From Mesorhizobium sp. WSM4311 (GTDB lineage Bacteria; Pseudomonadota; Alphaproteobacteria; Rhizobiales; Rhizobiaceae), in the NCBI RefSeq assembly GCF_002295115.1, contig NZ_NSFV01000013.1:62001-126000 (forward strand): a stretch of DNA of 64,000 nt, given 5' to 3'. Within the stretch, counting starts at the first letter, position 1, and each line of letters opens with the position of its first letter. Positions 1 through 64,000 of the stretch are shown here, piece after piece. Position numbers and translations under genes: made by a program. A model generated the notes under the pieces. The model worked only from the letters and a program-made list of their open reading frames with translations, was not told the DNA's origin and made no database searches.

Positions 1-561
1 AAGATGGTCGAGGGTATGACGGGACCGCTAGAGGAATGGATGGCGGCTGGACGCTTCAATCTGGCGGTTCTGTACCGCACTGCGGACAGTGTGGGGCGAA
101 TGACTGTGCTAGCGCGCGAAGACCTTTGTCTGGTGGTTCCGTCCGGCGAGCCACCGTTTGAAGATGCGATATCTCTGGCCGACCTGCATGCATTCCCCCT
201 GGCGGTTCCCATGCGCAACAACAATGTCAGGCGTTCGGTGGCTGATGTCGTCGCACAACACGGTTGCGCGATGGACGTCAAGTTTGAAGTGGACTCGCTC
301 TCAACGATCATCAACATGGTCGTAGAGGGAAAAGCGCATTCTATTCTCGCCCCGTCTGCCGTTCAGAAAGAAGCCTCTCAAGGGCTGGTCCGGACGGTCA
401 AGATAGTCGATCCGGTAATTACCCGCTCCGTGGTGCTTGCTGTAAATCCCAAAGATGAGCGTTCTGCGGCCGTTTCTGCGGTCCGCAAGCTCATTCCGAA
501 GGTCGCCAGAGAATTGATTGAGAGCCGGGGCTGGGTAGCATCGGCTCCTGACGCGACCTGA
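1..561 (+). CDS. LysR-family regulator, C-terminal part (cut by window edge)
   Basis: The reading frame is open from the first base, so the gene starts outside the window. The 185 visible residues form an effector-binding (periplasmic-binding-protein-like) domain of a LysR-type transcriptional regulator. The stretch 'LCLVVPSGEPP' followed by alternating strands and helices and 'SLSTIINMVVEGKAHSILAPSAV' is typical of the Nac/CynR-like branch. The N-terminal helix-turn-helix is not visible. It lies about 190 bp before a same-strand aldehyde dehydrogenase and could regulate it, but LysR proteins usually control divergent genes, so this is only a guess. Confidence 0.85.
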   Translation, partial: KMVEGMTGPLEEWMAAGRFNLAVLYRTADSVGRMTVLAREDLCLVVPSGEPPFEDAISLADLHAFPLAVPMRNNNVRRSVADVVAQHGCAMDVKFEVDSLSTIINMVVEGKAHSILAPSAVQKEASQGLVRTVKIVDPVITRSVVLAVNPKDERSAAVSAVRKLIPKVARELIESRGWVASAPDAT

Positions 562-754
562 GAACCATCGATCTGTAAACAACGGCATGACTTCCTTCCT
601 GTCGGAACAGATCGATCTGGATTCCAGATGGATTTAGGCACTAATCGATATTTGACCCGCTGCGACCATCGCGATGAAACTGGCTCAAGCGAGCTCAGCG
701 GCTTCGAAAATTGAAACGGCGCTCGCATGGCCAGAATCACAAGTGGAGCCCGCG

Positions 755-2188
755 ATGTCCCACGCCAGGAGCTACGAGCTCTTCATTAATGGCAAATGGC
801 GAGCCGGTGGTAGCCGAGCCACTTTGCCGGTGATCAACCCGGCGACGGAGAAGGTATTTGCCTCAGTGGCCTCGGCTACGGTTCCAGACTTGGATGAAGC
901 TCTTGCTTCGGCAGAACGCAGCCGCAAGGCGTGGTCCTCACGCCCCGCCAAAGAGCGTGGCGAGATCCTCGTCTCTGCCGCCAGCAATCTGGCTGAGAAA
1001 GCTGGCGCCGCAGCCAGGGACCTGTCGTCCGAACAGGGAAAGACGATTGCCGAAGCAACAGGAGAGTACGCGCGCGCAGTCGAAACGCTGGAATGGAATG
1101 GCCGGCATGCCGATGAGTTGTCGACCCCGATTCCGTTGGGTCCGAACAGGATGATCGTCCCGGAGGCCCTCGGTGTCGTCGCTGCCTTTACGCCGTGGAA
1201 CTATCCAGCCGTTCTCATCGCCCGCAAGCTCGCCCCCGCGCTGGCGGCAGGCTGCCCGGTGATCCTCAAAGGGGCCGAAGAGACGCCAAGCGTGGCTGTC
1301 CATGTCGTGGAATCTTTGCGTCAAGCAGGGATACCGGAAGGCGTGGTCAACCTGGTGTTCGGTGTTCCTGTGCATATATCACGGCATCTGCTCAGTTCGC
1401 CAATTGTCAAAGTCTTGACGTTCACGGGGTCGACCGCTGTTGGGAAACAGCTGGCCACACTGGCCGCGAATAATCTGCAGCGCTGCATCCTTGAGCTCGG
1501 TGGACATTCCCCGGTTATTGTGTGCGAAGATGCCGACCTGGCAACGGCGATACCGGCTATTTCGGAATACAAATTCGAGTGCGCGGGCCAGAGTTGTAAT
1601 GCGCCCAGCAGGATTCTTGTCGCCCGATCCCGCTATGAGGAATTCCTGTTCCGGATGACGGAGGCGGTCCGAAAAATCAGGATCGGTCCACCGGATGACC
1701 CTGCAACGCAGATGGGTCCCATGGCAAACGCGCGGCGAATCGAGGCCATGCAACGCCTGACCAAAGATGCGGTAGAGGGCGGCGCCCAAATCGAGACCGG
1801 TGGCATCCCCCTTGACCGACCGGGGTTTTACTGGCCGCCAACCATCCTGACTGGCGTACCGAAGGAAGCGAGAGTGCTTCATGAAGAGCCGTTCGGACCA
1901 ATTCTCACCGTGGCTCCTTTCGATACGATCGAAGAGGCGATCGATGAAGCCAACGCCACGGAGTACGGTCTGGCCGCCTACTTGTTTACTGGCGCGGCCG
2001 ATACGCAACAGAGGCTTGTGGGCGGTCTTTCTGCGGGCGCTGTTAGTGTGAATTACCTGAAAGGGGTTTCCGCTGATGCCCCTTATGGAGGAGTCAAACA
2101 AAGCGGCTATGGATATGAAGGCGGCGAGCAGGGGGTGCGAAGCTTCCAGATTCTGAAAATGGTCAATGGCCTCGGTTCATTTGGATAA
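755..2188 (+). CDS. NAD(P)-dependent aldehyde dehydrogenase
   Basis: A 477-residue ALDH superfamily enzyme that oxidises an aldehyde to a carboxylate. The active-site glutamate is E247 in 'LELGG' and the nucleophile is C281 in 'GQSC'; 'FTPWNYP' and 'FTGSTAVGKQ' form the cofactor-binding region. Length and motifs resemble succinate-semialdehyde or betaine-aldehyde dehydrogenases, but the substrate cannot be read from sequence. An in-frame ATG lies upstream at 674; the ATG at 755 is preferred because a GGAG stands 7 nt before it and the family's N-terminus (FINGKW) begins just after. It is followed after 6 bp by a class I fumarase, so the two are probably cotranscribed. Confidence 0.9.
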   Translation: MSHARSYELFINGKWRAGGSRATLPVINPATEKVFASVASATVPDLDEALASAERSRKAWSSRPAKERGEILVSAASNLAEKAGAAARDLSSEQGKTIAEATGEYARAVETLEWNGRHADELSTPIPLGPNRMIVPEALGVVAAFTPWNYPAVLIARKLAPALAAGCPVILKGAEETPSVAVHVVESLRQAGIPEGVVNLVFGVPVHISRHLLSSPIVKVLTFTGSTAVGKQLATLAANNLQRCILELGGHSPVIVCEDADLATAIPAISEYKFECAGQSCNAPSRILVARSRYEEFLFRMTEAVRKIRIGPPDDPATQMGPMANARRIEAMQRLTKDAVEGGAQIETGGIPLDRPGFYWPPTILTGVPKEARVLHEEPFGPILTVAPFDTIEEAIDEANATEYGLAAYLFTGAADTQQRLVGGLSAGAVSVNYLKGVSADAPYGGVKQSGYGYEGGEQGVRSFQILKMVNGLGSFG

Positions 2189-2194
2189 AATCCG

Positions 2195-3739
2195 GTGGGA
2201 AACAGAACACGGACCATGGCCGGTAGCGACATCACAAGGAGCGTCGCCGACGCCCTTCAGTACATCTCGTACTATCATCCTCCAGATTATATCCGGTCTC
2301 TTTCTCACGCATACACGCGAGAACAGAGCCCGTCGGCGAAGAATGCCATAGGTCAGATTCTGCTGAACTCCCGCATGGCGGCCTTTGGGCGGCGCCCGAT
2401 TTGTCAGGACACCGGACTTGTGGTTGTCTTCGCAAAGGTCGGCATGGATGCCCGCATTAAGTCAACAGCCAGTTTCGCGGATCTTGTGAATGAGGGCGTA
2501 CGTCAAGCCTATCTCGATCCGGACAATCCCCTTCGGGCATCGATCGTTGCGGATCCCCTCGCTAGACGGGTCAACACCCGCGACAACACACCGGCAGTTG
2601 TCCATGTCGACCTGGTGCAAGGTAACCAGATTGAGATCACCATCGCCGCGAAAGGCGGCGGGTCGGAGAACAAGGCACGTTTTACCACCCTCAATCCCAC
2701 CGCCTCCGTTTCCGACTGGGTGGTCAATACCGTTTCGACCCTTGGCAGCGGGTGGTGTCCACCTGGACTGATCTCTGTCGGCATCGGTGGTAGCGCTGAA
2801 AAGGCGATGCTGCTGGCCAAGGAGGCCATGAACGAGCCCATAGATATGGCGGAACTGATCGCAAGGGGGGCGTCAAGCGCAGAAGAGGGGCTGCGGATTG
2901 AGCTTTATGAGCGGATCAACGCGCTTGGTATCGGCGCCCAAGGCCTTGGTGGTCTGACGACAGTCGTTGACGTCAAGGTTGCGACCTATCCTACTCATGC
3001 AGCGTCCAAGCCTGTGGCGCTCATCCCGCAATGCGCCGCCAACCGGCACCTGAAGTTTACTTTGGACGGCTCTGGACCCATCAGCCTCCAGCCGCCCGAT
3101 TTGCGCGAATGGCCCGACATCGGAGCCGACGAATTGAACCCAGCCGGCGTCCGGCGGGTCAATTTAGATACGCTTACGAAGGAAGAGACGGCATCGTGGC
3201 GCTGCGGTGAAACGCTCCTGCTTTCTGGAAAGATGCTGACGGGCCGTGACGCTGCCCACAAACGAATGGTCGAACTGATTGATGCCGGCAAGCCGCTCCC
3301 AGTCGATCTGAGGGGCCGCGTGATCTACTACGTCGGTCCCGTCCGGGCAGTGAGGAATGAAGTCGTTGGACCCGCCGGTCCAACAACCTCCAGCCGCTTG
3401 GACGATTTTACGGACAAGGTGCTCGCCGAAACCGGCCTTTTCGCGATGGTGGGCAAAGCGGAGAGGGGACCGGCGGCCATCGCGTCGATTGTAAGACACA
3501 GAACGCCATACCTTGCTGCAGTGGGTGGCGCTGCGTACCTGATTTCAAAGTCGATTAAGGCGGCGCGGATTGTCGCCTTTGAAGACCTGGGCATGGAAGC
3601 CATCTATGAATTCGATGTGCAGGACATGCCCGTCGTCATGGCTGTCGATGTTGAGGGAAACTCCATTCACAATTCCGGGCCTCTTGAGTGGCGTAAGCGT
3701 ATGGCAGCCGACAGCATCGCACGCAACATCGGTGTTTGA
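2195..3739 (+). CDS. Class I (iron-sulfur) fumarate hydratase
   Basis: A 514-residue protein with the alpha and beta parts of a class I hydro-lyase joined, as in FumA-type fumarases. It should interconvert fumarate and malate, or act on a related substrate such as tartrate or mesaconate. Three cysteines suited to bind a [4Fe-4S] cluster are seen: C70 ('ICQDTG'), C188 ('GWCPPG') and C280 ('PQCAANRH'). The beta part carries 'DLRGRVIYYVGP' and 'VGPAGPTTSSRLD'. Start is GTG at 2195 or ATG at 2216; neither has a strong ribosome site. It lies 6 bp after the aldehyde dehydrogenase. Fumarase is the safest name, but L-tartrate dehydratase remains possible. Confidence 0.88.
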   Translation: MGNRTRTMAGSDITRSVADALQYISYYHPPDYIRSLSHAYTREQSPSAKNAIGQILLNSRMAAFGRRPICQDTGLVVVFAKVGMDARIKSTASFADLVNEGVRQAYLDPDNPLRASIVADPLARRVNTRDNTPAVVHVDLVQGNQIEITIAAKGGGSENKARFTTLNPTASVSDWVVNTVSTLGSGWCPPGLISVGIGGSAEKAMLLAKEAMNEPIDMAELIARGASSAEEGLRIELYERINALGIGAQGLGGLTTVVDVKVATYPTHAASKPVALIPQCAANRHLKFTLDGSGPISLQPPDLREWPDIGADELNPAGVRRVNLDTLTKEETASWRCGETLLLSGKMLTGRDAAHKRMVELIDAGKPLPVDLRGRVIYYVGPVRAVRNEVVGPAGPTTSSRLDDFTDKVLAETGLFAMVGKAERGPAAIASIVRHRTPYLAAVGGAAYLISKSIKAARIVAFEDLGMEAIYEFDVQDMPVVMAVDVEGNSIHNSGPLEWRKRMAADSIARNIGV

Positions 3740-4232
3740 GTCTTTCCGGTTGGGCGATTTCGGCCAGACCCGAGCGCCAAATTATCGGGCAAGCCATAAG
3801 ACGAGCGGCATTTGCGGTGCCCTGCGCCTCGGCGAGCCGGCCAAGCAAGGCCTTCAATTCACCCTAATAGTTGAATGTGCGAGTGAATACTGCATTGAGT
3901 ATGCCGTCCATGCGATCGAGGGTCGAATGCAGTCGCGCGTCTATCAAGTACGGCAGCGAGATTCAAGAAAATCGGTTATCTATTTATCATGGTCTCCGCC
4001 GCCGCCGACTATTCTCTCCAGCTGCACCATTGCCCCGTTGGGCGTTGGGGCGATAGCCAAATTACTTCTGCAGCTTTTCTCAGCGGATCGCTCACCCTCA
4101 GCTGATTTTCGTACCCCATTCTGGCACATCTCGGGCCTGGAACGGATGCCTTCCACTGCTACATTCGCTCGTTTCAATTGATGATAGAATTGATCGGCAC
4201 ACAACGCGATGTCATCGCTGAGAGCATAGGTT
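3740..4232. other. Intergenic stretch, nothing recognised
   Basis: About 490 bases between the fumarase and the Lrp-type regulator. Open frames here have no recognisable domain and overlap the fumarase end. No clear terminator or repeat was found. Confidence 0.5.
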
Positions 4233-4730
4233 ATGAAGTCGAAACCCGATCCCGTGCAACTCGACAGTTGGGACCTGCGGATCCTCTCCGAAATTCAGGC
4301 AGACGGTCGGATTTCAAAAAGTGAGCTTGCAAAACGAGTTCATCTTTCGGCGTCCGCCTGTTCGGAGCGGCTCCGAGCACTCAAGGCCGCGGGGATTATT
4401 GAGGGATTTTATGCGCGGCTGAGTCCTGCCCTCATCGGCGGCATGATCTTTGTGATGGTGGAGGTCGTGCTGGATCGTCATCGTCTTGAGGACCAACGAC
4501 ACTTCGAAACTGCTATCCAAGACATTCCGGAAATCCTGGACTGCTGGGCAATTGGGGGGCGCGTGGATTATCTGATGCGGGTCGCATCTCGTTCTATGGC
4601 CGCCTATCAGGATTTCATGGAGGGACTGCTGCAGGCAGGCTTGGGGATTGATCAATACTATAGCCTTGTCGTCACGAAACCAGTGAAGTCCAATTCACCG
4701 ATACCTTTGTCCGCCCTGAGGCAACGGTAA
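4233..4730 (+). CDS. Lrp/AsnC-family transcriptional regulator
   Basis: A 165-residue leucine-responsive-type regulator. Residues ~10-60 form the AsnC winged helix ('LDSWDLRILSEIQADGR', 'ELAKRVHLSASACSERLRAL'); residues ~70-150 form the RAM/ACT-like ligand domain ('GRVDYLMRVA'). Such proteins sense amino acids and regulate neighbouring amino-acid genes. It stands alone between a dehydrogenase/fumarase pair and a decayed aminotransferase copy, and could regulate either, or the intact aminotransferase at 8604. Confidence 0.92.
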   Translation: MKSKPDPVQLDSWDLRILSEIQADGRISKSELAKRVHLSASACSERLRALKAAGIIEGFYARLSPALIGGMIFVMVEVVLDRHRLEDQRHFETAIQDIPEILDCWAIGGRVDYLMRVASRSMAAYQDFMEGLLQAGLGIDQYYSLVVTKPVKSNSPIPLSALRQR

Positions 4731-4792
4731 CCCAAAAGCTAAGTTTCAACGGCGTTTGGCACGGATCCCGTAGATTCGTCGGCAAAAGGCAC

Positions 4793-5030
4793 CCATTCCG
4801 ACGAAACTCAAGGGACATTTGCGGTATACTAATTGCTGGAAAAAGGTGGCCGAGCGCTATCCGCCAGTTGATCGCGAGCAAGGACGATGCGCTTGAGCAA
4901 TCTGGAACCGATCTATTCCAGGAGAGGATCGAAGCAGCCATCGGACGCACTTGCCCAGCACGGTTACGGCGAGAAGCCAAACCGGATCGTGCCTGGTTGA
5001 GGAGGCGTCCATATCTAAGATGCGAAGTGC
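4793..5030 (+). pseudogene. Decayed copy of the aminotransferase promoter and 5' end
   Basis: This segment resembles 8508-8760, the promoter and first ~50 codons of the class III aminotransferase at 8604. Shared landmarks in the same order are 'GAAACTCAAGGGAC', 'CGGTATRCT', 'GCGCTTGAGCAATCTGG', a GGAGA-rich stretch, and a remnant of the 'GGCGTCTATATCTGGGAC' region (here 'GGCGTCCATATCTAAGA'). The reading frame is broken and the rest of the gene is absent. Confidence 0.75.
4822..4837 (+). promoter_or_regulatory. Sigma-54-type promoter relic (GG-N10-GC)
   Basis: CGGTATACTAATTGCT gives GG at 4823-4824 and GC at 4835-4836, separated by ten bases as required for sigma-54 -24/-12 elements. It matches the promoter at 8536-8551 and belongs to the decayed aminotransferase copy, so it now drives nothing recognisable. 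Confidence 0.5.
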
Positions 5031-5527
5031 CGAAAAATGCCTCTACCGCTACTTCAAGGGGGGAACTTTCGCCCTGGATTGGCGATCAGTGGCGATTGAG
5101 CTTAGTCGCGGTCAGCGCATCCGTGTAGGGGGCGAAATCTACAGCGAGGGTTTGGCAAGCCGACGGGTAGCGGGAGTGCAAGCTGGCCCGCTCGGCCTTG
5201 GCGACCAACCCGGCCCTCGACGCCTGCGGACATTCGGAGATCGCGTTTTTACGTCCTAAGTTCGTTGCTGTTCGAGATTAGGAGATCGTCTGTCCTGTTT
5301 GACATTGCTGGTCTCCGCAGCCTTCTAAGCGAGGAGCATGGCTGTGCCGGGATCGCGTAGGTGGGTGACAAGGCCGGTCACTCCTGCCACCCGACGTGGT
5401 CTTTGAGAAGGTGGAGGTTGCGCTACCGGCTGGAGAGCATGGTGCCAGTTTTCACAAGACAAGGGTCGCTTAATCGAATGGGCGTCAAGTTCATAGATTG
5501 CGAACAGATCATGGGGGGATTTGAATA
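5031..5527. other. Intergenic stretch before the TIR operon
   Basis: About 500 bases with no recognised gene. It must contain the promoter of the TIR/SLATT operon, but no convincing -35/-10 pair could be fixed by eye. Confidence 0.45.
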
Positions 5528-6115
5528 GTGCTACTGACCGAGGCAGAGCTGAAAAGAGTTGCGAATGCCAGTCGAGGACATAGAGCCGCATCGATCGTTC
5601 TAAAGGAAGAGACGGCCGCAGCTACAGCCAGATCGTCATTCGACGTTTTTCTGTCACATTCTTTCAAGGACGCAGAGATCGTTCTCGGTGTGAAGCGAAT
5701 TTTCGAGGAGCTTGGGTTCACTGCTTACGTAGATTGGGTCGAAGATTCACAACTGGACCGCACAAAAGTCTCCTCGGCCACCGCCGAGTTGCTGCGGACC
5801 CGTATGAGGCAGTCAAAGACGCTAATCTATGTGCATTCAAACAATTCTCCAGGATCCAGATGGATGCCTTGGGAGCTTGGCTTTTTCGATGGGTTTCGGA
5901 CCGCGGTAGCGGTTCTGCCCGTGGCAAAAAATTCTTCGGAAACATTCTCCGGGCAAGAATTTTTGGGCCTATACCCTTACATTGATGGGACAGGACCTGC
6001 ATTCCTGTTTATGAACAGAGGGACCGCGCCTCGCTCAAGAATAGGCTCTGTAAGCTCGACTGCTAACCTCACGTTTGCCAAATCCTGGCTTAAAGAATTT
6101 ACCGCCACAAAATAG
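5528..6115 (+). CDS. TIR-domain protein (candidate defence sensor or NADase)
   Basis: A 195-residue protein with a TIR domain at ~37-150: 'FDVFLSHSFKDAEIV' (strand A/box 1), 'LGFTAYVDW' (strand B), 'SKTLIYVHS' and 'SRWMPWELGFFDG'. E116 in 'PWELG' sits where the catalytic glutamate of NAD-cleaving TIR domains is found. Start is GTG; a GGGGGG run stands about 8 nt upstream. It is the first gene of a tight three-gene operon (17 bp then 9 bp gaps) with a SLATT-like membrane protein and a second, different TIR protein. Known TIR proteins of this kind make nucleotide signals or deplete NAD during phage infection; that role is inferred here. Confidence 0.85.
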   Translation: MLLTEAELKRVANASRGHRAASIVLKEETAAATARSSFDVFLSHSFKDAEIVLGVKRIFEELGFTAYVDWVEDSQLDRTKVSSATAELLRTRMRQSKTLIYVHSNNSPGSRWMPWELGFFDGFRTAVAVLPVAKNSSETFSGQEFLGLYPYIDGTGPAFLFMNRGTAPRSRIGSVSSTANLTFAKSWLKEFTATK

Positions 6116-6132
6116 ACTGGTGTGCTTCAAAA

Positions 6133-6993
6133 ATGAAATATCCTGGACTCTATAATAGCGCCGACGTGGCATCCAACGAGCAGCAGGCGACGTTTCTGCG
6201 CCTGATCCGGGCAGAGTACGTTCTTCTTTTTTTAGCGTCGGTGCTCTCTTTGGACTTGTCGCCATCAAAAGCCTATTTCGGTGTCTATGCTGCGGTATTT
6301 CTTTGCTCAATGGGAGTCCTCATTTTCCGGTCGGTCACAAAGCCCGAGCAGGTCTGGTATCAGGCTCGAGCTCTGGCAGAGTCGGTGAAGACATTGACTT
6401 GGCGCTTCGCGATGCGAGCACAGCCGTTCGATGACGCGCGCGCCGCTGACGCCAGAGCTGATTTTCGAAAGCTCATGGAAGGTATCCTTGATAGCAATCG
6501 TCACCTTGGTAGCGCGTTGAGCGGCACCGATTCAGCATCCCCCCAAACAACCGACCAGATGATGTCGATAAGGGACTCCCCGCTAAAAGAAAGAAAAGAC
6601 CTATATCTGCAGAGACGAATCTGCGACCAACGGAAGTGGTACGAGAAGAAGGCGCGCTCGAACAAGAGGTCCGCGAAAGTCTGGATGGGCCTTGGTATTT
6701 TTGCATACGCTCTGGGATTCTCGTTCATCGTAGTACGCATCGCTGACCCCGCGATGCCAGGCTGGCCGACCGAGCCGCTAATTGTCATCGCCGCCTCCCT
6801 TATTGGGTGGACCCAGATCAAGAAATTTAACGAATTGGCATCGGCTTACACGTTGACAGCTCACGAGATCGGCTTGACTGCCGACCTTATTACGGACGCC
6901 AACTCGGATGAGGCATTCTCCGCCGCGGTGAACGAAGCCGAACTGGCTTTCTCACGGGAGCACACCCAGTGGGTTGCTCGTCAAAACAACTAA
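6133..6993 (+). CDS. SLATT/DUF4231-like membrane protein (candidate pore effector)
   Basis: 286 residues with two hydrophobic pairs: ~27-41 and ~48-66, then ~184-202 and ~213-229. The motifs 'WYQARALAESVKTLTWRFAMRAQPF' (75-99, split across two helices) and 'RRICDQRKWYEKKARSNKRS' (161-180) are typical of SLATT/DUF4231 proteins, 2TM effectors found in nucleotide-signalling conflict systems. Two SLATT-like units appear joined in one chain. Cytoplasmic helices follow each pair. It lies between two TIR genes with almost no spacing. By analogy with other SLATT systems it may open in the inner membrane when a TIR-made signal is sensed, killing the infected cell. This mechanism is inferred. Confidence 0.8.
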   Translation: MKYPGLYNSADVASNEQQATFLRLIRAEYVLLFLASVLSLDLSPSKAYFGVYAAVFLCSMGVLIFRSVTKPEQVWYQARALAESVKTLTWRFAMRAQPFDDARAADARADFRKLMEGILDSNRHLGSALSGTDSASPQTTDQMMSIRDSPLKERKDLYLQRRICDQRKWYEKKARSNKRSAKVWMGLGIFAYALGFSFIVVRIADPAMPGWPTEPLIVIAASLIGWTQIKKFNELASAYTLTAHEIGLTADLITDANSDEAFSAAVNEAELAFSREHTQWVARQNN

Positions 6994-7002
6994 GAGACAA
7001 CA

Positions 7003-7509
7003 ATGGCATACAGCGATCCGACCTATGTAATATTTGACGGCGATGAAGACGCTTGGGCATACCGCTTTATGAAAGGGTGGAACGCCAGCGAGAATGTGAG
7101 TTTTGAATTCGCGAACGCTCACGATCTGGACAATATGACGAGCCGAGCACAGGACGAAGATTATGTTAAACGCAATCTTCGCAACAGAATGAATGGATCG
7201 AGCCAGGTACTTGTCCTGATCGGTGAGAAGACGAAAAACCTTTTTCGCTTCGTGCGCTGGGAAATGGAATTGGCTCTTGATCTAGGTCTGCCGATAATCG
7301 CAGCAAACCTTAACGGCTCGCGGCAACAAGATGTGAGCTGTCCGCCTATCATCAGGGACAAATGTGTTGTGCACGTGCCGTTCAAGATGAAGGCCATCAA
7401 GCACGCGCTAGCCAATTGGCCGAGCGAATTTCATCGGCTTTCAAACGCTCAGCGTGGCGATGGCGCCAGGAGCTATGGCGAAAGCACCTATCGCGATCTC
7501 GGCTTATAA
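7003..7509 (+). CDS. ThsB-like TIR protein (MTH538/DUF1863 fold)
   Basis: 168 residues of the MTH538 TIR-like type seen in Thoeris ThsB. It begins 'YVIFDGDEDAWAYRFMKGW', has 'NVSFEFANAHD', 'QVLVLIGEKTKN' and 'FRFVRWEMELALDLGLPII'. E87 in 'RWEME' is placed like the catalytic glutamate of ThsB-type TIRs. It starts 9 bp after the SLATT gene, so it is the third gene of the operon. ThsB proteins make a cyclic ADP-ribose isomer on phage sensing. No ThsA (SIR2-SLOG or Macro-TM) is present; the SLATT protein may take the effector role. Confidence 0.85.
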   Translation: MAYSDPTYVIFDGDEDAWAYRFMKGWNASENVSFEFANAHDLDNMTSRAQDEDYVKRNLRNRMNGSSQVLVLIGEKTKNLFRFVRWEMELALDLGLPIIAANLNGSRQQDVSCPPIIRDKCVVHVPFKMKAIKHALANWPSEFHRLSNAQRGDGARSYGESTYRDLGL

Positions 7510-8180
7510 TCGCCACCTAAAAGCACTTAGCCGCCCAAACATCCTCGCCATCCGCTGGCGGCGACTAGCCTTAGCAACGTCCGCCAGCGTGTTCCGAGCT
7601 TGCCGAGCGATGATAAGAAGAGCACGACGTCCGATTTGCTGAGTTTGGCTGAAAGCTGCAGGTCATGTGCAACCTATTAGAGGAGCCCCGCTCGAAGCGT
7701 CGGATCGTCAGACAAGATCATGTCGCGCGAGGGCGCTGGTTTCGCGAGGAAAAGGAGCGGCTGTTCGATGTTTGAGGCTTGATCCAGCGTTTCGAGACTG
7801 CACGAGCGGCCAGCATTGATGGAGGCAGCTTTTCAGGCCGCGCAATTCTGTCGGCTCGCCCCCTCCTGCGAGCCGCAGCTCGGCTCGCCCTGCGCAGCAA
7901 CCACGAATTTGCGATCGCAAGAAAGGCAACACGCTGACGATAGAACTTGGCGGCGCTGGTCGGCTGCGAATCAAGATGTCAATGGCAAGGAGCTCTCGCC
8001 GCGCGTCTTTGCCGGGCCGAACCTTCTGGCTATGCTCCTTCGAGAAGTCTGCCGAGCACCAGCCGCCGCACCGCCAAAGCTATCAATATGCGCGAGGGCA
8101 CGACCTCAGCCTCTCAGCGCTGGCCAACCAGGTTGGAGCCTGTGCCGCGGCACGGAACCCGCTGCCTGCTGATCGAGGCG
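7510..8180. other. Intergenic stretch after the TIR operon with a possible hairpin
   Basis: No gene recognised. CGCTGGCGG (7555-7563) and CCGCCAGCG (7581-7589) could pair as a 9-bp stem about 45 nt after the operon, but no T-run follows, so it is at most a weak terminator or 3' stabilising element. Confidence 0.35.
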
Positions 8181-8189
8181 AATGTGCTT

Positions 8190-8445
8190 TGCCCCTGATC
8201 ACCTCATTACCACCCTTGGGAAGGGCAAGACCGATCCGGACCGTCAGAATGTAAGGGATGACCGGCAGTTCGGCGGAACATGGCCGCCGGCGCTCTATCG
8301 TGCCTCGCGCGGCCGGCGGGAACAGCGTCCCGAGCGCTATTCATCCGTCAATATCGCCCGCTAATCGGGCACTATGCTGGGCGCATGCGCGTCGTAAGCT
8401 GTTCGTGTTTGCAGGACGCGCCCCCGACCCTCGGCTAAGGCGAAG
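8190..8445 (+). pseudogene. IS66-family TnpC transposase fragment
   Basis: Two short matches to IS66 TnpC in different frames: 'GKGKTDPDRQNVRDDRQFGG' followed by 'YRASRGRREQRPERY' (~8215-8340), and 'CWAHARRKLFVFAGRAPD' (8375-8428). In intact TnpC these are the 'YVRDDRPFGG..' and 'GCWAHARRK' blocks. Both ends of the gene are missing and a frameshift separates the blocks, so this is a relic. It ends just before the aminotransferase promoter region. Confidence 0.75.
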
Positions 8446-8535
8446 GTGACGCCTTAGTTTTCACGGCAATTCGGGCCGATCCCGCGAATTTCACGGCGAA
8501 TAACCTGCATTCCCGAGAAACTCAAGGGACGTTTC

Positions 8536-8551
8536 CGGTATGCTATTTGCT
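8536..8551 (+). promoter_or_regulatory. Sigma-54-type promoter of the aminotransferase
   Basis: CGGTATGCTATTTGCT has GG at 8537-8538 and GC at 8549-8550 with ten bases between, and a perfect TTGCT -12 block. Transcription would start near 8562, about 40 nt before the start codon. No TGT-N10-ACA site was found upstream; the IS66 relic ends close by and may have removed it. The same element recurs in the decayed copy at 4822. Confidence 0.6.
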
Positions 8552-8603
8552 AAACAGGTGGCTGGCCGAGTGCCCTCCGCCAATTTATCGCGAGGAGAGG
8601 GAC

Positions 8604-10010
8604 ATGCGCTTGAGCAATCTGGGAACCGAGCAACTCCGGGAGAAGGATAGAAGCTTCGTCTTCCATCCTTCTACGCATCTGGCCAAGCACAGCCGAGGCG
8701 AAACGCCAAATAGGATTATGGCCGGTGCGGAAGGCGTCTATATCTGGGACACCGAAGGCCGAAGGAGCCTCGACGGTTTCGGAGGACTCTACTGCGTCAA
8801 CATGGGATATGGATGCACGGAGATCGCCGAGGCCATTGCCAGGCAAGCACACGAATTGCCGTTCGCGCACGTCTATGCCAGCCAAGGTACGGAGCCGGTC
8901 GCCCTGTTGGCAGAGGCCGTGGTCGAGTATTTCGGTCAGAACATGCGAAGGGTCTATTTCGGCCTCTCCGGTTCCGATGCCAACGAAACCAACATCAAGC
9001 TGGTCTGGTACTATAATAACATTCTTGGCCGGCCCGAAAAGAAAAAGATCATCTCGCGAAATCGCGGCTATCACGGGTCTGGATTGGTCACGGGTAGCCT
9101 AACTGGCCTTCCCTTCTTTCACAATTTCTTCGACCTGCCTCTGGATTTGGTGCGCCATACAACCACGCCGCACTATTACCGCCAGGCGCGTGTCGAGGAG
9201 AGCGAGGAAGCGTTCTCCCGGCGCTGTGCCGATGAGCTTGAAGCCTTGATCCTGGCCGAAGGACCGGAAACGGTTGCAGCTTTTATCGGAGAGCCGGTAC
9301 TTGGGACAGGAGGTATTGTGCCGCCCCCCAAAGGGTACTGGACGTCCATTCAAGCGGTGCTCGACAAATACGATATCCTTCTAATCGCGGATGAAGTGGT
9401 CTGTGGCTTCGCGCGAACCGGCGAGAAGTTCGGTTCCCACCTGTATAACATGCGTCCGGATTTCGTGACCATCGCAAAGGGTTTGAGTTCCGCCTACCTC
9501 CCCATCTCCGGGTCAATCATTGGCGACCGTGTCTGGTCGGTTTTGGAACAAGGAACTGAGAAGCACGGCGCACTCGGCCACGGCTGGACATATTCGGGGC
9601 ACACGCTTTGTGCCGCAGCCGCGCTCGCCAATATTCGACTGCTTAAAGAAAAAAATATTCTGGAGCATGTCCGCGATGTTGGACCGTATTGGCAAGACCG
9701 GATGAAGGCCGAGCTGGCGGGACATCCCATCGTTGGTGAAGTTCGCGGAGTGGGTATCCTGTCGGCCGTAGAGATGATGCGGGACCCAAAACAAAGGATA
9801 CCATTCGAACCCGACCTTCAGGTCGGGGTGCGCACTGCAGCTGCTCTGTTTGAGAATGGTGTCATCGGACGGGCCATGCCGCATGGCGACATCCTCGGTT
9901 ATGCCCCCCCCCTGATCATTACCCGAAAAGAGATCGACATCATTGTCGACGCGACGGTAAAGTCGGTCGATACCACCTATCGCGCGCTGAAGGCCGAGGG
10001 TGCCGTATGA
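8604..10010 (+). CDS. Class III (PLP) aminotransferase
   Basis: A 468-residue fold-type I PLP enzyme of the omega-/GABA-aminotransferase family, moving an amino group to pyruvate or 2-oxoglutarate. The visible signature is 'ILLIADEVVCGFARTG' (PLP-binding aspartate) followed by 'FVTIAKGLSSAYLPISGSI', where the lysine of 'AKGL' is the Schiff-base residue. 'HGWTYSGHTLCAAAALANI' is the usual downstream block. The ATG at 8604 is chosen over earlier codons because GGAGAGG stands directly upstream. It is flanked by a sigma-54 promoter and a terminator, so it is a single-gene unit. Substrate unknown; a decayed relative is present at 18640. Confidence 0.9.
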   Translation: MRLSNLGTEQLREKDRSFVFHPSTHLAKHSRGETPNRIMAGAEGVYIWDTEGRRSLDGFGGLYCVNMGYGCTEIAEAIARQAHELPFAHVYASQGTEPVALLAEAVVEYFGQNMRRVYFGLSGSDANETNIKLVWYYNNILGRPEKKKIISRNRGYHGSGLVTGSLTGLPFFHNFFDLPLDLVRHTTTPHYYRQARVEESEEAFSRRCADELEALILAEGPETVAAFIGEPVLGTGGIVPPPKGYWTSIQAVLDKYDILLIADEVVCGFARTGEKFGSHLYNMRPDFVTIAKGLSSAYLPISGSIIGDRVWSVLEQGTEKHGALGHGWTYSGHTLCAAAALANIRLLKEKNILEHVRDVGPYWQDRMKAELAGHPIVGEVRGVGILSAVEMMRDPKQRIPFEPDLQVGVRTAAALFENGVIGRAMPHGDILGYAPPLIITRKEIDIIVDATVKSVDTTYRALKAEGAV

Positions 10011-10197
10011 TTTTGCGATCGCGAAGGAGCGAGTCCGGAGGCAGGCATGTCCCTGCGCGCTACTGCGCCGAGCAGACCCAAAACTGTTGAATTCCAGATA
10101 TCTGATCTTGAGCATGCTCCGGGCTATTTCAGTCACGATTTGTAACCGAATCAGTTCTGCCGCCGCTGTCCTGTTGCCCAACGACCAGGACCTCTGT

Positions 10198-10246
10198 GCG
10201 GCGCGCCCTGCGGGTGTACCTCCCCGCCGGCAGGGCGCCCTTTTTG
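10198..10246 (+). terminator. Rho-independent terminator
   Basis: GGCGCGCCCTGC pairs with GCAGGGCGCC around a short GC-rich loop and is followed by CTTTTT. It lies about 190 bp after the aminotransferase stop and fits as its terminator. Confidence 0.75.
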
Positions 10247-10261
10247 ACCCACGTAATCAGT

Positions 10262-10371
10262 ATCATTATGGCCCGTGCGGGATCGAGGGTCTGGTAAAGG
10301 TCATCTGCACGTTCCGATGCAGATTGAGCTTAGACGTGCCCTTTACATCATTGCAGCGGGCCATAATCATT
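10262..10371. repeat. Nested inverted repeats before the LuxR gene
   Basis: An outer near-palindrome pairs ATCATTATGGCCCG with CGGGCCATAATCAT (one mismatch). An inner perfect inverted repeat ATCTGCA-N8-TGCAGAT lies at 10303-10324. The rest of 10247-10880 shows no gene. The inner repeat could be a regulator site or an RNA hairpin. Confidence 0.5.
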
Positions 10372-10880
10372 GCGGTGAATTTTATCACGTCAGGTATATA
10401 GAAGGACGATACTCACACGCCACCCCGTTCACAAGGAAAGGCATTTTAATATTGTTGAGACGATTTGCCTATCAAAGAAAAGAAAGCATCGCAACACTTC
10501 TTTGCGGATCACGGCGCCCCGGGTGGGGGATGAGCGGCTATCCGAATTGTTATGCTAATGCCGACCCAAATTCCTGCAAAAGCTGGGGTCAATGATGGCT
10601 TTTGGTCAGCGCAGGATGATTTCTCCTGATTTGGTCGGTGCAGGGGCGGTCATGATTTAATGCATGGAGATTCTCTGATTGAGCTGTTGAGATCATGAGG
10701 CGTCTGCCAGACGCCCATCGGGTGAGCCCAGCATGATTGGGATGACCGACGAAGATCGAAAGTGTGGCAGCATTCTGGAGCCCGGTCAGCCCAGCGACGC
10801 CCGCGAATTCAATCACGTTTGTCGGGACATACACGACGCAGCCGGAAGGCGTGCAGAAAGAGGAAGAATCGAGCGCGACG

Positions 10881-11618
10881 ATGACGAGGCACATGCCACT
10901 TGTTTTCGAGACATTCCTTGAAAGACTGTCACAGAGTATCGATGAGGCAGATTTCCGGGATGCCATGGCTGAGGCGGCCGGACGACTTGACCTAATCTTC
11001 TTTGCCTACCTCTCCTTGCCAGCACGGCCTTCCGGCAAACCGAGGTTAATTTCAAACTATCCACCCCGCTGGACCAGACAGTATCTGGAAAATCAGTATG
11101 AGAAACTCGATCCTGTGGTCTTGCGTGCTCGAAATGGCGGCTGCCCGTTTCACTGGGGATCGAATTTGGGAGGCGATAAAATGTCGCCGGCTCAACAGCA
11201 GCTATTCGATGAGGCGGCTCAATTCAGCATCTGCTGCGGTTTGACGATCCCAATTGTCGATCTCCGCGGCCGCATCGCTGCGGTTACTTTTGCCGCCGAT
11301 GAGCCTCGTCCAGTATTTCTTCGGGTCGCTGAGCGGTACGAACAAGCTCTTCAACTGATGGCGGCCTGCTTTCATCGTTGCGTTCGCCGCAAATTGCCGA
11401 GCGATCGAACAGTGGATGGGGTTTCGCTGACATCCCGCGAATATGAGTGCCTGAGGTGGGCAGCGCGGGGTAATTCAGCCTGGGTGACCGGCCGCATCTT
11501 GGGTATCAAGCCACGCACGATCGCTTTTCATTTGGACAATGCCAAGAAGAAGCTAGGCGTGCGAACCCAAAATCAGGCTATAGCCCTTTTGGGGTCCGAA
11601 GGGTCCTCAATTGTCTGA
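10881..11618 (+). CDS. LuxR-family autoinducer-binding regulator
   Basis: A 245-residue regulator with an acyl-homoserine-lactone-binding domain (~20-165) and a GerE helix-turn-helix (~175-240, 'LTSREYECLRWAARGNS'). Residues that line the AHL pocket in TraR/LuxR are present in the pattern 'YPPRWTRQYLENQYEKLDPV' and 'PFHW'. The start is ATG at 10881 or 10893. No luxI-type synthase is nearby, so it may be a solo receptor or use a distant synthase. Its closeness to two QseM/QseC-like modules fits the TraR-QseM circuit of Mesorhizobium ICEs, but whether it is TraR itself cannot be said. Confidence 0.85.
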   Translation: MTRHMPLVFETFLERLSQSIDEADFRDAMAEAAGRLDLIFFAYLSLPARPSGKPRLISNYPPRWTRQYLENQYEKLDPVVLRARNGGCPFHWGSNLGGDKMSPAQQQLFDEAAQFSICCGLTIPIVDLRGRIAAVTFAADEPRPVFLRVAERYEQALQLMAACFHRCVRRKLPSDRTVDGVSLTSREYECLRWAARGNSAWVTGRILGIKPRTIAFHLDNAKKKLGVRTQNQAIALLGSEGSSIV

Positions 11619-11787
11619 GAAGCTTTTTGATCCCCTTGTGCTCGGGCCATTCGATCGCGCGCTTTGTATCGAGCGTTGACTGGATGCCGAGATCTTCTGT
11701 TCCGCCGGCTCGGGCGATGCAGCCGTATTCTTCCAGTCCGCGCCGGTGATCATAGTCTATGGGTGCTCGAGCGGGTGTGTCGTCGCT

Positions 11788-12842
11788 GACGAGCTAGTTG
11801 TGGAGCCTCAACAGGTTGTCCTCGGTTAGAGCGAGGCGACTGATAGGTGTTTTGGACTTTAGGCTCCCGTGGGGACGGTGCCAATTGTATCTGTGCAGCC
11901 AGACCGGCAACTCTGCGGCGCGGTGATCTGAAGTCGGATAAGCGATGGCATAAGCCCATTCGCGCAGTGCTGTCTGGATGAAGCGCTCGGCCTTGCCATT
12001 GGTCTTGGGTGTATAGGGTCTTGTCCTGACGTGCTTGAGGCCGAGATCGCGGCAGGCCTTGGCGAAGGCCTTTGATCTGTAGCAGGAGCCGTTGTCGGTC
12101 ATGACGCGGGCTATCGTGACGCCGAGGCTGGCGTAGTAGGCCACCGCCGCCTTGAGGAAGGCGATGGCGCTTTCTTTTTTCTCGTCGGGCAGGATCTGCG
12201 AGAAGGCGATGCGGGAGGCGTCGTCGATGCAGACATGGACGAACTCCCAACTGCTGCCGCGCGAGCTGGCATTGCCGGTGCGCTTGCCGGTAATGCGATG
12301 ACCGATGCGCTCGAAACGACCGAGCTTCTTGATATCGATATGGATCATCTCGCCAGGATGCTCGCGCTCGTAGCGTCGGATCGGCTCGGCCGGTTCGATA
12401 TCCCGCAACCGCGACAGTCCGGCACGCTTGAGAACCCGGCTAACGGTGGCGGGCGAGACGCCGACCTCATGGGCGATGTGCTTGCCGGTCCAACGTTGCC
12501 GCCGCAGCGCCATGATGCGCTCGGCGATCAACGCAGCGGTGGCCTGCGGCATATTGGCGGGCCGCGAGGAACGGTCGATCATGCCGGCCCGCCCTTCGGA
12601 CTTGTAGCGCTCGACCCAGCGCGCCACGATCTTGGCCGACACGCCGTAGACACGCGCCGCATGGGCTTTGGAGAAAGCGCCTTCTATCACCGACAGCGCC
12701 ATCTCCTCTCGACGCAGCGGTGTGAGACGGGCATTCTTATGGATGTTCATTCGGACCCTCCGGTGAGTGCTGAAGCTTGGTAACTCCAGTCTCCCCGGTC
12801 CGGTCCGAATGGACAACCTCCCGAAAGCTCACAGCTAGTCGT
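11788..12842 (-). mobile_element. IS481-like insertion sequence, apparently intact
   Basis: A ~1.05-kb element holding one DDE transposase gene. Its ends are imperfect inverted repeats: left 'GAGCTAGTTGTGGAGC..AGGTTGTCC' (11791-11821) and right, read inward, 'CTAGCTGTGAGC..AGGTTGTCC' (12837-12811). The transposase stop codon lies inside the left repeat. A clear target duplication was not found. A third copy of this end sequence stands alone at 14017-14050. Confidence 0.8.
11794..12750 (-). CDS. IS481-family transposase
   Basis: 318 residues. An N-terminal helix-turn-helix part ('MALSVIEGAFSKAHAARVYG', 'WVERYKSEGRAGMIDRSSRP') precedes an rve/DDE integrase core: D in 'HIDIKKLGRFE', D in 'MTDNGSCYRS', E in 'NGKAERFIQT'. 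The start is taken at 12750 (MNIHKNARL), the usual family N-terminus. The frame is unbroken, so the enzyme may be active. Confidence 0.93.
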   Translation of the reverse strand: MNIHKNARLTPLRREEMALSVIEGAFSKAHAARVYGVSAKIVARWVERYKSEGRAGMIDRSSRPANMPQATAALIAERIMALRRQRWTGKHIAHEVGVSPATVSRVLKRAGLSRLRDIEPAEPIRRYEREHPGEMIHIDIKKLGRFERIGHRITGKRTGNASSRGSSWEFVHVCIDDASRIAFSQILPDEKKESAIAFLKAAVAYYASLGVTIARVMTDNGSCYRSKAFAKACRDLGLKHVRTRPYTPKTNGKAERFIQTALREWAYAIAYPTSDHRAAELPVWLHRYNWHRPHGSLKSKTPISRLALTEDNLLRLHN

Positions 12843-13188
12843 GCGGTTATATAGTTTCCGAGGATGGCCCGCTTGCATACCTGCCTGCCGGTAATCTCTA
12901 ACCCTTGACTTAGGGCGATGGCTATCGGTTATGCGGCTTGAAAGCGAAGAGGTGGACCCTTCGTCGAGCGCCGGTACGATATGGAGTGCTGCTCCGGGCT
13001 AATACCCATCCAGACAGAGCGGAACCTTCTATCACGTCAGACGCTCGGACAGTTGCCAAACCCCGATTTCCTGGGAACTGAATTGTGCTCGCCACCGGGT
13101 CCATTTTGCCGGCGCGTCTGTGGTGCAGGCCCCGATCAGCCTGACCAATGGCACAGGAACGCTTCTATGACCGAGCACTGCGAATTTG
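12843..13188. other. Intergenic stretch, nothing recognised
   Basis: About 345 bases between the IS481-like element and the first QseM-like gene. No gene, repeat or terminator recognised. Confidence 0.4.
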
Positions 13189-13470
13189 TCAGCTGGCGAA
13201 CAATTCCTTGTAGCCGCTCGTCACCATCCAGTTCGCACGGTCGAGATGACTACGAAGCGCCTTCCTGGCGCGCTCCGGTTCAAGTGCCGGATCAATGCCG
13301 AGGATCAGTTGGGCCATTTCCTCTTCGGGCGCCTCATCGGCTGAGGCGTCCAGGAGCCTCATATAGATGGTAAAGTGCGCCCTGTCGTAGGCGGTAAGAC
13401 GGTCAGACCAAGGGACTTCGTCGAGCAGTGTTGAGCTTTGAGTCCTATCTGTTCCCGTTGATTGATTCAT
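13189..13470 (-). CDS. QseM-like antiactivator (DUF2285 type), copy 1
   Basis: 93 residues ending in a DUF2285-type helical domain: 'VPWSDRLTAYDRAHFTIYMR', 'LLDASADEAPEEEMAQLILG', 'ARKALRSHLDRANWM'. In Mesorhizobium ICEs, QseM is a small DUF2285 protein that binds and blocks TraR and FseA, holding element transfer off. Start is ATG at 13470, which leaves the paired operators at 13516-13549 between this gene and a divergent helix-turn-helix gene, as in qseM/qseC. Copy 2 is at 14258-14524. The assignment rests on family type, size and arrangement. Confidence 0.75.
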   Translation of the reverse strand: MNQSTGTDRTQSSTLLDEVPWSDRLTAYDRAHFTIYMRLLDASADEAPEEEMAQLILGIDPALEPERARKALRSHLDRANWMVTSGYKELFAS

Positions 13471-13515
13471 GTCTGCCGCGAACCTCGCATGTTGATCGCT
13501 GGATCCAAGGCAGAA

Positions 13516-13549
13516 TATCCCAAAATGGGATAATCCGAAACGGGGATTA
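13516..13549. promoter_or_regulatory. Paired palindromic operators between QseM-like and QseC-like genes
   Basis: Two adjacent palindromes: TATCCCAAAATGGGATA (13516-13532, perfect arms) and TAATCCGAAACGGGGATTA (13531-13549, arms TAATCC/GGATTA). They share the TATCC/TAATCC half-site and touch at TA. They lie midway between the divergent starts at 13470 and 13586, the expected place for binding of the neighbouring Xre-type protein. Confidence 0.7.
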
Positions 13550-13585
13550 GTCGCTGAGCCGGTCTCTACCTGCCGGTTCACCTAA

Positions 13586-13819
13586 ATGCCCAAATCTCTT
13601 CGATCTCCCCGCCACCAGCGGTTTCTGGCCCAGTTGATCTCACTGCGCAATGTCAAAGGGCTGACGCAGGCGCAGGTGGCTGAGAAGCTTGGTCGTCCGC
13701 AATCTTTCGTGGCGAAATATGAGGGTGGCGAACGGCGTCTCGATGTCATTGAGTTTCTCGACGTAACTGCGGCCCTCGATGCTGATCCGTGTGAGATTCT
13801 GTTGAGCCTGCGCACGTAG
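13586..13819 (+). CDS. QseC-like Xre helix-turn-helix regulator, copy 1
   Basis: 77 residues, essentially one Xre/Cro-type helix-turn-helix: 'LISLRNVKGLTQAQVAEKLG', 'RPQSFVAKYEGGERRLDVIE'. It is divergent from the QseM-like gene with two palindromes between. QseC in Mesorhizobium is a small controller-type protein that sets the on/off state of qseM from this kind of intergenic region. Role inferred from arrangement and size. Confidence 0.75.
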   Translation: MPKSLRSPRHQRFLAQLISLRNVKGLTQAQVAEKLGRPQSFVAKYEGGERRLDVIEFLDVTAALDADPCEILLSLRT

Positions 13820-14016
13820 TGGGCGCCCGCGCCCATCACCGCGCGTGCCGTGTGCCGGTGGGTCGAGCCCCGATTTTCTTGGCTCTGGCGTCTCGACCAT
13901 TCCGCTGCGCCTCCTAGCGCGTCGTTAGACTCTCGCAATTCGCTCTGTTTTGTGCCTTTCTCAGCAGGTGGCGCCGCATCCTTCTAGGCCCGCCGCGGCG
14001 TCCCGCAACCCTTAGC

Positions 14017-14050
14017 CAGCTGTGAGCTTTCAGTAGGTTGTCCATCCGGC
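14017..14050. repeat. Solitary IS481-like end
   Basis: CTGTGAGCTTTCAGTAGGTT and the following GTCCATCCGGCC match, with few changes, the inward-read right end of the IS481-like element (12811-12837). No transposase or partner end is attached. It lies between the two QseM/QseC-like modules; the rest of 13820-14257 shows no gene. Confidence 0.65.
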
Positions 14051-14257
14051 CCTTCGGATGCGGTGCGGCTCAGACGGCGGACCCGTTCCTGTCATGATTC
14101 GCCGCCGCACCCATTCCTGGGAAGCAGCCATTGGCGAGCGGAGGACAAAATGATGAGACAGCGAAGCGCTGGGCCATCCGCGCTGTGGTGATACGTCGAT
14201 GCATGGCGGTTGCGCGACTTCGTTGCTTGAAGCGAAGCGACCGCACCGCCCATTTCG

Positions 14258-14524
14258 TCAACTGGCGAACAAATCCTTGTAGCCGCTCGTCACCACCCAG
14301 TTTGCACGGTCGAGATGACTGCGAAGAACGTTGCGTGCGCGCTCAGGTTCGCGTGCCGGATCAATGCCGAGGATCACTTTGGCCATTTCCTCTTCAGTGG
14401 CGTTGTCGGCCGAGGCGTCCAGGAGCCTCATATAGGTTGTAAAGTGGTCCTTGTCGTAGGCTGTAATGCGGTCCGACCAGGGGACCTCGTCGGCGAACGG
14501 CGTGTTCGATCTGGGCTGCAACAT
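14258..14524 (-). CDS. QseM-like antiactivator (DUF2285 type), copy 2
   Basis: 88 residues, nearly the same domain as copy 1: 'VPWSDRITAYDKDHFTTYMR', 'LLDASADNATEEEMAKVILG', 'ARNVLRSHLDRANWV', ending 'GYKDLFAS' like copy 1's 'GYKELFAS'. Start ATG at 14524. It is divergent from an Xre gene at 14634. Two related antiactivators could sequester different LuxR or FseA partners. Confidence 0.75.
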   Translation of the reverse strand: MLQPRSNTPFADEVPWSDRITAYDKDHFTTYMRLLDASADNATEEEMAKVILGIDPAREPERARNVLRSHLDRANWVVTSGYKDLFAS

Positions 14525-14633
14525 CGCTAATTCTATCTCCGGCCAATGGACCCGCGAAGCCCTGTGCCTGCTAAATGTGGATTACATATTATAGTTGATA
14601 AACTCAAGCCGCCTGATCCGCTGGCTTGCGTGC

Positions 14634-14852
14634 ATGGATATGCGCAAGTTGGTCGGACGGAATGTGCAGAGGATCAGGCAAAGGAAGCGCCTGACGCAGG
14701 AGCAGCTTGCGGAGATTTCCGGGTTCAGTCAGCAGTACATCAGCGGCTTGGAGAAAGGCCGAAGAAATCCGACAATTATCACGATCTATGAACTGGCATT
14801 GGCCCTCGGCGTCAGCCACATGGATCTGGTTCGGCCCGACAAACAGGCATGA
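14634..14852 (+). CDS. QseC-like Xre helix-turn-helix regulator, copy 2
   Basis: About 72 residues with a Cro/C1-type helix-turn-helix: 'RNVQRIRQRKRLTQEQLAEI', 'SGFSQQYISGLEKGRRNPTI'. This is closer to restriction-modification controller proteins than copy 1 is. ATG at 14634 or 14640. The 109-bp gap to the QseM-like gene is AT-rich near 14580-14600 but lacks the clear palindromes of copy 1, so operator specificity probably differs. Confidence 0.75.
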   Translation: MDMRKLVGRNVQRIRQRKRLTQEQLAEISGFSQQYISGLEKGRRNPTIITIYELALALGVSHMDLVRPDKQA

Positions 14853-15329
14853 TACACCCGCCCTCCAAGTAGCTGGCCGCCTGATGGCGCGCGCCGGGTG
14901 CTCGTGAACCCAGGCTTTTCTTAGGGTCCCCCGGCAGCCCCTGCCATTTGGCTCGCCCTGGCCCGGCGCACCCTATTGGACAGTCGGCCGCTGCGGTTTT
15001 TGTCAGCCTTTCCTGGGGCGGTCGGCATTGCCTTTTAGGCCCGCCGCGGCCTCCCGCAACCTTCGCTCTCGCTTCAGGTCCTTCTCTTGGTTACGATCCT
15101 TCGGATGCGGTTCGCCTCTTTCAGCGGGCCTAATCGCTTTCTGCCGCCCACCCCACGGGGACAGCCACGCGAGACTAGTATGGAGCGTTGCGGTTAGCGC
15201 ACGAACAGCAAAGGAACTGAAAAAACAGGCAACTGTCGAAGCATGGCTGAACCAGCCATCGTGTCGGCATCTTGGAGCCGCGTGTTCGCCTTGAGGCCCT
15301 GCCGGTAGGATCCCTGCAGTTGAAGTCAT
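14853..15329. other. Intergenic stretch between the switch module and a NifA-type promoter
   Basis: No gene recognised. It contains the second copy of the TAGGCCCGCCGCGGC repeat (15035) and leads into the NifA-type site at 15330. Confidence 0.4.
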
Positions 15330-15345
15330 TGTCGGCATTCTGACA
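15330..15345 (+). promoter_or_regulatory. NifA upstream activator site (TGT-N10-ACA)
   Basis: TGTCGGCATTCTGACA is a perfect TGT-N10-ACA. Its centre is about 100 bp upstream of the start predicted from the sigma-54 element at 15411, within the usual range for NifA sites. Confidence 0.7.
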
Positions 15346-15410
15346 ACAATGGACATGAACCGCCGAACTATCAAGGCGACCAGGTTGTTGTCTAGCAATG
15401 GTTTTCCGAA

Positions 15411-15427
15411 TCGGCACGGCACTTGCG
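15411..15427 (+). promoter_or_regulatory. Sigma-54 promoter of the exporter/ligase-dioxygenase operon
   Basis: TCGGCACGGCACTTGCG matches the consensus TGGCACG-N4-TTGC with one mismatch (T to C before GG). GG at 15413-15414 and GC at 15425-15426 are ten bases apart. Start of transcription is expected near 15438, about 70 nt before the exporter gene. Confidence 0.75.
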
Positions 15428-15509
15428 TTACCAAAAACAAGTACGCCGCGGCACGGATCGCCCAAGAGGCTGAACGACCTGATCTGTTTGACCCTCGCAG
15501 CAGGGGTGG

Positions 15510-16454
15510 ATGGCTAACACAAAGGAAACTTTGAAGGTGGACGTTTTCGAAAGTTCTCCAATACCTGTCAGGAAAACACGGACGCCATCTTTCTCGGTGG
15601 ATCTAGCCTTGCTGGGAGTCGCATTCGTTTGGGGGGCGAGCTATCCGGTCGGGAAAGGCGCACTGTTCTACGCGCCGGTTTCGATACTTGTTCTTTATCG
15701 CTTCCTGATTACTACGATCATTACGGCAGTGGCTGCAAGACATGAGATCGCATTGGTCTCCTGGGGCGATTTCATCCGCGGCTTCGCATTGGGAACAATA
15801 CTTTTTTGCATCTTTATTGCTGAAACTTACGGCGTTGCATCGACAAGCGCAATGAACACGGCCTTGATCATATCGCTTTGTGTGATTTTCACGCCGAGCA
15901 TCGACTATGGGCTATCACGGCGACTTCCACCTACGGGCATTTTGGCAAGTGCTGCCATAGCGTGCATCGGTGTCGGCATTCTCACTGGCGGGATCAGCAG
16001 GTTCAGCCCGGGTGACGCGCTTGTCTTGGGGGCCGCGATTCTGCGAGCGGTTATGGTCGTTTCCACCAAACGCCTTCTGGCCGGCCGGCAGATTTCATCT
16101 GCAGCCCTGACGGCCATCCAAGGATCGACGGTGGCAACACTTACTTTCGTTTTGGCCGTCGCTCAGTTCGGAATTTCAGGCCTTGTTGTGAGGGCCACCC
16201 TTCAGTTTTGGGGCGCTGTTGCCTTCCTTGCACTCTTCTGCACCCTCGCTGCATTCTACATTCAAAATGCCGCAGTGAGAAAATCCACACCGACACGGGT
16301 TGGCTTCTTGATGGGAACAGAACCTTTTTTTGGTTTCGTTCTAGCGCACCTTCTTCTGAATGAGCCTTTGACAGTACCGAGCTTGATAGGCGCAGGCCTC
16401 GTCCTCGCTGCGACGTTTGCTGGCATCTGGTTTGAGAGCAGGACATCCAAATGA
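15510..16454 (+). CDS. EamA/DMT-family transporter
   Basis: 314 residues with about ten hydrophobic helices in two EamA repeats ('[20 protein letters not shown]' begins repeat 1; '[20 protein letters not shown]' repeat 2). Drug/metabolite transporters of this kind export amino acids and small metabolites across the inner membrane. Its stop overlaps the start of the next gene by 4 bp (ATGA), so both are translationally coupled. With the NifA-type promoter upstream, it is a good candidate to export the product of the downstream enzyme in nodules. Confidence 0.9.
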
Positions 16455-18433
16455 ACCCCATCTTGGCTTCCACCAAACCCGCCATCGGCGGCATTTCGAG
16501 TTTTGAAGATCTGGAGGCTTTTCCGGACCGAACCGCACCAGTTGCAACCATGTTCAGCGGCGGTCTCGACAGCACCTATCTTCTCTACAAGCTGCAAAGC
16601 CTTGGCTTTGCGAACATTGAAGCTGTCGCAGCGGATGTCGGAACGCGCATCGATCAGCCTTTGTTGGAACGGACGGCAGCCATGTTCGGCGCGCGCTTTG
16701 TCTGCCTCGAAGGGCGGGATGCCTTTGTCGAACAAGGCGTGAAATCAGCCATTCGAGCCCACGCCAAGTACCTTGGCATCTATCCGTTGAGCAGTTCGTT
16801 GAGCCGTCCCATAATCGCATCTTTGGTTGTTAATCATGCTAGGTCAATCAACTCACGGCTGGTTCTTCATACAGCAAACCTTTCTCAAAACAGTCTTCCG
16901 CGCCTTAACAATAGCATTAAGCGCTCAGGATTTTCCGGCAACTTCGGCAGTCCGTATGAATGCTCTGTGATATCCCGACAACAGAAGACCTCCGACCTGT
17001 CCAAGTGTGGAGCGACTTTTGTGGCGGACCGCACGTGGAGCGCGGACGAAAACCTCTGGTGTCGGGAATTCGAGTCGGGGCCTTTGGAAGATCCCGAGAA
17101 CTTTTCCATCCCCGAGGAGGCATTTGCTTGGACGCGCCACATTCCCGCAGAGCAGCCGGTAGAGATCAAACTCGGGTTTGCAGACGGAAGTCTCGTGTCA
17201 ATTGATGACCGTGATGTTGCATTGGTCGACGCAATCCCGTTCCTGAATAACACGGTCGGCAAATTCGGGCACGGCCGCTTTGTCGGGCTTGAACACATCA
17301 CAACCGGCCAAAAGGTTCTCGAAGTCCGCGAGGCCCCTGCCGCGGCCATTATCTTCGACGCGCTGCGTCACCTCGAAACCGCTTCTCTTGACGTGGCATC
17401 AATCGTTTTGAAGCAAGGGCTTGAGCAAGCCTGGTCCCAAGAGGCGGTTTCAGGTGCATGGGGCAGTACTATTCACCAGATGTGCGAACGGGCCATTGCA
17501 TCCGCCCTCGAGGGCGTTAGCGGGAGCGTCAGCTACATAGTCGATCACACACGCTTTTTACCTCGGTCGATCCGAGCCAGGACGCCGAGATACATTAGGG
17601 ACCGCGACCTTTGGGAATACCAAGCCGCAACCCACATAGCGTTGTCCAAAGCGTTCCGTCCTCGCCAAGTCACCAAAAGGGAGACACCCGTGGAAAACAA
17701 CGCACCCCAGGCGCCGGCCAACCTCAGTCAACAATGCACTGACGGTCTGGTGACAAATGGATGGTGGTTTTCAAAAGGCGAGCGCGCCGAAGCCTGCTTT
17801 GGCATCGAAATTGATGCAGCCTGGAAGAACTTTGCTGACCATTGGAATCGACTTCTTCTCGATGAATACATGCGTGACGGCGGAACATATCGTTACCGGC
17901 GCTATAGCGCTTTTGAATATGACGCGACTGACGGAATCTTTAGGCTCCTACCCCACGCCCCCTACGAACAATCAAAAAGTGTCAATCATCTGAATGGCGG
18001 CTTCAAGCGCCACTTCGAGCCCCTTGAAAACTCCTTTATAGACCATCCCGTCTTAGAAAAGATTCTGACAGGTTTCTGCAGAATTCTATGTGAAGCCGCC
18101 CGACATGATCGTTGGAATATCAAGATCCATCCCTACCGGATTGTCGCGCGCGATGGTGTAAATGGCAAACCGGCACCCGAGGGCCTTCACCAGGACGGGG
18201 TGGACTTCATTGCTTGCTATATGATTGGGCGGGTCAACGTCACCGGCGGCATGAGCATGATCACCGACGCCTCAAAGGAGTTCCTCGGCGAGGTCGAAAT
18301 GAACTCCCCGAATGATTTTGTGATCTGCAACGACCGCGAAACCTTTCACGATGTATCGTCGATTGTGGCCGAAAACCTGAAAATGCCGTACGCTTATCGC
18401 GACGTCCTTGTGATCGCCTTCGAGAAATTATAA
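16451..18433 (+). CDS. Argininosuccinate-synthase-like ligase fused to a 2OG-Fe(II) dioxygenase
   Basis: A 660-residue two-domain enzyme. Residues ~30-400 resemble argininosuccinate synthase: the ATP-pyrophosphatase loop '[14 protein letters not shown]' (S36-S41), '[19 protein letters not shown]' and '[11 protein letters not shown]' as in ArgG. Residues ~435-660 resemble the isoleucine-dioxygenase (2OG-Fe_Oxy_2) family: '[11 protein letters not shown]', '[13 protein letters not shown]', and an iron triad H580-x-D582 ('GLHQDG') with H633 ('ETFHDVS'). The expected chemistry is joining of a citrulline-like ureido group to an amino acid, plus hydroxylation of an amino-acid part. It is coupled to an exporter under a NifA/sigma-54-type promoter. 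No argininosuccinate lyase is nearby. Product unknown. Confidence 0.85.
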
Positions 18434-18639
18434 CGCCCAGCGCGCCGAGAGCATTTTCAACAAGGTTCAATACTGCTTGGTATCCTCTCGGGTGTTCCTG
18501 GTGCGGGAACAATGCAGGATTAATTTCTTGCATCTAAACACCTAGATAGCAGTTTCGCCTCTCTGGTATGATGGTTTTTGGCCTCGCGGATCTCGCGTAA
18601 TACGAATGACCGTGGACACCCCCGATCTTCGCAAGAAAG

Positions 18640-19276
18640 TGAGAAATTATCCTCATGCTGTCCGACGAGGTGGTCTGCGGCTTCGGAGGCACCGGGAACT
18701 GGTTTGGTAGCCAGACATTTGGGATGGAACCGGACATGCTCTCGATCGCCGGGGGGCTTTCATCCGGTCACCTGCCCATTGGCGGCGTCATTATCTCGAC
18801 AAGATTTATCAATGCGCCGCTGACGAGGCCCACAAGGTCGGCGTGTTCGGTCACGGTTTCACCTACTCCGGTCATCCGGTGATAGCGGCCGTCGCCGCCG
18901 AGGCGATCAGGATCTACAGCGAGATCGATTTCGTGACCCAGGCGCGTCGTCTCGGCGATCACTTGCATGGAGCCCTCGCGGACGCGCTCGGCGACCATCC
19001 GCTTGTCGGTGAAGCCCGCGGCCGCGGCTTCATCGCGGGGGTTCAGATCGTCGAGGATCGTGCGCCCGTCGCGTCTTCGCGCCCGAGCTGAGGATCGGCG
19101 ATGTCGAGCGGCGGTGCCGCGAGCACGGCGTCATGATCCGCAATATGGGAGAAGTGCTTGGAATCTGTCCGCCCTATATAATCACCGAAAGCGAGATCGA
19201 CCCCTTGGTTGACGGCATTCGTTCTGCACTCGACGGCGCCGCTGCTGCGAATTCCCGGGTCGGTCGGGTGGCATGA
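18640..19276 (+). pseudogene. Class III aminotransferase (gabT-like) remnant
   Basis: C-terminal half only, in three frames: 'MLSDEVVCGFGGTGNWFGSQ' with 'MLSIAGGLSSGHLPIGGVII' (from 18640), then 'FGHGFTYSGHPVIAAVAAEA' (frameshift near 18838), then 'REHGVMIRNMGEVLGICPPY' (frameshift near 19085). These are the usual class III blocks, including the AGGL position where the PLP lysine (AKGL) is lost. It is followed by a gabD-like remnant. The 206 bases before it (18434-18639) hold nothing recognised. Confidence 0.8.
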
Positions 19277-19384
19277 GTTCCAGCATTAAGACCGACTGCT
19301 TCACTTCAGTGGATATTATCGAGCAAACGCTCACCCGAGGGGTGCACTTCATCCGTGTCCGGTACAAAACGTCACCCATGTCTC

Positions 19385-19634
19385 AGGTCGGGCACGCCGC
19401 TCGCCAACGACACCGAGTTCGGCCTCGCGGCCTACTTCTACACCGGCGATCTCGGTCGCGCCTTCCGCGTGATGGAAGGACTGAAGTACCGGCGTCAATG
19501 AAGGCCTGATCACCACGCCGGAGGTGCCGTTCCGCGGCGTCAAGGAATCGGGCCTCGGCAAGGAAGGCGGCCTCCAGGGCATCGTGGATTATCTCGACAC
19601 CAAACATGTCTGCATCGGCGGTCTCGGCGTCTAG
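19385..19634 (+). pseudogene. Succinate-semialdehyde dehydrogenase (gabD-like) C-terminal remnant
   Basis: Reads 'GTPLANDTEFGLAAYFYTGD', then after a frameshift near 19492 '[20 protein letters not shown]' and '[19 protein letters not shown]'. This is the C-terminal end of a GabD-type ALDH. With the preceding aminotransferase relic it suggests a lost gabT-gabD pair. Confidence 0.8.
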
Positions 19635-19702
19635 TGGTTCCCGCCTGACATAGGAGTCCAATCAGAGATTCCCTTTCTGGCCTGCGCGTGCGAGTCTGGC
19701 GC

Positions 19703-20375
19703 ATGCGCACAGGAAGATCGTTCACCGTTTCGTCGGCCGATCGCGTCCGTCTGACGGCGCTGATCAGGGATCGCAACGCCCCGCAAAAGCATGTCTGGCG
19801 CGCCGAGATAGTGCTTTTGCCCGCCGACGGCGTCGGCACCGGCGAGGTCATGCGCCGCATCGGCAAGTCGAAGACCGACGTCTGGCGCTGGCAGGAGCGC
19901 TTTGCCGCGGAAGGCTGTGACGGGCTGCTGCGCGACAAGACGCGACAGTGGCGCATTCCGCCGCTCGGTCCCGATGTCGGCGAGCGCGTCGTGGCACTGA
20001 CGCTTGCCGATCCGCCGGGCGAGAGGACCCACTGGACCGCCGACATGATGGCGCAAGCCGCCGCAATCAGCGCCAGCGCCGTCAGGCGCATCTGGAAGGC
20101 GCATGGTCTCGCACCCCACCGCTGGCGCCAGGTTCAAGCTCTCCAATGATCCGAAGTTCGTCGACAAGTTGCGCGCCGTCGTCGGCCTCTATCTCGATGC
20201 GCCGGCCCATGCCATCGTTCTGTCGGTCGATGAAAAGAGCCAGATCCGGCGCTCGACCGCACCCACCCGGCCTGCCGATGAAGAAGGGGCGGCTCGGTAC
20301 GATGAGGCACGACTACAAGCGCAACGGCACCACCACCCTGTTCGCCGCCCTCAACGTCCACTATTGTCCCGTTGA
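19703..20375 (+). pseudogene. IS630-family transposase, frameshifted and truncated
   Basis: N-terminal helix-turn-helix part ('RIGKSKTDVWRWQERFAAEG', 'GLLRDKTR') is in one frame to about 20120, followed by '[20 protein letters not shown]' and the catalytic '[11 protein letters not shown]' in another, then '[20 protein letters not shown]' in a third. The match stops at '[10 protein letters not shown]' near 20361, before the second and third catalytic acids. At least two frameshifts plus truncation make it inactive. Confidence 0.85.
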
Positions 20376-20459
20376 CGAGAATATCATCTTAGTTGCTTGT
20401 AAAAATTTGTTCTCCACTTCCGTCTCCATCGTATCTCAGTCAACGCGATGGAGCAGGAA

Positions 20460-21119
20460 ATGACTACAAACATTGTGAAACTGGAAGAAGGCAGGGCAAT
20501 CGGCTCTAATCGTGACGTGCCGCTGTCAGATCATGAGGCGGAAGCCCTAGGGCATCTTGCGGTGGCGCTGAGTGGCATTTCGACGACCATTCGGTCCGCC
20601 GCCTACAAACACGCGCTAAACTCTAGTCACGCGATGAAGCCCCTAAAGGAGACGGAGGACGCGCTTACCGACTACGACGCCTTGGCGAGGGCGGCGGGCC
20701 GAAAGCAGCCGAAAGCGGCGGAGGAGGACGACAGGAAGGGGGACGCCCTAGCGAGAGAGGCCGCCGCACAGGTCAGCAGGGTCGATCAGACCCGATCTTC
20801 CCGCTGGAGCAGACCGCGAAGGGTACCGGTGGCATCAACGGACTACGTTCGGCAGGTGGTCATGGCAGATAGTCAGCTTGGAGCAGTGTCGGCACTGGTA
20901 AACGCGCGGCGAGTGGCTCCAGAACGCTTCCATGCTTCTGTTCCCAGTGTAGATAATAATCCGGATGCTCCGCTTCTGACCTCTTTTTCGGACTATCTGA
21001 GCAGGGTGTGCGGACTGGAGTCAAAGTCCCGCGAAGGCGTTCTCCTGGGCAGCCGCCGCTTTCTGGATTGGTTCCATCACCACCATTCCCGGCCAAGCCC
21101 TCGGCGCGTTGACGGCTGA
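20460..21119 (+). CDS. Hypothetical protein, probably a chimera ending in integrase sequence
   Basis: A 219-residue open frame. The first ~135 residues match no family I recognise and are rich in charged residues. From about residue 140 ('[20 protein letters not shown]') the sequence resembles the N-terminus of a tyrosine recombinase. The join suggests an accidental fusion rather than a real gene; the N-terminal part could be an independent small protein. Confidence 0.4.
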
Positions 21120-21285
21120 GCATGTCCTTGCCGCTGTCGAACATCGGCTGTCACTATCGGCGACCTCCGGTACCCGCACCGGCAGCAACTTCTCACATCG
21201 TATTGGGCTGGCCACCACGACCAGAATCTCGCGCGCGTCGTCCCCAGGACGCCCCACTGGCGTTTGGCTCATCTAACCCTCGAAC
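20870..21285 (+). pseudogene. Tyrosine recombinase N-terminal remnant
   Basis: '[20 protein letters not shown]' and '[13 protein letters not shown]', then in a new frame '[20 protein letters not shown]', then in a third 'WAGHHDQNLARVVPRTPHWR'. This is the core-binding domain of a recombinase common in rhizobial mobile regions; the catalytic domain is missing. Confidence 0.7.
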
Positions 21286-21464
21286 TCGGCTACGGCCCGT
21301 CGACGGTCTTCTTCACATGGGTCGGATTCGACGAAATGGACGAGGTCACAGGCGACGGCCATGCTGAACTGCTCGACGACGGCTCCATCGACATCACCTT
21401 CTATCACAACGGCGACGAGGCAATCCTCAAGGCCAAACGGGACACTTCTTCAACGGCCTGCTAG
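21264..21464 (+). CDS. Small hypothetical protein or gene fragment
   Basis: A 66-residue frame with 'LELGYGPSTVFFTWVGFDEM' and 'GHAELLDDGSIDITFYHNGD'. It reads like a real, compact protein with an acidic middle, and I believe similar small proteins occur in rhizobia, but I cannot name a family. The N-terminus is merged with the recombinase relic, so the true start may be lost. 21465-21699 shows nothing further. Confidence 0.4.
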   Translation: MAHLTLELGYGPSTVFFTWVGFDEMDEVTGDGHAELLDDGSIDITFYHNGDEAILKAKRDTSSTAC

Positions 21465-21703
21465 GAGATCCGTGTTCGCCTTGCGCTGACAAAGAAGCTC
21501 ACACATGACGTCCGGGAGACGATGCTGGCAAATGGTCTGGCTGAAGCATTCCACCCACAATACCAAAGCCCGTCCCGATCCAAAGCGCTTCTAAGCACTC
21601 CACCTCAGGCGCAAGGCCGGTTGGCCAGTGCATCTTCTTGGTCCGCCGGAAGAGAACCCCGCCCGACAATAGCTTCATGAGGTCTTGCGCTGCAGTGTCG
21701 ACC

Positions 21704-21738
21704 GTAAAAAAGGGCGCGCGAGGCGCCCTTCATTTAAA
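21704..21738 (-). terminator. Rho-independent terminator of the OmpW operon
   Basis: On the minus strand AAGGGCGCC-TCGC-GCGCCCTTTTTT forms an 8-9 bp GC-rich stem with a T-run. It lies about 35-40 bp after the ompW-like stop. Confidence 0.85.
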
Positions 21739-21771
21739 CCGGCAGTCGGGAAGCAGACTTCACTCTGATAT

Positions 21772-22470
21772 TCAAAAGCGGTAGGTGACACCTGCGCCTA
21801 TCAGCCAGGGATCGAGCTCCGCCTTCCCCGTCAGCTTCGCGCCGGTCACCGTGACGTCGAAGTCCGGCTTCAGGAAAAGCTTCTTCACGTCGAAGTTGAG
21901 GCCCCAGTGCTGGTCCACCATGTAGTCGAATCCGACCTGCAGCGCCGTGCCGAACGTGTTCTTCACCTTGAGAGCATCAGCGCTGCCAGTGTCCTGGTTG
22001 TAGAAGATCGTGTAGTTCACGCCGGCGCCGACATAAGGCTTGAACGCGCCGAGATCGGTAAAATGGTACTGCAACGTGAGTGTCGGCGGCAGCAGCCAAA
22101 CTTTGCCGATGTTGCCCAACCCTCCGATCGTCCCTTGGCCCGCGATGTTGGCATAAGTGGTACCGAGTATGAGTTCGGCGGCGATGTTGTCGGTGAAGAA
22201 ATACGAGATATCGAGTTCCGGCGTCACCGTGTCCGAATACGAAAGACCGGAGCCGGGAAGCGTATCAACGTAGCCCAGATCTTTCGTAACGACGCCCAAC
22301 GCCCGCAGGCGGACCTGCCAAGGGATTGGCGCTTCGGTGACCGAGGCTCCCGTCTCCGCCAGGACGGTCTCTGCTTGCGCAGGCTCCGCGGCGACGGCCT
22401 GCTGTCCCACCATGATCAGGGCCACCGCCGCTGCTGTTGCCCGCGCTACGCCCATTCGCGTTCTCGCCAT
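21772..22470 (-). CDS. OmpW-family outer membrane protein
   Basis: 232 residues. The N-terminus is a signal peptide ('ATAAAVALIMVGQQAVAAEP'). The rest is an eight-strand OmpW-type barrel: 'WQVRLRALGVV', 'PELDISYFFTDNIAAELILG', 'LPPTLTLQYHF', 'KPYVGAGVNYTIFY', 'GTALQVGFDYMVDQHWGLNF', 'DPWLIGAGVTYRF' with the terminal phenylalanine. ATG at 22470 has AGGAG upstream. It follows the prolyl oligopeptidase gene by 38 bp on the same strand and shares its sigma-54 promoter by inference. OmpW proteins let small hydrophobic molecules cross the outer membrane. Confidence 0.9.
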   Translation of the reverse strand: MARTRMGVARATAAAVALIMVGQQAVAAEPAQAETVLAETGASVTEAPIPWQVRLRALGVVTKDLGYVDTLPGSGLSYSDTVTPELDISYFFTDNIAAELILGTTYANIAGQGTIGGLGNIGKVWLLPPTLTLQYHFTDLGAFKPYVGAGVNYTIFYNQDTGSADALKVKNTFGTALQVGFDYMVDQHWGLNFDVKKLFLKPDFDVTVTGAKLTGKAELDPWLIGAGVTYRF

Positions 22471-22508
22471 GAGATTCACTCCTTGATGTTCAGAAAGGAT
22501 GCACTGCA

Positions 22509-24671
22509 CTATTTCGTCTCCTGCTCGAATGAATTGTTGATGGACCTCAAATGCCCCTCTTGCGTTGCAACGCGTTCCGCCGTCTCCGGAGGGTGATCGT
22601 TGAAGCCGATTGCGCTGCGGAGAAAATTGGTGCCTAGACTGATGAATGCGGCTTGCTCCCGATTGTCCTCGCCGCAGCCGTGCCCGCCTGCGCTGGCCTC
22701 GTAGAAGTAAGCGGGATAGCCAAGAGCCTGCAGTTTTGCGGCCATCTTGCGCGCATGGCCCGGATGGACGCGGTCGTCGCGTTTCGTGGTGGCGATCAGG
22801 ATAGGCGGATAGGGCTGTCCCGGCGCTGCGGCGTGATAGGCGGAGATTTCCTTCAGGAAAGCCCAATCGTGAACCTTGTCCGGATCGCCATATTCGTCGA
22901 TCCAGCTCGCGCCCGCCAAGAGCTTGGTGTAGCGACGCATGTCGATAAGCGGTGCTGTGCAGAACAGAGCCCCGAAATGCTCAGGATAGCGGGTCAGCAT
23001 GTTTGCGATCAGCAGGCCGCCATTTGAGCCACCCTCGGCGGCAATCCGCCTCGGCAGGGTGATGCCCCTTCGCACGAGGTCGGAGGCAACGGCGGCGAAA
23101 TCGTCGTGGGCGAGACGCTTGCCCTCCCTGCGCCCGGCTTCGTGCCAGCGGGTGCCGAACTCGCCGCCGCCGCGGATGTTCGCCTCGACACACGTGCCAC
23201 CGCGCTCGAGCCACAGCTTGCCCAGCGGGGAGTTGTAGTAGGGCAGGAATGATACGCCGAACCCGCCATAAGCGGAAAGGTGAATCGGAGCATCTCCGTT
23301 CCCGTTCGCCGGACCAACCTGCGTATAGGGGATCAGCTCATGATCGATAGAGACTGCCTCGTGGCGCGTGACCACCAGTCCGGATGCATCGAAATTCTCC
23401 GGGCTGCGCTTCAGGATTGCTGAAGCGCTGAGAGACGGCGCGGCATTCAGATCGAACAGCAAGAGCTGCGGCGGCGTGATCGGATCCTGAGCACAGATCA
23501 GGACCTCTCCATTGGTCTCGTGAACTGCCGCATCGAATGACCAGACGTCGACAGTACCTTCGGCGGGCAGGGTGTTCAGGACTCGGCGCGTCCATTCCTG
23601 GTGGCCGGGAGTGAACATCTCGAAACGCGGTGCGAGATTGACGAGGTAAGAGATAATGAGCTTCCCGTCATTCCAGAAGAATGACTGCATGGAGCGCCTT
23701 TCCCCTGGTTGAAACAGGGTCTCAAAACGGCGTCCGCCGGCGAGGAAAGTGGAAAGCGAGATGACGATCAGCGCGTCGGCGGGATGGGTGGTGCCTCCCA
23801 CCGTCCAGGGCTTGCGCGGCCTTACCGCCAGCCAGTCGCCGAAGACCCGCCACGACGCGTCGCGAGGAAGATCGATCTGCCTCCTCGGCCCGCTCCTATC
23901 GCCGATCCAGCTGATCTTCTCGAAGAAGGCCGGCTGCTCGATGAACCAAAGGCGCTCGCTGCGGCCGGTGCGGTCCGAATGACCAGACACTTGGAAGCTT
24001 TCGAACCCGGCCTCGAAGATTGCCGGCGTGGTGAGGGGATCCGCGTCACGCTTCCACAGTCGAACTGTGCGCGCATAGCCGGAGCGGGTGGCCATGCCAT
24101 TACCAAGCGCACTGGAAAGCAGAAGCGTGTCAGGGTCCAGCCAATTAACGTAGCCTTTGGCCTCGGGGAGGTTGAAGCCGTCGGCGACAAAGCTCAGAGA
24201 AATCAGGTCGAATTCGCGATGCACGACCGCGTCGCTGCCGCCGCGCGACAGGCGCAGAACGGCTCTTTCCCGTCTCTCCGGCTCGATGGACGCGCCGTCC
24301 CAGATCCAGTCCTCTCCGTCGCTAGCCGCGAGAGCATCCAGATCGAGCAGTAGCTCCCATTGGGGATCCGCCTTCATGTAGGCGGCAAGGGTGGTCCGGC
24401 GCCACAGTCCGCGTGGATTACCGTCATCTCGCCAGTAATTGTAGAGGTACTGACTACGGCGCGCGATCAGGGGAAGATTGTCGCGATTGTCGAAAATGGC
24501 TGTCAGAGCCGCGCGGTCGCGCTCGAACTGCGTTCCACCGAAGTGCTTCAGAGTCCTTGCCGATTGGCCGGCGGCCCAGGCAAGTGCCCGCTCGCCCTCT
24601 ACATCTTCAAGCCAGACATAGGGATCGTCGTCGGGAGCATCAAGCGTTGGACGGACATCAAATGCGTTCAT
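22509..24671 (-). CDS. Prolyl oligopeptidase family serine peptidase
   Basis: 720 residues with an N-terminal beta-propeller ('DDPYVWLEDVEGERALAWA' start block) and a C-terminal alpha/beta-hydrolase domain. Catalytic residues are Ser in 'GGSNGG', Asp in 'TTKRDDRVHPGHARK' and His in 'SAGGHGCGE'. Such enzymes cut short peptides after proline and usually lack a signal peptide, as here. A near-ideal sigma-54 promoter and NifA site lie upstream, and an OmpW gene follows in the same operon. A fragment of this gene's 5' end plus its promoter is duplicated at 31860-32316. Confidence 0.92.
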   Translation of the reverse strand: MNAFDVRPTLDAPDDDPYVWLEDVEGERALAWAAGQSARTLKHFGGTQFERDRAALTAIFDNRDNLPLIARRSQYLYNYWRDDGNPRGLWRRTTLAAYMKADPQWELLLDLDALAASDGEDWIWDGASIEPERRERAVLRLSRGGSDAVVHREFDLISLSFVADGFNLPEAKGYVNWLDPDTLLLSSALGNGMATRSGYARTVRLWKRDADPLTTPAIFEAGFESFQVSGHSDRTGRSERLWFIEQPAFFEKISWIGDRSGPRRQIDLPRDASWRVFGDWLAVRPRKPWTVGGTTHPADALIVISLSTFLAGGRRFETLFQPGERRSMQSFFWNDGKLIISYLVNLAPRFEMFTPGHQEWTRRVLNTLPAEGTVDVWSFDAAVHETNGEVLICAQDPITPPQLLLFDLNAAPSLSASAILKRSPENFDASGLVVTRHEAVSIDHELIPYTQVGPANGNGDAPIHLSAYGGFGVSFLPYYNSPLGKLWLERGGTCVEANIRGGGEFGTRWHEAGRREGKRLAHDDFAAVASDLVRRGITLPRRIAAEGGSNGGLLIANMLTRYPEHFGALFCTAPLIDMRRYTKLLAGASWIDEYGDPDKVHDWAFLKEISAYHAAAPGQPYPPILIATTKRDDRVHPGHARKMAAKLQALGYPAYFYEASAGGHGCGEDNREQAAFISLGTNFLRSAIGFNDHPPETAERVATQEGHLRSINNSFEQETK

Positions 24672-24821
24672 GTCCGGACAGCCTTCAGAAAGAAGGGATA
24701 GAGGCTTCCGTCGGCTCGGGAACGCTCAGTGTCGGTAGCGGCGCCCACATGTTCGAAAAGCGTGATCATTGATGAGTTCTTCCAGTCGGTGCGGCATCGC
24801 AGTGCTTTTGCGCATAGGGCC

Positions 24822-24836
24822 GCAACCTTCGTGCCA
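24822..24836 (-). promoter_or_regulatory. Sigma-54 promoter of the prolyl oligopeptidase operon
   Basis: On the minus strand TGGCACGAAGGTTGC is a perfect match to TGGCACG-N4-TTGC. Transcription should start near 24811, giving a leader of about 140 nt. Confidence 0.82.
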
Positions 24837-24882
24837 ACTGGGAAAATCGTTTCGGAACAATGCGATCGCTCTGGAAGCGTTG

Positions 24883-24898
24883 TGTCACATGTCCGACA
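24883..24898 (-). promoter_or_regulatory. NifA upstream activator site (TGT-N10-ACA)
   Basis: TGTCACATGTCCGACA is a perfect TGT-N10-ACA palindromic frame. Its centre is about 80 bp upstream of the predicted start, the classic NifA spacing. Confidence 0.72.
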
Positions 24899-25239
24899 TC
24901 GTCGAGAATCCGACAACGAGTGCTCCTCCTAATCACCGGATCAACCTCCGGCGCCAGTCGTGGACACTGTGCAGAACTCGAGAAGTGAAGCTCATTGGAG
25001 TGAACCTGGTTGACGCCCAACATCTTCGCTCTGGAGCGCTTCACGCACACGGATTCATGGCAGACACCATGATGCGATCGATGCTGTTAGAGACCAAGCT
25101 GGCTGCGCCTGTGAGTTTCAGCCGCCAGCTGGAAGCAGCGGAGTTCTGAGGAGAAGGGTGGGGGGCCCAAGCCCTGCCGCAATCTTGGCCTGCACCGTCC
25201 CCTTGATTGTTGTGGGTCAACGTCTGCCTGCCCGCTGAA

Positions 25240-25400
25240 TTTGGCACGCCTTACACCTACGTCACGACCAAGACCTTCCTGTTGCACTTCGGCCTCGACA
25301 CACTGCGGGATTTGCCCGATTTCGAGGCGATTGAGGTTGCCGCGCTGCTCAGCAAGGAGAAGCTGCTGGCGGGCGATACTCCCATCGGGCTGGTGAGTGG
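25240..25400 (+). pseudogene. ScpB (condensin accessory protein) fragment
   Basis: 'YVTTKTFLLHFGLDTLRDLP' and 'LSKEKLLAGDTPIG' match the C-terminal winged helix of ScpB-type segregation proteins. N-terminal parts are missing. ScpB copies often travel beside recombinase genes on rhizobial mobile regions, and a recombinase relic follows. 25441-25869 shows nothing recognised. Confidence 0.7.
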
Positions 25401-25869
25401 TGGAGGAGGTGAGGAGCGACACTCCAAGGCCAGGACGGGCTAGCGCAGCAGATACATGGAAGTAATCGCTTGATATGAGCGGTTGAGAGTCGAATCAGGG
25501 AACTATGCGATCACTATCGATAAGAGGTGGCAATATCGATCGTGATTGTATCGGGCCACTCTACGGCGAAGGAGGCGGCAACTTGTGTCTCCGACCCGAA
25601 ACGATTACCTTGCGGCCATTATGAGCAAGCATTTGGCATCCGTCTTGACGACGTGAACGCGCCCTGCAGCGTACAGCTGGACGACGCGGCGCTGGCCGAT
25701 TGCTTTGCGGATCTCGATTTGGCCAAGCAGCATCCCGCTCATGTCAGCGCCTTTCTCGGCGAGGTCCCTCTCGCCCAGCAAGTCGAGTTCGCAACCGCGC
25801 ACCACATTCGCGGTCGACGAGATGAAGGCTTTTGCCGCCAAGTTCTCTGCCTGGTCCGGCGAAAGCTAT

Positions 25870-26751
25870 CCGCTCGCCGCATAATGGCTGGACATGATAG
25901 CCGACGCCCGTCCCGAATGGCGGCGGCTTTTTCGTATTATATCGACCTGATCGACAAGATGCGGCGGAACAGGGGTCCACGTGCGATGCGGCCAAAGCGG
26001 ATCCAGCTCTCGAGCGCGACTACGGGGTAGGTGTGGTCGCTGGAGCCGCGGCCGACCTCGACCTCGCGCCAGCCGGTCTTGCCGCGCAGGGTGACCAGCA
26101 GCCCTTGCCGTCAAAAATCTCGATCCAGCTGGCGCCATCGCTGTTGTCGTCGCGCATGACGTCGAGACCGACGATCTCGGAGCGCCGCAGGCCGCCGCCA
26201 CAGCCCAGGAGCAAAATAGCGCGGTCGCGCAGGCCCTGAGGTCGTGGCCGAGCGTGGCGATCATCGCCAGCAGATCGTCGCCAGGACCGCCTCTTTCTGC
26301 CGCGGTGGCTTTGCGTGCTTGCGGCGAATGCCGGCAAGAACCTTATAGATATGCCGCTCCGCGCGGTCCAACGGCCGGCCGCGCTGGGTAAAGTTCCAGG
26401 CGAGGCCGGAAAGCCGCCGCTCGATGGTCGCAAACTAAAGGGCAGGGGCGCCACGCTTCGGATCGCCGGCGGCGGTGCCCGAGGCACAGGCGCTGATATT
26501 GAGCCTGATCACCTTCGAGCCCGGAGGCAGGGGATCGAAGCCAGCGCGCCGGCACCAGGAGGAAAAATGCCGCCAATCCTTGGGGTAGGCGTCGCGCGTG
26601 TTCTCCGAGGTGGCGTTGTAGCCCCTCGCGGTCTCGACCAGTTCCTGGACATGCGCCGGGACTCTTTGAGCCGGGTCTCCATCTCCTTGTAGAGCTTGTC
26701 AAGCTCGCCATCGACTGGCTTCAGGTCGTCGATTGAACATTGCGTCATCAT
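25870..26751 (-). pseudogene. Tyrosine recombinase (integrase), multiply frameshifted
   Basis: Read from the right on the minus strand: 'MMTQCSIDDLKPVDGELDKL' start, 'DAYPKDWRHFSSWCRRAGFD' (core-binding), 'DLRGLRDRAILLLGCGGGLRRSEIVGLD' in pieces over two frames (catalytic Arg block; 'GLRDRAILLLGCGGGLRRSE'), 'ASWIEIFDGKG', 'VTLRGKTGWREVEVGRGSSD'. The C-terminal HxxR...Y part is not found. Several frame changes make it non-functional. Confidence 0.8.
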
Positions 26752-26884
26752 AGGCTTTGTGCCTTGTTGTAGCAGGCATCGTCCGTTCGCGCGGCGGACA
26801 CAGACATCACCGTCGCTGAGCCGAGAACGACGGTAAAAGAAAATGCACTCACTGACTTCATAACCAATCTCTTTTGCGGGTGAT

Positions 26885-29800
26885 TTAGAAACGGACGCCG
26901 AGCTTGGCGCTGAACCCGTGTGTCTGGGCATCCGAGGCGATCTGTCCCTGATAGGCGATGCCGAACGTCGCGTTCTCGGTGATGTTTACGTCAAGCCCAG
27001 CTTCGAGCAGAGCTGCGTTCTTTGCGATCGGCACGCCCTTGATGGCGAAGGAGGAACCGCCAGCAAAGGCAAGAGCGGTATCCGGCCTGACGTCGCCGAA
27101 GGCGTGGCGCCAGCCAAGACCGCCGCGCGCGGTAGCAGTCACGGTGCCGAGGGTCAGTACCGTCGACGCACGCAGACCTAGCGTGGTAAACGCCGTGTCG
27201 CTCGAGCGATCCCCGCTCGACAAGGCGGCTGCGCCGCCATTCTCGGTGAAGCCATCGGCGTCAAAATTCACATAAGCGAGATTAGCGTAGGGCTCGAAGG
27301 AAGCCGAAGCCGTATTGATACGGTAGCCGAGCTCGCCAAAGGCCTGGAACGTGCCGGCGTCGTAATCGGCCGAAAGGCTGTCGGCGAAGCCTGGAAAGAC
27401 CACGGACCTGCCGGTCTCGATGCTGTGCCAGGTATAGGCAAGGCCGGAACGAAAACCGAGATTGCCGTTCTGCGTGCCGGCAAAAAGACCGAGATGGTAA
27501 TTCTCGCTCGAGCCCGACGACGCGCGATCGTCCGCCTCCAAGGAGGTATGGCTGTAGCCGCTGATGAGGCCGAGCCGCCAGCTTTCGCCGACAGCCGCGT
27601 CACCGCCAGCCAGAAAGCCGCCTGTCGAGTGATCGAGACCGGCGGCATTGCCGTCGCTGTCGAGATGACCCCAGGCGCCGAAGCCACGGCCCCATACGGC
27701 GAAATTCTCACTCGTTGCCGGGGCCAGTTCCAGACCACCCAGCCCATAAGTCATCACCGGAACGCTGGAGGCACCGACGCCGTCGAACGCCGCACGGATC
27801 CGTTCGCTCGCGGCATCGCGTACAGAATGACTGTCCTCGATGAGGCCGCTATGAATGGAAGCATGAACCTCGCCTGATAGCATATCGAAAGCGTTGCGGG
27901 CTTCCGGCGCCGTCAGGAACAGGATGTTGTCCTGGATCGGATTACCGCTTCCAAGCGCCTGAGCCGCTGCGGCGACCGAGCGTTGATTGAAGGTGCTGGC
28001 TACATCGGCAAACGCCGTCGATGTGCGGCTGATATCGAGATAGACATTGTTGGCATCGTAGACGAGCTGGAAATCGACGAAGGGCGTCGCGTCTGTCGCC
28101 AGAGCCCCCGTCAGCCCGCCATAGGTGCCGCTTACGCCGCCTGCTGCGGAGAGCAGAGTATATCGGGCATCGACCGATAGCGTTCCCTGCCGCAGCAGCT
28201 CGATCTGCGCGCCGCTGTCGATCGCCGCTGCTCCGCCAACATCGATGAGATCGGACGACCTTGCGAGGTCGACCTGATAGATCGATCCGGACTGCTGCGC
28301 GAAATCGCCCGTGACAGTCAGTGTGGTGACGATCCTGCTCGGATCGGTCGCACTGCCAGGAGCGACCGTGCCGCCCTCGGAAATGGTGACCGCACCGTAG
28401 GTGCCGCCGCCTGCGACGACACCGCCGCTGTTTGCGATAGCCGTGCCCCCGATCTGCCCGTCATTCCCGAGAAAGCCGGACGTGGTCGCATCATGGGAAA
28501 GCACACCTGTATCGGCAAGCAGCAATCCCGCGCCGGAACCGACCGTCGTCATGCCGGAAAAATTGTTCTTTCCGCTCAGCGTTTGCACGCCACCGGCAAC
28601 GAATAGTTTGCCGCCCATATTATTGTTATCAACGTCGAGGTCGTTGATGCTGCCGGCGAACGTGTCGTTCGAATCCGTTAGCACCAGGGTACGCTTGCCC
28701 AGTTCGACCGTTCCGCTGCCACTCAGGCTACGAATACGGGCATCGTTGTAGGCGTCGGAGATTCCCCAATAGTCGCTGCCATTTCCATGTTCGGAGATAT
28801 CGAACGTGCCGTCTGCAACGACTTTCGCTGACCGTTGGATGTTGCCGAGCCCCGCAAGCGAGAGATAGGCATCCTGAGCAATATTCGTCTCGCCGGTGTA
28901 GGTGTTGACATTCGTCATCCGGACCACCGTCTTTGTATCAAGCGTCAGCGATCCGGAGCCGGAGACGACACCCGCTATGCCGAACCCGCCCTCATTCCCC
29001 ATGCTCGTCGTGATCCTGCTCAGACCGGTCCCTTCGGGTGCGGATGAATCGGTAGAGAAGTTGCTGGCAGTGACGAAATGTGACGTATAAGCGGTATACT
29101 TCTTCTCCAGATCGAAAATGACCGATCTGTTTTTGAAGAAGTCAAGACCGGCAACAAAACTGGTCTGGTCATTGGGTTGTTCCGTCGTGCCGCTGGTGTA
29201 GGTGAAGTCGATATTGTCCAGCCTTACCGGATCGCCATCCGTTCCTGCGATTGTAACGCTCGGGATGTTGCCCGATGCGCTTACGATCTCGCGTTGCTCA
29301 TTTCTCCGAACATTTTTAAGTTTGACGCCCGCATCCTGAAATTGCTTCAGCATCGCATCACTGATCTCCAGACTGCCACCGCCCGGTGTGCCGGTGTCGA
29401 GCAATACCGCGGTCTTGTTGGGGTCGGTGATTGGTGGGGCTCCATCCTTAACCGTGTACTGCAGATTGTAGCTGCCTTCGTATTCGGTCGAGGCATTGGC
29501 GCCAGAGCCAGGAAAATTCTGATAAGAATCCTGATCTTTTTCCTCGGGTTCTCCCCATGGCATGGCATTAGTATATTGGGCCCGGAGGCTTGGATTGAGG
29601 TTGACAATCGTGCAGGGGGAACAGCCAGGCGTTTGGTCGCTCTCGGAATCCGGATTCACATTGGCGGAGACCACGTAGCCAGACCTGGTGACACTGCCCA
29701 TCATGCCCCAGACACTTGTCTTGCCAAGAAAATCGCCGGCCCCGAATGTACCTGCGAAATCGCCGCCTTCGTCTGCCATCTTGCCAGCGGTCATTTTCGC

Positions 29801-30418
29801 CCGCTGCTCCTTATCGGCGTGATAAGGTTCTTGGAGATCCTGACCATACATATCTTTAAGTCCATCCGTCACGGATCCCGGCGTGCACTTAAGATTGTTG
29901 TCCTTGCAATACGCATGGGTATAGACAAAATCGAGAATGCGAGCAGCCCGGTATTTCTTATCGCTTACAGACGGCCCGTCGATTGTTATCTTTTGATCTG
30001 GATCGACATATGTAAATTTATCAATTTCCACGTTCTGAAGCTTATTACCATACGTTCCGTCCCCGTACGTATATACGTAAGGCGTGTCGGCAATCGGGCG
30101 GACCCCGGTCACCTCTGACCCGATCTGCGTGTTGAGCTGGTCCGAGCCCGTGTCGAATACGTATCGCTGCGCGTTGCCATTGTTGATCTTGGCCCAGATG
30201 CCCAGGCGGTCATGGCCTTCCCCGACATACTCCAGCGGGATCGAAATCGGGTCGTCGGCCAACGCTTCTCCAGTTGGAAATGCTACCAGACCCACCCCGA
30301 GAGACACAGCCGGCAGGAATACCGTCGTCATCGCGGTGGTTGCCGCCAGAAAGTTCTTTGTCCTGAAACAAGCCTGCATACCTGGTCCTCGAAAAAGTCT
30401 CGCAAACTGATTGTTCAT
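26885..30418 (-). CDS. Autotransporter with a pepsin-like aspartic protease passenger
   Basis: 1177 residues. A long signal region ends near residue 55 ('EALADDP'). Residues ~58-450 look like a two-lobed pepsin-type peptidase: catalytic 'FDTGS' (D89) in the first lobe, a flap-like 'YGDGTYG' (118-124), 'LLDTGT' (D341) in the second lobe, and a terminal block 'FVAGLDFFKNRSVIFDLEKK' like the 'ILGD..F..YYTVFD' end of pepsins. Residues ~470-850 form a beta-helix with autotransporter repeats ('TVVRMTNVNTYTGETNI'). Residues ~900-1177 form the beta-barrel ending 'GFSAKLGVRF'. AGGAGG 8 nt upstream supports the ATG at 30418. A TTTCAG-N5-TGTCAG site lies 50 nt upstream. The protein should reach the outer membrane or be released. 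Confidence 0.88.
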   Translation of the reverse strand: MNNQFARLFRGPGMQACFRTKNFLAATTAMTTVFLPAVSLGVGLVAFPTGEALADDPISIPLEYVGEGHDRLGIWAKINNGNAQRYVFDTGSDQLNTQIGSEVTGVRPIADTPYVYTYGDGTYGNKLQNVEIDKFTYVDPDQKITIDGPSVSDKKYRAARILDFVYTHAYCKDNNLKCTPGSVTDGLKDMYGQDLQEPYHADKEQRAKMTAGKMADEGGDFAGTFGAGDFLGKTSVWGMMGSVTRSGYVVSANVNPDSESDQTPGCSPCTIVNLNPSLRAQYTNAMPWGEPEEKDQDSYQNFPGSGANASTEYEGSYNLQYTVKDGAPPITDPNKTAVLLDTGTPGGGSLEISDAMLKQFQDAGVKLKNVRRNEQREIVSASGNIPSVTIAGTDGDPVRLDNIDFTYTSGTTEQPNDQTSFVAGLDFFKNRSVIFDLEKKYTAYTSHFVTASNFSTDSSAPEGTGLSRITTSMGNEGGFGIAGVVSGSGSLTLDTKTVVRMTNVNTYTGETNIAQDAYLSLAGLGNIQRSAKVVADGTFDISEHGNGSDYWGISDAYNDARIRSLSGSGTVELGKRTLVLTDSNDTFAGSINDLDVDNNNMGGKLFVAGGVQTLSGKNNFSGMTTVGSGAGLLLADTGVLSHDATTSGFLGNDGQIGGTAIANSGGVVAGGGTYGAVTISEGGTVAPGSATDPSRIVTTLTVTGDFAQQSGSIYQVDLARSSDLIDVGGAAAIDSGAQIELLRQGTLSVDARYTLLSAAGGVSGTYGGLTGALATDATPFVDFQLVYDANNVYLDISRTSTAFADVASTFNQRSVAAAAQALGSGNPIQDNILFLTAPEARNAFDMLSGEVHASIHSGLIEDSHSVRDAASERIRAAFDGVGASSVPVMTYGLGGLELAPATSENFAVWGRGFGAWGHLDSDGNAAGLDHSTGGFLAGGDAAVGESWRLGLISGYSHTSLEADDRASSGSSENYHLGLFAGTQNGNLGFRSGLAYTWHSIETGRSVVFPGFADSLSADYDAGTFQAFGELGYRINTASASFEPYANLAYVNFDADGFTENGGAAALSSGDRSSDTAFTTLGLRASTVLTLGTVTATARGGLGWRHAFGDVRPDTALAFAGGSSFAIKGVPIAKNAALLEAGLDVNITENATFGIAYQGQIASDAQTHGFSAKLGVRF

Positions 30419-30424
30419 TGGAAC

Positions 30425-30715
30425 GGCCTCCTGAATTGTTTAACGAGACCCTTTATGGCGGCCCTGGCTGACAACAGCCTGAAAGCTGCAAGCGGCCTGC
30501 GAGAATGGGGCGATCCTGAATGACGACAGGTGCTGTCAACAATGGATGAGTGCTCGGCCTGAAAGCTGAGCACGCTTTATGCTCAGGCTGCTGACAAGGC
30601 CAAAGCAGCGTAAGTGCGGAGTGAAATCCAAGGTCCACATGGGTCGTCGCGCTTCCCGTGCGCCTGGGAAGGCGCCGGCCCGGCCAAGCTTTCCCAGATC
30701 GTCCGGATGGCGCAC
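30425..30715. repeat. Autotransporter upstream region, repeated inverted at 51045-51340
   Basis: The stretch from the ribosome site of the autotransporter through its regulator box to about 30715 reappears reverse-complemented at 51045-51340 with few changes, including 'AAAGGGTCTCGTT', 'GCTTTCAG', 'GGCCTTGTCAGCAGCCTGAG' and 'GGAAAGCTTGGCCGGGCCGG'. Both arms flank 20 kb of sequence, so recombination between them could invert it. Confidence 0.85.
30468..30484 (-). promoter_or_regulatory. Two-component regulator box before the autotransporter
   Basis: On the minus strand TTTCAGGCTGTTGTCAG: two half-sites TTTCAG and TGTCAG with 11-bp period, ending 50 nt before the start codon. The same box at the same distance precedes genes at 54182 and 55937, and inverted at 54022. 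Confidence 0.7.
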
Positions 30716-30729
30716 AAGATACCGGTTCA

Positions 30730-30990
30730 GGTCGATCGAGATGGAGGCCGAGGCGTATGCCAAGGCGGTCGACTGCCTGACGAAAGATCAGAATGCGTCG
30801 CTGGCGCTCTACGATTTCCGCCGGCAGCGAGCTCAGCTCCTGCCGGGCATCCGTGTTTACTGGCGACGAGACACAAGATGTGCCCAAATTGCCACCAGAC
30901 CGTCACCTGCGATGAGTTTCGGCAACTGATTTTGTCCTTTCAATCGTCGCCACTTCCTGGCCGCGGCCAACATGGGCCACTCGAAGGCAG
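30730..30990. mobile_element. IS256-type transposase scraps in a mosaic
   Basis: 30735-30830 reads 'IEMEAEAYAKAVDCLTKDQN' and 'ASLALYDF', as in the IS256 derivative at 43068-43523 but in the opposite orientation. 30905-30975 is nearly identical to 43125-43193 from the same gene. Between them are short pieces shared with 45490-45525 and 43876-43902. No intact gene. Confidence 0.7.
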
Positions 30991-31029
30991 CAGACTGGCG
31001 GCTATATGGACGGGCTGTGAGCCCGCACC

Positions 31030-31158
31030 GGAGACATTGGCGAAATCTACGATCTCTATAGCAACGTCAAGGAGAAGCGCGAGGTGTTGCAGATGTGGTC
31101 AAATCACATCGAATGGCTGATCAAGCAGGCTGCGGATGACGCTCTGGCGGCGTAGCTG
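31030..31158 (+). pseudogene. Phage-type integrase C-terminal fragment
   Basis: Reads 'GEIYDLYSNVKEKREVLQMW' and 'SNHIEWLIKQAADDALAA', identical in character to the C-terminus of the integrase relic at 42059-43015. Its stop overlaps the end of the convergent M41-like gene by ~38 bp. Confidence 0.8.
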
Positions 31159-31753
31159 CTGGCATGGGCGGAAGATGCGGCGCAACAATCGTCAGAGCCT
31201 CATCGAATTGGAGATCATGCTTGACCAGCAAATGCGCGGCCAATGCTTCGATGGCTGACCAGTGATCGAGTACTAGCCGGGCCGTGCGATCTTCGATCCG
31301 CCTCCAACGGGGGCGGCGCGGCATCAGGAACCGCAACTCACCATAGATTCGCTTGGCATCCGCGTAGTCGCTGCTCCCCTCATTCCCATCGGACGCATTC
31401 ATCGCCATATCGCGCGGGTCCAGATAGCCTTCGAATGCGGATTCTGCAAAAGGACCTGCCAGACACGCAACTATCTCTTGGATCGCTTCATCGCGTTGGA
31501 AATGTCGATCCATATCGTTCTCGAAAATCGGCTTTAGCTCCGAGGTGAATCCTTGCGCTGAATAGAAAACCGTGCCTTCGACAAAACCACCGCACTCTCC
31601 GTCACCGGCGTCGGGGTAAATACTAACACTTGAGAAAGCAGGGAGTTCACGGTCGTCGTCGAACATCTGACGGTGCAAAACGATGGCGGCCACCGCGTGC
31701 CCGGCTTCGTGATGCGCCACAGACGGGAGAAGATATTGGGAGGCTACATTCAT
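31121..31753 (-). CDS. M41-like zinc metallopeptidase-domain protein, copy 1
   Basis: 210 residues. A zinc-binding HExxH is near the start ('HHEAGHAVAAIVLHR', residues ~14-28), as in FtsH-type M41 peptidases, and 'EIVACLAGPFAESAFEG' fits the helix holding the third ligand. No membrane or AAA domain, so it is a stand-alone peptidase-like protein of unknown target. Its ATG overlaps the stop of the upstream chimeric frame (ATGA), so both are translationally coupled and probably driven by the sigma-54 promoter at 32179. A near-identical copy is at 41464. Confidence 0.8.
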   Translation of the reverse strand: MNVASQYLLPSVAHHEAGHAVAAIVLHRQMFDDDRELPAFSSVSIYPDAGDGECGGFVEGTVFYSAQGFTSELKPIFENDMDRHFQRDEAIQEIVACLAGPFAESAFEGYLDPRDMAMNASDGNEGSSDYADAKRIYGELRFLMPRRPRWRRIEDRTARLVLDHWSAIEALAAHLLVKHDLQFDEALTIVAPHLPPMPAATPPERHPQPA

Positions 31754-32028
31754 GCGGTGCGGCTCTCAGATCTAGTTTCCATCCAAGCCCTGATATCGGA
31801 TTCAAGCCATGCGACTCGGCCGGGGGAGATGCGACGCCGCTTAGGGAACAGGCCTGCCTTCAGAGTCGCGCGGTCGCGCTCGAACTGCGTTCCACTGAAG
31901 TGCTTCAGGGTCTTTGCCGACTGGCCGGCGGCCCAGGCAAGTGCCCGCTCGCCTTCCACATCTTCAAGCCAAAGATAGAGATCGTCGTCGGGAGCATCCA
32001 GCGTTGGACGGACATCAAATGCGTTCAT
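31750..32028 (-). pseudogene. Chimeric frame: prolyl oligopeptidase N-terminus joined to an AlpA-like tail
   Basis: 92 residues. The first ~57 match the N-terminus of the prolyl oligopeptidase at 24671 ('DDDLYLWLEDVEGERALAWA'). The tail 'FPKRRRISPGRVAWLESDIRAWMETR' (split: 'SPGRVAWLESDIRAWMETR') resembles the C-terminus of AlpA-type excisionase/regulator proteins. The frame is open and ends with ATGA overlapping the M41-like start, so it may act as a leader peptide. As an enzyme it is dead. Confidence 0.7.
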
Positions 32029-32178
32029 GTCCGGACAGCCTTCAGAAAGAAGGGATAGAGGCTTCCGTTTGATCGGGAACGCTTAGTGTTGGTAGCGGCG
32101 CCCACATGTTCGAAAAGCGTGATCATTGATGAGTTCTTCCAGTCGGTGCGGCATCGCAGTGCTTTTGCGCATAGGACC

Positions 32179-32193
32179 GCAATTGTCGTGCCA
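32179..32193 (-). promoter_or_regulatory. Sigma-54 promoter, duplicated copy
   Basis: On the minus strand TGGCACGACAATTGC, a perfect TGGCACG-N4-TTGC. It points to the chimeric frame and M41-like gene. Confidence 0.75.
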
Positions 32194-32239
32194 ACTGGGA
32201 AAATCGTTTCGGAACAACGTGATCGCTCTGGCAGCGTTG

Positions 32240-32255
32240 TGTCAGATGTCCGACA
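32240..32255 (-). promoter_or_regulatory. NifA upstream activator site, duplicated copy
   Basis: TGTCAGATGTCCGACA keeps the TGT-N10-ACA pattern at the same spacing from its promoter as the first copy. Confidence 0.65.
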
Positions 32256-32399
32256 TCGTCGAGAATCCGACAACGAGTGCTCCTCCTAATCACCGGATCA
32301 ACCTCCGGCGCCAGTCGGTGACACCGCATTCCTCTGTCTTTCCAGGAGACGGCGTGGACATCAATGCCGTTCCTCACCGAACCCGCCTCCTAGCCCTTC

Positions 32400-32640
32400 G
32401 CCCATACGTCACGGCCGCCCCCCGGTTTGGCTTCAACCTGAAGGATTACGGCGTCCTCTTCGCAGAGAAGATCGGGTTGTTCGTGGCGCGCGCAGCGGAG
32501 CCCAAGGAGCTTTTCTGGGTTGCGGATACTGGCATGTCGATATTACGACCGTGTGTCCTTCGACAAGCTTGGTGGCTTCTTCAACCAGAATCTCGCCGCG
32601 GAGATCGAATCGTTATCTGCGCCGCAAAGTGCGGCCGGTG
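32400..32640 (+). pseudogene. Alpha/beta hydrolase C-terminal fragment
   Basis: 'AAEPKELFWVADTG' continues after a frameshift near 32535 as 'HVDI' and then 'FDKLGGFFNQNLA'. This pattern (PKEL..V..A.HVDLYD....FDKL..FF) is the C-terminal end with the catalytic histidine of small alpha/beta hydrolases. The N-terminal nucleophile region is missing. Confidence 0.6.
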
Positions 32641-32645
32641 AGCGG

Positions 32646-33003
32646 CGTGGCCCTGCGTTCCAGTTGGCCACGGTCCTCGCTGGGACGAGCAAGTAAATGG
32701 CTTGCGCAGCAACGGTGCGATCACACCTGGAGCACGGCGTCATCAGGAAAGCGCCATCCTTGTGCGCCCACGACACCCTGGTCGCCATCGGCCGCATCGC
32801 GGGGGGGCACTGTGGGCGATAACCATTCATTGATCTGGGCGATTGAGGGTTCTGCCGGGGCGCTATTGCTGCTCGGTAGGGCTGCGGGCTGGCGAGTCTA
32901 CCAAGGCGAGCAACGACAGGCGAGACGGCAGACATTACGTGACGGAACTTGATATTGCAGTGCAGCAAGCGTAGAGCACCGCGCGCTTATCGGAGTGTCG
33001 TCC
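32646..33003. other. Intergenic stretch before kup
   Basis: About 360 bases without a recognised gene. GGAG at ~32989 is the ribosome site for kup. Confidence 0.4.
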
Positions 33004-34935
33004 ATGGCCCTTACCAATGCTGGTAACGAGGCAGAACCTGTCGAACAATCGAGCCATTCTGAGGTCGAGCAGCACAGCACCAAGGCGCTGATGTTGGGCG
33101 CACTAGGTGTCGTTTATGGCGATATAGGCACCAGCCCGATCTATGCATTTCGCGAGGCGTTGCATGCATCAGCGGGTGGCAACGTCGCCAGCCGTGGCGA
33201 CATCCTCGGCGTACTCTCGCTGATCATCTGGTCCCTGACGATCACCGTGACGATCAAATACATCATGTTCGTGCTCCGCGCCGACAATCGAGGCGAGGGC
33301 GGAGTGCTGTCGCTTATGGCGCTGGCGCGCAACAGTTTCCCGACCTGCTCTGCGGTGATCCTCGGCATCGGCATCGGCATCGGCATCGTCGGCGCGGCGC
33401 TTTTTTTTGGCGACGCCGTCATTACGCCGGCAATCTCGGTACTGTCGGCGGTCGAAGGTATGAATGTCGTCACGCCGACGTTCCAGCCCTATGTGGTGCC
33501 GCTGACACTGGCCATCCTGGCGATCGTGTTTGCGGTACAGCGGTTTGGCACCGGCGGCGTAGGATTGGTGTTCGGACCCGTTACCGCGCTGTGGTTCCTG
33601 GCCATCGGCCTTTCCGGGCTCAACCACATCATGGACGACCCGGAAATCCTGCTGGCAATCAGCCCGCATTACATCGTGTCGTTCCTGGTCAACTCGCCTG
33701 ACGTCGCCTTCGTTACGGTTGGTGCAGTCTTCCTCGCCGTCACCGGAGCCGAGGCGCTCTACGCCGACCTCGGCCATTTCGGCCGCAAGCCGATCGTGCT
33801 CGCCTGGCTGGCGATCGTGTTCCCTTGTCTGTTGCTCAATTATGTCGGGCAAGGCGCCTTCGTGCTGGCAAATGGCGGCGTTGTCGGTCATCCGTTCTTC
33901 GAGATGAACCAGGGCTGGACGCTTATTCCGATGGTCGTGCTTGCCACGGCGGCGACCGTGATCGCCTGCCAGGCGGTGATCTCCGGCGCCTTTTCGCTGA
34001 CCAGGCAAGCGGTACAGCTCAACATGCTGCCGCGTTTCGTCATCCAGCACACGTCGGAAAAACAGTCGGGCCAGATCTATCTGCCGCGCATCAACCTGAT
34101 GCTGGCGCTGGTGGTGATGCTGCTGGTGGTCGGCTTCGGCGAATCCAGCCGGCTGGCCTCGGCCTACGGTATTTCGGTGACCGGCAATATGCTGGTGACG
34201 AACATACTGCTTTTTGTTGTGATGACGCGCATCTGGAAATGGCCGCTCGGCGTCGCGATAGCCTTAATGGCGGTGTTCGTCTTCATCGATACCGGCTTCT
34301 TTGCAGCTAACATCGTCAAGGTATTCGAAGGCGGCTGGGCCTCGCTTGCCATTGCCGCAGTGATCGTGATGACCATGTGGACTTGGATAAGAGGCAGCAG
34401 GTATCTATTTGACAAGACGCGCAGGAACCAGATTCCGCTCGATTTCCTTGCGGGCAATCTGTTGAAGAAGAAACCGCAGCTGGTGTCCGGTACGGCCGTG
34501 TTCCTGACCAGCGATCCCGCCAGTGCGCCGACCGCGTTGATGCACAGCCTGAAGCACTACAAGGCGCTGCACGAACAGAACGTCATCCTCTCTGTGGTGA
34601 CGGCGCAGCAGCCCGTGGTGCCCGACAGCGAGCGGATCAAGATGGAAACGATCAATGAGCTGTTCATGCGGGTGACACTGACCTTCGGCTACATGGAACA
34701 GCCTAACATCCCGCGTGCGCTGGCGATCTGCCGCAAGCAGGGTTGGAAGTTCGACATCATGACGACGTCCTTCTTCCTGTCGCGTCGCTCGCTCAAGGCG
34801 TCACCCAACTCCGGCATGCCGGTGTGGCAGGACAAGCTGTTCATCGGCTTGGCGCGCACGGCCGCCGACGCGACGGAGTATTTCCAGATCCCGACCGGAC
34901 GTGTGGTCGAGATCGGAACGCAAGTGGCCGTTTAG
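33004..34935 (+). CDS. kup: Kup-family potassium uptake protein
   Basis: 643 residues. Begins with the family block '[20 protein letters not shown]' (near residue 35) and has about twelve membrane helices up to ~470, then a soluble C-terminal domain ('[20 protein letters not shown]'). It imports K+ with protons. ATG at 33004 is chosen over the GTG at 32995 because GGAG lies 8 nt before it. It stands alone. Rhizobia often carry several kup copies, including on symbiosis islands; no sigma-54 site was seen upstream. Confidence 0.93.
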
Positions 34936-35219
34936 GTATGCCCGGTTAAGCAGAATCAATTGGCATTTCGCGAGCCGGTGAATGCCTGACCGGGCGGAGG
35001 CCACGATGCTTGCGCCAAACTGGGGTCCGGTTCCAGGCCTGAAGCTTCCGGCCCCGAAAGCCGTCCTTTACGCCTGCGATCATTTCCGTTCCGCATTGTC
35101 TTGCCGACCCACCAGTCGAGATGCGCTGAAACGACCTCGCCGGGCAGCAACTTATCATTTGAACCTAATCGATGTGCCGCAAGTCCGACCTTCATTCTTC
35201 AGTTCACAGGCTAGCGTTG
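34936..35219. other. Intergenic stretch, nothing recognised
   Basis: No gene, terminator or repeat recognised between kup and the dnaE2 relic. Confidence 0.4.
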
Positions 35220-35703
35220 CCAAAATCGGCGTGCCGCCTAACCGGCGCCGCACCGTGACCTGTCAGGATGCTATGCAGGCGCGAGGCAGAAGCTGGCTCG
35301 AGGCCGCCGGCCTGGTGCTGGTCCGGCAGCGGCCGGGCTCGGCCAAAGGCTTCATGTTCCTCTGGAGGATGAGACGGGTGCGGCAAACGTCGTCGTCTGG
35401 GTCAAGATCTCTCGAGAAATTCCGGCGCGTGCTTCTTGCTTCGGCCATGCTCGGCGTCCGCGGACGCATCCGACGGAAGAGGAGGTGGTGCACCTCGTCG
35501 CCCACGAGCTGACCGATCTGTCGGCCGGGCTGGCCAGCGTGGGAAACCGCAAGACGCCGTTTCCGTTGCCGCACGGCCGAGGGACGAGGCTCATCACGGC
35601 GGATCGGGCATCGATCCGCGCGGCATGCCGAAGGGGCGCGACATCGTCGATGCAGTATGACCATATCGACCCTATCAAGTTCAAGACGCGTAACTTCCGG
35701 TAG
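35220..35703 (+). pseudogene. dnaE2 (error-prone DNA polymerase) C-terminal fragment
   Basis: 'AAGLVLVRQRPGSAKGFMFL' lies in one frame, then 'VVHLVAHELTDLSAGLASVG' and 'FPLPHGRG' in another, ending 'PYDHIDPIKFKTRNFR' near 35700. These are the OB-fold/tail blocks of DnaE2. Frameshifts near 35355 and later. The 65-residue minus frame at 35757-35954 and the rest up to 36119 are not recognised. Confidence 0.8.
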
Positions 35704-36119
35704 CGCTTCCGGAGGCCACTTCAGCAGCATGTTGTGCACACTTTTGTCGGACCCTGTTAACTGCCGATTGGCAGCAGGTCACCCCGTGCCGGATCCCAAA
35801 TGTCGTCGCTCTCAAGCGCAACGACTGCCCGCACCCTTTTTAAGTCAGCGAGCACCTCCACCGCCGGACGCCGCCCCGTTTCCTGAGCCGCGGCGTAACG
35901 GGTGTATTTGTGACTGTCCGGCTCAAACCACTTCAACGATTCCAAAGTAGCCATGGCATCGCCCTTGCGGCTGCGCGTGATGCGAATGATCGTGATCCCA
36001 TCCTAAGCGCTCGCGTCGAATGGAGACACGCTGCCAACGCTTCATCTGCTCTACCCCATCTTTGTTCCAAGGCGGTCGGATCATCTCAATGAGCCCTGCC
36101 TCGGGGTGGCCAAAGCATG

Positions 36120-36590
36120 CATATTTATCGTTCGGCCCCGCATCGAATTATCATCTGCGATGTGGGACTCGATCTTGGGTTGGCGACGGCTTCGCTCCGG
36201 GAGTAGACGTCGGACCACTGATAAGTGCCGGACCTTCTCCACAATTTCTCGGCGGACTCATCGTGAACGCTCGATTGGACGTAAATGCGGTTCGCGGAAA
36301 CGCAGGTCTGGCCGGCATTGCGGAACTTCGCCTGGACCGCACCGTCAACAGCACCGTCAATGTCGGCATCATCGAAGATGATGAAAGGTGCATTGCCGCC
36401 GGTTTCAAGGCTGACCTTCTTGATCTGGTCAGAGCACTGACGCATCAGCAGCCGTCCGACCTCGTTCGAACCGGTAAAGCTGATCTTTGGAATTGGTGCA
36501 GAGTTCACGGCCCACGCGATCACCTTCGGACGCATAGATCAGGTTGACCACGCCATCGGGAAAGCCGGCCTGATGGCGAGAGCAAACATT
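36120..36590 (-). pseudogene. Semialdehyde dehydrogenase fragment (copy of 46000-46510)
   Basis: Reads '[20 protein letters not shown]', '[20 protein letters not shown]', '[20 protein letters not shown]', nearly the same as the intact enzyme at 45617-47122. The active-site Glu block is altered ('LETGG' for 'LELGG'). Both ends are missing. Confidence 0.85.
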
Positions 36591-36679
36591 GCACCTAGCC
36601 ACGCCACGATAAGATCGAGCGCGGCTTCGTTGCGTGCGGGTCTGTGGTCAGTGGAGGGCGGAGGAAAAGCGCTCGGCGT

Positions 36680-37080
36680 GCTCGCCCTCGCGATACCACT
36701 GGTTCGCGCCGGCAAGCGCCAGTTTCTGAGGCAAATCGCCGAACAGCTGGTAGAGCCTTACTCTCAGGGCTTGGCATCTATGTCGCCTACGACCGCCACA
36801 TGCAGCCCGTCGCGTGCGAAAGCGGCTTTGTGGAAGGCGCTTAGATCGGAGGGCGTTACGCTAGTCAGCCTCCCTTGGGCGGTCTCGAATACGGATGCGT
36901 GCGTAGATTCCGCGCCGCCAGGCCAGCTCGGCGATCGCATGAGGTTCGCGCTCATTGGCAATGATTTCGGAGAGAAGCTGGGCGCGTATGCGGTCGAAAA
37001 GTGCTGGTGTAGCCGGATGCGGGTCCCGCCGCCGAGAATGTCGGCCAGCAGTCGAGCGCCGCGGCCCCGCACCAGGGACC
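36680..37080 (-). pseudogene. M16 peptidase fragments (copy of parts of 47508-50183)
   Basis: Pieces of both halves of the M16 gene are joined: 'LLADILGGGTRIRL' (first half) runs into 'VTPSDLSAFHKAAFARDGLH' and 'VAVVGDIDA' (second half), then 'LYQLFGDLPQKL' in another frame. An internal deletion and frameshifts are evident. With the fragment at 36120 this is a decayed copy of the 45617-50183 gene pair. The remainder to 37323 shows nothing else. Confidence 0.8.
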
Positions 37081-37323
37081 GCCCATGAATGACTCATGCG
37101 AGGCGTCTCAAGGCTGTCCGCGATCCAGCGCCAGATCTCCGCCTCGCCCGAGACGCGCAGAGCTGGCCGGTTGTGCAGGAGCCGTCGGCAATATCCGCCT
37201 TCCTCGTTCGGATGGGTAACGCTTGCGATACGGAGTCTTGACTTTGGCAGTCGCTCTGTGACATTACCTATATAAAGTTCGAAAGAAGGCGATATGGATC
37301 ATGCATAGGTCACAGAGACCCGA

Positions 37324-37662
37324 ATGAAGGCAACGTATAAACGCACCTATTCGCGCTACGCGATGGAAGCGCTTGGCCTTTTCGGTAAGACCATCCGGCT
37401 TGGCCGGATGCAGCACCGGTTAACCGCACAGGAGTTAGCCGAGAGAATCGGTGTTTCACGCAGCACCCTGCAGCGCATCGAGAAGGGCGATCCCAAAGTC
37501 GAAATCGGACTGATGTTCGAAGCTGCTGCCATTGTCGGTGTGAAGCTGTTCGATGCCGACGGCAATGGCATCACAGCCCTCACAGGCCGCATGGACGATC
37601 GCATCGCGCTGCTGCCGAAGCACGTCTACAAGGCCGGCAAGCAGATCGTCGATGAGTTCTAA
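37324..37662 (+). CDS. hipB: HipB-like Xre antitoxin/regulator
   Basis: 112 residues with an Xre helix-turn-helix at ~25-75 ('TAQELAERIGVSRSTLQRIE'). It overlaps the HipA-like gene by 11 bp, the usual hipBA layout. HipB binds its own promoter and neutralises HipA. Confidence 0.85.
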   Translation: MKATYKRTYSRYAMEALGLFGKTIRLGRMQHRLTAQELAERIGVSRSTLQRIEKGDPKVEIGLMFEAAAIVGVKLFDADGNGITALTGRMDDRIALLPKHVYKAGKQIVDEF

Positions 37663-38968
37663 GGTCCCCAAGTACGACGAAGCCTATGTCTGGGTCTGGC
37701 TGCCGGGCGAGACCGCGCCGGTTGTCGCCGGGCGGCTATATGCCCATGACGGACTCGTCAGCTTCAACTATGGCAGGAGCTTTCGTGAACTGGGAAGCGC
37801 GATCCCGCTTTATCTCCCGGAACTGCCCCTGAAGGCAGGCGAATTGCCTTTGCTTCCTGGCCTAACCATGCCGGGATGCATCCGCGATGCTGCCCCTGAT
37901 GCCTGGGGACGACGGGTTATCCTAAACCGCAAATTCGGTGTGAAGGGCGATGAAATCGCGCGGCTCGATATTTCAGAACTGACGTTCTTGCTGGAATCAG
38001 GCTCGGACCGCATCGGCGCGCTCGATTTTCAGTTTTCGCCAATGCATTACGAGCCGCGCGCACTGGCCAATGCCACTCTCGAAGAGCTTGTCCAATCGGC
38101 GGAGCGGGTAGAGAAAGGTATTCCGCTCACCCCCGAATTAGATCAGGCGCTGCATCACGGCAGCTCGATCGGCGGCGCAAGGCCAAAGGCGCTGATCGAG
38201 GGTGACGCCGTCAAGCATGTCGCGAAATTTTCCTCGTCTGCCGACCTTTACAGCGTCGTCAAAGGAGAATTCATAGCCATGCGGCTTGCCGCCTTGTGCG
38301 GCATCAGAGCGGCATCCGTCTCGCTCGTTCGCGCCGCAGGCAACGACGTGTTGCTCGTCGAGCGATTCGACCGGATCAAGGTCACGGGCGGCTGGCAACG
38401 CAAATCCATGGTCTCAGCGCTGACGATGCTCGCGCTCGATGAGATGATGGCGCGTTACGCCAGCTACCAGGATTTGGCGGAGATCATTCGCCACCGATTC
38501 ACCGCGCCGTCGGAAACTCTGCGCGAGTTGTTCAGCCGCATTGTCTTCAACATACTTTGCGGCAACACCGACGATCATGCCCGCAACCATGCGGCATTCT
38601 GGGACGGCGCTAAGCTCACCCTCACGCCTGCGTACGATATTTGTCCGCAGGCCCGCAGTGGCCAGGAGGCCAGCCAGGCCATGCTCATCAGCGGCAATAA
38701 CCGCATGAGCCGGATAGCGTCCTGCCTTGAAGCGGCGCATCACTTCCTGCTCAGCGCGCCGGAAGCTCTTGCGATTGTTGAAGGCCAGCTCCGATGCATT
38801 GCGGAGAATTGGCCGCGTGTCAGCGAGGAAGCTACGCTATCCGGCACAGATCGCAATCTGTTCTGGGGCCGACAGTTCCTCAATCCCTACGCTTTTACGG
38901 CGCTGGAAGGAAGCGCCGACGTTCTCCGCGCTCTGGCTGACGAACTACGCAACAGTGTTCACGCCTGA
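37652..38968 (+). CDS. hipA: HipA-like serine/threonine kinase toxin
   Basis: 438 residues. Carries the HipA N-terminal domain ('GRLYAHDGLVSFNYGRSF', 'LPLLPGLTMPGCIRDAAPDA') and the kinase core: 'SSIGGARPKAL' (P-loop), 'HVAKFSS' (ATP lysine), 'NILCGNTDDHARNHA' (catalytic aspartate and Asn) and 'LTPAYDICP' (Mg-binding D). HipA kinases phosphorylate aminoacyl-tRNA synthetases and cause growth arrest. ATG at 37652 fits the family start and the overlap with hipB. All key residues look intact. Confidence 0.9.
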   Translation: MSSKVPKYDEAYVWVWLPGETAPVVAGRLYAHDGLVSFNYGRSFRELGSAIPLYLPELPLKAGELPLLPGLTMPGCIRDAAPDAWGRRVILNRKFGVKGDEIARLDISELTFLLESGSDRIGALDFQFSPMHYEPRALANATLEELVQSAERVEKGIPLTPELDQALHHGSSIGGARPKALIEGDAVKHVAKFSSSADLYSVVKGEFIAMRLAALCGIRAASVSLVRAAGNDVLLVERFDRIKVTGGWQRKSMVSALTMLALDEMMARYASYQDLAEIIRHRFTAPSETLRELFSRIVFNILCGNTDDHARNHAAFWDGAKLTLTPAYDICPQARSGQEASQAMLISGNNRMSRIASCLEAAHHFLLSAPEALAIVEGQLRCIAENWPRVSEEATLSGTDRNLFWGRQFLNPYAFTALEGSADVLRALADELRNSVHA

Positions 38969-39179
38969 TCCGGCGCTGGATTTCGGACAAGCTCGGCAAG
39001 CGCAAGACGCCCACAATATCGACAACCCTTGCCGTGCCAGGACGAAGATTGAACAAACGGCTCTTCAACAGTGACAACGTGCACTGCGGAGAGATGTGGA
39101 GCTGACACCGCAAAAGCCCAAGACGCGCGACTTCCCGCGATACAACTCCACATAACTGAGCGTCTACAAGCGGTGCAGC

Positions 39180-39925
39180 CAGCCAAACATCCAGCCATCA
39201 AAGCGATGATCGTCTGATCTTTTGCCGATGACATCACGTCGGGGAAGCCTTGTTCGAGCGCTTGCCGCTTCATATCGATACCGGCCTGGGCGTAGCGCAT
39301 CGTTAGTTCAGCCCGAGTGGCCTGGCCATCGACTGATGGTGGCGATGTCAACACCCGCCTTGACGAGGTGGATGGCCGTCGTGTCCCGCAAAGGGCGATG
39401 ATGGATGCTTTTTTCCGCCATGGTGGTTCCTTCGCCCGCAGCCATGTGTGCGCAGCAAGTATGGAACACCGAACCGGGTGAGCAGTGTGGGGCGGTCGTT
39501 GCTTTGCTCGGCGGGACAGGGCGATACCAGACGAAGGTCACAATCGAAGATTCAGGATCCCTGAACTCGTGCATCCGTATTGAACATCAGCGAAAACAGA
39601 GCGTAATCCCGCTGTCCAGAAGGCGTGCGGCGGACGATACGCGCCAGGACGCTCTTGATTTCCGGGCTCATCGAGATATTCGACAGGTGCCACCCACGCG
39701 CCCTCTTGAAGGGAAGTGTCACCACCAGTTGCAGCGTATCCTAATATTCGGGGTGCTCCGAAATCAGGAACCGCGCAAAGGCATGCATCGCCGCCAGCCT
39801 TGCATTGCGGGTCGCAACTGCCACGCTCGACCTCAAGTGATGTGAGAAAGCTGCCCATCCTGTCGGTATTGATGTCGGAGACCGCTTCTTCTTTCAAGAA
39901 TATCTTCCCGCTCTCCCGCGGCATG
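39180..39925 (-). pseudogene. Tyrosine recombinase, frameshifted
   Basis: From the right on the minus strand: 'SFLTSLEVERG' (N-terminal domain), 'VAPVEYLDEPGNQERPGAYR' (start of the catalytic domain), then 'KSIHHRPLRDTTAIHLVKAG' with 'VDIATISRWPGHSG' (the HxLR and H box region), then 'LTMRYAQAGIDMKRQALEQG' (tyrosine in 'RYAQ'). Each block is in a different frame. The stretch 38969-39179 and 39926-40066 show nothing recognised. Confidence 0.75.
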
Positions 39926-40066
39926 AGCCCGTGGCATGCTTCGGCCCAATGCTGTGGATTGATGTTTCTTCATGCCACAACCTCGCTGACGAGACCGCCG
40001 AAAGCCCCTTCAAAGCGGTCGGTGGCGATCTCTCGCAGCTTTGGAAGGTAGTGCATTGATTTTTCG

Positions 40067-40950
40067 TGGAATGGGGACCCTGTTTAAAGGGTGATTTTCG
40101 TCCAAACGGGACCCCTTAACGATGGGGTCATCAAGATGCCTCCGGCTTGATCGGAGGCATTTGTGTTTTGGATGTTGGTTTTAGAGACGATTGCAAAGAT
40201 ACGTCGGCTGTCGCTGGTCCAGGGGAAGTCGATCAAAGCGATCTGCCGTGAGCTGAAGATCTCGCGCAAGGTGGTGCGCAAGGTCCTGCGTTCTGAGGAG
40301 ACGCAGTTCCGCTACGAGCGCAAGCACCAGCCCTATCCCCGCATGGGAGCTCGGCGTGAGACGCGGGACCGGCTGCTGTCGGCGAATGCGGCCAAGCCGC
40401 AGCGGGAGCGGCTGCCGGTCGCTTCGACGGCTTCCATTGCATTCCCCCGTCGGTGTCGAAGACCTGCACGGTGCGCTTCGACAACAACAAATACTCGGTG
40501 CTGTCGAGTGCCGTCGGTCGGCCCATCGAGATCCATGCTTATGTCGATCGGATCGCATCCGCCAGAGGATGGCGTGGTCGTGGGAGAACACGTTCGCTCC
40601 TTTGGCCGCAACGAGGTCGCCTACGATCCCTGGCACACGGCGCGCGCCGTTCCTTGGCTGGGTCGTGCGGTCGGCAATGGAGAAGGTGCGGCGCAGCTCA
40701 AGGCGGTTGATGACGTCGACCGGCAGATGGTGTTGATCCTCACCTGGGTGCTGACCGACGGATTGAGCGCGGTCGAGGCCGCCTGTCAGGAAGCCATCGA
40801 GCACGGTGCATCGTCGGCGCCGGTGATCCTCAACATCCTGGCCCGCAGCCGCGATCCGGCGCCGGGCACGATCCTTTCCATTCCCCAAGCGCTGAAGCTA
40901 GCTCACGAGCGGTCGCCGACTGCACCCGCTATGACAGTCTCAGGAGGACA
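40067..40950 (+). pseudogene. IS21-family IstA remnant with left IS end
   Basis: A possible IS end 'GGGTGATTTTCGTCCAAACG' lies at ~40088-40107. The transposase begins 'LETIAKIRRLSLVQGKSIKA' with 'ICRELKISRKVVRKVLRSEE' (~40180-40300), then jumps, with the DDE core missing, to 'TVRFDNNKYSVLSSAVGRPI' and 'LILTWVLTDGLSAVEAACQE'. IstA is thus internally deleted and frameshifted. Confidence 0.85.
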
Positions 40951-40958
40951 AACAGCCA

Positions 40959-41320
40959 TGGAACGCACCGAGGTACTGGAACTGATGGGAGCGCTGAAGC
41001 TCTACGGAATGCGCAGAGCCTATGACGAGATCATGGGCGCGTCGCCATCAAGCGACGGCACGAGCCGCCCAGGATTGTCGGTGATCTCTTGCAGGCCGAG
41101 ATATCGGAGAAGCAGGCCCGCTCCATCAAATACCAGTTCGCTGTCGCCAAGTTGCCGCTGGCCAAGGACATCGACGACTTCGACTTCGCCGACACGCCGG
41201 TCACCCCCTGATGCGCGATCTCGCCCGGCCGCGCCTTCGTCGCCGATCAGCGCAACATCGTCCTGGTCGGCCGCCTTCACGGGTCACCCAACTCGCGCGG
41301 AAGGTCGACCGCATTGCGAC
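40959..41320 (+). pseudogene. IS21-family IstB helper ATPase remnant
   Basis: Starts 'MERTEVLELMGALKLYGMRR' 'AYDEIMG' and continues in another frame as 'LLQAEISEKQARSIKYQFAV' and 'FADQRNIVLVG', breaking off before the Walker A region is complete. It follows the IstA relic in the normal order. Confidence 0.85.
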
Positions 41321-41405
41321 GGGCGCGTGTCGACTTCCCAACAATGTCAGACAGGAGACGCAACGCTATCGGAGCGATCGCATTGCCCGAAACGATTTTC
41401 CCAGT

Positions 41406-41420
41406 TGGCACGACAATTGC
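41406..41420 (+). promoter_or_regulatory. Sigma-54 promoter before M41-like copy 2
   Basis: TGGCACGACAATTGC, a perfect TGGCACG-N4-TTGC, in an inverted partial copy (41345-41440) of the prolyl oligopeptidase promoter region. A decayed NifA-type site TGTCAGACAGGAGACG (41345-41360, ACG for ACA) lies upstream. Expected start of transcription is about 30 nt before the ATG at 41464. Confidence 0.75.
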
Positions 41421-41463
41421 GGTCCTATGCGCAAAAGCAAACTAGACCTGAGAGCCGCACCGC

Positions 41464-42093
41464 ATGAATGTAGCCTCCCAATATCTGCCGCTTGTGGCGC
41501 ATCACGAAGCCGGGCACGCGGTGGCCGCCATCGTTTTGCACCGTCAGACGTTCGACGACGACCGTGAACTCCCTGCTTTCTCAAGTGTTAGTATTTACCC
41601 CGACGTCGGTGACGGAGAGTGCGGTGGTGTTGTCGAAGGCGCGGGTTTTTATTCAGCGCAAGGATTCACCTCGAAGCGAAAGCCGATTTTCGAGGACGAT
41701 ATGGATCGATGTTTGGAACGCGATGATGCGATCCGGGAGATAGTTGCGTGTCTGGCAGGTCCTTTTGCAGAATCCGCATTCGAAGGCTATCTGGACCCGC
41801 GCGATATGGCGATGAATGCGTCCGATGGGAATGAGGGGAGCAGCGACTACGCGGATGCCAAGCGAATCTATGGTGAGTTGCGGTTCCTGATGCCGCGCCG
41901 CCCCGATTGGGGGCGGATCGAAGATTGCACGGCCCGGCTAGTACTCGATCACTGGTCGGCCATCGAAGCATTGGCCGCGCATTTGCTGGTCAAGCATGCT
42001 CTCCAATTCGATGAGGCTCTGACGATTGTTGCGCCGCATCTTCCGCCCATGCCAGCAGCTACGCCGCCAGAGCGTCATCCGCAGCCTGCTTGA
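41464..42093 (+). CDS. M41-like zinc metallopeptidase-domain protein, copy 2
   Basis: 209 residues, almost the same as the protein at 31121-31753, with the HExxH in 'HHEAGHAVAAIVLHR' intact. Differences are scattered ('GDGECGGVVEGAGFYSAQGF' against 'GDGECGGFVEGTVFYSAQGF'). Here the sigma-54 promoter lies directly upstream, without the chimeric leader. Its 3' end overlaps an integrase relic running the other way, as in copy 1. Confidence 0.8.
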   Translation: MNVASQYLPLVAHHEAGHAVAAIVLHRQTFDDDRELPAFSSVSIYPDVGDGECGGVVEGAGFYSAQGFTSKRKPIFEDDMDRCLERDDAIREIVACLAGPFAESAFEGYLDPRDMAMNASDGNEGSSDYADAKRIYGELRFLMPRRPDWGRIEDCTARLVLDHWSAIEALAAHLLVKHALQFDEALTIVAPHLPPMPAATPPERHPQPA

Positions 42094-43015
42094 TCAGCCA
42101 TTCGATGTGATTTGACCACATCTGCAACACCTCGCGCTTCTCCTTGACGTTGCTATAGAGATTGTAGATTTCGCCAATGTCTGTCAAGGACGCCGCCTTG
42201 TGATTCAGTATGTGCTCGATGACGTGTGGCAATACCTGCCGCCTGCCGAGATTTGTCGCGAGCGTCCTGCGCAGATCGTGAAGGGTCCAGTTCTCCAAAG
42301 CCACCCCGTCAGTATTGACCTTGCCGTCTAGAGCCTTCTTGCCCTTCGCGTAGCCTGAGAAGTGGCTTCTTTCGTTGCCCCTCGCAGGGAAAAAAACGTG
42401 TCATTGGTCTTCGGTACCGTCTGGGGGACCGACACCGCCAGTGTGGACAGCGGAATAAGCGTAGGCTCTTCGTTCTTCGTGCGGTCACCCGATAGTTCCA
42501 TGTTCCGGCTTCAAGGTTGAGGACCAACGCATCGCGGCAACTTCCGTACGCCTCTGTCCGGTCAGAATGAGCAGCTTGACGATGGAGCCGAACGAATAGC
42601 CGATATCGCCCGGTTCGGGCTCACAGCCCGTTCATATAGCCGCCAGTTCGGCATCGTTCACCACTCGCTTGCGCTTGACGATCGGGGCCGGATCCGGATT
42701 TTCCAATCCCTCGCGGGGAAACCGCGGATGAGCCGTTGCGGCGGTTTGCGACACCAGTTGAAAAATGCCCGCATACACCAGAAGGCCGTGTTAGCCGCTT
42801 GCGGGTGACCCCCGGCGACGATCTTCTTGGTGATGTTAGCAATGTCGGTGTCGATCACATGGTGGATAGAGCGACTCCCGAGGGCAGGCACAAGATACCG
42901 GTTCAGGCTGGCCTCGACCAGTGCGGTGTTTTGAGGGTCGTTACTCGGCGGCCTGGAGGTGACCGCCATCGCCGTCCTCGGTATCGTCAGCGCTGATATG
43001 CGCCTGATCGGCAAG
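42059..43015 (-). pseudogene. Phage-type integrase, frameshifted
   Basis: From the right: 'ASLNRYLVPALGSRSIHHVI' and 'AANTAFWCMRAFFNWCRK' (core-binding domain), 'VKRKRVVNDAELAAI', later 'LHDLRRTLATNLGRRQVLPH' with 'VIEHILNHKAASLTDIGEIY' (catalytic R and H), ending 'WLIKQAADDALAA'. The middle around 42309-42650 is out of frame. A C-terminal fragment of the same gene is at 31030. Confidence 0.85.
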
Positions 43016-43067
43016 GAAGGCTGGCAGTTCCGATGGAGCTATGCTGGAATTTGGGTGACGAGGCTGA

Positions 43068-43523
43068 TCAAGCGGCGCTCTGCGGCTTCGTTTCGATGAC
43101 CTGGATTCCGTCCAGGAACCTGGCACCTGCGATGAGTTTCGGCAACTGATTTTGTCCTTTCAATCGTCGCCACTTCCTGGCCGCGGCCAACAGCTTGAAG
43201 ACCATCAGCTGGGCGGTTTTCGAGGATAGCGAGCCCTTGGTACGCACCGTGCGATAGCGAACGGTTGCAAAGACGCTTTCGATGGGATTGGACGTTCGCA
43301 GATGATCCCAGTGTTGGGCGGGGAAATCGTAGAGCGCCAGCGACGCAATATGATCTTTCGTCAGGCAGTCGACCGCCTTGGCATACGCCTCGGCCTCCAT
43401 CTCGATCGCATGCGCAAGCAATTTGCGCGCGCCGCTGCGAAGTACATCCGTCAGGGTATCATCGATTTCGTCGGGCTGACGAAGGCGAACAATGTGTTGA
43501 TAGTCTCGTTCATGGCGTATCAC
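43068..43523 (-). pseudogene. IS256-family transposase with internal deletion
   Basis: A continuous 151-residue frame joins an N-terminal piece ('DVLRSGARKLLAHAIEMEAE') directly to the C-terminal third ('AYAKAVDCLTKDHIASLALY', 'HWDHLRTSNPIESVFATVRY', 'TKGSLSSKTAQLMVFKLLAA'). A full IS256 transposase has about 400 residues; the DDE core is deleted. Confidence 0.85.
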
Positions 43524-44030
43524 TCTCCTTGAGAGGTACTGGCAGGCTTCATCACCCGCCTCGATACGCCGCTCTCCTCAAGCCGCCATCATCCAGTTTC
43601 CGCCATGGCTCCCCCTGATTGATCCGCTTCACCTGTGCAACTGCACAGGCTGCCCTAGCGGGGAGATTGGCCTCCAATGGCGAAAGCTTGCCGCAGGAGA
43701 CCCTCCGATGACCGTGCCTATGGCGCCGCCGCTACGACAACTTGCCGACAAGCAGCGTGCGATCCACTGCCGCGCTACTGCGCCTTCAAGGGACGTCTGG
43801 ATCGCGACGCAGGAGCCGATGACCGTTACGGGATCAATTCCAGGTCGCGCTGGCCGTCGCTGTGCCAGTTCGACGGTCTGGTGGCAATTTGGGCACATCT
43901 TCTGTCGCCGACAGTGGCGATGGCTGACGCTTCAACGAAACGGGGTCTTCGACGTCTGCTGCCTTCGCCGATGCTTTGCGAAGTGGCATAATGTTTCGAC
44001 GCACGCAGGCGCGGGCAGGGGATGTCAGTC
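43524..44030. other. Intergenic stretch before the FseA-like gene
   Basis: No gene recognised. A short piece near 43876-43902 is shared, inverted, with 30876-30903. Confidence 0.4.
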
Positions 44031-44832
44031 ATGAATCTCCTGACTGGCGCGGATCAGGCCGATTGGCGGGATGAAAGATCATACGACTACACCGCTGGCC
44101 TGACGCTGCGGGAGTGGGCTTGGGAGTTCTTACGCCGCAATCCAGCGTTCCAGCGCGATCTGACCGCTGCGCGCCAGCATTGCAAGACTTGGTCTCTCCA
44201 ATCCTTTCTCGATATGGTCGCGTCGGCCGGCGACCTGTCACGCTGGGGTGTTCTGTTTCGCGGAGTCTTGTGGCCGCGCTTCGGTCGTATTCTGGTGTCC
44301 GCTCTGGTGCGTCCATGTGCTGCCGGTCATTGCGGAACGGTTGCCTGCCTCGTCGCCGACACCGCCGTTCGAACTCTCGGCATTGCCCTGTCGTGCAATC
44401 GTCCTGCTGGCGCCCGACAAGAGCCAGCATGTTCTTCTTCGCAATGCGGACCACGCGCTGCAGCTCGCCGTCTCGGGCGCGAATATCCTCCACCCTGTTT
44501 GCCTGCATACGCAAGCCATCTGGCCCGCGGTGCTTTTAAAGCATCGACTGAGGGGACTGGAGTGCCTCAATGCTCTCAGTCTAGGGCAACAGTTGCCCCC
44601 CCGCTTGTTTGCGCCGGAAAAGCGCGGCGTTCGTTTGTCCTTCGTTCTTCGTGCGCTCGACGGTTCGCTCGCCGGAGCACCTCATCGCGAGCTCGCCGAA
44701 GTTCTCATCGGTCAACGGCGCGTCCATGCCGACTGGGCGGATCCTCGCGATCATCTGCGCGACCGCATCCGTCGGGCCGTCTCGCGTGGCCGCGCGCTCA
44801 TGAATGGTGGCTACAGAGATTTCCTAATTTGA
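44031..44832 (+). CDS. FseA-like ICE excision activator in two frames (possible +1 frameshift)
   Basis: The first frame, from ATG 44031 (GGGGA upstream), gives a DUF6499-type domain: 'DWRDERSYDYTAGLTLREWA', 'WEFLRRNPAFQRDL'. It runs to 'SRWGVLF' at about 44258. In the +1 frame the protein continues 'FAESCGRASVVFW' and ends in a DUF2285-type domain: 'LAEVLIGQRRVHADWADPRD', 'LRDRIRRAVSRGRALMNGGY', stop at 44832. In Mesorhizobium ICEs, msi172 and msi171 are joined this way by programmed +1 frameshifting to make FseA, which activates excision and is blocked by QseM. A slip at TTT-C (44256-44259) would join the frames. An ordinary frameshift mutation is the alternative. Confidence 0.72.
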
Positions 44833-45616
44833 AAAGCGACAGTCCGCGCTGTGCGTCGGTGGATGAACGTTCGCTCGCAGCTGTACCCGTCACCAACAGT
44901 TCGCCCGCCGACAGGACTGCATGGCGCCTTGCAAGTGCGCTCTGGTCTAGCTTGTCGATGCCGAAATGAGATGGGCGAGGGTGCCAAGGCGGTGGTTCAT
45001 TAGGGCCGGCCTCGACCTGGACGCACATCATTGGTCGGAAAGCGGCGTGCACCGCAATGTCGCCATAGCAGCCAAGATCCTTTGAGGCCGGACCTGCAGT
45101 CCTGTTGGACCGGCGGGTGCAACAATATGGAGGGATCTGAGGCCTCACACCGTTCCCTGGTCGACAGCTCGGTCAACATAGCACCCACCGCTTGATTATG
45201 GAAATGGTGTGCCTGGAGTGCAGCGAGTAGCGGCTTGCTGCGCACTGTCCTAAGAATAGCAGTCATGACCCGTCTGGGGTTCTGCAACACGACGATTCAA
45301 CCGCTTGGGCATTGTCGCATATCCCACAATGTAGAATGCGCAACAGGGCAAAAGCTGATCCATCGGCGGTTTATCAATGCTTTTTGGCTTGGCACGGCAC
45401 ATGCAACGCAATCGGCAAAAGGCGCACGAACTGAGTGGCCCATCGGCCCTAGGAGCGCTGACTTATGCCCTCCCAAGGCATGTCCGGCCCGACAGCGAGC
45501 TCAGTCTCCTGCCGGGCATCCGTGTTTCAGGTCAACGGCGTTTGGAACTTCCAATTAGGTGGCGGCATTGACCGCAGGCCGCCCCCCGGTGGGGCGGAGA
45601 GACAGTGCAGCAGGTT
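44833..45616. other. Intergenic stretch with short repeats only
   Basis: No gene recognised. 45490-45525 resembles 30821-30857. A CCGCCCC/GGGGCGG hairpin is at ~45580-45597 near the end of the dehydrogenase gene. Confidence 0.4.
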
Positions 45617-47122
45617 TCAAATCCCGCCCATGCAAAGATATTTCATTTCCAGATAGTCCTCGAGGCCATGACGGGAACCCTCCCGCCCGATGCCGGATTG
45701 TTTGATCCCGCCAAACGGTGCCGCCTCCGAGGACATGCGTCCCGTGTTGATGCCAACCATGCCATATTCCAGAGCCTCTGCCACACGCCAGACCCGCTTC
45801 AGGTTTGAGGCATAGAAGTATGCGGCGAGGCCGTATATCGTGTCATTGGCCTCGCGCACGACCTGATCCGCATCGTTGAAGCGAATGATCGGCGCGAGCG
45901 GCCCGAATGTCTCCTCTTGCGCGACTGCCATGACGCTGGAAATCTCGGTGAGGACCGTGGGTTCGAAAAACGTGCCATTCTTGCCGATACGCTGGCCCCC
46001 GCATCGTATTGTGCCGCCTTTCGCAATGGCATCTGCGACGTGAGACTCGATCTTGGCCAGAGCATGCTTGTCGATGAGCGGTCCGATGTCCACTCCGGCA
46101 TCGAATCCGTCGCCAACCGACAAGTGCCGGATTCTTTCCACGAATTTCTTGACGAACTCATCGTGAACGCTCGATTGGACGTAAATGCGGTTCGCGGAAA
46201 CGCAGGTCTGGCCGGCATTGCGGAACTTCGCCTGGACCGCACCGTCAACAGCACCGTCAATGTCGGCATCATCGAAGATGATGAAAGGTGCATTGCCGCC
46301 GAGTTCAAGGCTGACCTTCTTGATCTGGTCAGAGCACTGACGCATCAGCAGCCGTCCGACCTCGGTCGAACCGGTGAAGCTGATCTTTCGAATCTTGGAA
46401 TTGGTGCAGAGTTCACGGCCCACGCGATCACCTTCGGACGCATAGATCAGGTTGACCACGCCATCGGGAAAGCCGGCCTGATGGGCGAGGGCGAACATTG
46501 CGCCAGCCACGAGCGGCGTCTGTTCAGCGGGCTTGAGCACGATTGTGCAGCCCGCAGCCAAGGCCGGCGAGATTTTGCGCGCCACCATGGAGGCCGGGAA
46601 ATTCCATGGCGTGATCGTGCCAACAACGCCGATGGGCTGCTTGATCACTAGCATTCGGCGGTCTGTCGAGGGTGCCGAGATCGTCTCGCCATAGACGCGA
46701 TTGGCCTCCTCGGCATACCATTGCAGATACGCCGCCGCATGCGATACCTCTGAAATGGCTTCGGCAAGCGGCTTGCCCATTTCCGCAGTCAGAATCGCGG
46801 CGAGATCGCCTGCATGGTCGATGATCAGCTGATGCCATCGCCAAAGAACGTCGCTACGTTCTCGGGCCGTCAACGCGGCCCATCCCGACTGCGCAACATA
46901 GGCCTTGTCTACCGCAGCACGTGTCTCCTCCACGCCCATATCGGGAAGCTCTGCCAAAACTTCGCCGGTCGACGGATTGACGACCTCGAACGTCTTATTG
47001 CCAACTGGTCTGCCGAGTGCCGGCAGGCGGTCGATGGCTCCAAACAGGTGCGGGGATTTCAGACGGCGGATCATCGGCAGGCACAGGGGCAATACCGGAT
47101 TCCTCCTCAACGCAGCGAACAT
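45617..47122 (-). CDS. NAD(P)-dependent succinate-semialdehyde dehydrogenase type enzyme
   Basis: Up to 501 residues of the ALDH superfamily, GabD-like. Key blocks: 'GVVGTITPWNFPASMVARKI', '[20 protein letters not shown]', '[20 protein letters not shown]' (active-site Glu) and '[18 protein letters not shown]' (nucleophile Cys). The end 'GGIKQSGIGREGSRHGLEDY' is typical of succinate-semialdehyde dehydrogenases. Start is ATG 47122 or 47074; neither has a clear ribosome site. It lies beside an M16 peptidase gene; a decayed copy of both is at 36120-37080. Confidence 0.9.
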   Translation of the reverse strand: MFAALRRNPVLPLCLPMIRRLKSPHLFGAIDRLPALGRPVGNKTFEVVNPSTGEVLAELPDMGVEETRAAVDKAYVAQSGWAALTARERSDVLWRWHQLIIDHAGDLAAILTAEMGKPLAEAISEVSHAAAYLQWYAEEANRVYGETISAPSTDRRMLVIKQPIGVVGTITPWNFPASMVARKISPALAAGCTIVLKPAEQTPLVAGAMFALAHQAGFPDGVVNLIYASEGDRVGRELCTNSKIRKISFTGSTEVGRLLMRQCSDQIKKVSLELGGNAPFIIFDDADIDGAVDGAVQAKFRNAGQTCVSANRIYVQSSVHDEFVKKFVERIRHLSVGDGFDAGVDIGPLIDKHALAKIESHVADAIAKGGTIRCGGQRIGKNGTFFEPTVLTEISSVMAVAQEETFGPLAPIIRFNDADQVVREANDTIYGLAAYFYASNLKRVWRVAEALEYGMVGINTGRMSSEAAPFGGIKQSGIGREGSRHGLEDYLEMKYLCMGGI

Positions 47123-47507
47123 CCAGGTCGACAGGCCGTCAGTGTGTATTCTGCACCAGTGGGTTCGTCGTAGGGCCTCGGCAAAGCAGCTGGTAGACCA
47201 CGCTAGCCCGATGAAAAGACAGCAGTTTCGTTAGTTTGAGTGCCCGCGGTTCATCAATTGATGGATTAAGCAGTCGGATGTTTGCTTCATCCACCATGCC
47301 TGCTGGTGGCATGCGACTGAATTCTGCAAAAAGGCGGCATACATGCTGAGGAGCGCCATTTCGGCGAGAGGCCGCCGGACCGCCAATGCCGCGCAAGGTC
47401 GGCGAAAACGACTCCGCGCGTCTGCATGATCTGCTTGGCCCACGGGCCTCCACATTCGCTCTTCCCACGAGAAGCCCCGATGAAGAAGGAAGGTGAGATG
47501 AGTTTCT
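47123..47507. other. Intergenic stretch, nothing recognised
   Basis: About 385 bases between the M16 peptidase and the dehydrogenase, both on the minus strand. No terminator or gene recognised. Confidence 0.4.
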
Positions 47508-50183
47508 TTACTCATCCTTGCCGCCCAGCGGCGGGCCGACCACCAAAATGGCGGGCTCGGCCGAAAGCAGCTTTTTGGCCGCCGCCTTGACCTGTTTGAG
47601 CGTCACCCGACCGATGCTGCGGGCGCGACGCTGGTTGTAGTCGACGTCGGCCTTGTGAATCTGCAAATCCAGGAGCCGGTCTGCAATCGAGCGGGTCGAG
47701 CCCAGTTGGTCGATGGCATAGGCGCCGATCAGGTGCTTCTTCGACGCCTTGAGCTCGGCCCCGGTCGGTCCTTGCTGCGCCATCTGCTTTACCACATCTC
47801 GCACGATGCTCAGTGTTTGGGCAGCGCAGTCCGAGCGTGTCTCTGTCGTAACCAGAAGCGAGTCAAGGGTTAGTTCAGAGCTGACGTGATAGGCAAGGCC
47901 GCGTTTTTGACGTACCTCCTCGTAAAGGCGGGAAGTCAAGTATGAGCCGCCAAGGATGTCGTTCAGCAGCACGGCCGCGTAGAAATCCGGCGCGCTAGGC
48001 TTCACGCCAGGCCAGGCCAACGTCAGCGAAGTCTGCGGCAGGTCGTAGTTCTCCTCCACCAGTTGACCGAGTTTCGGCGCGACATCGTAGACGGGGACGA
48101 GGGTTTGTTGCTCAGGCAAATCACCAAACAGCTGGTCAAGCCTTTCCCTCAACGTGTTCGCGTCAATGTCACCCACCACGGCAATATGGAGCCCGTCGCG
48201 AGCGAAAATGGCCTGGTGGAAGGCGCGGAGGTCGGACGGCGTGATGCCGGGCAGGCTCTCTTTTGTGCCTTCTCCCAGCCTTGAACAAGGATGCGCGCCA
48301 TAGATCGCGCGCAGCCATTTGCGCTGAGCGATGGCGTTAGGGTCTCGCTCGCTGCCGACGATGCGGGAGACAATCTCGGCGCGGACGCGATCGATCGGCC
48401 CCTGCTCGAAGCGCGGCGCGTTCAGCGCGAGCCGAAGCAGGCCGAACGCCGCGTCCTGCTTTTTGGAAAGCATGCACATCGATCCGTAGATGTCGTCGCT
48501 TTGCGCGTCCAAACTCATTTCGGCGCCGGCATGGTCGAGCTTCACCTGGAAGGCACCGCTGTCGTAATGGCCAGCGCCTTCGATGAACAGGCCGGCCATC
48601 AGTTTGGCCATCCCCTCCTTCCCGACCGGGTCCTGCTTGGTGCCGCCCTTGAAGGCAAAGCCGATGTTGACGATTTCCACTGTGTGGTCCTCCACCAGCC
48701 AGGCGATGATGCCCTTTTCGGACTTCACCTCCTGGATGTTCATCGCAGCATGGGGCCGAGCGCCGAGCGTCATCTCTTGATTCTCCGTCTTGGGCAAGAG
48801 ATAGCCCGTGGTCGAACGGTCGAACGCGAGATAGCGGGCGGCAACTGCTTTGATTTGCTCGGGGGTAACCTTGCGGATGCGATTCGGCCGTTCCTCGACA
48901 TCCTTCACGGTACCGCCGGTGGCCAGCGTCGAGCCGTAGATGCTGGCGAGCCAGTCCAGGTTGTCTTCCGCAAAGATCATATTGAGCAAATAGTGGTCCT
49001 TGGCCTTGCCTAGTTCCTCGTTGCTGACACCATCCTCGGCAATGCGGGCAACTTCGGCAGCGGCCGCCGCTTCGAGATCAGCCAGCTTGGCATCGCCGCG
49101 CGGTGCGCCATAGATGGCGAACTTGGTGTCGTCGAGCATAGTGCCCTGGAAATAGACGCGGGCGCTGGAAGCGATACCTTGCTGGACAGCGAGCGCCTGG
49201 TAGAGCCGGCCGCGGTTACCGCCGCCGAGAATTTCGGCCAGCAGGTCGAGCGCTTCGGCCTCGCCCGGCTTGGCGGTGTGGTAGGACGGCACCACCCACT
49301 GCGTCGAAAAACTGGGCACGCTGACGCGGGCGTCTGAGAGCGTGACGGTGCGCCTGGTGTTCTGCTCGGGCTCAACCGGCCGGATGCGCGGCGGCAGGTC
49401 AGGTCCGCGCGCCACCTTGCCATAGGTCTTTTCGGCCAGCGCCCGCACCGTGTCCGGTTCGACATCGCCGGCCACGATCAGCACGGAGTTGTTGGGCCAG
49501 TAGTACTTTTCATAGAAGACGGTGGCGTCGACGCGGTTCAGCTGCTCGATCTCCTGCATCCAGCCGATGATCGGGATGCGATAGGGGTGGTTCTGCCACA
49601 GCGTCGCGTCGATCTCCTCATGGAGAACGTCCTGCGGGTTGGTGTCGGTGCTTGAGCGGCGCTCCTCGATGACCACATCGCGCTCGGTCTTGACGACATC
49701 GTCGGTCAGGATGAGGTTTCGCATTCGGTCGGCCTCGAAGCTCATCATCAGCTCGAGCGCCGACGGCGCCACTGTCTGATAGAAGGCGGTGTAGTCGGAG
49801 GAGGTGAAGGCGTTGTTGGAGCCGCCGATCTCGAACACTGCGCGGTCGAATTCGCCGCCCGCATGGTTGGTCGTCGCCTTGAACATCAGATGCTCGAAGA
49901 AATGGGCGATGCCGGATTTGCCCGGCGGCTCGTCGGCGCTGCCGATCTTGTACCACACCATGTGGGTGACGATCGGCGCCCGGTGGTTGGGAATGACGAC
50001 CACCTCCATGCCGTTGTCGAGCACGAAATCCCTCGCCTTGCCGTCCTCCCATGCGACGGGGATCGGAGCCGGCCCCGCGCCGACCAACTCGGACGCAACG
50101 GACGTCCTGCGAAGCCCATGAGTGCGGGGCTTGCTTGGTAGTTCTGGTAGGGAGAGTGGGGTTATGGGCTGCGTTCCTGGCAA
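47508..50183 (-). CDS. M16 family zinc metallopeptidase, two-domain form
   Basis: 891 residues made of two M16 halves in one chain. The first half has the inverted zinc motif HxxEH in 'GIAHFFEHLMFKAT' and the distal glutamate in 'ALELMMSFEADRMRNLIL'; 'TERDVVIEERR' follows. The second half ('WLVEDHTVEIVNIGFAFKGG' onward) lacks the zinc motif, as in pitrilysin-type proteins, and shapes the chamber. No signal peptide is obvious in the first 30 residues, so location is uncertain. The start is TTG at 50183 with GAGGA 9 nt upstream. Likely degrades peptides. Confidence 0.9.
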   Translation of the reverse strand: MPGTQPITPLSLPELPSKPRTHGLRRTSVASELVGAGPAPIPVAWEDGKARDFVLDNGMEVVVIPNHRAPIVTHMVWYKIGSADEPPGKSGIAHFFEHLMFKATTNHAGGEFDRAVFEIGGSNNAFTSSDYTAFYQTVAPSALELMMSFEADRMRNLILTDDVVKTERDVVIEERRSSTDTNPQDVLHEEIDATLWQNHPYRIPIIGWMQEIEQLNRVDATVFYEKYYWPNNSVLIVAGDVEPDTVRALAEKTYGKVARGPDLPPRIRPVEPEQNTRRTVTLSDARVSVPSFSTQWVVPSYHTAKPGEAEALDLLAEILGGGNRGRLYQALAVQQGIASSARVYFQGTMLDDTKFAIYGAPRGDAKLADLEAAAAAEVARIAEDGVSNEELGKAKDHYLLNMIFAEDNLDWLASIYGSTLATGGTVKDVEERPNRIRKVTPEQIKAVAARYLAFDRSTTGYLLPKTENQEMTLGARPHAAMNIQEVKSEKGIIAWLVEDHTVEIVNIGFAFKGGTKQDPVGKEGMAKLMAGLFIEGAGHYDSGAFQVKLDHAGAEMSLDAQSDDIYGSMCMLSKKQDAAFGLLRLALNAPRFEQGPIDRVRAEIVSRIVGSERDPNAIAQRKWLRAIYGAHPCSRLGEGTKESLPGITPSDLRAFHQAIFARDGLHIAVVGDIDANTLRERLDQLFGDLPEQQTLVPVYDVAPKLGQLVEENYDLPQTSLTLAWPGVKPSAPDFYAAVLLNDILGGSYLTSRLYEEVRQKRGLAYHVSSELTLDSLLVTTETRSDCAAQTLSIVRDVVKQMAQQGPTGAELKASKKHLIGAYAIDQLGSTRSIADRLLDLQIHKADVDYNQRRARSIGRVTLKQVKAAAKKLLSAEPAILVVGPPLGGKDE

Positions 50184-51044
50184 AGTGATCTGTTCCTCAT
50201 TTTGAAGGATCTATGTCTCCCGAACGCCTATTGGGAGAAAGTGGATCGGCACGCGACGCCGAGCCACATGAGCCGTCAGCGTGTTGCTGGGCCTGACGCG
50301 AGCCTCATCTTTGGATGCGTCCGGGAAACTTTCGGCATGGTGAGGCCATGGGAAGTCTGCTCGTTATCCATTGGGTGTTTGCGGATACCTGAGCATGCCC
50401 CGTGCCAAGTAAGAAAGCCCCGATTCGCAAGGTTTGATCCAACCTTGATACTTGCGATATCCGACATTGTCGGGCATCCGACAGAAAGCGCCTTTCGCCG
50501 GCGCGCCGGCTATGACGCTCGCCTCCTCCGGCGTGACGACGATCCTTTGGCGGGCGCCGCGCACACCGATCTGCCCGCCTATCAGCACCGCGACATCGAA
50601 GGACAGCGCGATCGTGACTGGATGGGTCTTACGCAAACATGCAGCAGTGCCACCGCGATCAGGACTTCATCCGCCCCACAAAGACCCGAGCGCGAGGGAC
50701 GACGTGTAAGGCAACATGTCATCCTCGATAATGATGCCGCGCATAAAGAGGTAAGGTCCCTCGTCGTACCGGCGAGCCCCTTCGCTGGGTCTCGCGAGGG
50801 TCTGGTTTGCGAACGTCGACCGACAGCATCACGGCATGGGCGGCCCCATCGGTAGGCAAGCATTGACCGTGCCATCAGCGTTGAGGCAGCGCAGAGCCCA
50901 ATTTCCCGGTGCCAGCCGGTACGTTGGAGCTTCAACTGTGGCCAGCCAAGCGGGCCGAGGCCGTGAAACTCCTGATACCCTGGACCGTCCGGATTGCAAC
51001 GCACGACGCCTTGGTCTCGCGCCAACGTCCATTGACGCTCAGCG
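50184..51044. other. Intergenic stretch, nothing recognised
   Basis: About 860 bases of probably decayed sequence. Several frames are open on both strands but none shows a domain I recognise. Confidence 0.4.
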
Positions 51045-51340
51045 AAGCATCATGCGGACGAGCTGGGAAAGCTTGGCCGGGCCGGCGCCTTCCCAGGCGC
51101 ATGGGACGCGCGACGACCCATGTGGACCTTGGATTTCACTACGCACTTACGCTGCTTTGGCCTTGTCAGCAGCCTGAGCATAAAGCGTGCTCAGCTTTCA
51201 GGGCGAGCCTCTTTCATGTTGATAGCATCTGTCGTCATTCAGGATCGCCCCATTTTCGCATGCCGCTTGCAGCTTTCAGACTGTTGTCAGCCAGGGCCGC
51301 CATAAAGGGTCTCGTTTAACGCATTCGGGAGGCTTCATCA
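51045..51340. repeat. Inverted copy of the autotransporter upstream region
   Basis: Reverse complement of 30425-30715, including the regulator box at 51274-51290 and the 'AAAGGGTCTCGTT' stretch. The copy runs up to 'GGGAGG' just before where a start codon would be, but no autotransporter gene follows. Confidence 0.85.
51274..51290 (+). promoter_or_regulatory. Two-component regulator box without a gene
   Basis: TTTCAGACTGTTGTCAG, the same 11-bp-period direct repeat as at 30468, 54116 and 55870, within the duplicated promoter. Confidence 0.6.
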
Positions 51341-52037
51341 CTCGACCACATTAATTTCGGGCCGTTCGCCGGCGCTCCGAATGGCACTTAACACCAGATC
51401 CTCTCCAAACCCGTGATGATCCAAGAGGAAAACGAAAAATCCCTAAATCATAAAAAAGCACCGATACGGTCGGCTCCAGGCTGATGAAATTGCGGTCTCA
51501 CTGGCCACGCACGATACTTGCGATGGCGATGGCCATTGCAAAGGCCGGTCAAGCACCCAAGACGCTGACAAGCACGCCTCCGACCAAAGCTCGATCGTTG
51601 GCAGCCTTTCTAGCCGTATACTTGGGGCATTTTGGGACGGCGATCCGGACGCCGATTAAAACCTGCCGGTCGTCTAAATGGAATGGTTGGTCCGGGTCCT
51701 TACTGGACCTGCGCCAACCCGATCGGGCCGGCGCACAGGGGCACCCAGACAATTGGACACGTCGCCTTTGCGCGGCGGCTTGCACTTTCTCGGATGGCCT
51801 TTTTTCTCCCCGGGCGAAATCGAGCGAGCGGTGAGGCGGAGCCTTCGATTTTGCCGATCATGTCGTGTCGCTTCGATCGAACTGCTCAGACGATGATAGC
51901 GGCATTGATTGCCGCGGCCGAAATGCGTTGTGTGAAGTACGATTTCTACGCCGTATACATACTGCCGTACAGTTCGCCCTGTCAGCAGCCTTGCCAGCAA
52001 TCCGCCCTGTGTCCAACTGTCGTCGAATTCACCGGTG
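51341..52037. other. Intergenic stretch, nothing recognised
   Basis: About 700 bases after the orphan promoter copy. No recognised gene; possibly the decayed remains of what that promoter once drove or an insertion. Confidence 0.4.
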
Positions 52038-53366
52038 TCATTGAGGAATTCGTATGATCGCCTCGAAACCATCATTGCGACCGCGGGCGGGCGACGCAAG
52101 CTCTAGACTGCCACCGATCCGCTGGATAACCATGTTAGCGATATGTAGACCAAGGCCTGAGCCCGCAGCAGGAGTAGCACCACGACTAAATCGCTTTGTA
52201 AGCCCTTCGAGGTCGGGGAGGGGCACCACCGGTCCGGCGTTTGCAATAGCGATGGTTCCATCAGTTTGGACGGAAACTGTTGTCGGAACAGTGGGCAGTC
52301 CATGTATCAGCGCATTCTCGATCAGGTTACGAAGGAGGATCCCAAACGCATCGACATCCACTTTGCGCATCAAAGTGGGGCAGCCGTCGACGTTAAGATG
52401 CAGGCGTCCGGCATATTGCGGCTTTTTCCTCAGGTCATCGATTTCCAGCCGAACCGATCGGACAAGATCGATCGCGTGATCCGCCATGCCAACCCCCGAT
52501 TCGGCTTGAGCGAGCTGAAGCACTTTTTCGACAAGGCGGCCAAGGCTCGACAGCGCTTGCTCGATGCCGCGCGCACGCATTTTGGCCGACCCATTGGGAA
52601 GCTCGGCCACTAATCTCTGCATCTGAGCGATTGAACCTGCGATCGGCGTGCGCAGTTCATGCGCACTGTTTGCGGCGAACTCGCGTTCGGCCTCGAGAGC
52701 CGCCCGCAGACGATCGAGAAGCCGATTGACGGATGCCGCGATTGGAGCCAACTCTGCCGGGAAATCGCCCAAGTCCATTGGTGACAGATTGCCGCCGTCG
52801 CGCGATCCGATCTGCTGTCGCAGTACCTCGATTGGCCGCAGCGAGCGCCGGATCACGATCCACCAAACAGCTAAGCTAAAGGGCAGGAGCACGAGTGTCG
52901 GAAGGAAGACAAAAAGTGCGCCCTTCGCGATTGTGGTACGGCGGCCATCAAGCGGTTCGGCCAACTGATGATACACGCCGTCTTGGATCTCCTCTGTGTA
53001 GACGCGGTAATCAGCGTTTCGCCAAAAGCCGTTACTCAGGGGAGCATCAGGGAAGGGCTGCTGACCCTCTTCCGGTTCAGAAATAAGCACTACCCCGTAC
53101 TTATTAATAACCTGCTCACGATAGGTCCAGTACTTTTCATAAGTTGGCAAGTGGTTATTGTATTGATCAACGTGTTTTCCATTCAAGACCTTGATCAGCT
53201 CTGGTTCTCTGTACTCTGCGCTCCCCTGGAGCAAGTCATCCGAACTTTCGTTTACATTATTGCAAAAAATGAACGCAGCAATGGTTGGGGCGGCGATCCA
53301 AACCAGGAGCGTTGCCCCGCCTAACCACGATATCAGCTTTCTCGTCATGCTGTTCGAGTTCGTCAT
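52038..53366 (-). CDS. Sensor histidine kinase
   Basis: 442 residues, QseC/PhoQ-like layout. Membrane helices at ~14-34 and ~150-172 enclose a ~115-residue periplasmic sensor. A short linker precedes the kinase core: H box 'AANSAHELRTPIA' (H236), N box 'LIENALIHG', and G box 'GSGLGLHIANMV'. It overlaps the response regulator gene by 4 bp, so the two form an operon with the regulator first. The signal is unknown; the periplasmic part has acidic stretches ('SEPEEGQQPFPDAP'), as in metal- or peptide-sensing PhoQ types. Confidence 0.92.
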   Translation of the reverse strand: MTNSNSMTRKLISWLGGATLLVWIAAPTIAAFIFCNNVNESSDDLLQGSAEYREPELIKVLNGKHVDQYNNHLPTYEKYWTYREQVINKYGVVLISEPEEGQQPFPDAPLSNGFWRNADYRVYTEEIQDGVYHQLAEPLDGRRTTIAKGALFVFLPTLVLLPFSLAVWWIVIRRSLRPIEVLRQQIGSRDGGNLSPMDLGDFPAELAPIAASVNRLLDRLRAALEAEREFAANSAHELRTPIAGSIAQMQRLVAELPNGSAKMRARGIEQALSSLGRLVEKVLQLAQAESGVGMADHAIDLVRSVRLEIDDLRKKPQYAGRLHLNVDGCPTLMRKVDVDAFGILLRNLIENALIHGLPTVPTTVSVQTDGTIAIANAGPVVPLPDLEGLTKRFSRGATPAAGSGLGLHIANMVIQRIGGSLELASPARGRNDGFEAIIRIPQ

Positions 53367-54022
53367 GTGACCACGAGCCTGTATCCGGAGCCACGCACGG
53401 TTGCTATTCTATCCCCGCCGATCTTCTTGCGGAGCCGGCTGACATAAACCTCCACTGTGTTGCTCTCGAACTCCGAATTGAATGAATAAAGCGCGTGCTC
53501 GATCCTCCCCTTTGAAACGACCGAACCGGGCCGGCGTAGAAGGCAGTCGAGCACCGCCCATTCGCGTCCAGACAGGTGGACCTCCTGCCCGTCGCGGAAG
53601 AGGCGTCGCTCGGCTGCCTGTATGGAAAGCGTCCCAACCGAAAATTGCGGCTCCGGAAAATGCCCTTGGCGACGTGCCACTGCACGGATGCGTGCCGAGA
53701 GTTCCCCCAGATCGAACGGCTTGACCAAATAGTCGTCGGCGCCAGCGTTGAGCCCCTCGATGCGATGCGAAATCCGATCGCGGGCTGTCAGAATGATGAC
53801 CGGCGTTGTATCAAGCCCCTTGATCAGCTCCCGCAGATAGTCGATGCCATTGCCGTCCGGCAGGTGAACGTCGAGCAAAATAACGTCGTAGCCGGCCACA
53901 GCTGCATGACCGCGCGCTCCGGACAGGCCCTCGGCCCAGTCGACCGCGTGGCCACCAGCCACCAAATGATCGTGCACAGCACTTCTAAGGTCGTCGTCGT
54001 CTTCAATGAGCAGTATTCGCAT
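53363..54022 (-). CDS. OmpR-family response regulator
   Basis: 219 residues: receiver domain ~1-120 with phosphorylation site D51 ('VILLDVHLPDGNG') and acidic pocket 'IEDDDD', then a winged-helix DNA-binding domain ('LSGREWAVLDCLLRRPGSVV', 'NTVEVYVSRLRKKIGGDRI'). It forms an operon with the histidine kinase. An inverted TTTCAG-N5-TGTCAG box (54075-54091) lies 53 nt before its start, suggesting autoregulation. A decayed second copy is at 55255-55777. Confidence 0.93.
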   Translation of the reverse strand: MRILLIEDDDDLRSAVHDHLVAGGHAVDWAEGLSGARGHAAVAGYDVILLDVHLPDGNGIDYLRELIKGLDTTPVIILTARDRISHRIEGLNAGADDYLVKPFDLGELSARIRAVARRQGHFPEPQFSVGTLSIQAAERRLFRDGQEVHLSGREWAVLDCLLRRPGSVVSKGRIEHALYSFNSEFESNTVEVYVSRLRKKIGGDRIATVRGSGYRLVVT

Positions 54023-54074
54023 CAGGCTGCCGAGCTCCGGTATGAGGGCAAGGCTCCTGCCTTATTGATCGAAG

Positions 54075-54091
54075 CTGACAGTAGGCTGAAC
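54075..54091 (-). promoter_or_regulatory. Regulator box facing the response regulator gene
   Basis: On the minus strand GTTCAGCCTACTGTCAG: half-sites GTTCAG and TGTCAG with 11-bp period, 53 nt before the regulator's start. Confidence 0.68.
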
Positions 54092-54115
54092 CGGCGCCAG
54101 CGAATATCTGGGGGC

Positions 54116-54132
54116 TTTCAGGCTGCTGTCAG
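54116..54132 (+). promoter_or_regulatory. Regulator box facing the putative lipoprotein gene
   Basis: TTTCAGGCTGCTGTCAG, 11-bp period, ending 50 nt before the ATG at 54182. With 54075-54091 it forms a divergent pair of boxes. Confidence 0.7.
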
Positions 54133-54181
54133 CTACAATTGCAAGAAAGGGGTCGTTAACAAAGCCAAACGAAGAGGCCTT

Positions 54182-54679
54182 ATGAAACCCCTCCTGATCT
54201 CGGCACTTTTGCTCAATGTGACCACCGGCGGCTGTACACTGGTTGGCGGGCAATTCGACGTGGCGGTCAACGAATGGCAGCCGCGCCACGCGTCAATGTC
54301 CAGGCTTGAAACTGACAGGTGTCTTAAATACGAGGGCACCGTAGCGGGTGCCTCCAGTTATCGAACAGTGCCTAGCAGGTCAGAAGTGCACTTTGACCAT
54401 AGGGGTCGTCCGTATTTTCGGCGCTCGCGAACAGAGTCGACGGTCAATCGATGCGCCACTGCCAGAGTCTGGAACGGTCAAGTGTTTGTTATCCCCCGTC
54501 CGGGCCATATTCTCTGCCGAGGACCAAGAAGGCCCTATTTTCGGTGCCCACGAACAGAGCCAACGGTCAATCGATGCGCCACTGCCAGGGTCTGGAACGG
54601 TCAAGTGTTTGTGATCCCCTGTCCCGGCCGTGTTCTCTGCCGAACTCGCCCTTGTAGTCGGCACACCAAAGATCGTTAG
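54182..54679 (+). CDS. Putative lipoprotein with two 41-residue repeats
   Basis: 165 residues. The N-terminus 'MKPLLISALLLNVTTGGC' looks like a lipoprotein signal with a cysteine at 18. From about residue 78 an in-frame 123-bp repeat gives two nearly equal 41-residue units containing 'TVNRCATARVWNGQVFVIP'. No known family. It is divergent from the response regulator and has its box 50 nt upstream, so it is probably a target. The C-terminal end meets the IS481-type relic at ~54640, so the original end may be lost. Confidence 0.5.
   Translation: MKPLLISALLLNVTTGGCTLVGGQFDVAVNEWQPRHASMSRLETDRCLKYEGTVAGASSYRTVPSRSEVHFDHRGRPYFRRSRTESTVNRCATARVWNGQVFVIPRPGHILCRGPRRPYFRCPRTEPTVNRCATARVWNGQVFVIPCPGRVLCRTRPCSRHTKDR
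54413..54645. repeat. Two tandem 123-bp direct repeats
   Basis: Unit 1 starts near 54413 and unit 2 near 54536, both beginning TATTTTCGG and sharing 'CGGTCAATCGATGCGCCACT' with a few changes. The period is a multiple of three and keeps the lipoprotein frame open. Confidence 0.85.
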
Positions 54680-55076
54680 GGCGACAGCCGTTTGAAAGTG
54701 GTGTCCCCGTCGCCCTGTTGCGCCTGCGCTTGCGGCGCTCGACCATGCCGTGGCGGTCGAGCACGGCATGCACGGCCGAGATCGCGGGCCGGTGCACATC
54801 CGGATACAGCCGGGCCAGCCGCTCGCGTATCTTCGGCGCACCCCATGTCGGCTTGTCTTGCTTGAGGCGCACAATCAGCTTCTCGATTTGAAACGGAAGC
54901 TGATTGGCGTGGCGATAGGGCCGCCGCGATCGGTCCGTCAGCCCTCCAGGCCGCTGTCGTTGTAGCGCGTGAGGATCTTGTAGCCGGTCTTGCGCGAGAT
55001 ATCGAACTCCCGGCAAAGCACCGCCATCTTCTCGCGTCCAGCAGCCGGGCGACGAACTTCAGCCGCTCTTCCATGA
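54640..55076 (-). pseudogene. IS481-type transposase N-terminal half
   Basis: Starts 'MEERLKFVARLLD' (55076), then in another frame 'GLTDRSRRPYRHANQLPFQI', 'KPTWGAPKIRERLARLYPDV' and 'HAVLDRHGMVERRKRRRNRA', breaking off at 'NDLWCADYKGEFG', just at the first catalytic aspartate. It is a different subgroup from the element at 11788. It separates the two copies of the two-component region. Confidence 0.85.
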
Positions 55077-55254
55077 CGTTACACTCCTTCCAAGGCACCT
55101 TGCTCTCCTTGCAAAGGGCCGAAAGTGTAACCCATCTATCCGGAATGAACTGTCACCCATCTCTCGGGAAGGAAAGTCATGGCCAAGGCAACTGGAAGCC
55201 GAATTTTCTTTTAGAGTATGAATCAGCGCCGTCTGCCGAAAAGCGCGTCCACGA

Positions 55255-55777
55255 TCTTCCCTTTTGAAACGACCGTGCAGGGCTGGGGCAGACGGTAGTC
55301 GAGCACCGCCCATCCGCGTCAAGTCAGGTAGACCTCCTGCCCGTCGCGGAAGAGGCGTCGCTCGGCTGCCTGTATGGAAAGCGTCCCAACCGAAAATTGC
55401 GGCTCCGGAAAATGCCCATGGCGACGTGCCACTGCATGGATACGCGCTGAGAGTTCCCCCAGATCGAACGGCTTGACCAAATAGTCGTCGGCTCCAGCGT
55501 TGAAGCCCTCGATGCGATGCGAAATCCGATCGCAGGCTGTCAGAATGATGACCGGTGCCGATTCAAGTTCCTTGATCAGCTCCCGCAGATAGTCGATCCC
55601 ATTGCCGTCCGGCAGGTGAACGTCGAGCAAAATAAGGTCGTAGCCGACCACAGCTGCATAATCGCGCGCTTCGGACAGGTTCTTGGCCCAGTCGACCGCG
55701 TGGCCACCAGCCACCAAATGATCGTGCATAGCACTTCCAAGGTCCTTATCGTCTTCAGTGAGCAGTATTCGCATCAT
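55255..55777 (-). pseudogene. Decayed second copy of the response regulator
   Basis: The receiver domain is intact with D51 ('LILLDVHLPDGNG'), about 90% like the copy at 53363. A GGA-to-TGA change turns 'LSGREW' into a stop after 152 residues at 55319, and the sequence then ends near 55255, so most of the DNA-binding domain is gone. The remaining frame could still make a receiver-only protein. Confidence 0.85.
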
Positions 55778-55826
55778 GCTGCCGAGCTCCGGTATGAGGG
55801 CAAGGCTCCCATCTTATTGGTCGAAG

Positions 55827-55843
55827 CTGACAATAGGCTGAAC
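55827..55843 (-). promoter_or_regulatory. Regulator box, duplicated copy (minus)
   Basis: On the minus strand TTCAGCCTATTGTCAG, copy of the box at 54075-54091, facing the decayed regulator. Confidence 0.6.
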
Positions 55844-55869
55844 CGGCGGCAGCGAATTATTTGGGGAGC

Positions 55870-55886
55870 TTTCAGGCTGCTGTCAG
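55870..55886 (+). promoter_or_regulatory. Regulator box, duplicated copy (plus)
   Basis: TTTCAGGCTGCTGTCAG, identical to 54116-54132 and 51 nt before the ATG at 55937. Confidence 0.68.
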
Positions 55887-55936
55887 CTACAACTTGCAAG
55901 AAAGGGGTCGTTAACAAAGCCAAACGAAGAGCCCCT

Positions 55937-56202
55937 ATGAAACCCGTCCTGAACTCGGCACTTTTGCTCAATGTGACCCCCGGCGGCTGCATCAGCAAAT
56001 TGATTTGGGAAACAGGCGCGCCGGTTCTAATGACCGACGCAGGCCGAGGTCTGGAGCTGGACCAGCGAACGGCGTCTTCGGTTTTTCAGGCAACAGCCAC
56101 ATGGAAGAATATGATTGGCTCGACCATGCGCCGAGCTTTGTCGAACGGATTGGTCGCGGGCGCACTACCACAGATTATGGCAGGTTTACGCCCTGGCCTT
56201 GA
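55937..56202 (+). pseudogene. Omptin outer-membrane protease remnant
   Basis: The frame starts like the lipoprotein copy ('MKPVLNSALLLNVTPGGC') and then reads 'SKLIWETGAPVLMTDA', continuing after a frameshift near 56070 as 'GVFGFSGNSHMEEYDWL', stop at 56202. These blocks ('SKLIW..AP', 'FSGNSHMxDYDWL') are the early strands of omptins, whose catalytic aspartates lie in the second block. The signal peptide and the later barrel are missing. It stands behind a regulator box. 56203-56528 holds nothing else recognised. Confidence 0.65.
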
Positions 56203-56528
56203 CACCCGGGGTGATCGTCACCGGCGGAGCCGCGGCGTACTGATCGGATATCTAACGTCGCTGAGTCTCTCGTCGGTGCAGTGGATCTCTCGGCTTAGCC
56301 ATCATGCAAAAAACGACGGTTCCGCGACACCACTTTTCAGGTCCGTGACACAGGCTTTGTGAGCCGATCTGTTGTTCTTACCCCAGGCTAATGGCTGAAC
56401 AGCTCTGTCGCCGGCTCGATGCGCCAGATGGCGCGATGTTTTGAACCCTTTCACGAGGCGACGGCAGCAGCCGACCGGCTCTCCTATCGCGGCTCCCGCG
56501 ATCCACACACCCAACAAGGGAATCTACC

Positions 56529-57650
56529 ATGGTAATGAAGGCACCGGTTGCCGACGCTAGGAATGGGTCGGTAGTAGATCGGCTGGTCGGCATCGACCTC
56601 GCTCGGGGCCTGGCTGTCTTCGGGATGTATGCCGCCCATCTCGGTCCCGACCCCGGCGAAGGAGGACTAGTCGGGTTTCTGATGGAACTAACCCATGGGC
56701 GGCCGTCGGCCCTGTTTGCCGTATTGGCCGGTTTTTCAATCCTCCTGATTACAGGTCGCAAGGCGCCGAAGTCGGGGATAGCCGGTAGACAGGCCATCGC
56801 CAGAGTCGCAATTCGTGCCCTTGTTTTGCTCGCGCTTGGCTCAATCCTGGGCTGCCTCGGTACCCAGGTCGAAGTCATCCTAGAATACTACGGAATTTGC
56901 TTCTTGTTGGTATTGCCGCTCCATCGGCTCAGCGCATATCAGCTGGGCTTGATCGCTGCCGCTACGGCATTAGTTCTCCCGCAAGTCCGTTCCTCCCTTC
57001 TGTCGGTTGCCCCCAACCTCCTCGACCCGGTCTTCAACCTCATGGTCAACGGCTACTATCCCGCGGTGACCTGGGTTCCTTTCCTCATCGCTGGCATGGC
57101 CATCGCGCGCCTTAATCTTAATACGCTAGCAGCGCATTGGCGCCTTGGTCTGGCGGGGGTCGCGCTGGCCGTGTTGGGCCATGGGGGATCCTTGCTCGCG
57201 CTGAGTTCCCGCGCTTTGACTGAAACCTCCTTGTGGTGGTCTGACGTTGACGGCGCTTTTGAGCCTTCCAAGTCGTCATTTATAGTCAAGTCGTCATGGA
57301 TAGCCGCACCTCATAGCGAAACGACGCTTTCGATCGTGGGCAGCACCGGTTGCGCAATGATCATCTTGGCGGCTTGCATGCTCGCTGTGGATGCGCTCCC
57401 GCGTCTGCGAAAGCTGGTCTGGCCAATAATCGCAGTCGGCTCGATGTCTTTGACGGCCTATGTGCTGCACATTGCGGGAATAGCCTATCTTATGAAGATA
57501 AACATTTTCAAAGACGAGAGCCTGTCCACGCTCTTTGGCTTCGTTGTGGTTATCAGCACTTTTGCGGTGCTTTGGCTGCGCATCTTCCAGCGAGGACCGA
57601 TGGAAGTGCTGATGGGTAGGGTCGCAGATCTCGCGCGTCACATCCGCTGA
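56529..57650 (+). CDS. DUF1624/DUF418-like membrane protein (acyltransferase-like)
   Basis: 373 residues with about ten hydrophobic helices. Begins 'DRLVGIDLARGLAVFGMYAA', the typical start of HGSNAT-like DUF1624/DUF418 proteins ('R..G.D..RG.A...M'), followed by 'GRPSALFAVLAGFSILLITG'. Related proteins are thought to transfer acyl groups across the membrane to sugars; the substrate is unknown. AGGGAA about 9 nt upstream supports the ATG at 56529. It stands alone; a GGCAGGGGAGG/CCTCCCAGCCTGCC hairpin without a T-run follows at ~57720-57750. Confidence 0.75.
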   Translation: MVMKAPVADARNGSVVDRLVGIDLARGLAVFGMYAAHLGPDPGEGGLVGFLMELTHGRPSALFAVLAGFSILLITGRKAPKSGIAGRQAIARVAIRALVLLALGSILGCLGTQVEVILEYYGICFLLVLPLHRLSAYQLGLIAAATALVLPQVRSSLLSVAPNLLDPVFNLMVNGYYPAVTWVPFLIAGMAIARLNLNTLAAHWRLGLAGVALAVLGHGGSLLALSSRALTETSLWWSDVDGAFEPSKSSFIVKSSWIAAPHSETTLSIVGSTGCAMIILAACMLAVDALPRLRKLVWPIIAVGSMSLTAYVLHIAGIAYLMKINIFKDESLSTLFGFVVVISTFAVLWLRIFQRGPMEVLMGRVADLARHIR

Positions 57651-57839
57651 GCACCGCCGCGCCCCGGCCTCCCGATCACATTACGGACAAGGTGGGGCTT
57701 TGTCCAAAGCTTGTTCGCGGCAGGGGAGGGTACTTCCTCCCAGCCTGCCGCCTTGTTGATGGAAGCTAAAACGGTCGCGCAGGCGCTAGAGTTGCATCGG
57801 CATAATCAGCTTAAACTCGCGAAGTTAAACCCGCGGTTG

Positions 57840-58440
57840 GTCTATCTCGGCCCGCCTCACCTGAAAGGCTAAGGTATCCGTTTCGGTCAAGGGTTTTAGG
57901 GGCCATTTTCGCTGCGCCTTGAGGAGAGCGTTTGCTAGGATGAGGAGCTTTCGCAACAAGATGATGACCTTTGCGGGTTTGCCTGCCGCCTTTAGCGCCT
58001 GGTATTTTGCCTTGAGGTCGGGGTTGAAGCGCAGGGCGAAGGGCCGGGCATGTAGAGGGCCTGGCGAACATTGGCCCGGCCGCCCCGGATGAAGGCGCGG
58101 CCGCTCCATTTTGCCGAGGCCGGCGAGGCTTGCGGCCTTTGGTTCCGAGTTCCGGCATGTCGATGGTGAGTGTGCAGGCGGTGGCATCCGATGCGCCATA
58201 TGCTGGTCAGGATTTCGCGGCGCTGGACAGCGTCGGGATCGGCTTTCATGAGGGTAAGCATCGTCTGATCGATATCGCTGAGTTCACGTGGATCTGCTTC
58301 CAGCCACTCGTTGTTGTGGCGCCTGAGCAAGGCAAGCGGTCAAGGTCTGGCTCTGGTGCTGGCTGCGGTGCGATCCCCGCACGGGCCAGGTGCCGATCGT
58401 GTCGACGATCCACCTCGCCGCGACCAGAGAGCTGCTACTC
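57840..58440 (-). pseudogene. IS110-family transposase C-terminal remnant
   Basis: Reads 'GRAFIRGGRANVRQALYMPG', 'ALRFNPDLKAKYQALKAAGK' and 'PAKVIILLRKLLILANALL' in several frames, with 'MPELGTKGRKPRRPRQNG' upstream for the usual 'MPELG..N.KQAASLAGLAP'. These are the C-terminal (transposase_20) blocks of IS110. Frameshifts and loss of the DEDD half. Confidence 0.85.
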
Positions 58441-58489
58441 TCTTCCGCTGTTCATTCTGGCCTCTTCGCAATGAATGTCATAAAATCAC

Positions 58490-58710
58490 CTGTCGCAATT
58501 AATGGTTTTTGATTTGGCTCCTACAGCTGGCAGATATCGCCGAGAGTTCCGCAGAGAGCGTCGAAAGTTTTGGCCGCCTTCTTCCGCAGCCGCGCCTTGA
58601 GTTTTGAGCAGACCTGTCTTGATCGGGTTGAGATCGGGCGAGCATGGCGGCAGGATCAGGAGCCAGTGCCCCTTTGGCCAACCAGTGGGCGGCGCGTACC
58701 TTGCCGACAA
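58490..58710 (-). pseudogene. IS630-family transposase C-terminal fragment
   Basis: 'LILPPCSPDLNPIKTG' matches the 'LPPYSPDLNPIE' block with the last catalytic residue changed (E to K), followed in another frame by 'KLKARLRKKAAKTFDAL'. Only the C-terminal end is left. 58711-59193 shows no gene; it must hold the cspA promoter. Confidence 0.8.
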
Positions 58711-59193
58711 TCTGGGGTTCCGAACCCGACAGTTGGTTTTCAACCCGACAGTGGCCCGCCTCAGAGCAGGCTACCGCCCTTCGGAGCAGGCAGAAGCTAA
58801 TCGAGGTTCGCGGGTTCCGGTTTGAATGTGCAGGTCGCTGCGCGCCTGATCTTTCGGTCTGGCGGCACATGACAAAAACTCTCATTTTGGCCGACGATAC
58901 CCGGTCAGGAGCGGGTATCGCAGTCGAGAAGCGACCCGAGCACGTCCACAAGATGTGCCGAGTTTGCAAGGTGTGTCATTGTTTCTGTCAACGTTCGAGC
59001 GACAGCGCACGACGAAACGTCTGGCATACGCCTCGTCTGGCACGCGCCTCGCATATGTTGCAGTTGCTGCTGGAGATCAGGCGATCGAGTGGGCCTTGCA
59101 ATTTTCCGATTTTGATGCGCCTAAAGTCTCGTGTACAAATCAGGCTGGCGTGAATGGCCTGCCTAAGTTGCGACTTATTACAAAGGAATGGAT

Positions 59194-59406
59194 ATGGCGA
59201 CTGGAACGGTGAAGTGGTTCAACAGCACGAAGGGTTTTGGTTTTATTCAGCCTGACAACGGCGGTCAGGATGTCTTTGTCCACATTTCCGCTGTTGAACG
59301 AGCGGGCCTGTCGACCCTTAATGAGGGCCAGAAGATCAACTACGAGGTGGAACAGGATCGCCGCACGGGAAAGTCCTCTGCAGGCAGCCTCAGCAAGGCT
59401 GGCTAA
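59194..59406 (+). CDS. CspA-family cold shock protein
   Basis: 70 residues, a single cold-shock domain with both RNA-binding motifs: 'KGFGFIQPD' (RNP1) and '[10 protein letters not shown]' (RNP2). It binds single-stranded RNA/DNA and unwinds mRNA structure. The start MATGTVKWF at 59194 is the family norm; AAGGA lies about 10 nt upstream. It is convergent with mucR and separated by a terminator. Confidence 0.93.
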
Positions 59407-59549
59407 CGGTCCGGGAAAGCCTTGGCAAGGTTCGTCATCGCCGGAACGCATTGACGGCTCGAAACCCGGGCCGGAGCATGCAAGTTAATGCCGCGGCAGG
59501 GATTGCTGGAGCCATCATGAATTACTCTGGAAATGAGGCTCTTGGACGG

Positions 59550-59577
59550 GAAAGGCGGGGCTCATCCCCGCCCTTTG
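59550..59577. terminator. Bidirectional terminator between cspA and mucR
   Basis: AAAGGCGGGG-CTCAT-CCCCGCCCTTT has a strong stem with A- and T-tracts on either side, so it can stop transcription from both converging genes. Confidence 0.75.
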
Positions 59578-59634
59578 ATTCCGCGCAGATTGGGCCAACG
59601 GCTGCTGCGCGTCCGAACGACTGTTGATACGGAT

Positions 59635-60105
59635 TTAGGCTGCGACCTTCTTGCGGGTCCGTTTCGCCGGCGCCGTGGCTGGGGCTTCCGGCTCTTTCGG
59701 TTTGCGGCCGAGTCCCATGGTCTTGGCCAAGGCGGAGCGCGCAGCGGCGTAATTCGGCGCCACCATGGGATAATCCGACGGCAGACCCCATTTGGCGCGA
59801 TATTCGTCTGGGGTCAGACCATAGTGCGTCGCCAGATGGCGCTTTAGCGATTTGAATTTCTTGCCGTCTTCAAGGCTAATGATGTAGTCCGGTTCGATCG
59901 ACTTTTTGATCGGGACAGCAGGTTTTTTTACAGGCACAGGCTCTTCTGCCGGTATGAGTCCAGCCGTGCCGTTTAGAGCCCCGTGCACTTGGGCGATCAG
60001 GGCAGGAAGCTCCCCCGCCGGGACGGGGTTGTTGGAGACGTAGGCTGATACAACATCGGCAGTGAGCTCGATGAGGATGTCGGTCTTGTGGGGTTCTTCT
60101 GTCAT
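59635..60105 (-). CDS. mucR: MucR/Ros-family transcriptional regulator (zinc ligand missing)
   Basis: 156 residues. N-terminal oligomerisation region ('ILIELTADVVSAYVSNNPVP') and C-terminal Ros-type zinc-finger-like domain ('DYIISLEDGKKFKSLKRHLA', 'GLTPDEYRAKWGLPSDYPMV'). In Ros the finger begins with a cysteine; here the same position is serine ('YIIS'). Mesorhizobium Ros/MucR paralogues are known that fold without zinc, which fits. MucR proteins are H-NS-like regulators of surface polysaccharide and horizontally acquired AT-rich genes. A lysine/arginine-rich tail ends the protein. Confidence 0.92.
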   Translation of the reverse strand: MTEEPHKTDILIELTADVVSAYVSNNPVPAGELPALIAQVHGALNGTAGLIPAEEPVPVKKPAVPIKKSIEPDYIISLEDGKKFKSLKRHLATHYGLTPDEYRAKWGLPSDYPMVAPNYAAARSALAKTMGLGRKPKEPEAPATAPAKRTRKKVAA

Positions 60106-60999
60106 AAACTTCTCCGGGCAGCTTGAAACACAGTTGGGCGAAGTGTCGCTTCATAGTGGCGGTTGCCGCTGAAAGCAAATGGATCGACGGGTGCGCTGCT
60201 CCTCCACCATTGAAGTCTCGGCGACGCATCCCGTCATCGTCCATCGCTAAAGGCAGCGTATTGAATTATGGGAGCGGTCGCGCCCGCCCCACCATAGCGA
60301 TACAGCAAGACAATCAAAAAAGCCGGTCTTTGCTTGGCCCCAAATCTTTTCTCCTTTCGTGAACGCTGAGCTGCCAAGCTGCTACAGTTCACCTCGCGGG
60401 GCAACCGTGCACAACACAGGAGTTGCCCGAGCGATACATTCTTCACTTGCCGCTTATCAGCGCTGGTGATTGCACTTTGCAGCCTGCCTCCGGACCCGCA
60501 GCGCTCACGCTGTTGGTTTTGCGCCTGCAGGCGTCGGAAGTCGGATCGCCGCAGCTAATTTCCTCAGGCGGACGAATTCAACAAATCGATTGTTTGGATC
60601 GAAGGCATCCACACCATCGATGCCTCTAGAATATGATCCAGCTACAATCACCGTGCTGTAATGGCAGGGACGGCCAGCACAAGCGCGACACGATCCGGCG
60701 GGTCCATCGCTGCGTTACGTATTCATGGCTACTGCATCGGGCGCTCGGTCGACCGCCTTAAGCCAGGTCGCCGCATTGCGAGACGGTGACCGGCGAGGGA
60801 GAGGGCGCTCTGGCAACGAAGCGAGGCGGGTGGCCTTGCGGGTGGCCGCGTGATGTCATCCGGCTCTCCTGCCGATCTCTGCCGGCCAGATCTGGAGCAA
60901 CTGTTTTGCATAGATATGGCTCTCTTCAGGGGGCCATCTATGATGGGAGCCGAGCGCGTGTTCGAGCCGGGGAACAGGCTGCGCATGCACTGTGCCCAC
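60106..60999. other. Long intergenic stretch between mucR and the T3SS block
   Basis: About 890 bases without a recognised gene. It contains the mucR promoter on the minus strand. No tts box, nod box or hairpin was identified with confidence. Confidence 0.4.
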
Positions 61000-61542
61000 C
61001 TATTGCGATCGTGCTAACCTTGGTTGTTCGGACTTGCCGTTAAAGGCAAGCGACAGATTGAAGTTATGCTGCACCATCTGATTGCCTGGCTCGTTTTCGA
61101 GAGCTCGCCGATACAGGGCCTGTGCCGCGTCATGCCGCCCCTCAATGTCCAAAATCACGCCCTTCGCATTCAATGCACGTACGTTTCCTGGGGCTGCAAC
61201 CAAGACGCTGTCGAGCACCTCAACCGCTTCGTGCGGGCGCTTCTGGCCCACCAAGGCATTTGTAAGTCGTATCGCCGCATCAACATTGTCCGGGTGCTGC
61301 TTCACCTCATCCCGCAAAGCCCGCTCTTGAACATCCTGACCAACTTCGCGCAAAATGCGTTCGCGCATAGCCGGATCGATTTGATCGGCGCTGAGCAACT
61401 CGGGGGAAGATGTCTCCTGCACGGAAAGAGCCGGCTTTTGCCAGCTGGCGCAACCGCCCAAAGGCAGAATGGCGAGTACGGCAAAAAGAAGTGAGTTCCG
61501 GCGCAGAAACATAGGCGATGGAGAAACTGTATTACTATTCAT
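61000..61542 (-). CDS. TPR lipoprotein of the T3SS cluster (y4yS-like)
   Basis: 180 residues. A lipoprotein signal ends at C31 ('ILPLGGC'). Tetratricopeptide-type helices follow ('NVDAAIRLTNALVGQKRPHE', 'NVRALNAKGVILDIEGRHDA', 'AQALYRRALENEPGN'). It lies 53 bp after rhcV on the same strand, as y4yS does after y4yR/rhcV in NGR234. It probably sits in the membrane, facing the periplasm, and helps assemble or pilot the secretion apparatus; it also resembles TadD. Confidence 0.8.
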   Translation of the reverse strand: MNSNTVSPSPMFLRRNSLLFAVLAILPLGGCASWQKPALSVQETSSPELLSADQIDPAMRERILREVGQDVQERALRDEVKQHPDNVDAAIRLTNALVGQKRPHEAVEVLDSVLVAAPGNVRALNAKGVILDIEGRHDAAQALYRRALENEPGNQMVQHNFNLSLAFNGKSEQPRLARSQ

Positions 61543-61595
61543 GTTATCTCTCAGTTATCGGGGAGGCGCGTGGCGTTCAGTTAGGAAAGGTGGGA

Positions 61596-63659
61596 CTACT
61601 CTAACAATCCGCTGTTCGATCCGTGCGGGAGTGTGACGGATCCTGCGGGGCGAATTGTAAAGTCGGAGGCGAGGTCTTGATAAGACAGCACGGCGAGATC
61701 AACCCCGTTTCGCGTCAGAAAGCCGCGGACGAAACGTCGGACATCCATCGACGTCAACAGAATAGGGCGGGTTTGACCCGGTTCTGCGTTCGAAAGGACC
61801 TGACGTATCTGTGATAGCATCGCTTCGCTTTGCCGATCCTCCAGTGCGAGATAGGGGCCTGCATCCGAATCTCGAACCGCGCCACGCATCACATCCTCGC
61901 TCTCGCGCTCGACGACCAGGGCGGACACGATGCCCTCCGTGTTGGCATGGCGGTGGCAGATCTGTCGCTTCAAACCAGAACGGACATATTCCGTCAGCAG
62001 GGCAACGTTCTGCTCACGCTCGCTCCATTCGGCCAATGCCTCCAACACGAGACGGGTGTGGCGGATTGGGATACCTTCCTCCAGGAGGCGGCGCAGAACA
62101 TCGGCAATCCGAGGAATCGGCGTCGTGCGTAGCACCTCTTTCACAAGCTCAGAATATTCCTGCTCCATTCGGCCCAGGAAATGTCGGGTCTCTTGGATGC
62201 CCACCAATCGCGGTGCGTAGCGGGTCAACGCTGCATGGACGCGCAAGGCGAGGAGTTCGCCGGGAGCCCTATGCTCCGTGCCGGCGCCCGTAAGGGCCTT
62301 TGCAGGGGTATGTTCAACCGGGAGTCTGTCCGTTTTCGGCTCACGTCTAAGGGGGACACCGCTCGAGTCGACGTGCGCTACATCGGCTCGGAGCGCCATC
62401 TGGTTTGGATCTAAGGCGTCCTGTTCGACTGGCACGCCCTCGACATCAATTCGGAATTGCGATTCAGGCAGCTGCTCGTCAACCAAGACAGGGATGCGAG
62501 GAACGATAATGCCCAGATCGGCTGTGACCAGGAGCGAAACGCGCCCAATATGTTTTTGCAATTCGGCTTGATCGACCGCCTGCATAAGATCTGGCGCTAG
62601 AAAAAATGCGATCGGGAATTCCTTCGCAGGCGCGGCTTGCTTAGGCTCCGCTGCAGTTCCACCTTTCGCATCGGCAGTGCCGGCGCCCAGCACATCAGCC
62701 TTGACAATGCTTACCGCAGCGAACACTGCGGCCAGCATCAGAAAGACGGGGAGGGGAAACCCAGGAACGAACCCCATTACAACCAGGACGCCGGCCGCCA
62801 GTCGCAAGGCTCGAGTGCTGGCCGTGAGCTGACTGACCATTTCTGTACCGAGGTTGATCCTCGCCGTCCCAGTCACACGGGTGACGATGGTCGCCGCAGT
62901 AATGGAGAGCAGAAGGGCCGGAATCTGCGATATCAATGCATCGCCTATCGTCAGCAGAGTGTAGTGATGCAGTACCTCGCCGAAGGACATGCCCTTGGAG
63001 AGCAGGCCGATCGAAATTCCACCCAGCATGTTGATGCAGATAACCACCAGCCCGGCGATGGAATCGCCCTTCACAAATTTCATCGCGCCGTCCATCGCGC
63101 CATAGAGTTGGCTTTCCTTCTCCAATTCGGCGCGCCGCCGGCGGGATTCGTTGGCATCGATGTGGCCGTTGCGTAGCTCTGCGTCGACCGCCATTTGCTT
63201 GCCCGGCAGAGCATCCAGCGTGAAACGCGCCGCCACTTCTGCCACCCGTTCGGCACCCTTCGCGAGGACCATGAATTGCACCATGGTGACGACCAGAAAT
63301 ATGACGAAACCCACCACGATATTGCCTGAAATGACGAAATCGCCAAAAGTATGAATAATGCTGCCGGCCTCCCCCTCGGCCAGGATCAGTCGCGTCGTTG
63401 CGACCGTGAGCGCGAGACGGAATACAGTGGAAATCAAAATAACGCCGGGCAAAGAGGAAAAATCAAGTGGAGTACTGACATACAGGGCAACCATCATCAG
63501 CAGTATGGCCAACCCCATATTGAATCCTATCAGGGCGTCGACCACCACGACCGGGATAGGCATGACCATCATCGCGACAGCCAGAAGCAGCATCAACGCA
63601 ACCATTAAATCCGGGCTGGCCGGCGCACGCTTGATGAAGTCACGCAGGACGTTGGCCAT
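61596..63659 (-). CDS. rhcV: Type III secretion export gate protein SctV/RhcV
   Basis: 687 residues of the FHIPEP family. N-terminal 7-8 membrane helices ('LMVALMLLLAVAMMVMPIPV'), the FHIPEP-region pattern 'PGVILISTVFRLALTVATTR' and 'DALPGKQMAVDAELRNG', then a cytoplasmic domain that forms the nonameric export ring ('HFLGRMEQEYSELVKEVLRT'). It selects and passes effectors into the secretion channel. It is the second visible gene of the minus-strand T3SS operon, after the SctD-like gene at the window edge. Confidence 0.96.
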   Translation of the reverse strand: MANVLRDFIKRAPASPDLMVALMLLLAVAMMVMPIPVVVVDALIGFNMGLAILLMMVALYVSTPLDFSSLPGVILISTVFRLALTVATTRLILAEGEAGSIIHTFGDFVISGNIVVGFVIFLVVTMVQFMVLAKGAERVAEVAARFTLDALPGKQMAVDAELRNGHIDANESRRRRAELEKESQLYGAMDGAMKFVKGDSIAGLVVICINMLGGISIGLLSKGMSFGEVLHHYTLLTIGDALISQIPALLLSITAATIVTRVTGTARINLGTEMVSQLTASTRALRLAAGVLVVMGFVPGFPLPVFLMLAAVFAAVSIVKADVLGAGTADAKGGTAAEPKQAAPAKEFPIAFFLAPDLMQAVDQAELQKHIGRVSLLVTADLGIIVPRIPVLVDEQLPESQFRIDVEGVPVEQDALDPNQMALRADVAHVDSSGVPLRREPKTDRLPVEHTPAKALTGAGTEHRAPGELLALRVHAALTRYAPRLVGIQETRHFLGRMEQEYSELVKEVLRTTPIPRIADVLRRLLEEGIPIRHTRLVLEALAEWSEREQNVALLTEYVRSGLKRQICHRHANTEGIVSALVVERESEDVMRGAVRDSDAGPYLALEDRQSEAMLSQIRQVLSNAEPGQTRPILLTSMDVRRFVRGFLTRNGVDLAVLSYQDLASDFTIRPAGSVTLPHGSNSGLLE

Positions 63660-63891
63660 CGAGACACCTTTGCAATCGGTTGAGACTTACTCTGCTGTTA
63701 CGCCATGAAACGTGGCTTTCGAACTCCGAAGGCGCCTCAGCCTTGGCCAGCGCGTGACCCTGCATGAGAGCCACAAGCAGGCGCGAAATGGCTGGGCAGC
63801 AAATGTTTCCAACGCAGCCAGCTTGTCAGCACCGAGCGCGACAGGATGTTTGGCTGGCCATAGAGTGCTGCTTGATGGGGCCTGCGAGCTT

Positions 63892-64000
63892 TCAATATTG
63901 GAGAGCAGCAATGCGGCCATTCCTGCTCAGCAGCACACGGCTGTCCTCAATACGTTCGACCACCCATCCATCAGCCAAAATGGCGCCGACAAAATACTTC
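63892..64000 (-). CDS. SctD/y4yQ-like T3SS protein, C-terminal end (cut by window edge)
   Basis: The last 36 codons are visible: 'KYFVGAILADGWVVERIEDS' then 'RVLLSRNGRIAALQY' and stop TGA. The pattern 'G..L.DGW.VE.I....V.L.R.G' is the C-terminal repeat of YscD/HrpQ-type proteins. Its position before rhcV matches y4yQ in NGR234. The 230 bp to rhcV (63660-63891) hold no certain gene. Confidence 0.6.
   Translation of the reverse strand, partial: KYFVGAILADGWVVERIEDSRVLLSRNGRIAALQY

What the first reader, a model, noticed from the sequence alone, without database searches (positions are those of the whole stretch)
15330..18433. NifA/sigma-54-type operon for an ArgG-like/dioxygenase fusion and an exporter
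A perfect TGT-N10-ACA (15330-15345), a near-consensus -24/-12 promoter (15411-15427), an EamA exporter and, overlapping it by 4 bp, a fusion of an argininosuccinate-synthase-like ligase (SGGLDS loop) with an isoleucine-dioxygenase-like domain (H580, D582, H633). This layout suggests that bacteroids make and export a hydroxylated, guanidino- or amidino-type amino acid conjugate. I know of no named pathway with this fusion.
Basis: partly seen in the sequence, partly recalled or inferred. Interest (0 to 1): 0.88.

Follow-up and report, generated by a model that had tools for sequence, protein, structure and literature searches.

The report
Nitrogen-fixation-controlled nitrile-making operon in rhizobia
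A symbiotic Mesorhizobium carries a short operon, probably switched on in root nodules by the nitrogen-fixation regulator, that looks built to turn an amino-acid amide into a nitrile, oxidise it and export it, so nodule bacteria may hand their plant host an unusual cyano amino acid.

Summary
A perfect TGT-N10-ACA (15330-15345) and a -24/-12 element (15412-15427) precede an EamA exporter gene that overlaps a 660-aa fusion gene by 4 bp. The promoter pair occurs 6 times in the 6.33-Mb genome (reversed control 0), 4 of them in this window, and recurs upstream of the operon in other symbionts.

The N-terminal domain is not an aspartate-adding ligase. It is 62% identical to ArtA, an ATP-dependent nitrile synthetase (PDB 9leh/9lei), keeps the ATP loop and ArtA's Q146, S197 and D199, and lacks the aspartate and citrulline ligands present in 26 of 26 true ArgG rows. 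The C-terminal domain is a PF10014 oxygenase; its characterised solved relatives (HrmJ, BelL, IDO) act on free amino acids.

The fusion is a minor variant: in 14 of 18 loci outside the window's near-identical clade the two enzymes are separate genes. Exporter, synthetase and oxygenase stay together as far as Vibrio.

Best reading: NifA-controlled bacteroids dehydrate glutamine (or asparagine) to a cyano amino acid, oxidise it and export it. Families and promoter are well supported; substrate, product and role are inferred. My searches found no report of such an operon.

The parts
15330..15345 (+). NifA-type upstream activator site TGT-N10-ACA
   Evidence: Sequence; same site or TGTCGGCCTTCTGACA at 77-82 bp from the -24/-12 element in 8 of 15 loci compared
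15412..15427 (+). -24/-12 (sigma-54) promoter element CGGCACGGCACTTGCG
   Evidence: 10 of 12 fixed consensus positions here, 11-12 in the relatives outside the near-identical clade that have the pair; pair found 6 times in the genome, reversed control 0
15510..16454 (+). EamA/DMT-family exporter gene, 314 aa
   Evidence: PF00892, 84.6 bits against cut-off 28.2; homologue beside the enzyme genes in 27 of 34 loci scanned
16451..18433 (+). Fused gene, 660 aa: nitrile-synthetase-like domain plus 2-oxoglutarate oxygenase; overlaps the exporter gene by 4 bp
   Evidence: model mean pLDDT 84.7, pTM 0.61
16451..17638 (+). ArtA-type nitrile synthetase domain (residues 1-396)
17651..17716 (+). Low-confidence linker, residues 401-422, with a possible internal start GTG at 17690 behind AAAAGGGAG
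   Evidence: pLDDT under 50; sequence
17717..18433 (+). PF10014 Fe(II)/2-oxoglutarate oxygenase domain with H580, D582, H633
   Evidence: 198.8 bits; HrmJ, BelL, IDO and 3pl0 structures

Best explanation
This is a NifA/RpoN-type operon that makes and exports a nitrile-bearing amino acid. Shown by sequence: a NifA-type promoter, an EamA exporter, an ArtA-type nitrile synthetase domain and an amino-acid-type 2-oxoglutarate oxygenase, kept together across several proteobacterial lineages. Inferred: NifA activates the promoter in the nodule. The N-terminal domain adenylates the side-chain amide of a free amino acid, most likely L-glutamine (asparagine next), and expels AMP, giving 2-amino-4-cyanobutanoate (or beta-cyanoalanine). 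The PF10014 domain abstracts a hydrogen from C3 or C4 of that amino acid (or of the amide before dehydration) and hydroxylates it, or forms a ring as HrmJ and BelL do. The EamA protein exports the product.
Against: No activity, substrate or expression was measured. S197 and D199 are also in true ArgG, so of the three residues only Q146 discriminates. ArtA's substrate and organism were not seen in a primary paper. The oxygenase is only 18-28% identical to characterised structures. The NifA site is not perfect in R. mesoamericanum, R. altiplani and Rhizobium sp. 007, which keep a -24/-12 element. Carriers are few (17 of 145 in the genus), some copies are damaged (L013, L014, M. huakuii exporter), and one relative group keeps only a remnant. 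The Burkholderia pair lacks the exporter homologue and sits with NRPS genes.
Confidence: 0.6

Rival explanations
1. The nitrile chemistry is right, but the operon is a general antimicrobial or nutrient trait carried on symbiotic plasmids and islands, with no nodule role; the promoter is a hitch-hiking symbiosis-island element.
For: Patchy distribution, damaged copies and carriers without a known nodule life such as A. vitis and Vibrio halioticoli. A related promoter block is present three more times in the window.
Against: Activator site and -24/-12 element keep a 77-82 bp spacing while their distance to the exporter match varies from 88 to 364 bp, as expected of selected control elements; the three compared non-rhizobial loci and A. 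vitis lack the pair.
Confidence: 0.22
2. The first domain is an ATP-dependent ligase or amidation enzyme of another kind (for example joining an amine or aspartate to a carboxylate or ureido group), and the product is a hydroxylated conjugate.
For: ArgG fold and ATP loop kept; ArgG-type domains can change nucleophile.
Against: Below the cut-off of all four ArgG equivalogs; aspartate and citrulline ligand positions replaced against 26 of 26 ArgG rows; 62% identity to a nitrile synthetase.
Confidence: 0.1
3. The operon is decaying and makes nothing of consequence.
For: Frame break in L013/L063, altered end in L014/L062, broken exporter frame in M. huakuii 583, remnant in R. tropici CIAT 899.
Against: Open frames in the window and 100% identity in several genomes; dN/dS 0.12-0.27; 77-82 bp promoter spacing kept.
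Confidence: 0.06

Closest known systems
ArtA/NitB nitrile synthetases (PDB 9leh, 9lei; NF038212-type sequences)
   Same: 62% identity, same residue numbers for the amide-interacting residues, ATP loop
   Different: The nearest ArtA relatives listed are 405-aa class fungal proteins without this oxygenase; here the enzyme is bacterial, joined or adjacent to an oxygenase and an exporter, behind a NifA-type promoter
HrmJ/BelL (6-nitronorleucine cyclopropanases) and IDO, PF10014
   Same: Same fold and metal ligands; act on free amino acids
   Different: 18-28% identity; no nitro-forming partner seen here, a nitrile-forming partner instead
Hil operon of Pantoea and Pseudomonas
   Same: PF10014 oxygenase, in some species with an RhtA-type exporter (PMC3684760 passages)
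   Different: Second oxygenase and dehydrogenase instead of a nitrile synthetase; LysR control described there, NifA-type promoter here
NifA-RpoN regulon of M. loti R7A
   Same: Same promoter architecture; includes non-nif genes such as acdS and an OmpW porin (PMC3538637 passages)
   Different: 'Argininosuccinate', 'dioxygenase' and 'exporter' as word starts: 0 hits for the first two and 0 for the third as a term in the text; no such operon in the promoter table as far as shown
Argininosuccinate synthetase (ArgG)
   Same: Fold, ATP loop, part of the pocket
   Different: Below every equivalog cut-off; aspartate and citrulline ligands replaced

Membership tests
ArtA/NitB-type nitrile synthetase | Scores above the curated cut-off of the ArgG-related family NF038212 | tested here: met
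   543.2 bits against 425; that ArtA scores above it was not run
ArtA/NitB-type nitrile synthetase | Amide-interacting residues Q146, S197, D199 | tested here: met
   only Q146 separates from ArgG
ArtA/NitB-type nitrile synthetase | Groups with known nitrile synthetase sequences in a tree | tested here: inconclusive
   Next to a clade of 22 rows, 19 named as fungi, 100/99; fork joining it with the rhizobial rows 91/86; ArtA itself was not a row, but its close relative P0016 was
ArtA/NitB-type nitrile synthetase | Catalyses ATP-dependent amide-to-nitrile dehydration | not testable with these tools
   Needs enzyme assay
Argininosuccinate synthetase | Above an ArgG equivalog cut-off | tested here: not met
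   165.3/334, 160.1/512, 147.7/268.2, 65.7/603 bits
Argininosuccinate synthetase | Aspartate and citrulline ligands | tested here: not met
   N143, S148, E206, R293 where 26 of 26 ArgG rows have T, D, S, Y; assignment of the ligands recalled
PF10014 2OG-Fe oxygenase | HxD...H metal ligands and family score | tested here: met
   198.8 bits against 23.1; H580, D582, H633, aligned with the H, D and H of five structures
HilB (hydroxyisoleucine dioxygenase) | Above the NF042428 equivalog cut-off | tested here: not met
   24.4 bits against 350
HrmJ/BelL cyclopropanase | Cyclises a free amino acid with an acidified terminal carbon | not testable with these tools
NifA/RpoN-controlled operon | TGT-N10-ACA upstream of a -24/-12 element at NifA spacing, conserved | tested here: met
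   nifH of the same genome as control
NifA/RpoN-controlled operon | Expression lost in nifA and rpoN mutants | not testable with these tools
   Needs reporter fusions

The most novel reading that the evidence does not exclude
Bacteroids convert an amide into a reactive cyano amino acid, for instance 2-amino-4-cyano-4-hydroxybutanoate (a cyanohydrin that could release HCN) or a cyano-cyclopropyl amino acid resembling the ethylene precursor ACC, and export it to act on plant enzymes. It would be a nitrogen-fixation-controlled signal or inhibitor, comparable in role to rhizobitoxine (recalled) but made by a different chemistry.
Probability: 0.15. Interest if true: 0.92.

Novelty: new variant of a known kind. 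Interest (0 to 1): 0.72.

Why it matters
What nodule bacteria export besides fixed nitrogen is poorly known. An operon behind a NifA-type promoter with a predicted nitrile-forming enzyme, an oxygenase and an exporter offers one concrete, testable metabolite class. It also gives bacterial, operon-encoded homologues of an enzyme family whose structure is known from ArtA, and the tree places the fungal sequences inside the alphaproteobacterial ones, so the fungal enzymes may derive from bacteria.

Tried and rejected
Adenylation-domain motifs in NRPS genes near two relatives (M. huakuii L074; B. cenocepacia L080/L100) were read by eye. They gave no clear Gln or Asn code and were not used. The PDB codes 9LEH, 9LEI, 9DQP, 9DQ0 and 8JMS gave no paper, so the primary ArtA and NitB papers were seen only as cited in PMC13060819. 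Paper searches that gave no rhizobial or bacterial precedent I recognised in the listings (top 4-20 rows only); the library holds open-licence papers only. Association with nifH was tried: 16 of 17 operon carriers have nifH over the cut-off (the 17th, G446, has two pieces), against 35 of 46 non-carriers drawn from the 128 without a match. This is not discriminating. A rhizopine-like catabolic partner was not searched for. In one search six rows (L021, L022, L030, L039, L043, L045) were read on the wrong strand or frame and dropped; one search repeated the ArgG comparison with 26 of 27 loci (L031 dropped, no frame with the motif). Foldseek 'viral' and 'pdb' searches were not run; the VIA-align second look was.

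The rival's 0.22, the novel case and the interest are unchanged.

Full report
Setting. The window is positions 62006-126005 of contig C4 of a 6.33-Mb genome. It carries nifH (contig C27, 434.9 bits with PF00142) and a nifA over its curated cut-off (contig C18, 552.3 bits). Identical or near-identical copies of the gene lie in Mesorhizobium strains, several with 'Ca' in their names, which I recall as standing for chickpea.

Observation. The activator motif alone is common: 13 in 64 kb. Activator plus -24/-12 at N45-75 occurs 4 times in the window against none in 100 shuffles, and 6 times in the genome against none for the reversed pattern. Three of the four window sites are copies of one block, so the independent sites are fewer. 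Of 15 loci compared, 8 have a perfect activator site 77-82 bp from a -24/-12 element (window, L007, L014, L015, L016, L074, L077, L101; the first three are near-identical strains). Three have only the -24/-12 element (L010, L011, L078). Four (A. vitis L075; L071, L072, L081) have no element above 8 of 12 and no perfect activator site beside it. Among the 8, the distance from the element to the exporter match varies from 88 to 364 bp. The genome's own nifH has TGTCGTGTCCGTGACA at -209 and a -24/-12-like CTGGTACGCTTTTTGCGA near -102. In G399, whose contig length equals that of the M. amorphae CCBAU 01570 contig in L015, the operon lies about 10 kb from nifH.

The oxygenase. PF10014, 198.8 bits, with H580, D582 and H633. 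Nearest solved structures: 3pl0 (27% identity, uncharacterised), HrmJ entries (25-28%), BelL (28%), 8w8h (20%), IDO (18%). HrmJ and BelL abstract a C4 hydrogen from free 6-nitronorleucine and close a cyclopropane; a carboxylate analogue was only hydroxylated (PMC10764440 passages). Other PF10014 enzymes hydroxylate free Leu, Ile or Thr at C4, and a related operon can include an RhtA-type exporter (PMC3684760 passages). A free amino acid is therefore the expected substrate.

Conserved unit. In one search, 34 loci were scanned (three are second copies of a record, and 13 are the window's near-identical strains, second copies included). Synthetase and oxygenase are together in 29, and an EamA homologue is beside them in 27. 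The five without an oxygenase are remnants or lie at contig ends (L017-L020, L079). The triad reaches A. vitis, Vibrio halioticoli and related genomes (L081; L072, L098, L099) and the lineage of L071, at 38-52% identity for the last five, with the exporter gene after the enzymes there and before them in rhizobia. L101 adds one more full triad. Three Bradyrhizobium-type loci (L076, L109, L110) lack that exporter homologue but have another gene beginning like the EamA gene annotated in L076, divergent beside the enzymes in two and about 8 kb off in L076, and a GNAT-type gene on the other side. B. cenocepacia has the enzymes with a TauD-type oxygenase between them, an AMP-ligase and NRPS genes, and no EamA homologue found in the stretches searched. 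Frequencies: 17 of 145 in the genus; 2 of 396 in an order sample, both of the genus; 2 of 265, 3 of 295 and 1 of 300 in three other groups; 4 of 397 over the family cut-off in a phylum sample. It is rare and patchy.

Fusion. Of 18 loci outside the near-identical clade that have both enzymes (L010, L011, L015, L016, L071, L072, L074-L078, L080, L081, L098, L099, L101, L109, L110), 4 are fused (L010, L011, L078, L109) and 14 have separate genes. By coordinates the separate genes overlap by 4 bp in L016, L074, L077 and L101 and are 21 bp apart in A. vitis. In the window the frames have merged and the junction reads GTGG behind AAAAGGGAG, so a separate oxygenase could still be started at 17690. 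Fused proteins 39-47% identical to the window's also exist (four of these, P0090, P0093, P0101 and P0103, are listed without the N-terminal part). The partnership does not depend on the fusion.

Mechanism. Shown: promoter anatomy, families, residues, synteny, and purifying selection (dN/dS 0.22-0.27 exporter, 0.20-0.27 synthetase, 0.12-0.14 oxygenase in five comparisons; a sixth saturated). Inferred: NifA-dependent expression; amide adenylation and AMP loss to a nitrile; oxidation at C3 or C4; export. Glutamine is preferred because ArtA serves auranthine, whose cyanoethyl side chain I recall as glutamine-derived; asparagine is the main alternative. Order of steps, product and role are open.

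Verdict. The promoter and gene observation is confirmed; the aspartate-ligase and guanidino reading is not supported; a nitrile-forming operon behind a NifA-type promoter is the best reading (0.6). I found no description of it in the searches listed under Tried and rejected, which cover open-licence full texts and of which I saw the top rows only.

Noticed in passing
window 24822-24898 (promoter), 22509-24671 and 21772-22866 (minus strand): A NifA-type promoter pair faces a prolyl-oligopeptidase-family gene (PF00326) followed by an OmpW-family gene; an OmpW porin gene is NifA-controlled in M. loti R7A.
   Followed up: partly
window 32179-32255 with 31121-31753 (minus); 41328-41420 with 41464-42093 (plus): Two near-identical ORFs (209-210 aa) with a HEAGH motif and no Pfam match each lie behind a copy of the same NifA-type promoter block.
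   Followed up: partly
window 47508-50183 (minus), promoter near 50400-50483: An M16-family peptidase gene (PF00675, PF05193) has TGTCGGATGCCCGACA at -300 and TTGGCACGGGGCATGC at about -224: a further NifA-type pair that the strict pattern missed; M16 peptidases of rhizobia that act on host peptides are recalled.
   Followed up: partly
L076 12444-12902, L109 10945-11442, L110 11066-11602: A GNAT-type acetyltransferase gene (annotated in L076, similar ORFs in the other two) is convergent with the enzyme pair in three Bradyrhizobium-type loci: a possible self-protection or tailoring gene.
   Followed up: no
L080/L100 (B. cenocepacia plasmid), L074 12062-18511 (M. huakuii): Relatives of the enzyme pair sit with or near NRPS genes, which suggests that cyano amino acids may also be built into peptides.
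   Followed up: partly
P0070, P0097 and P0095, P0098: Relatives of the synthetase are fused to an octopine-dehydrogenase-type domain (PF02317) or to alanyl-tRNA-synthetase-type domains (PF01411, PF07973; Aspergillus).
   Followed up: no
window 18640-19500: The sequence after the operon reads like an aminotransferase class III fragment with no long ORF; an intact class III gene lies at 8547-10010.
   Followed up: no
window 5528-6115: A possible TIR-domain gene, below the Pfam cut-off (26.8 against 28 bits).
   Followed up: no
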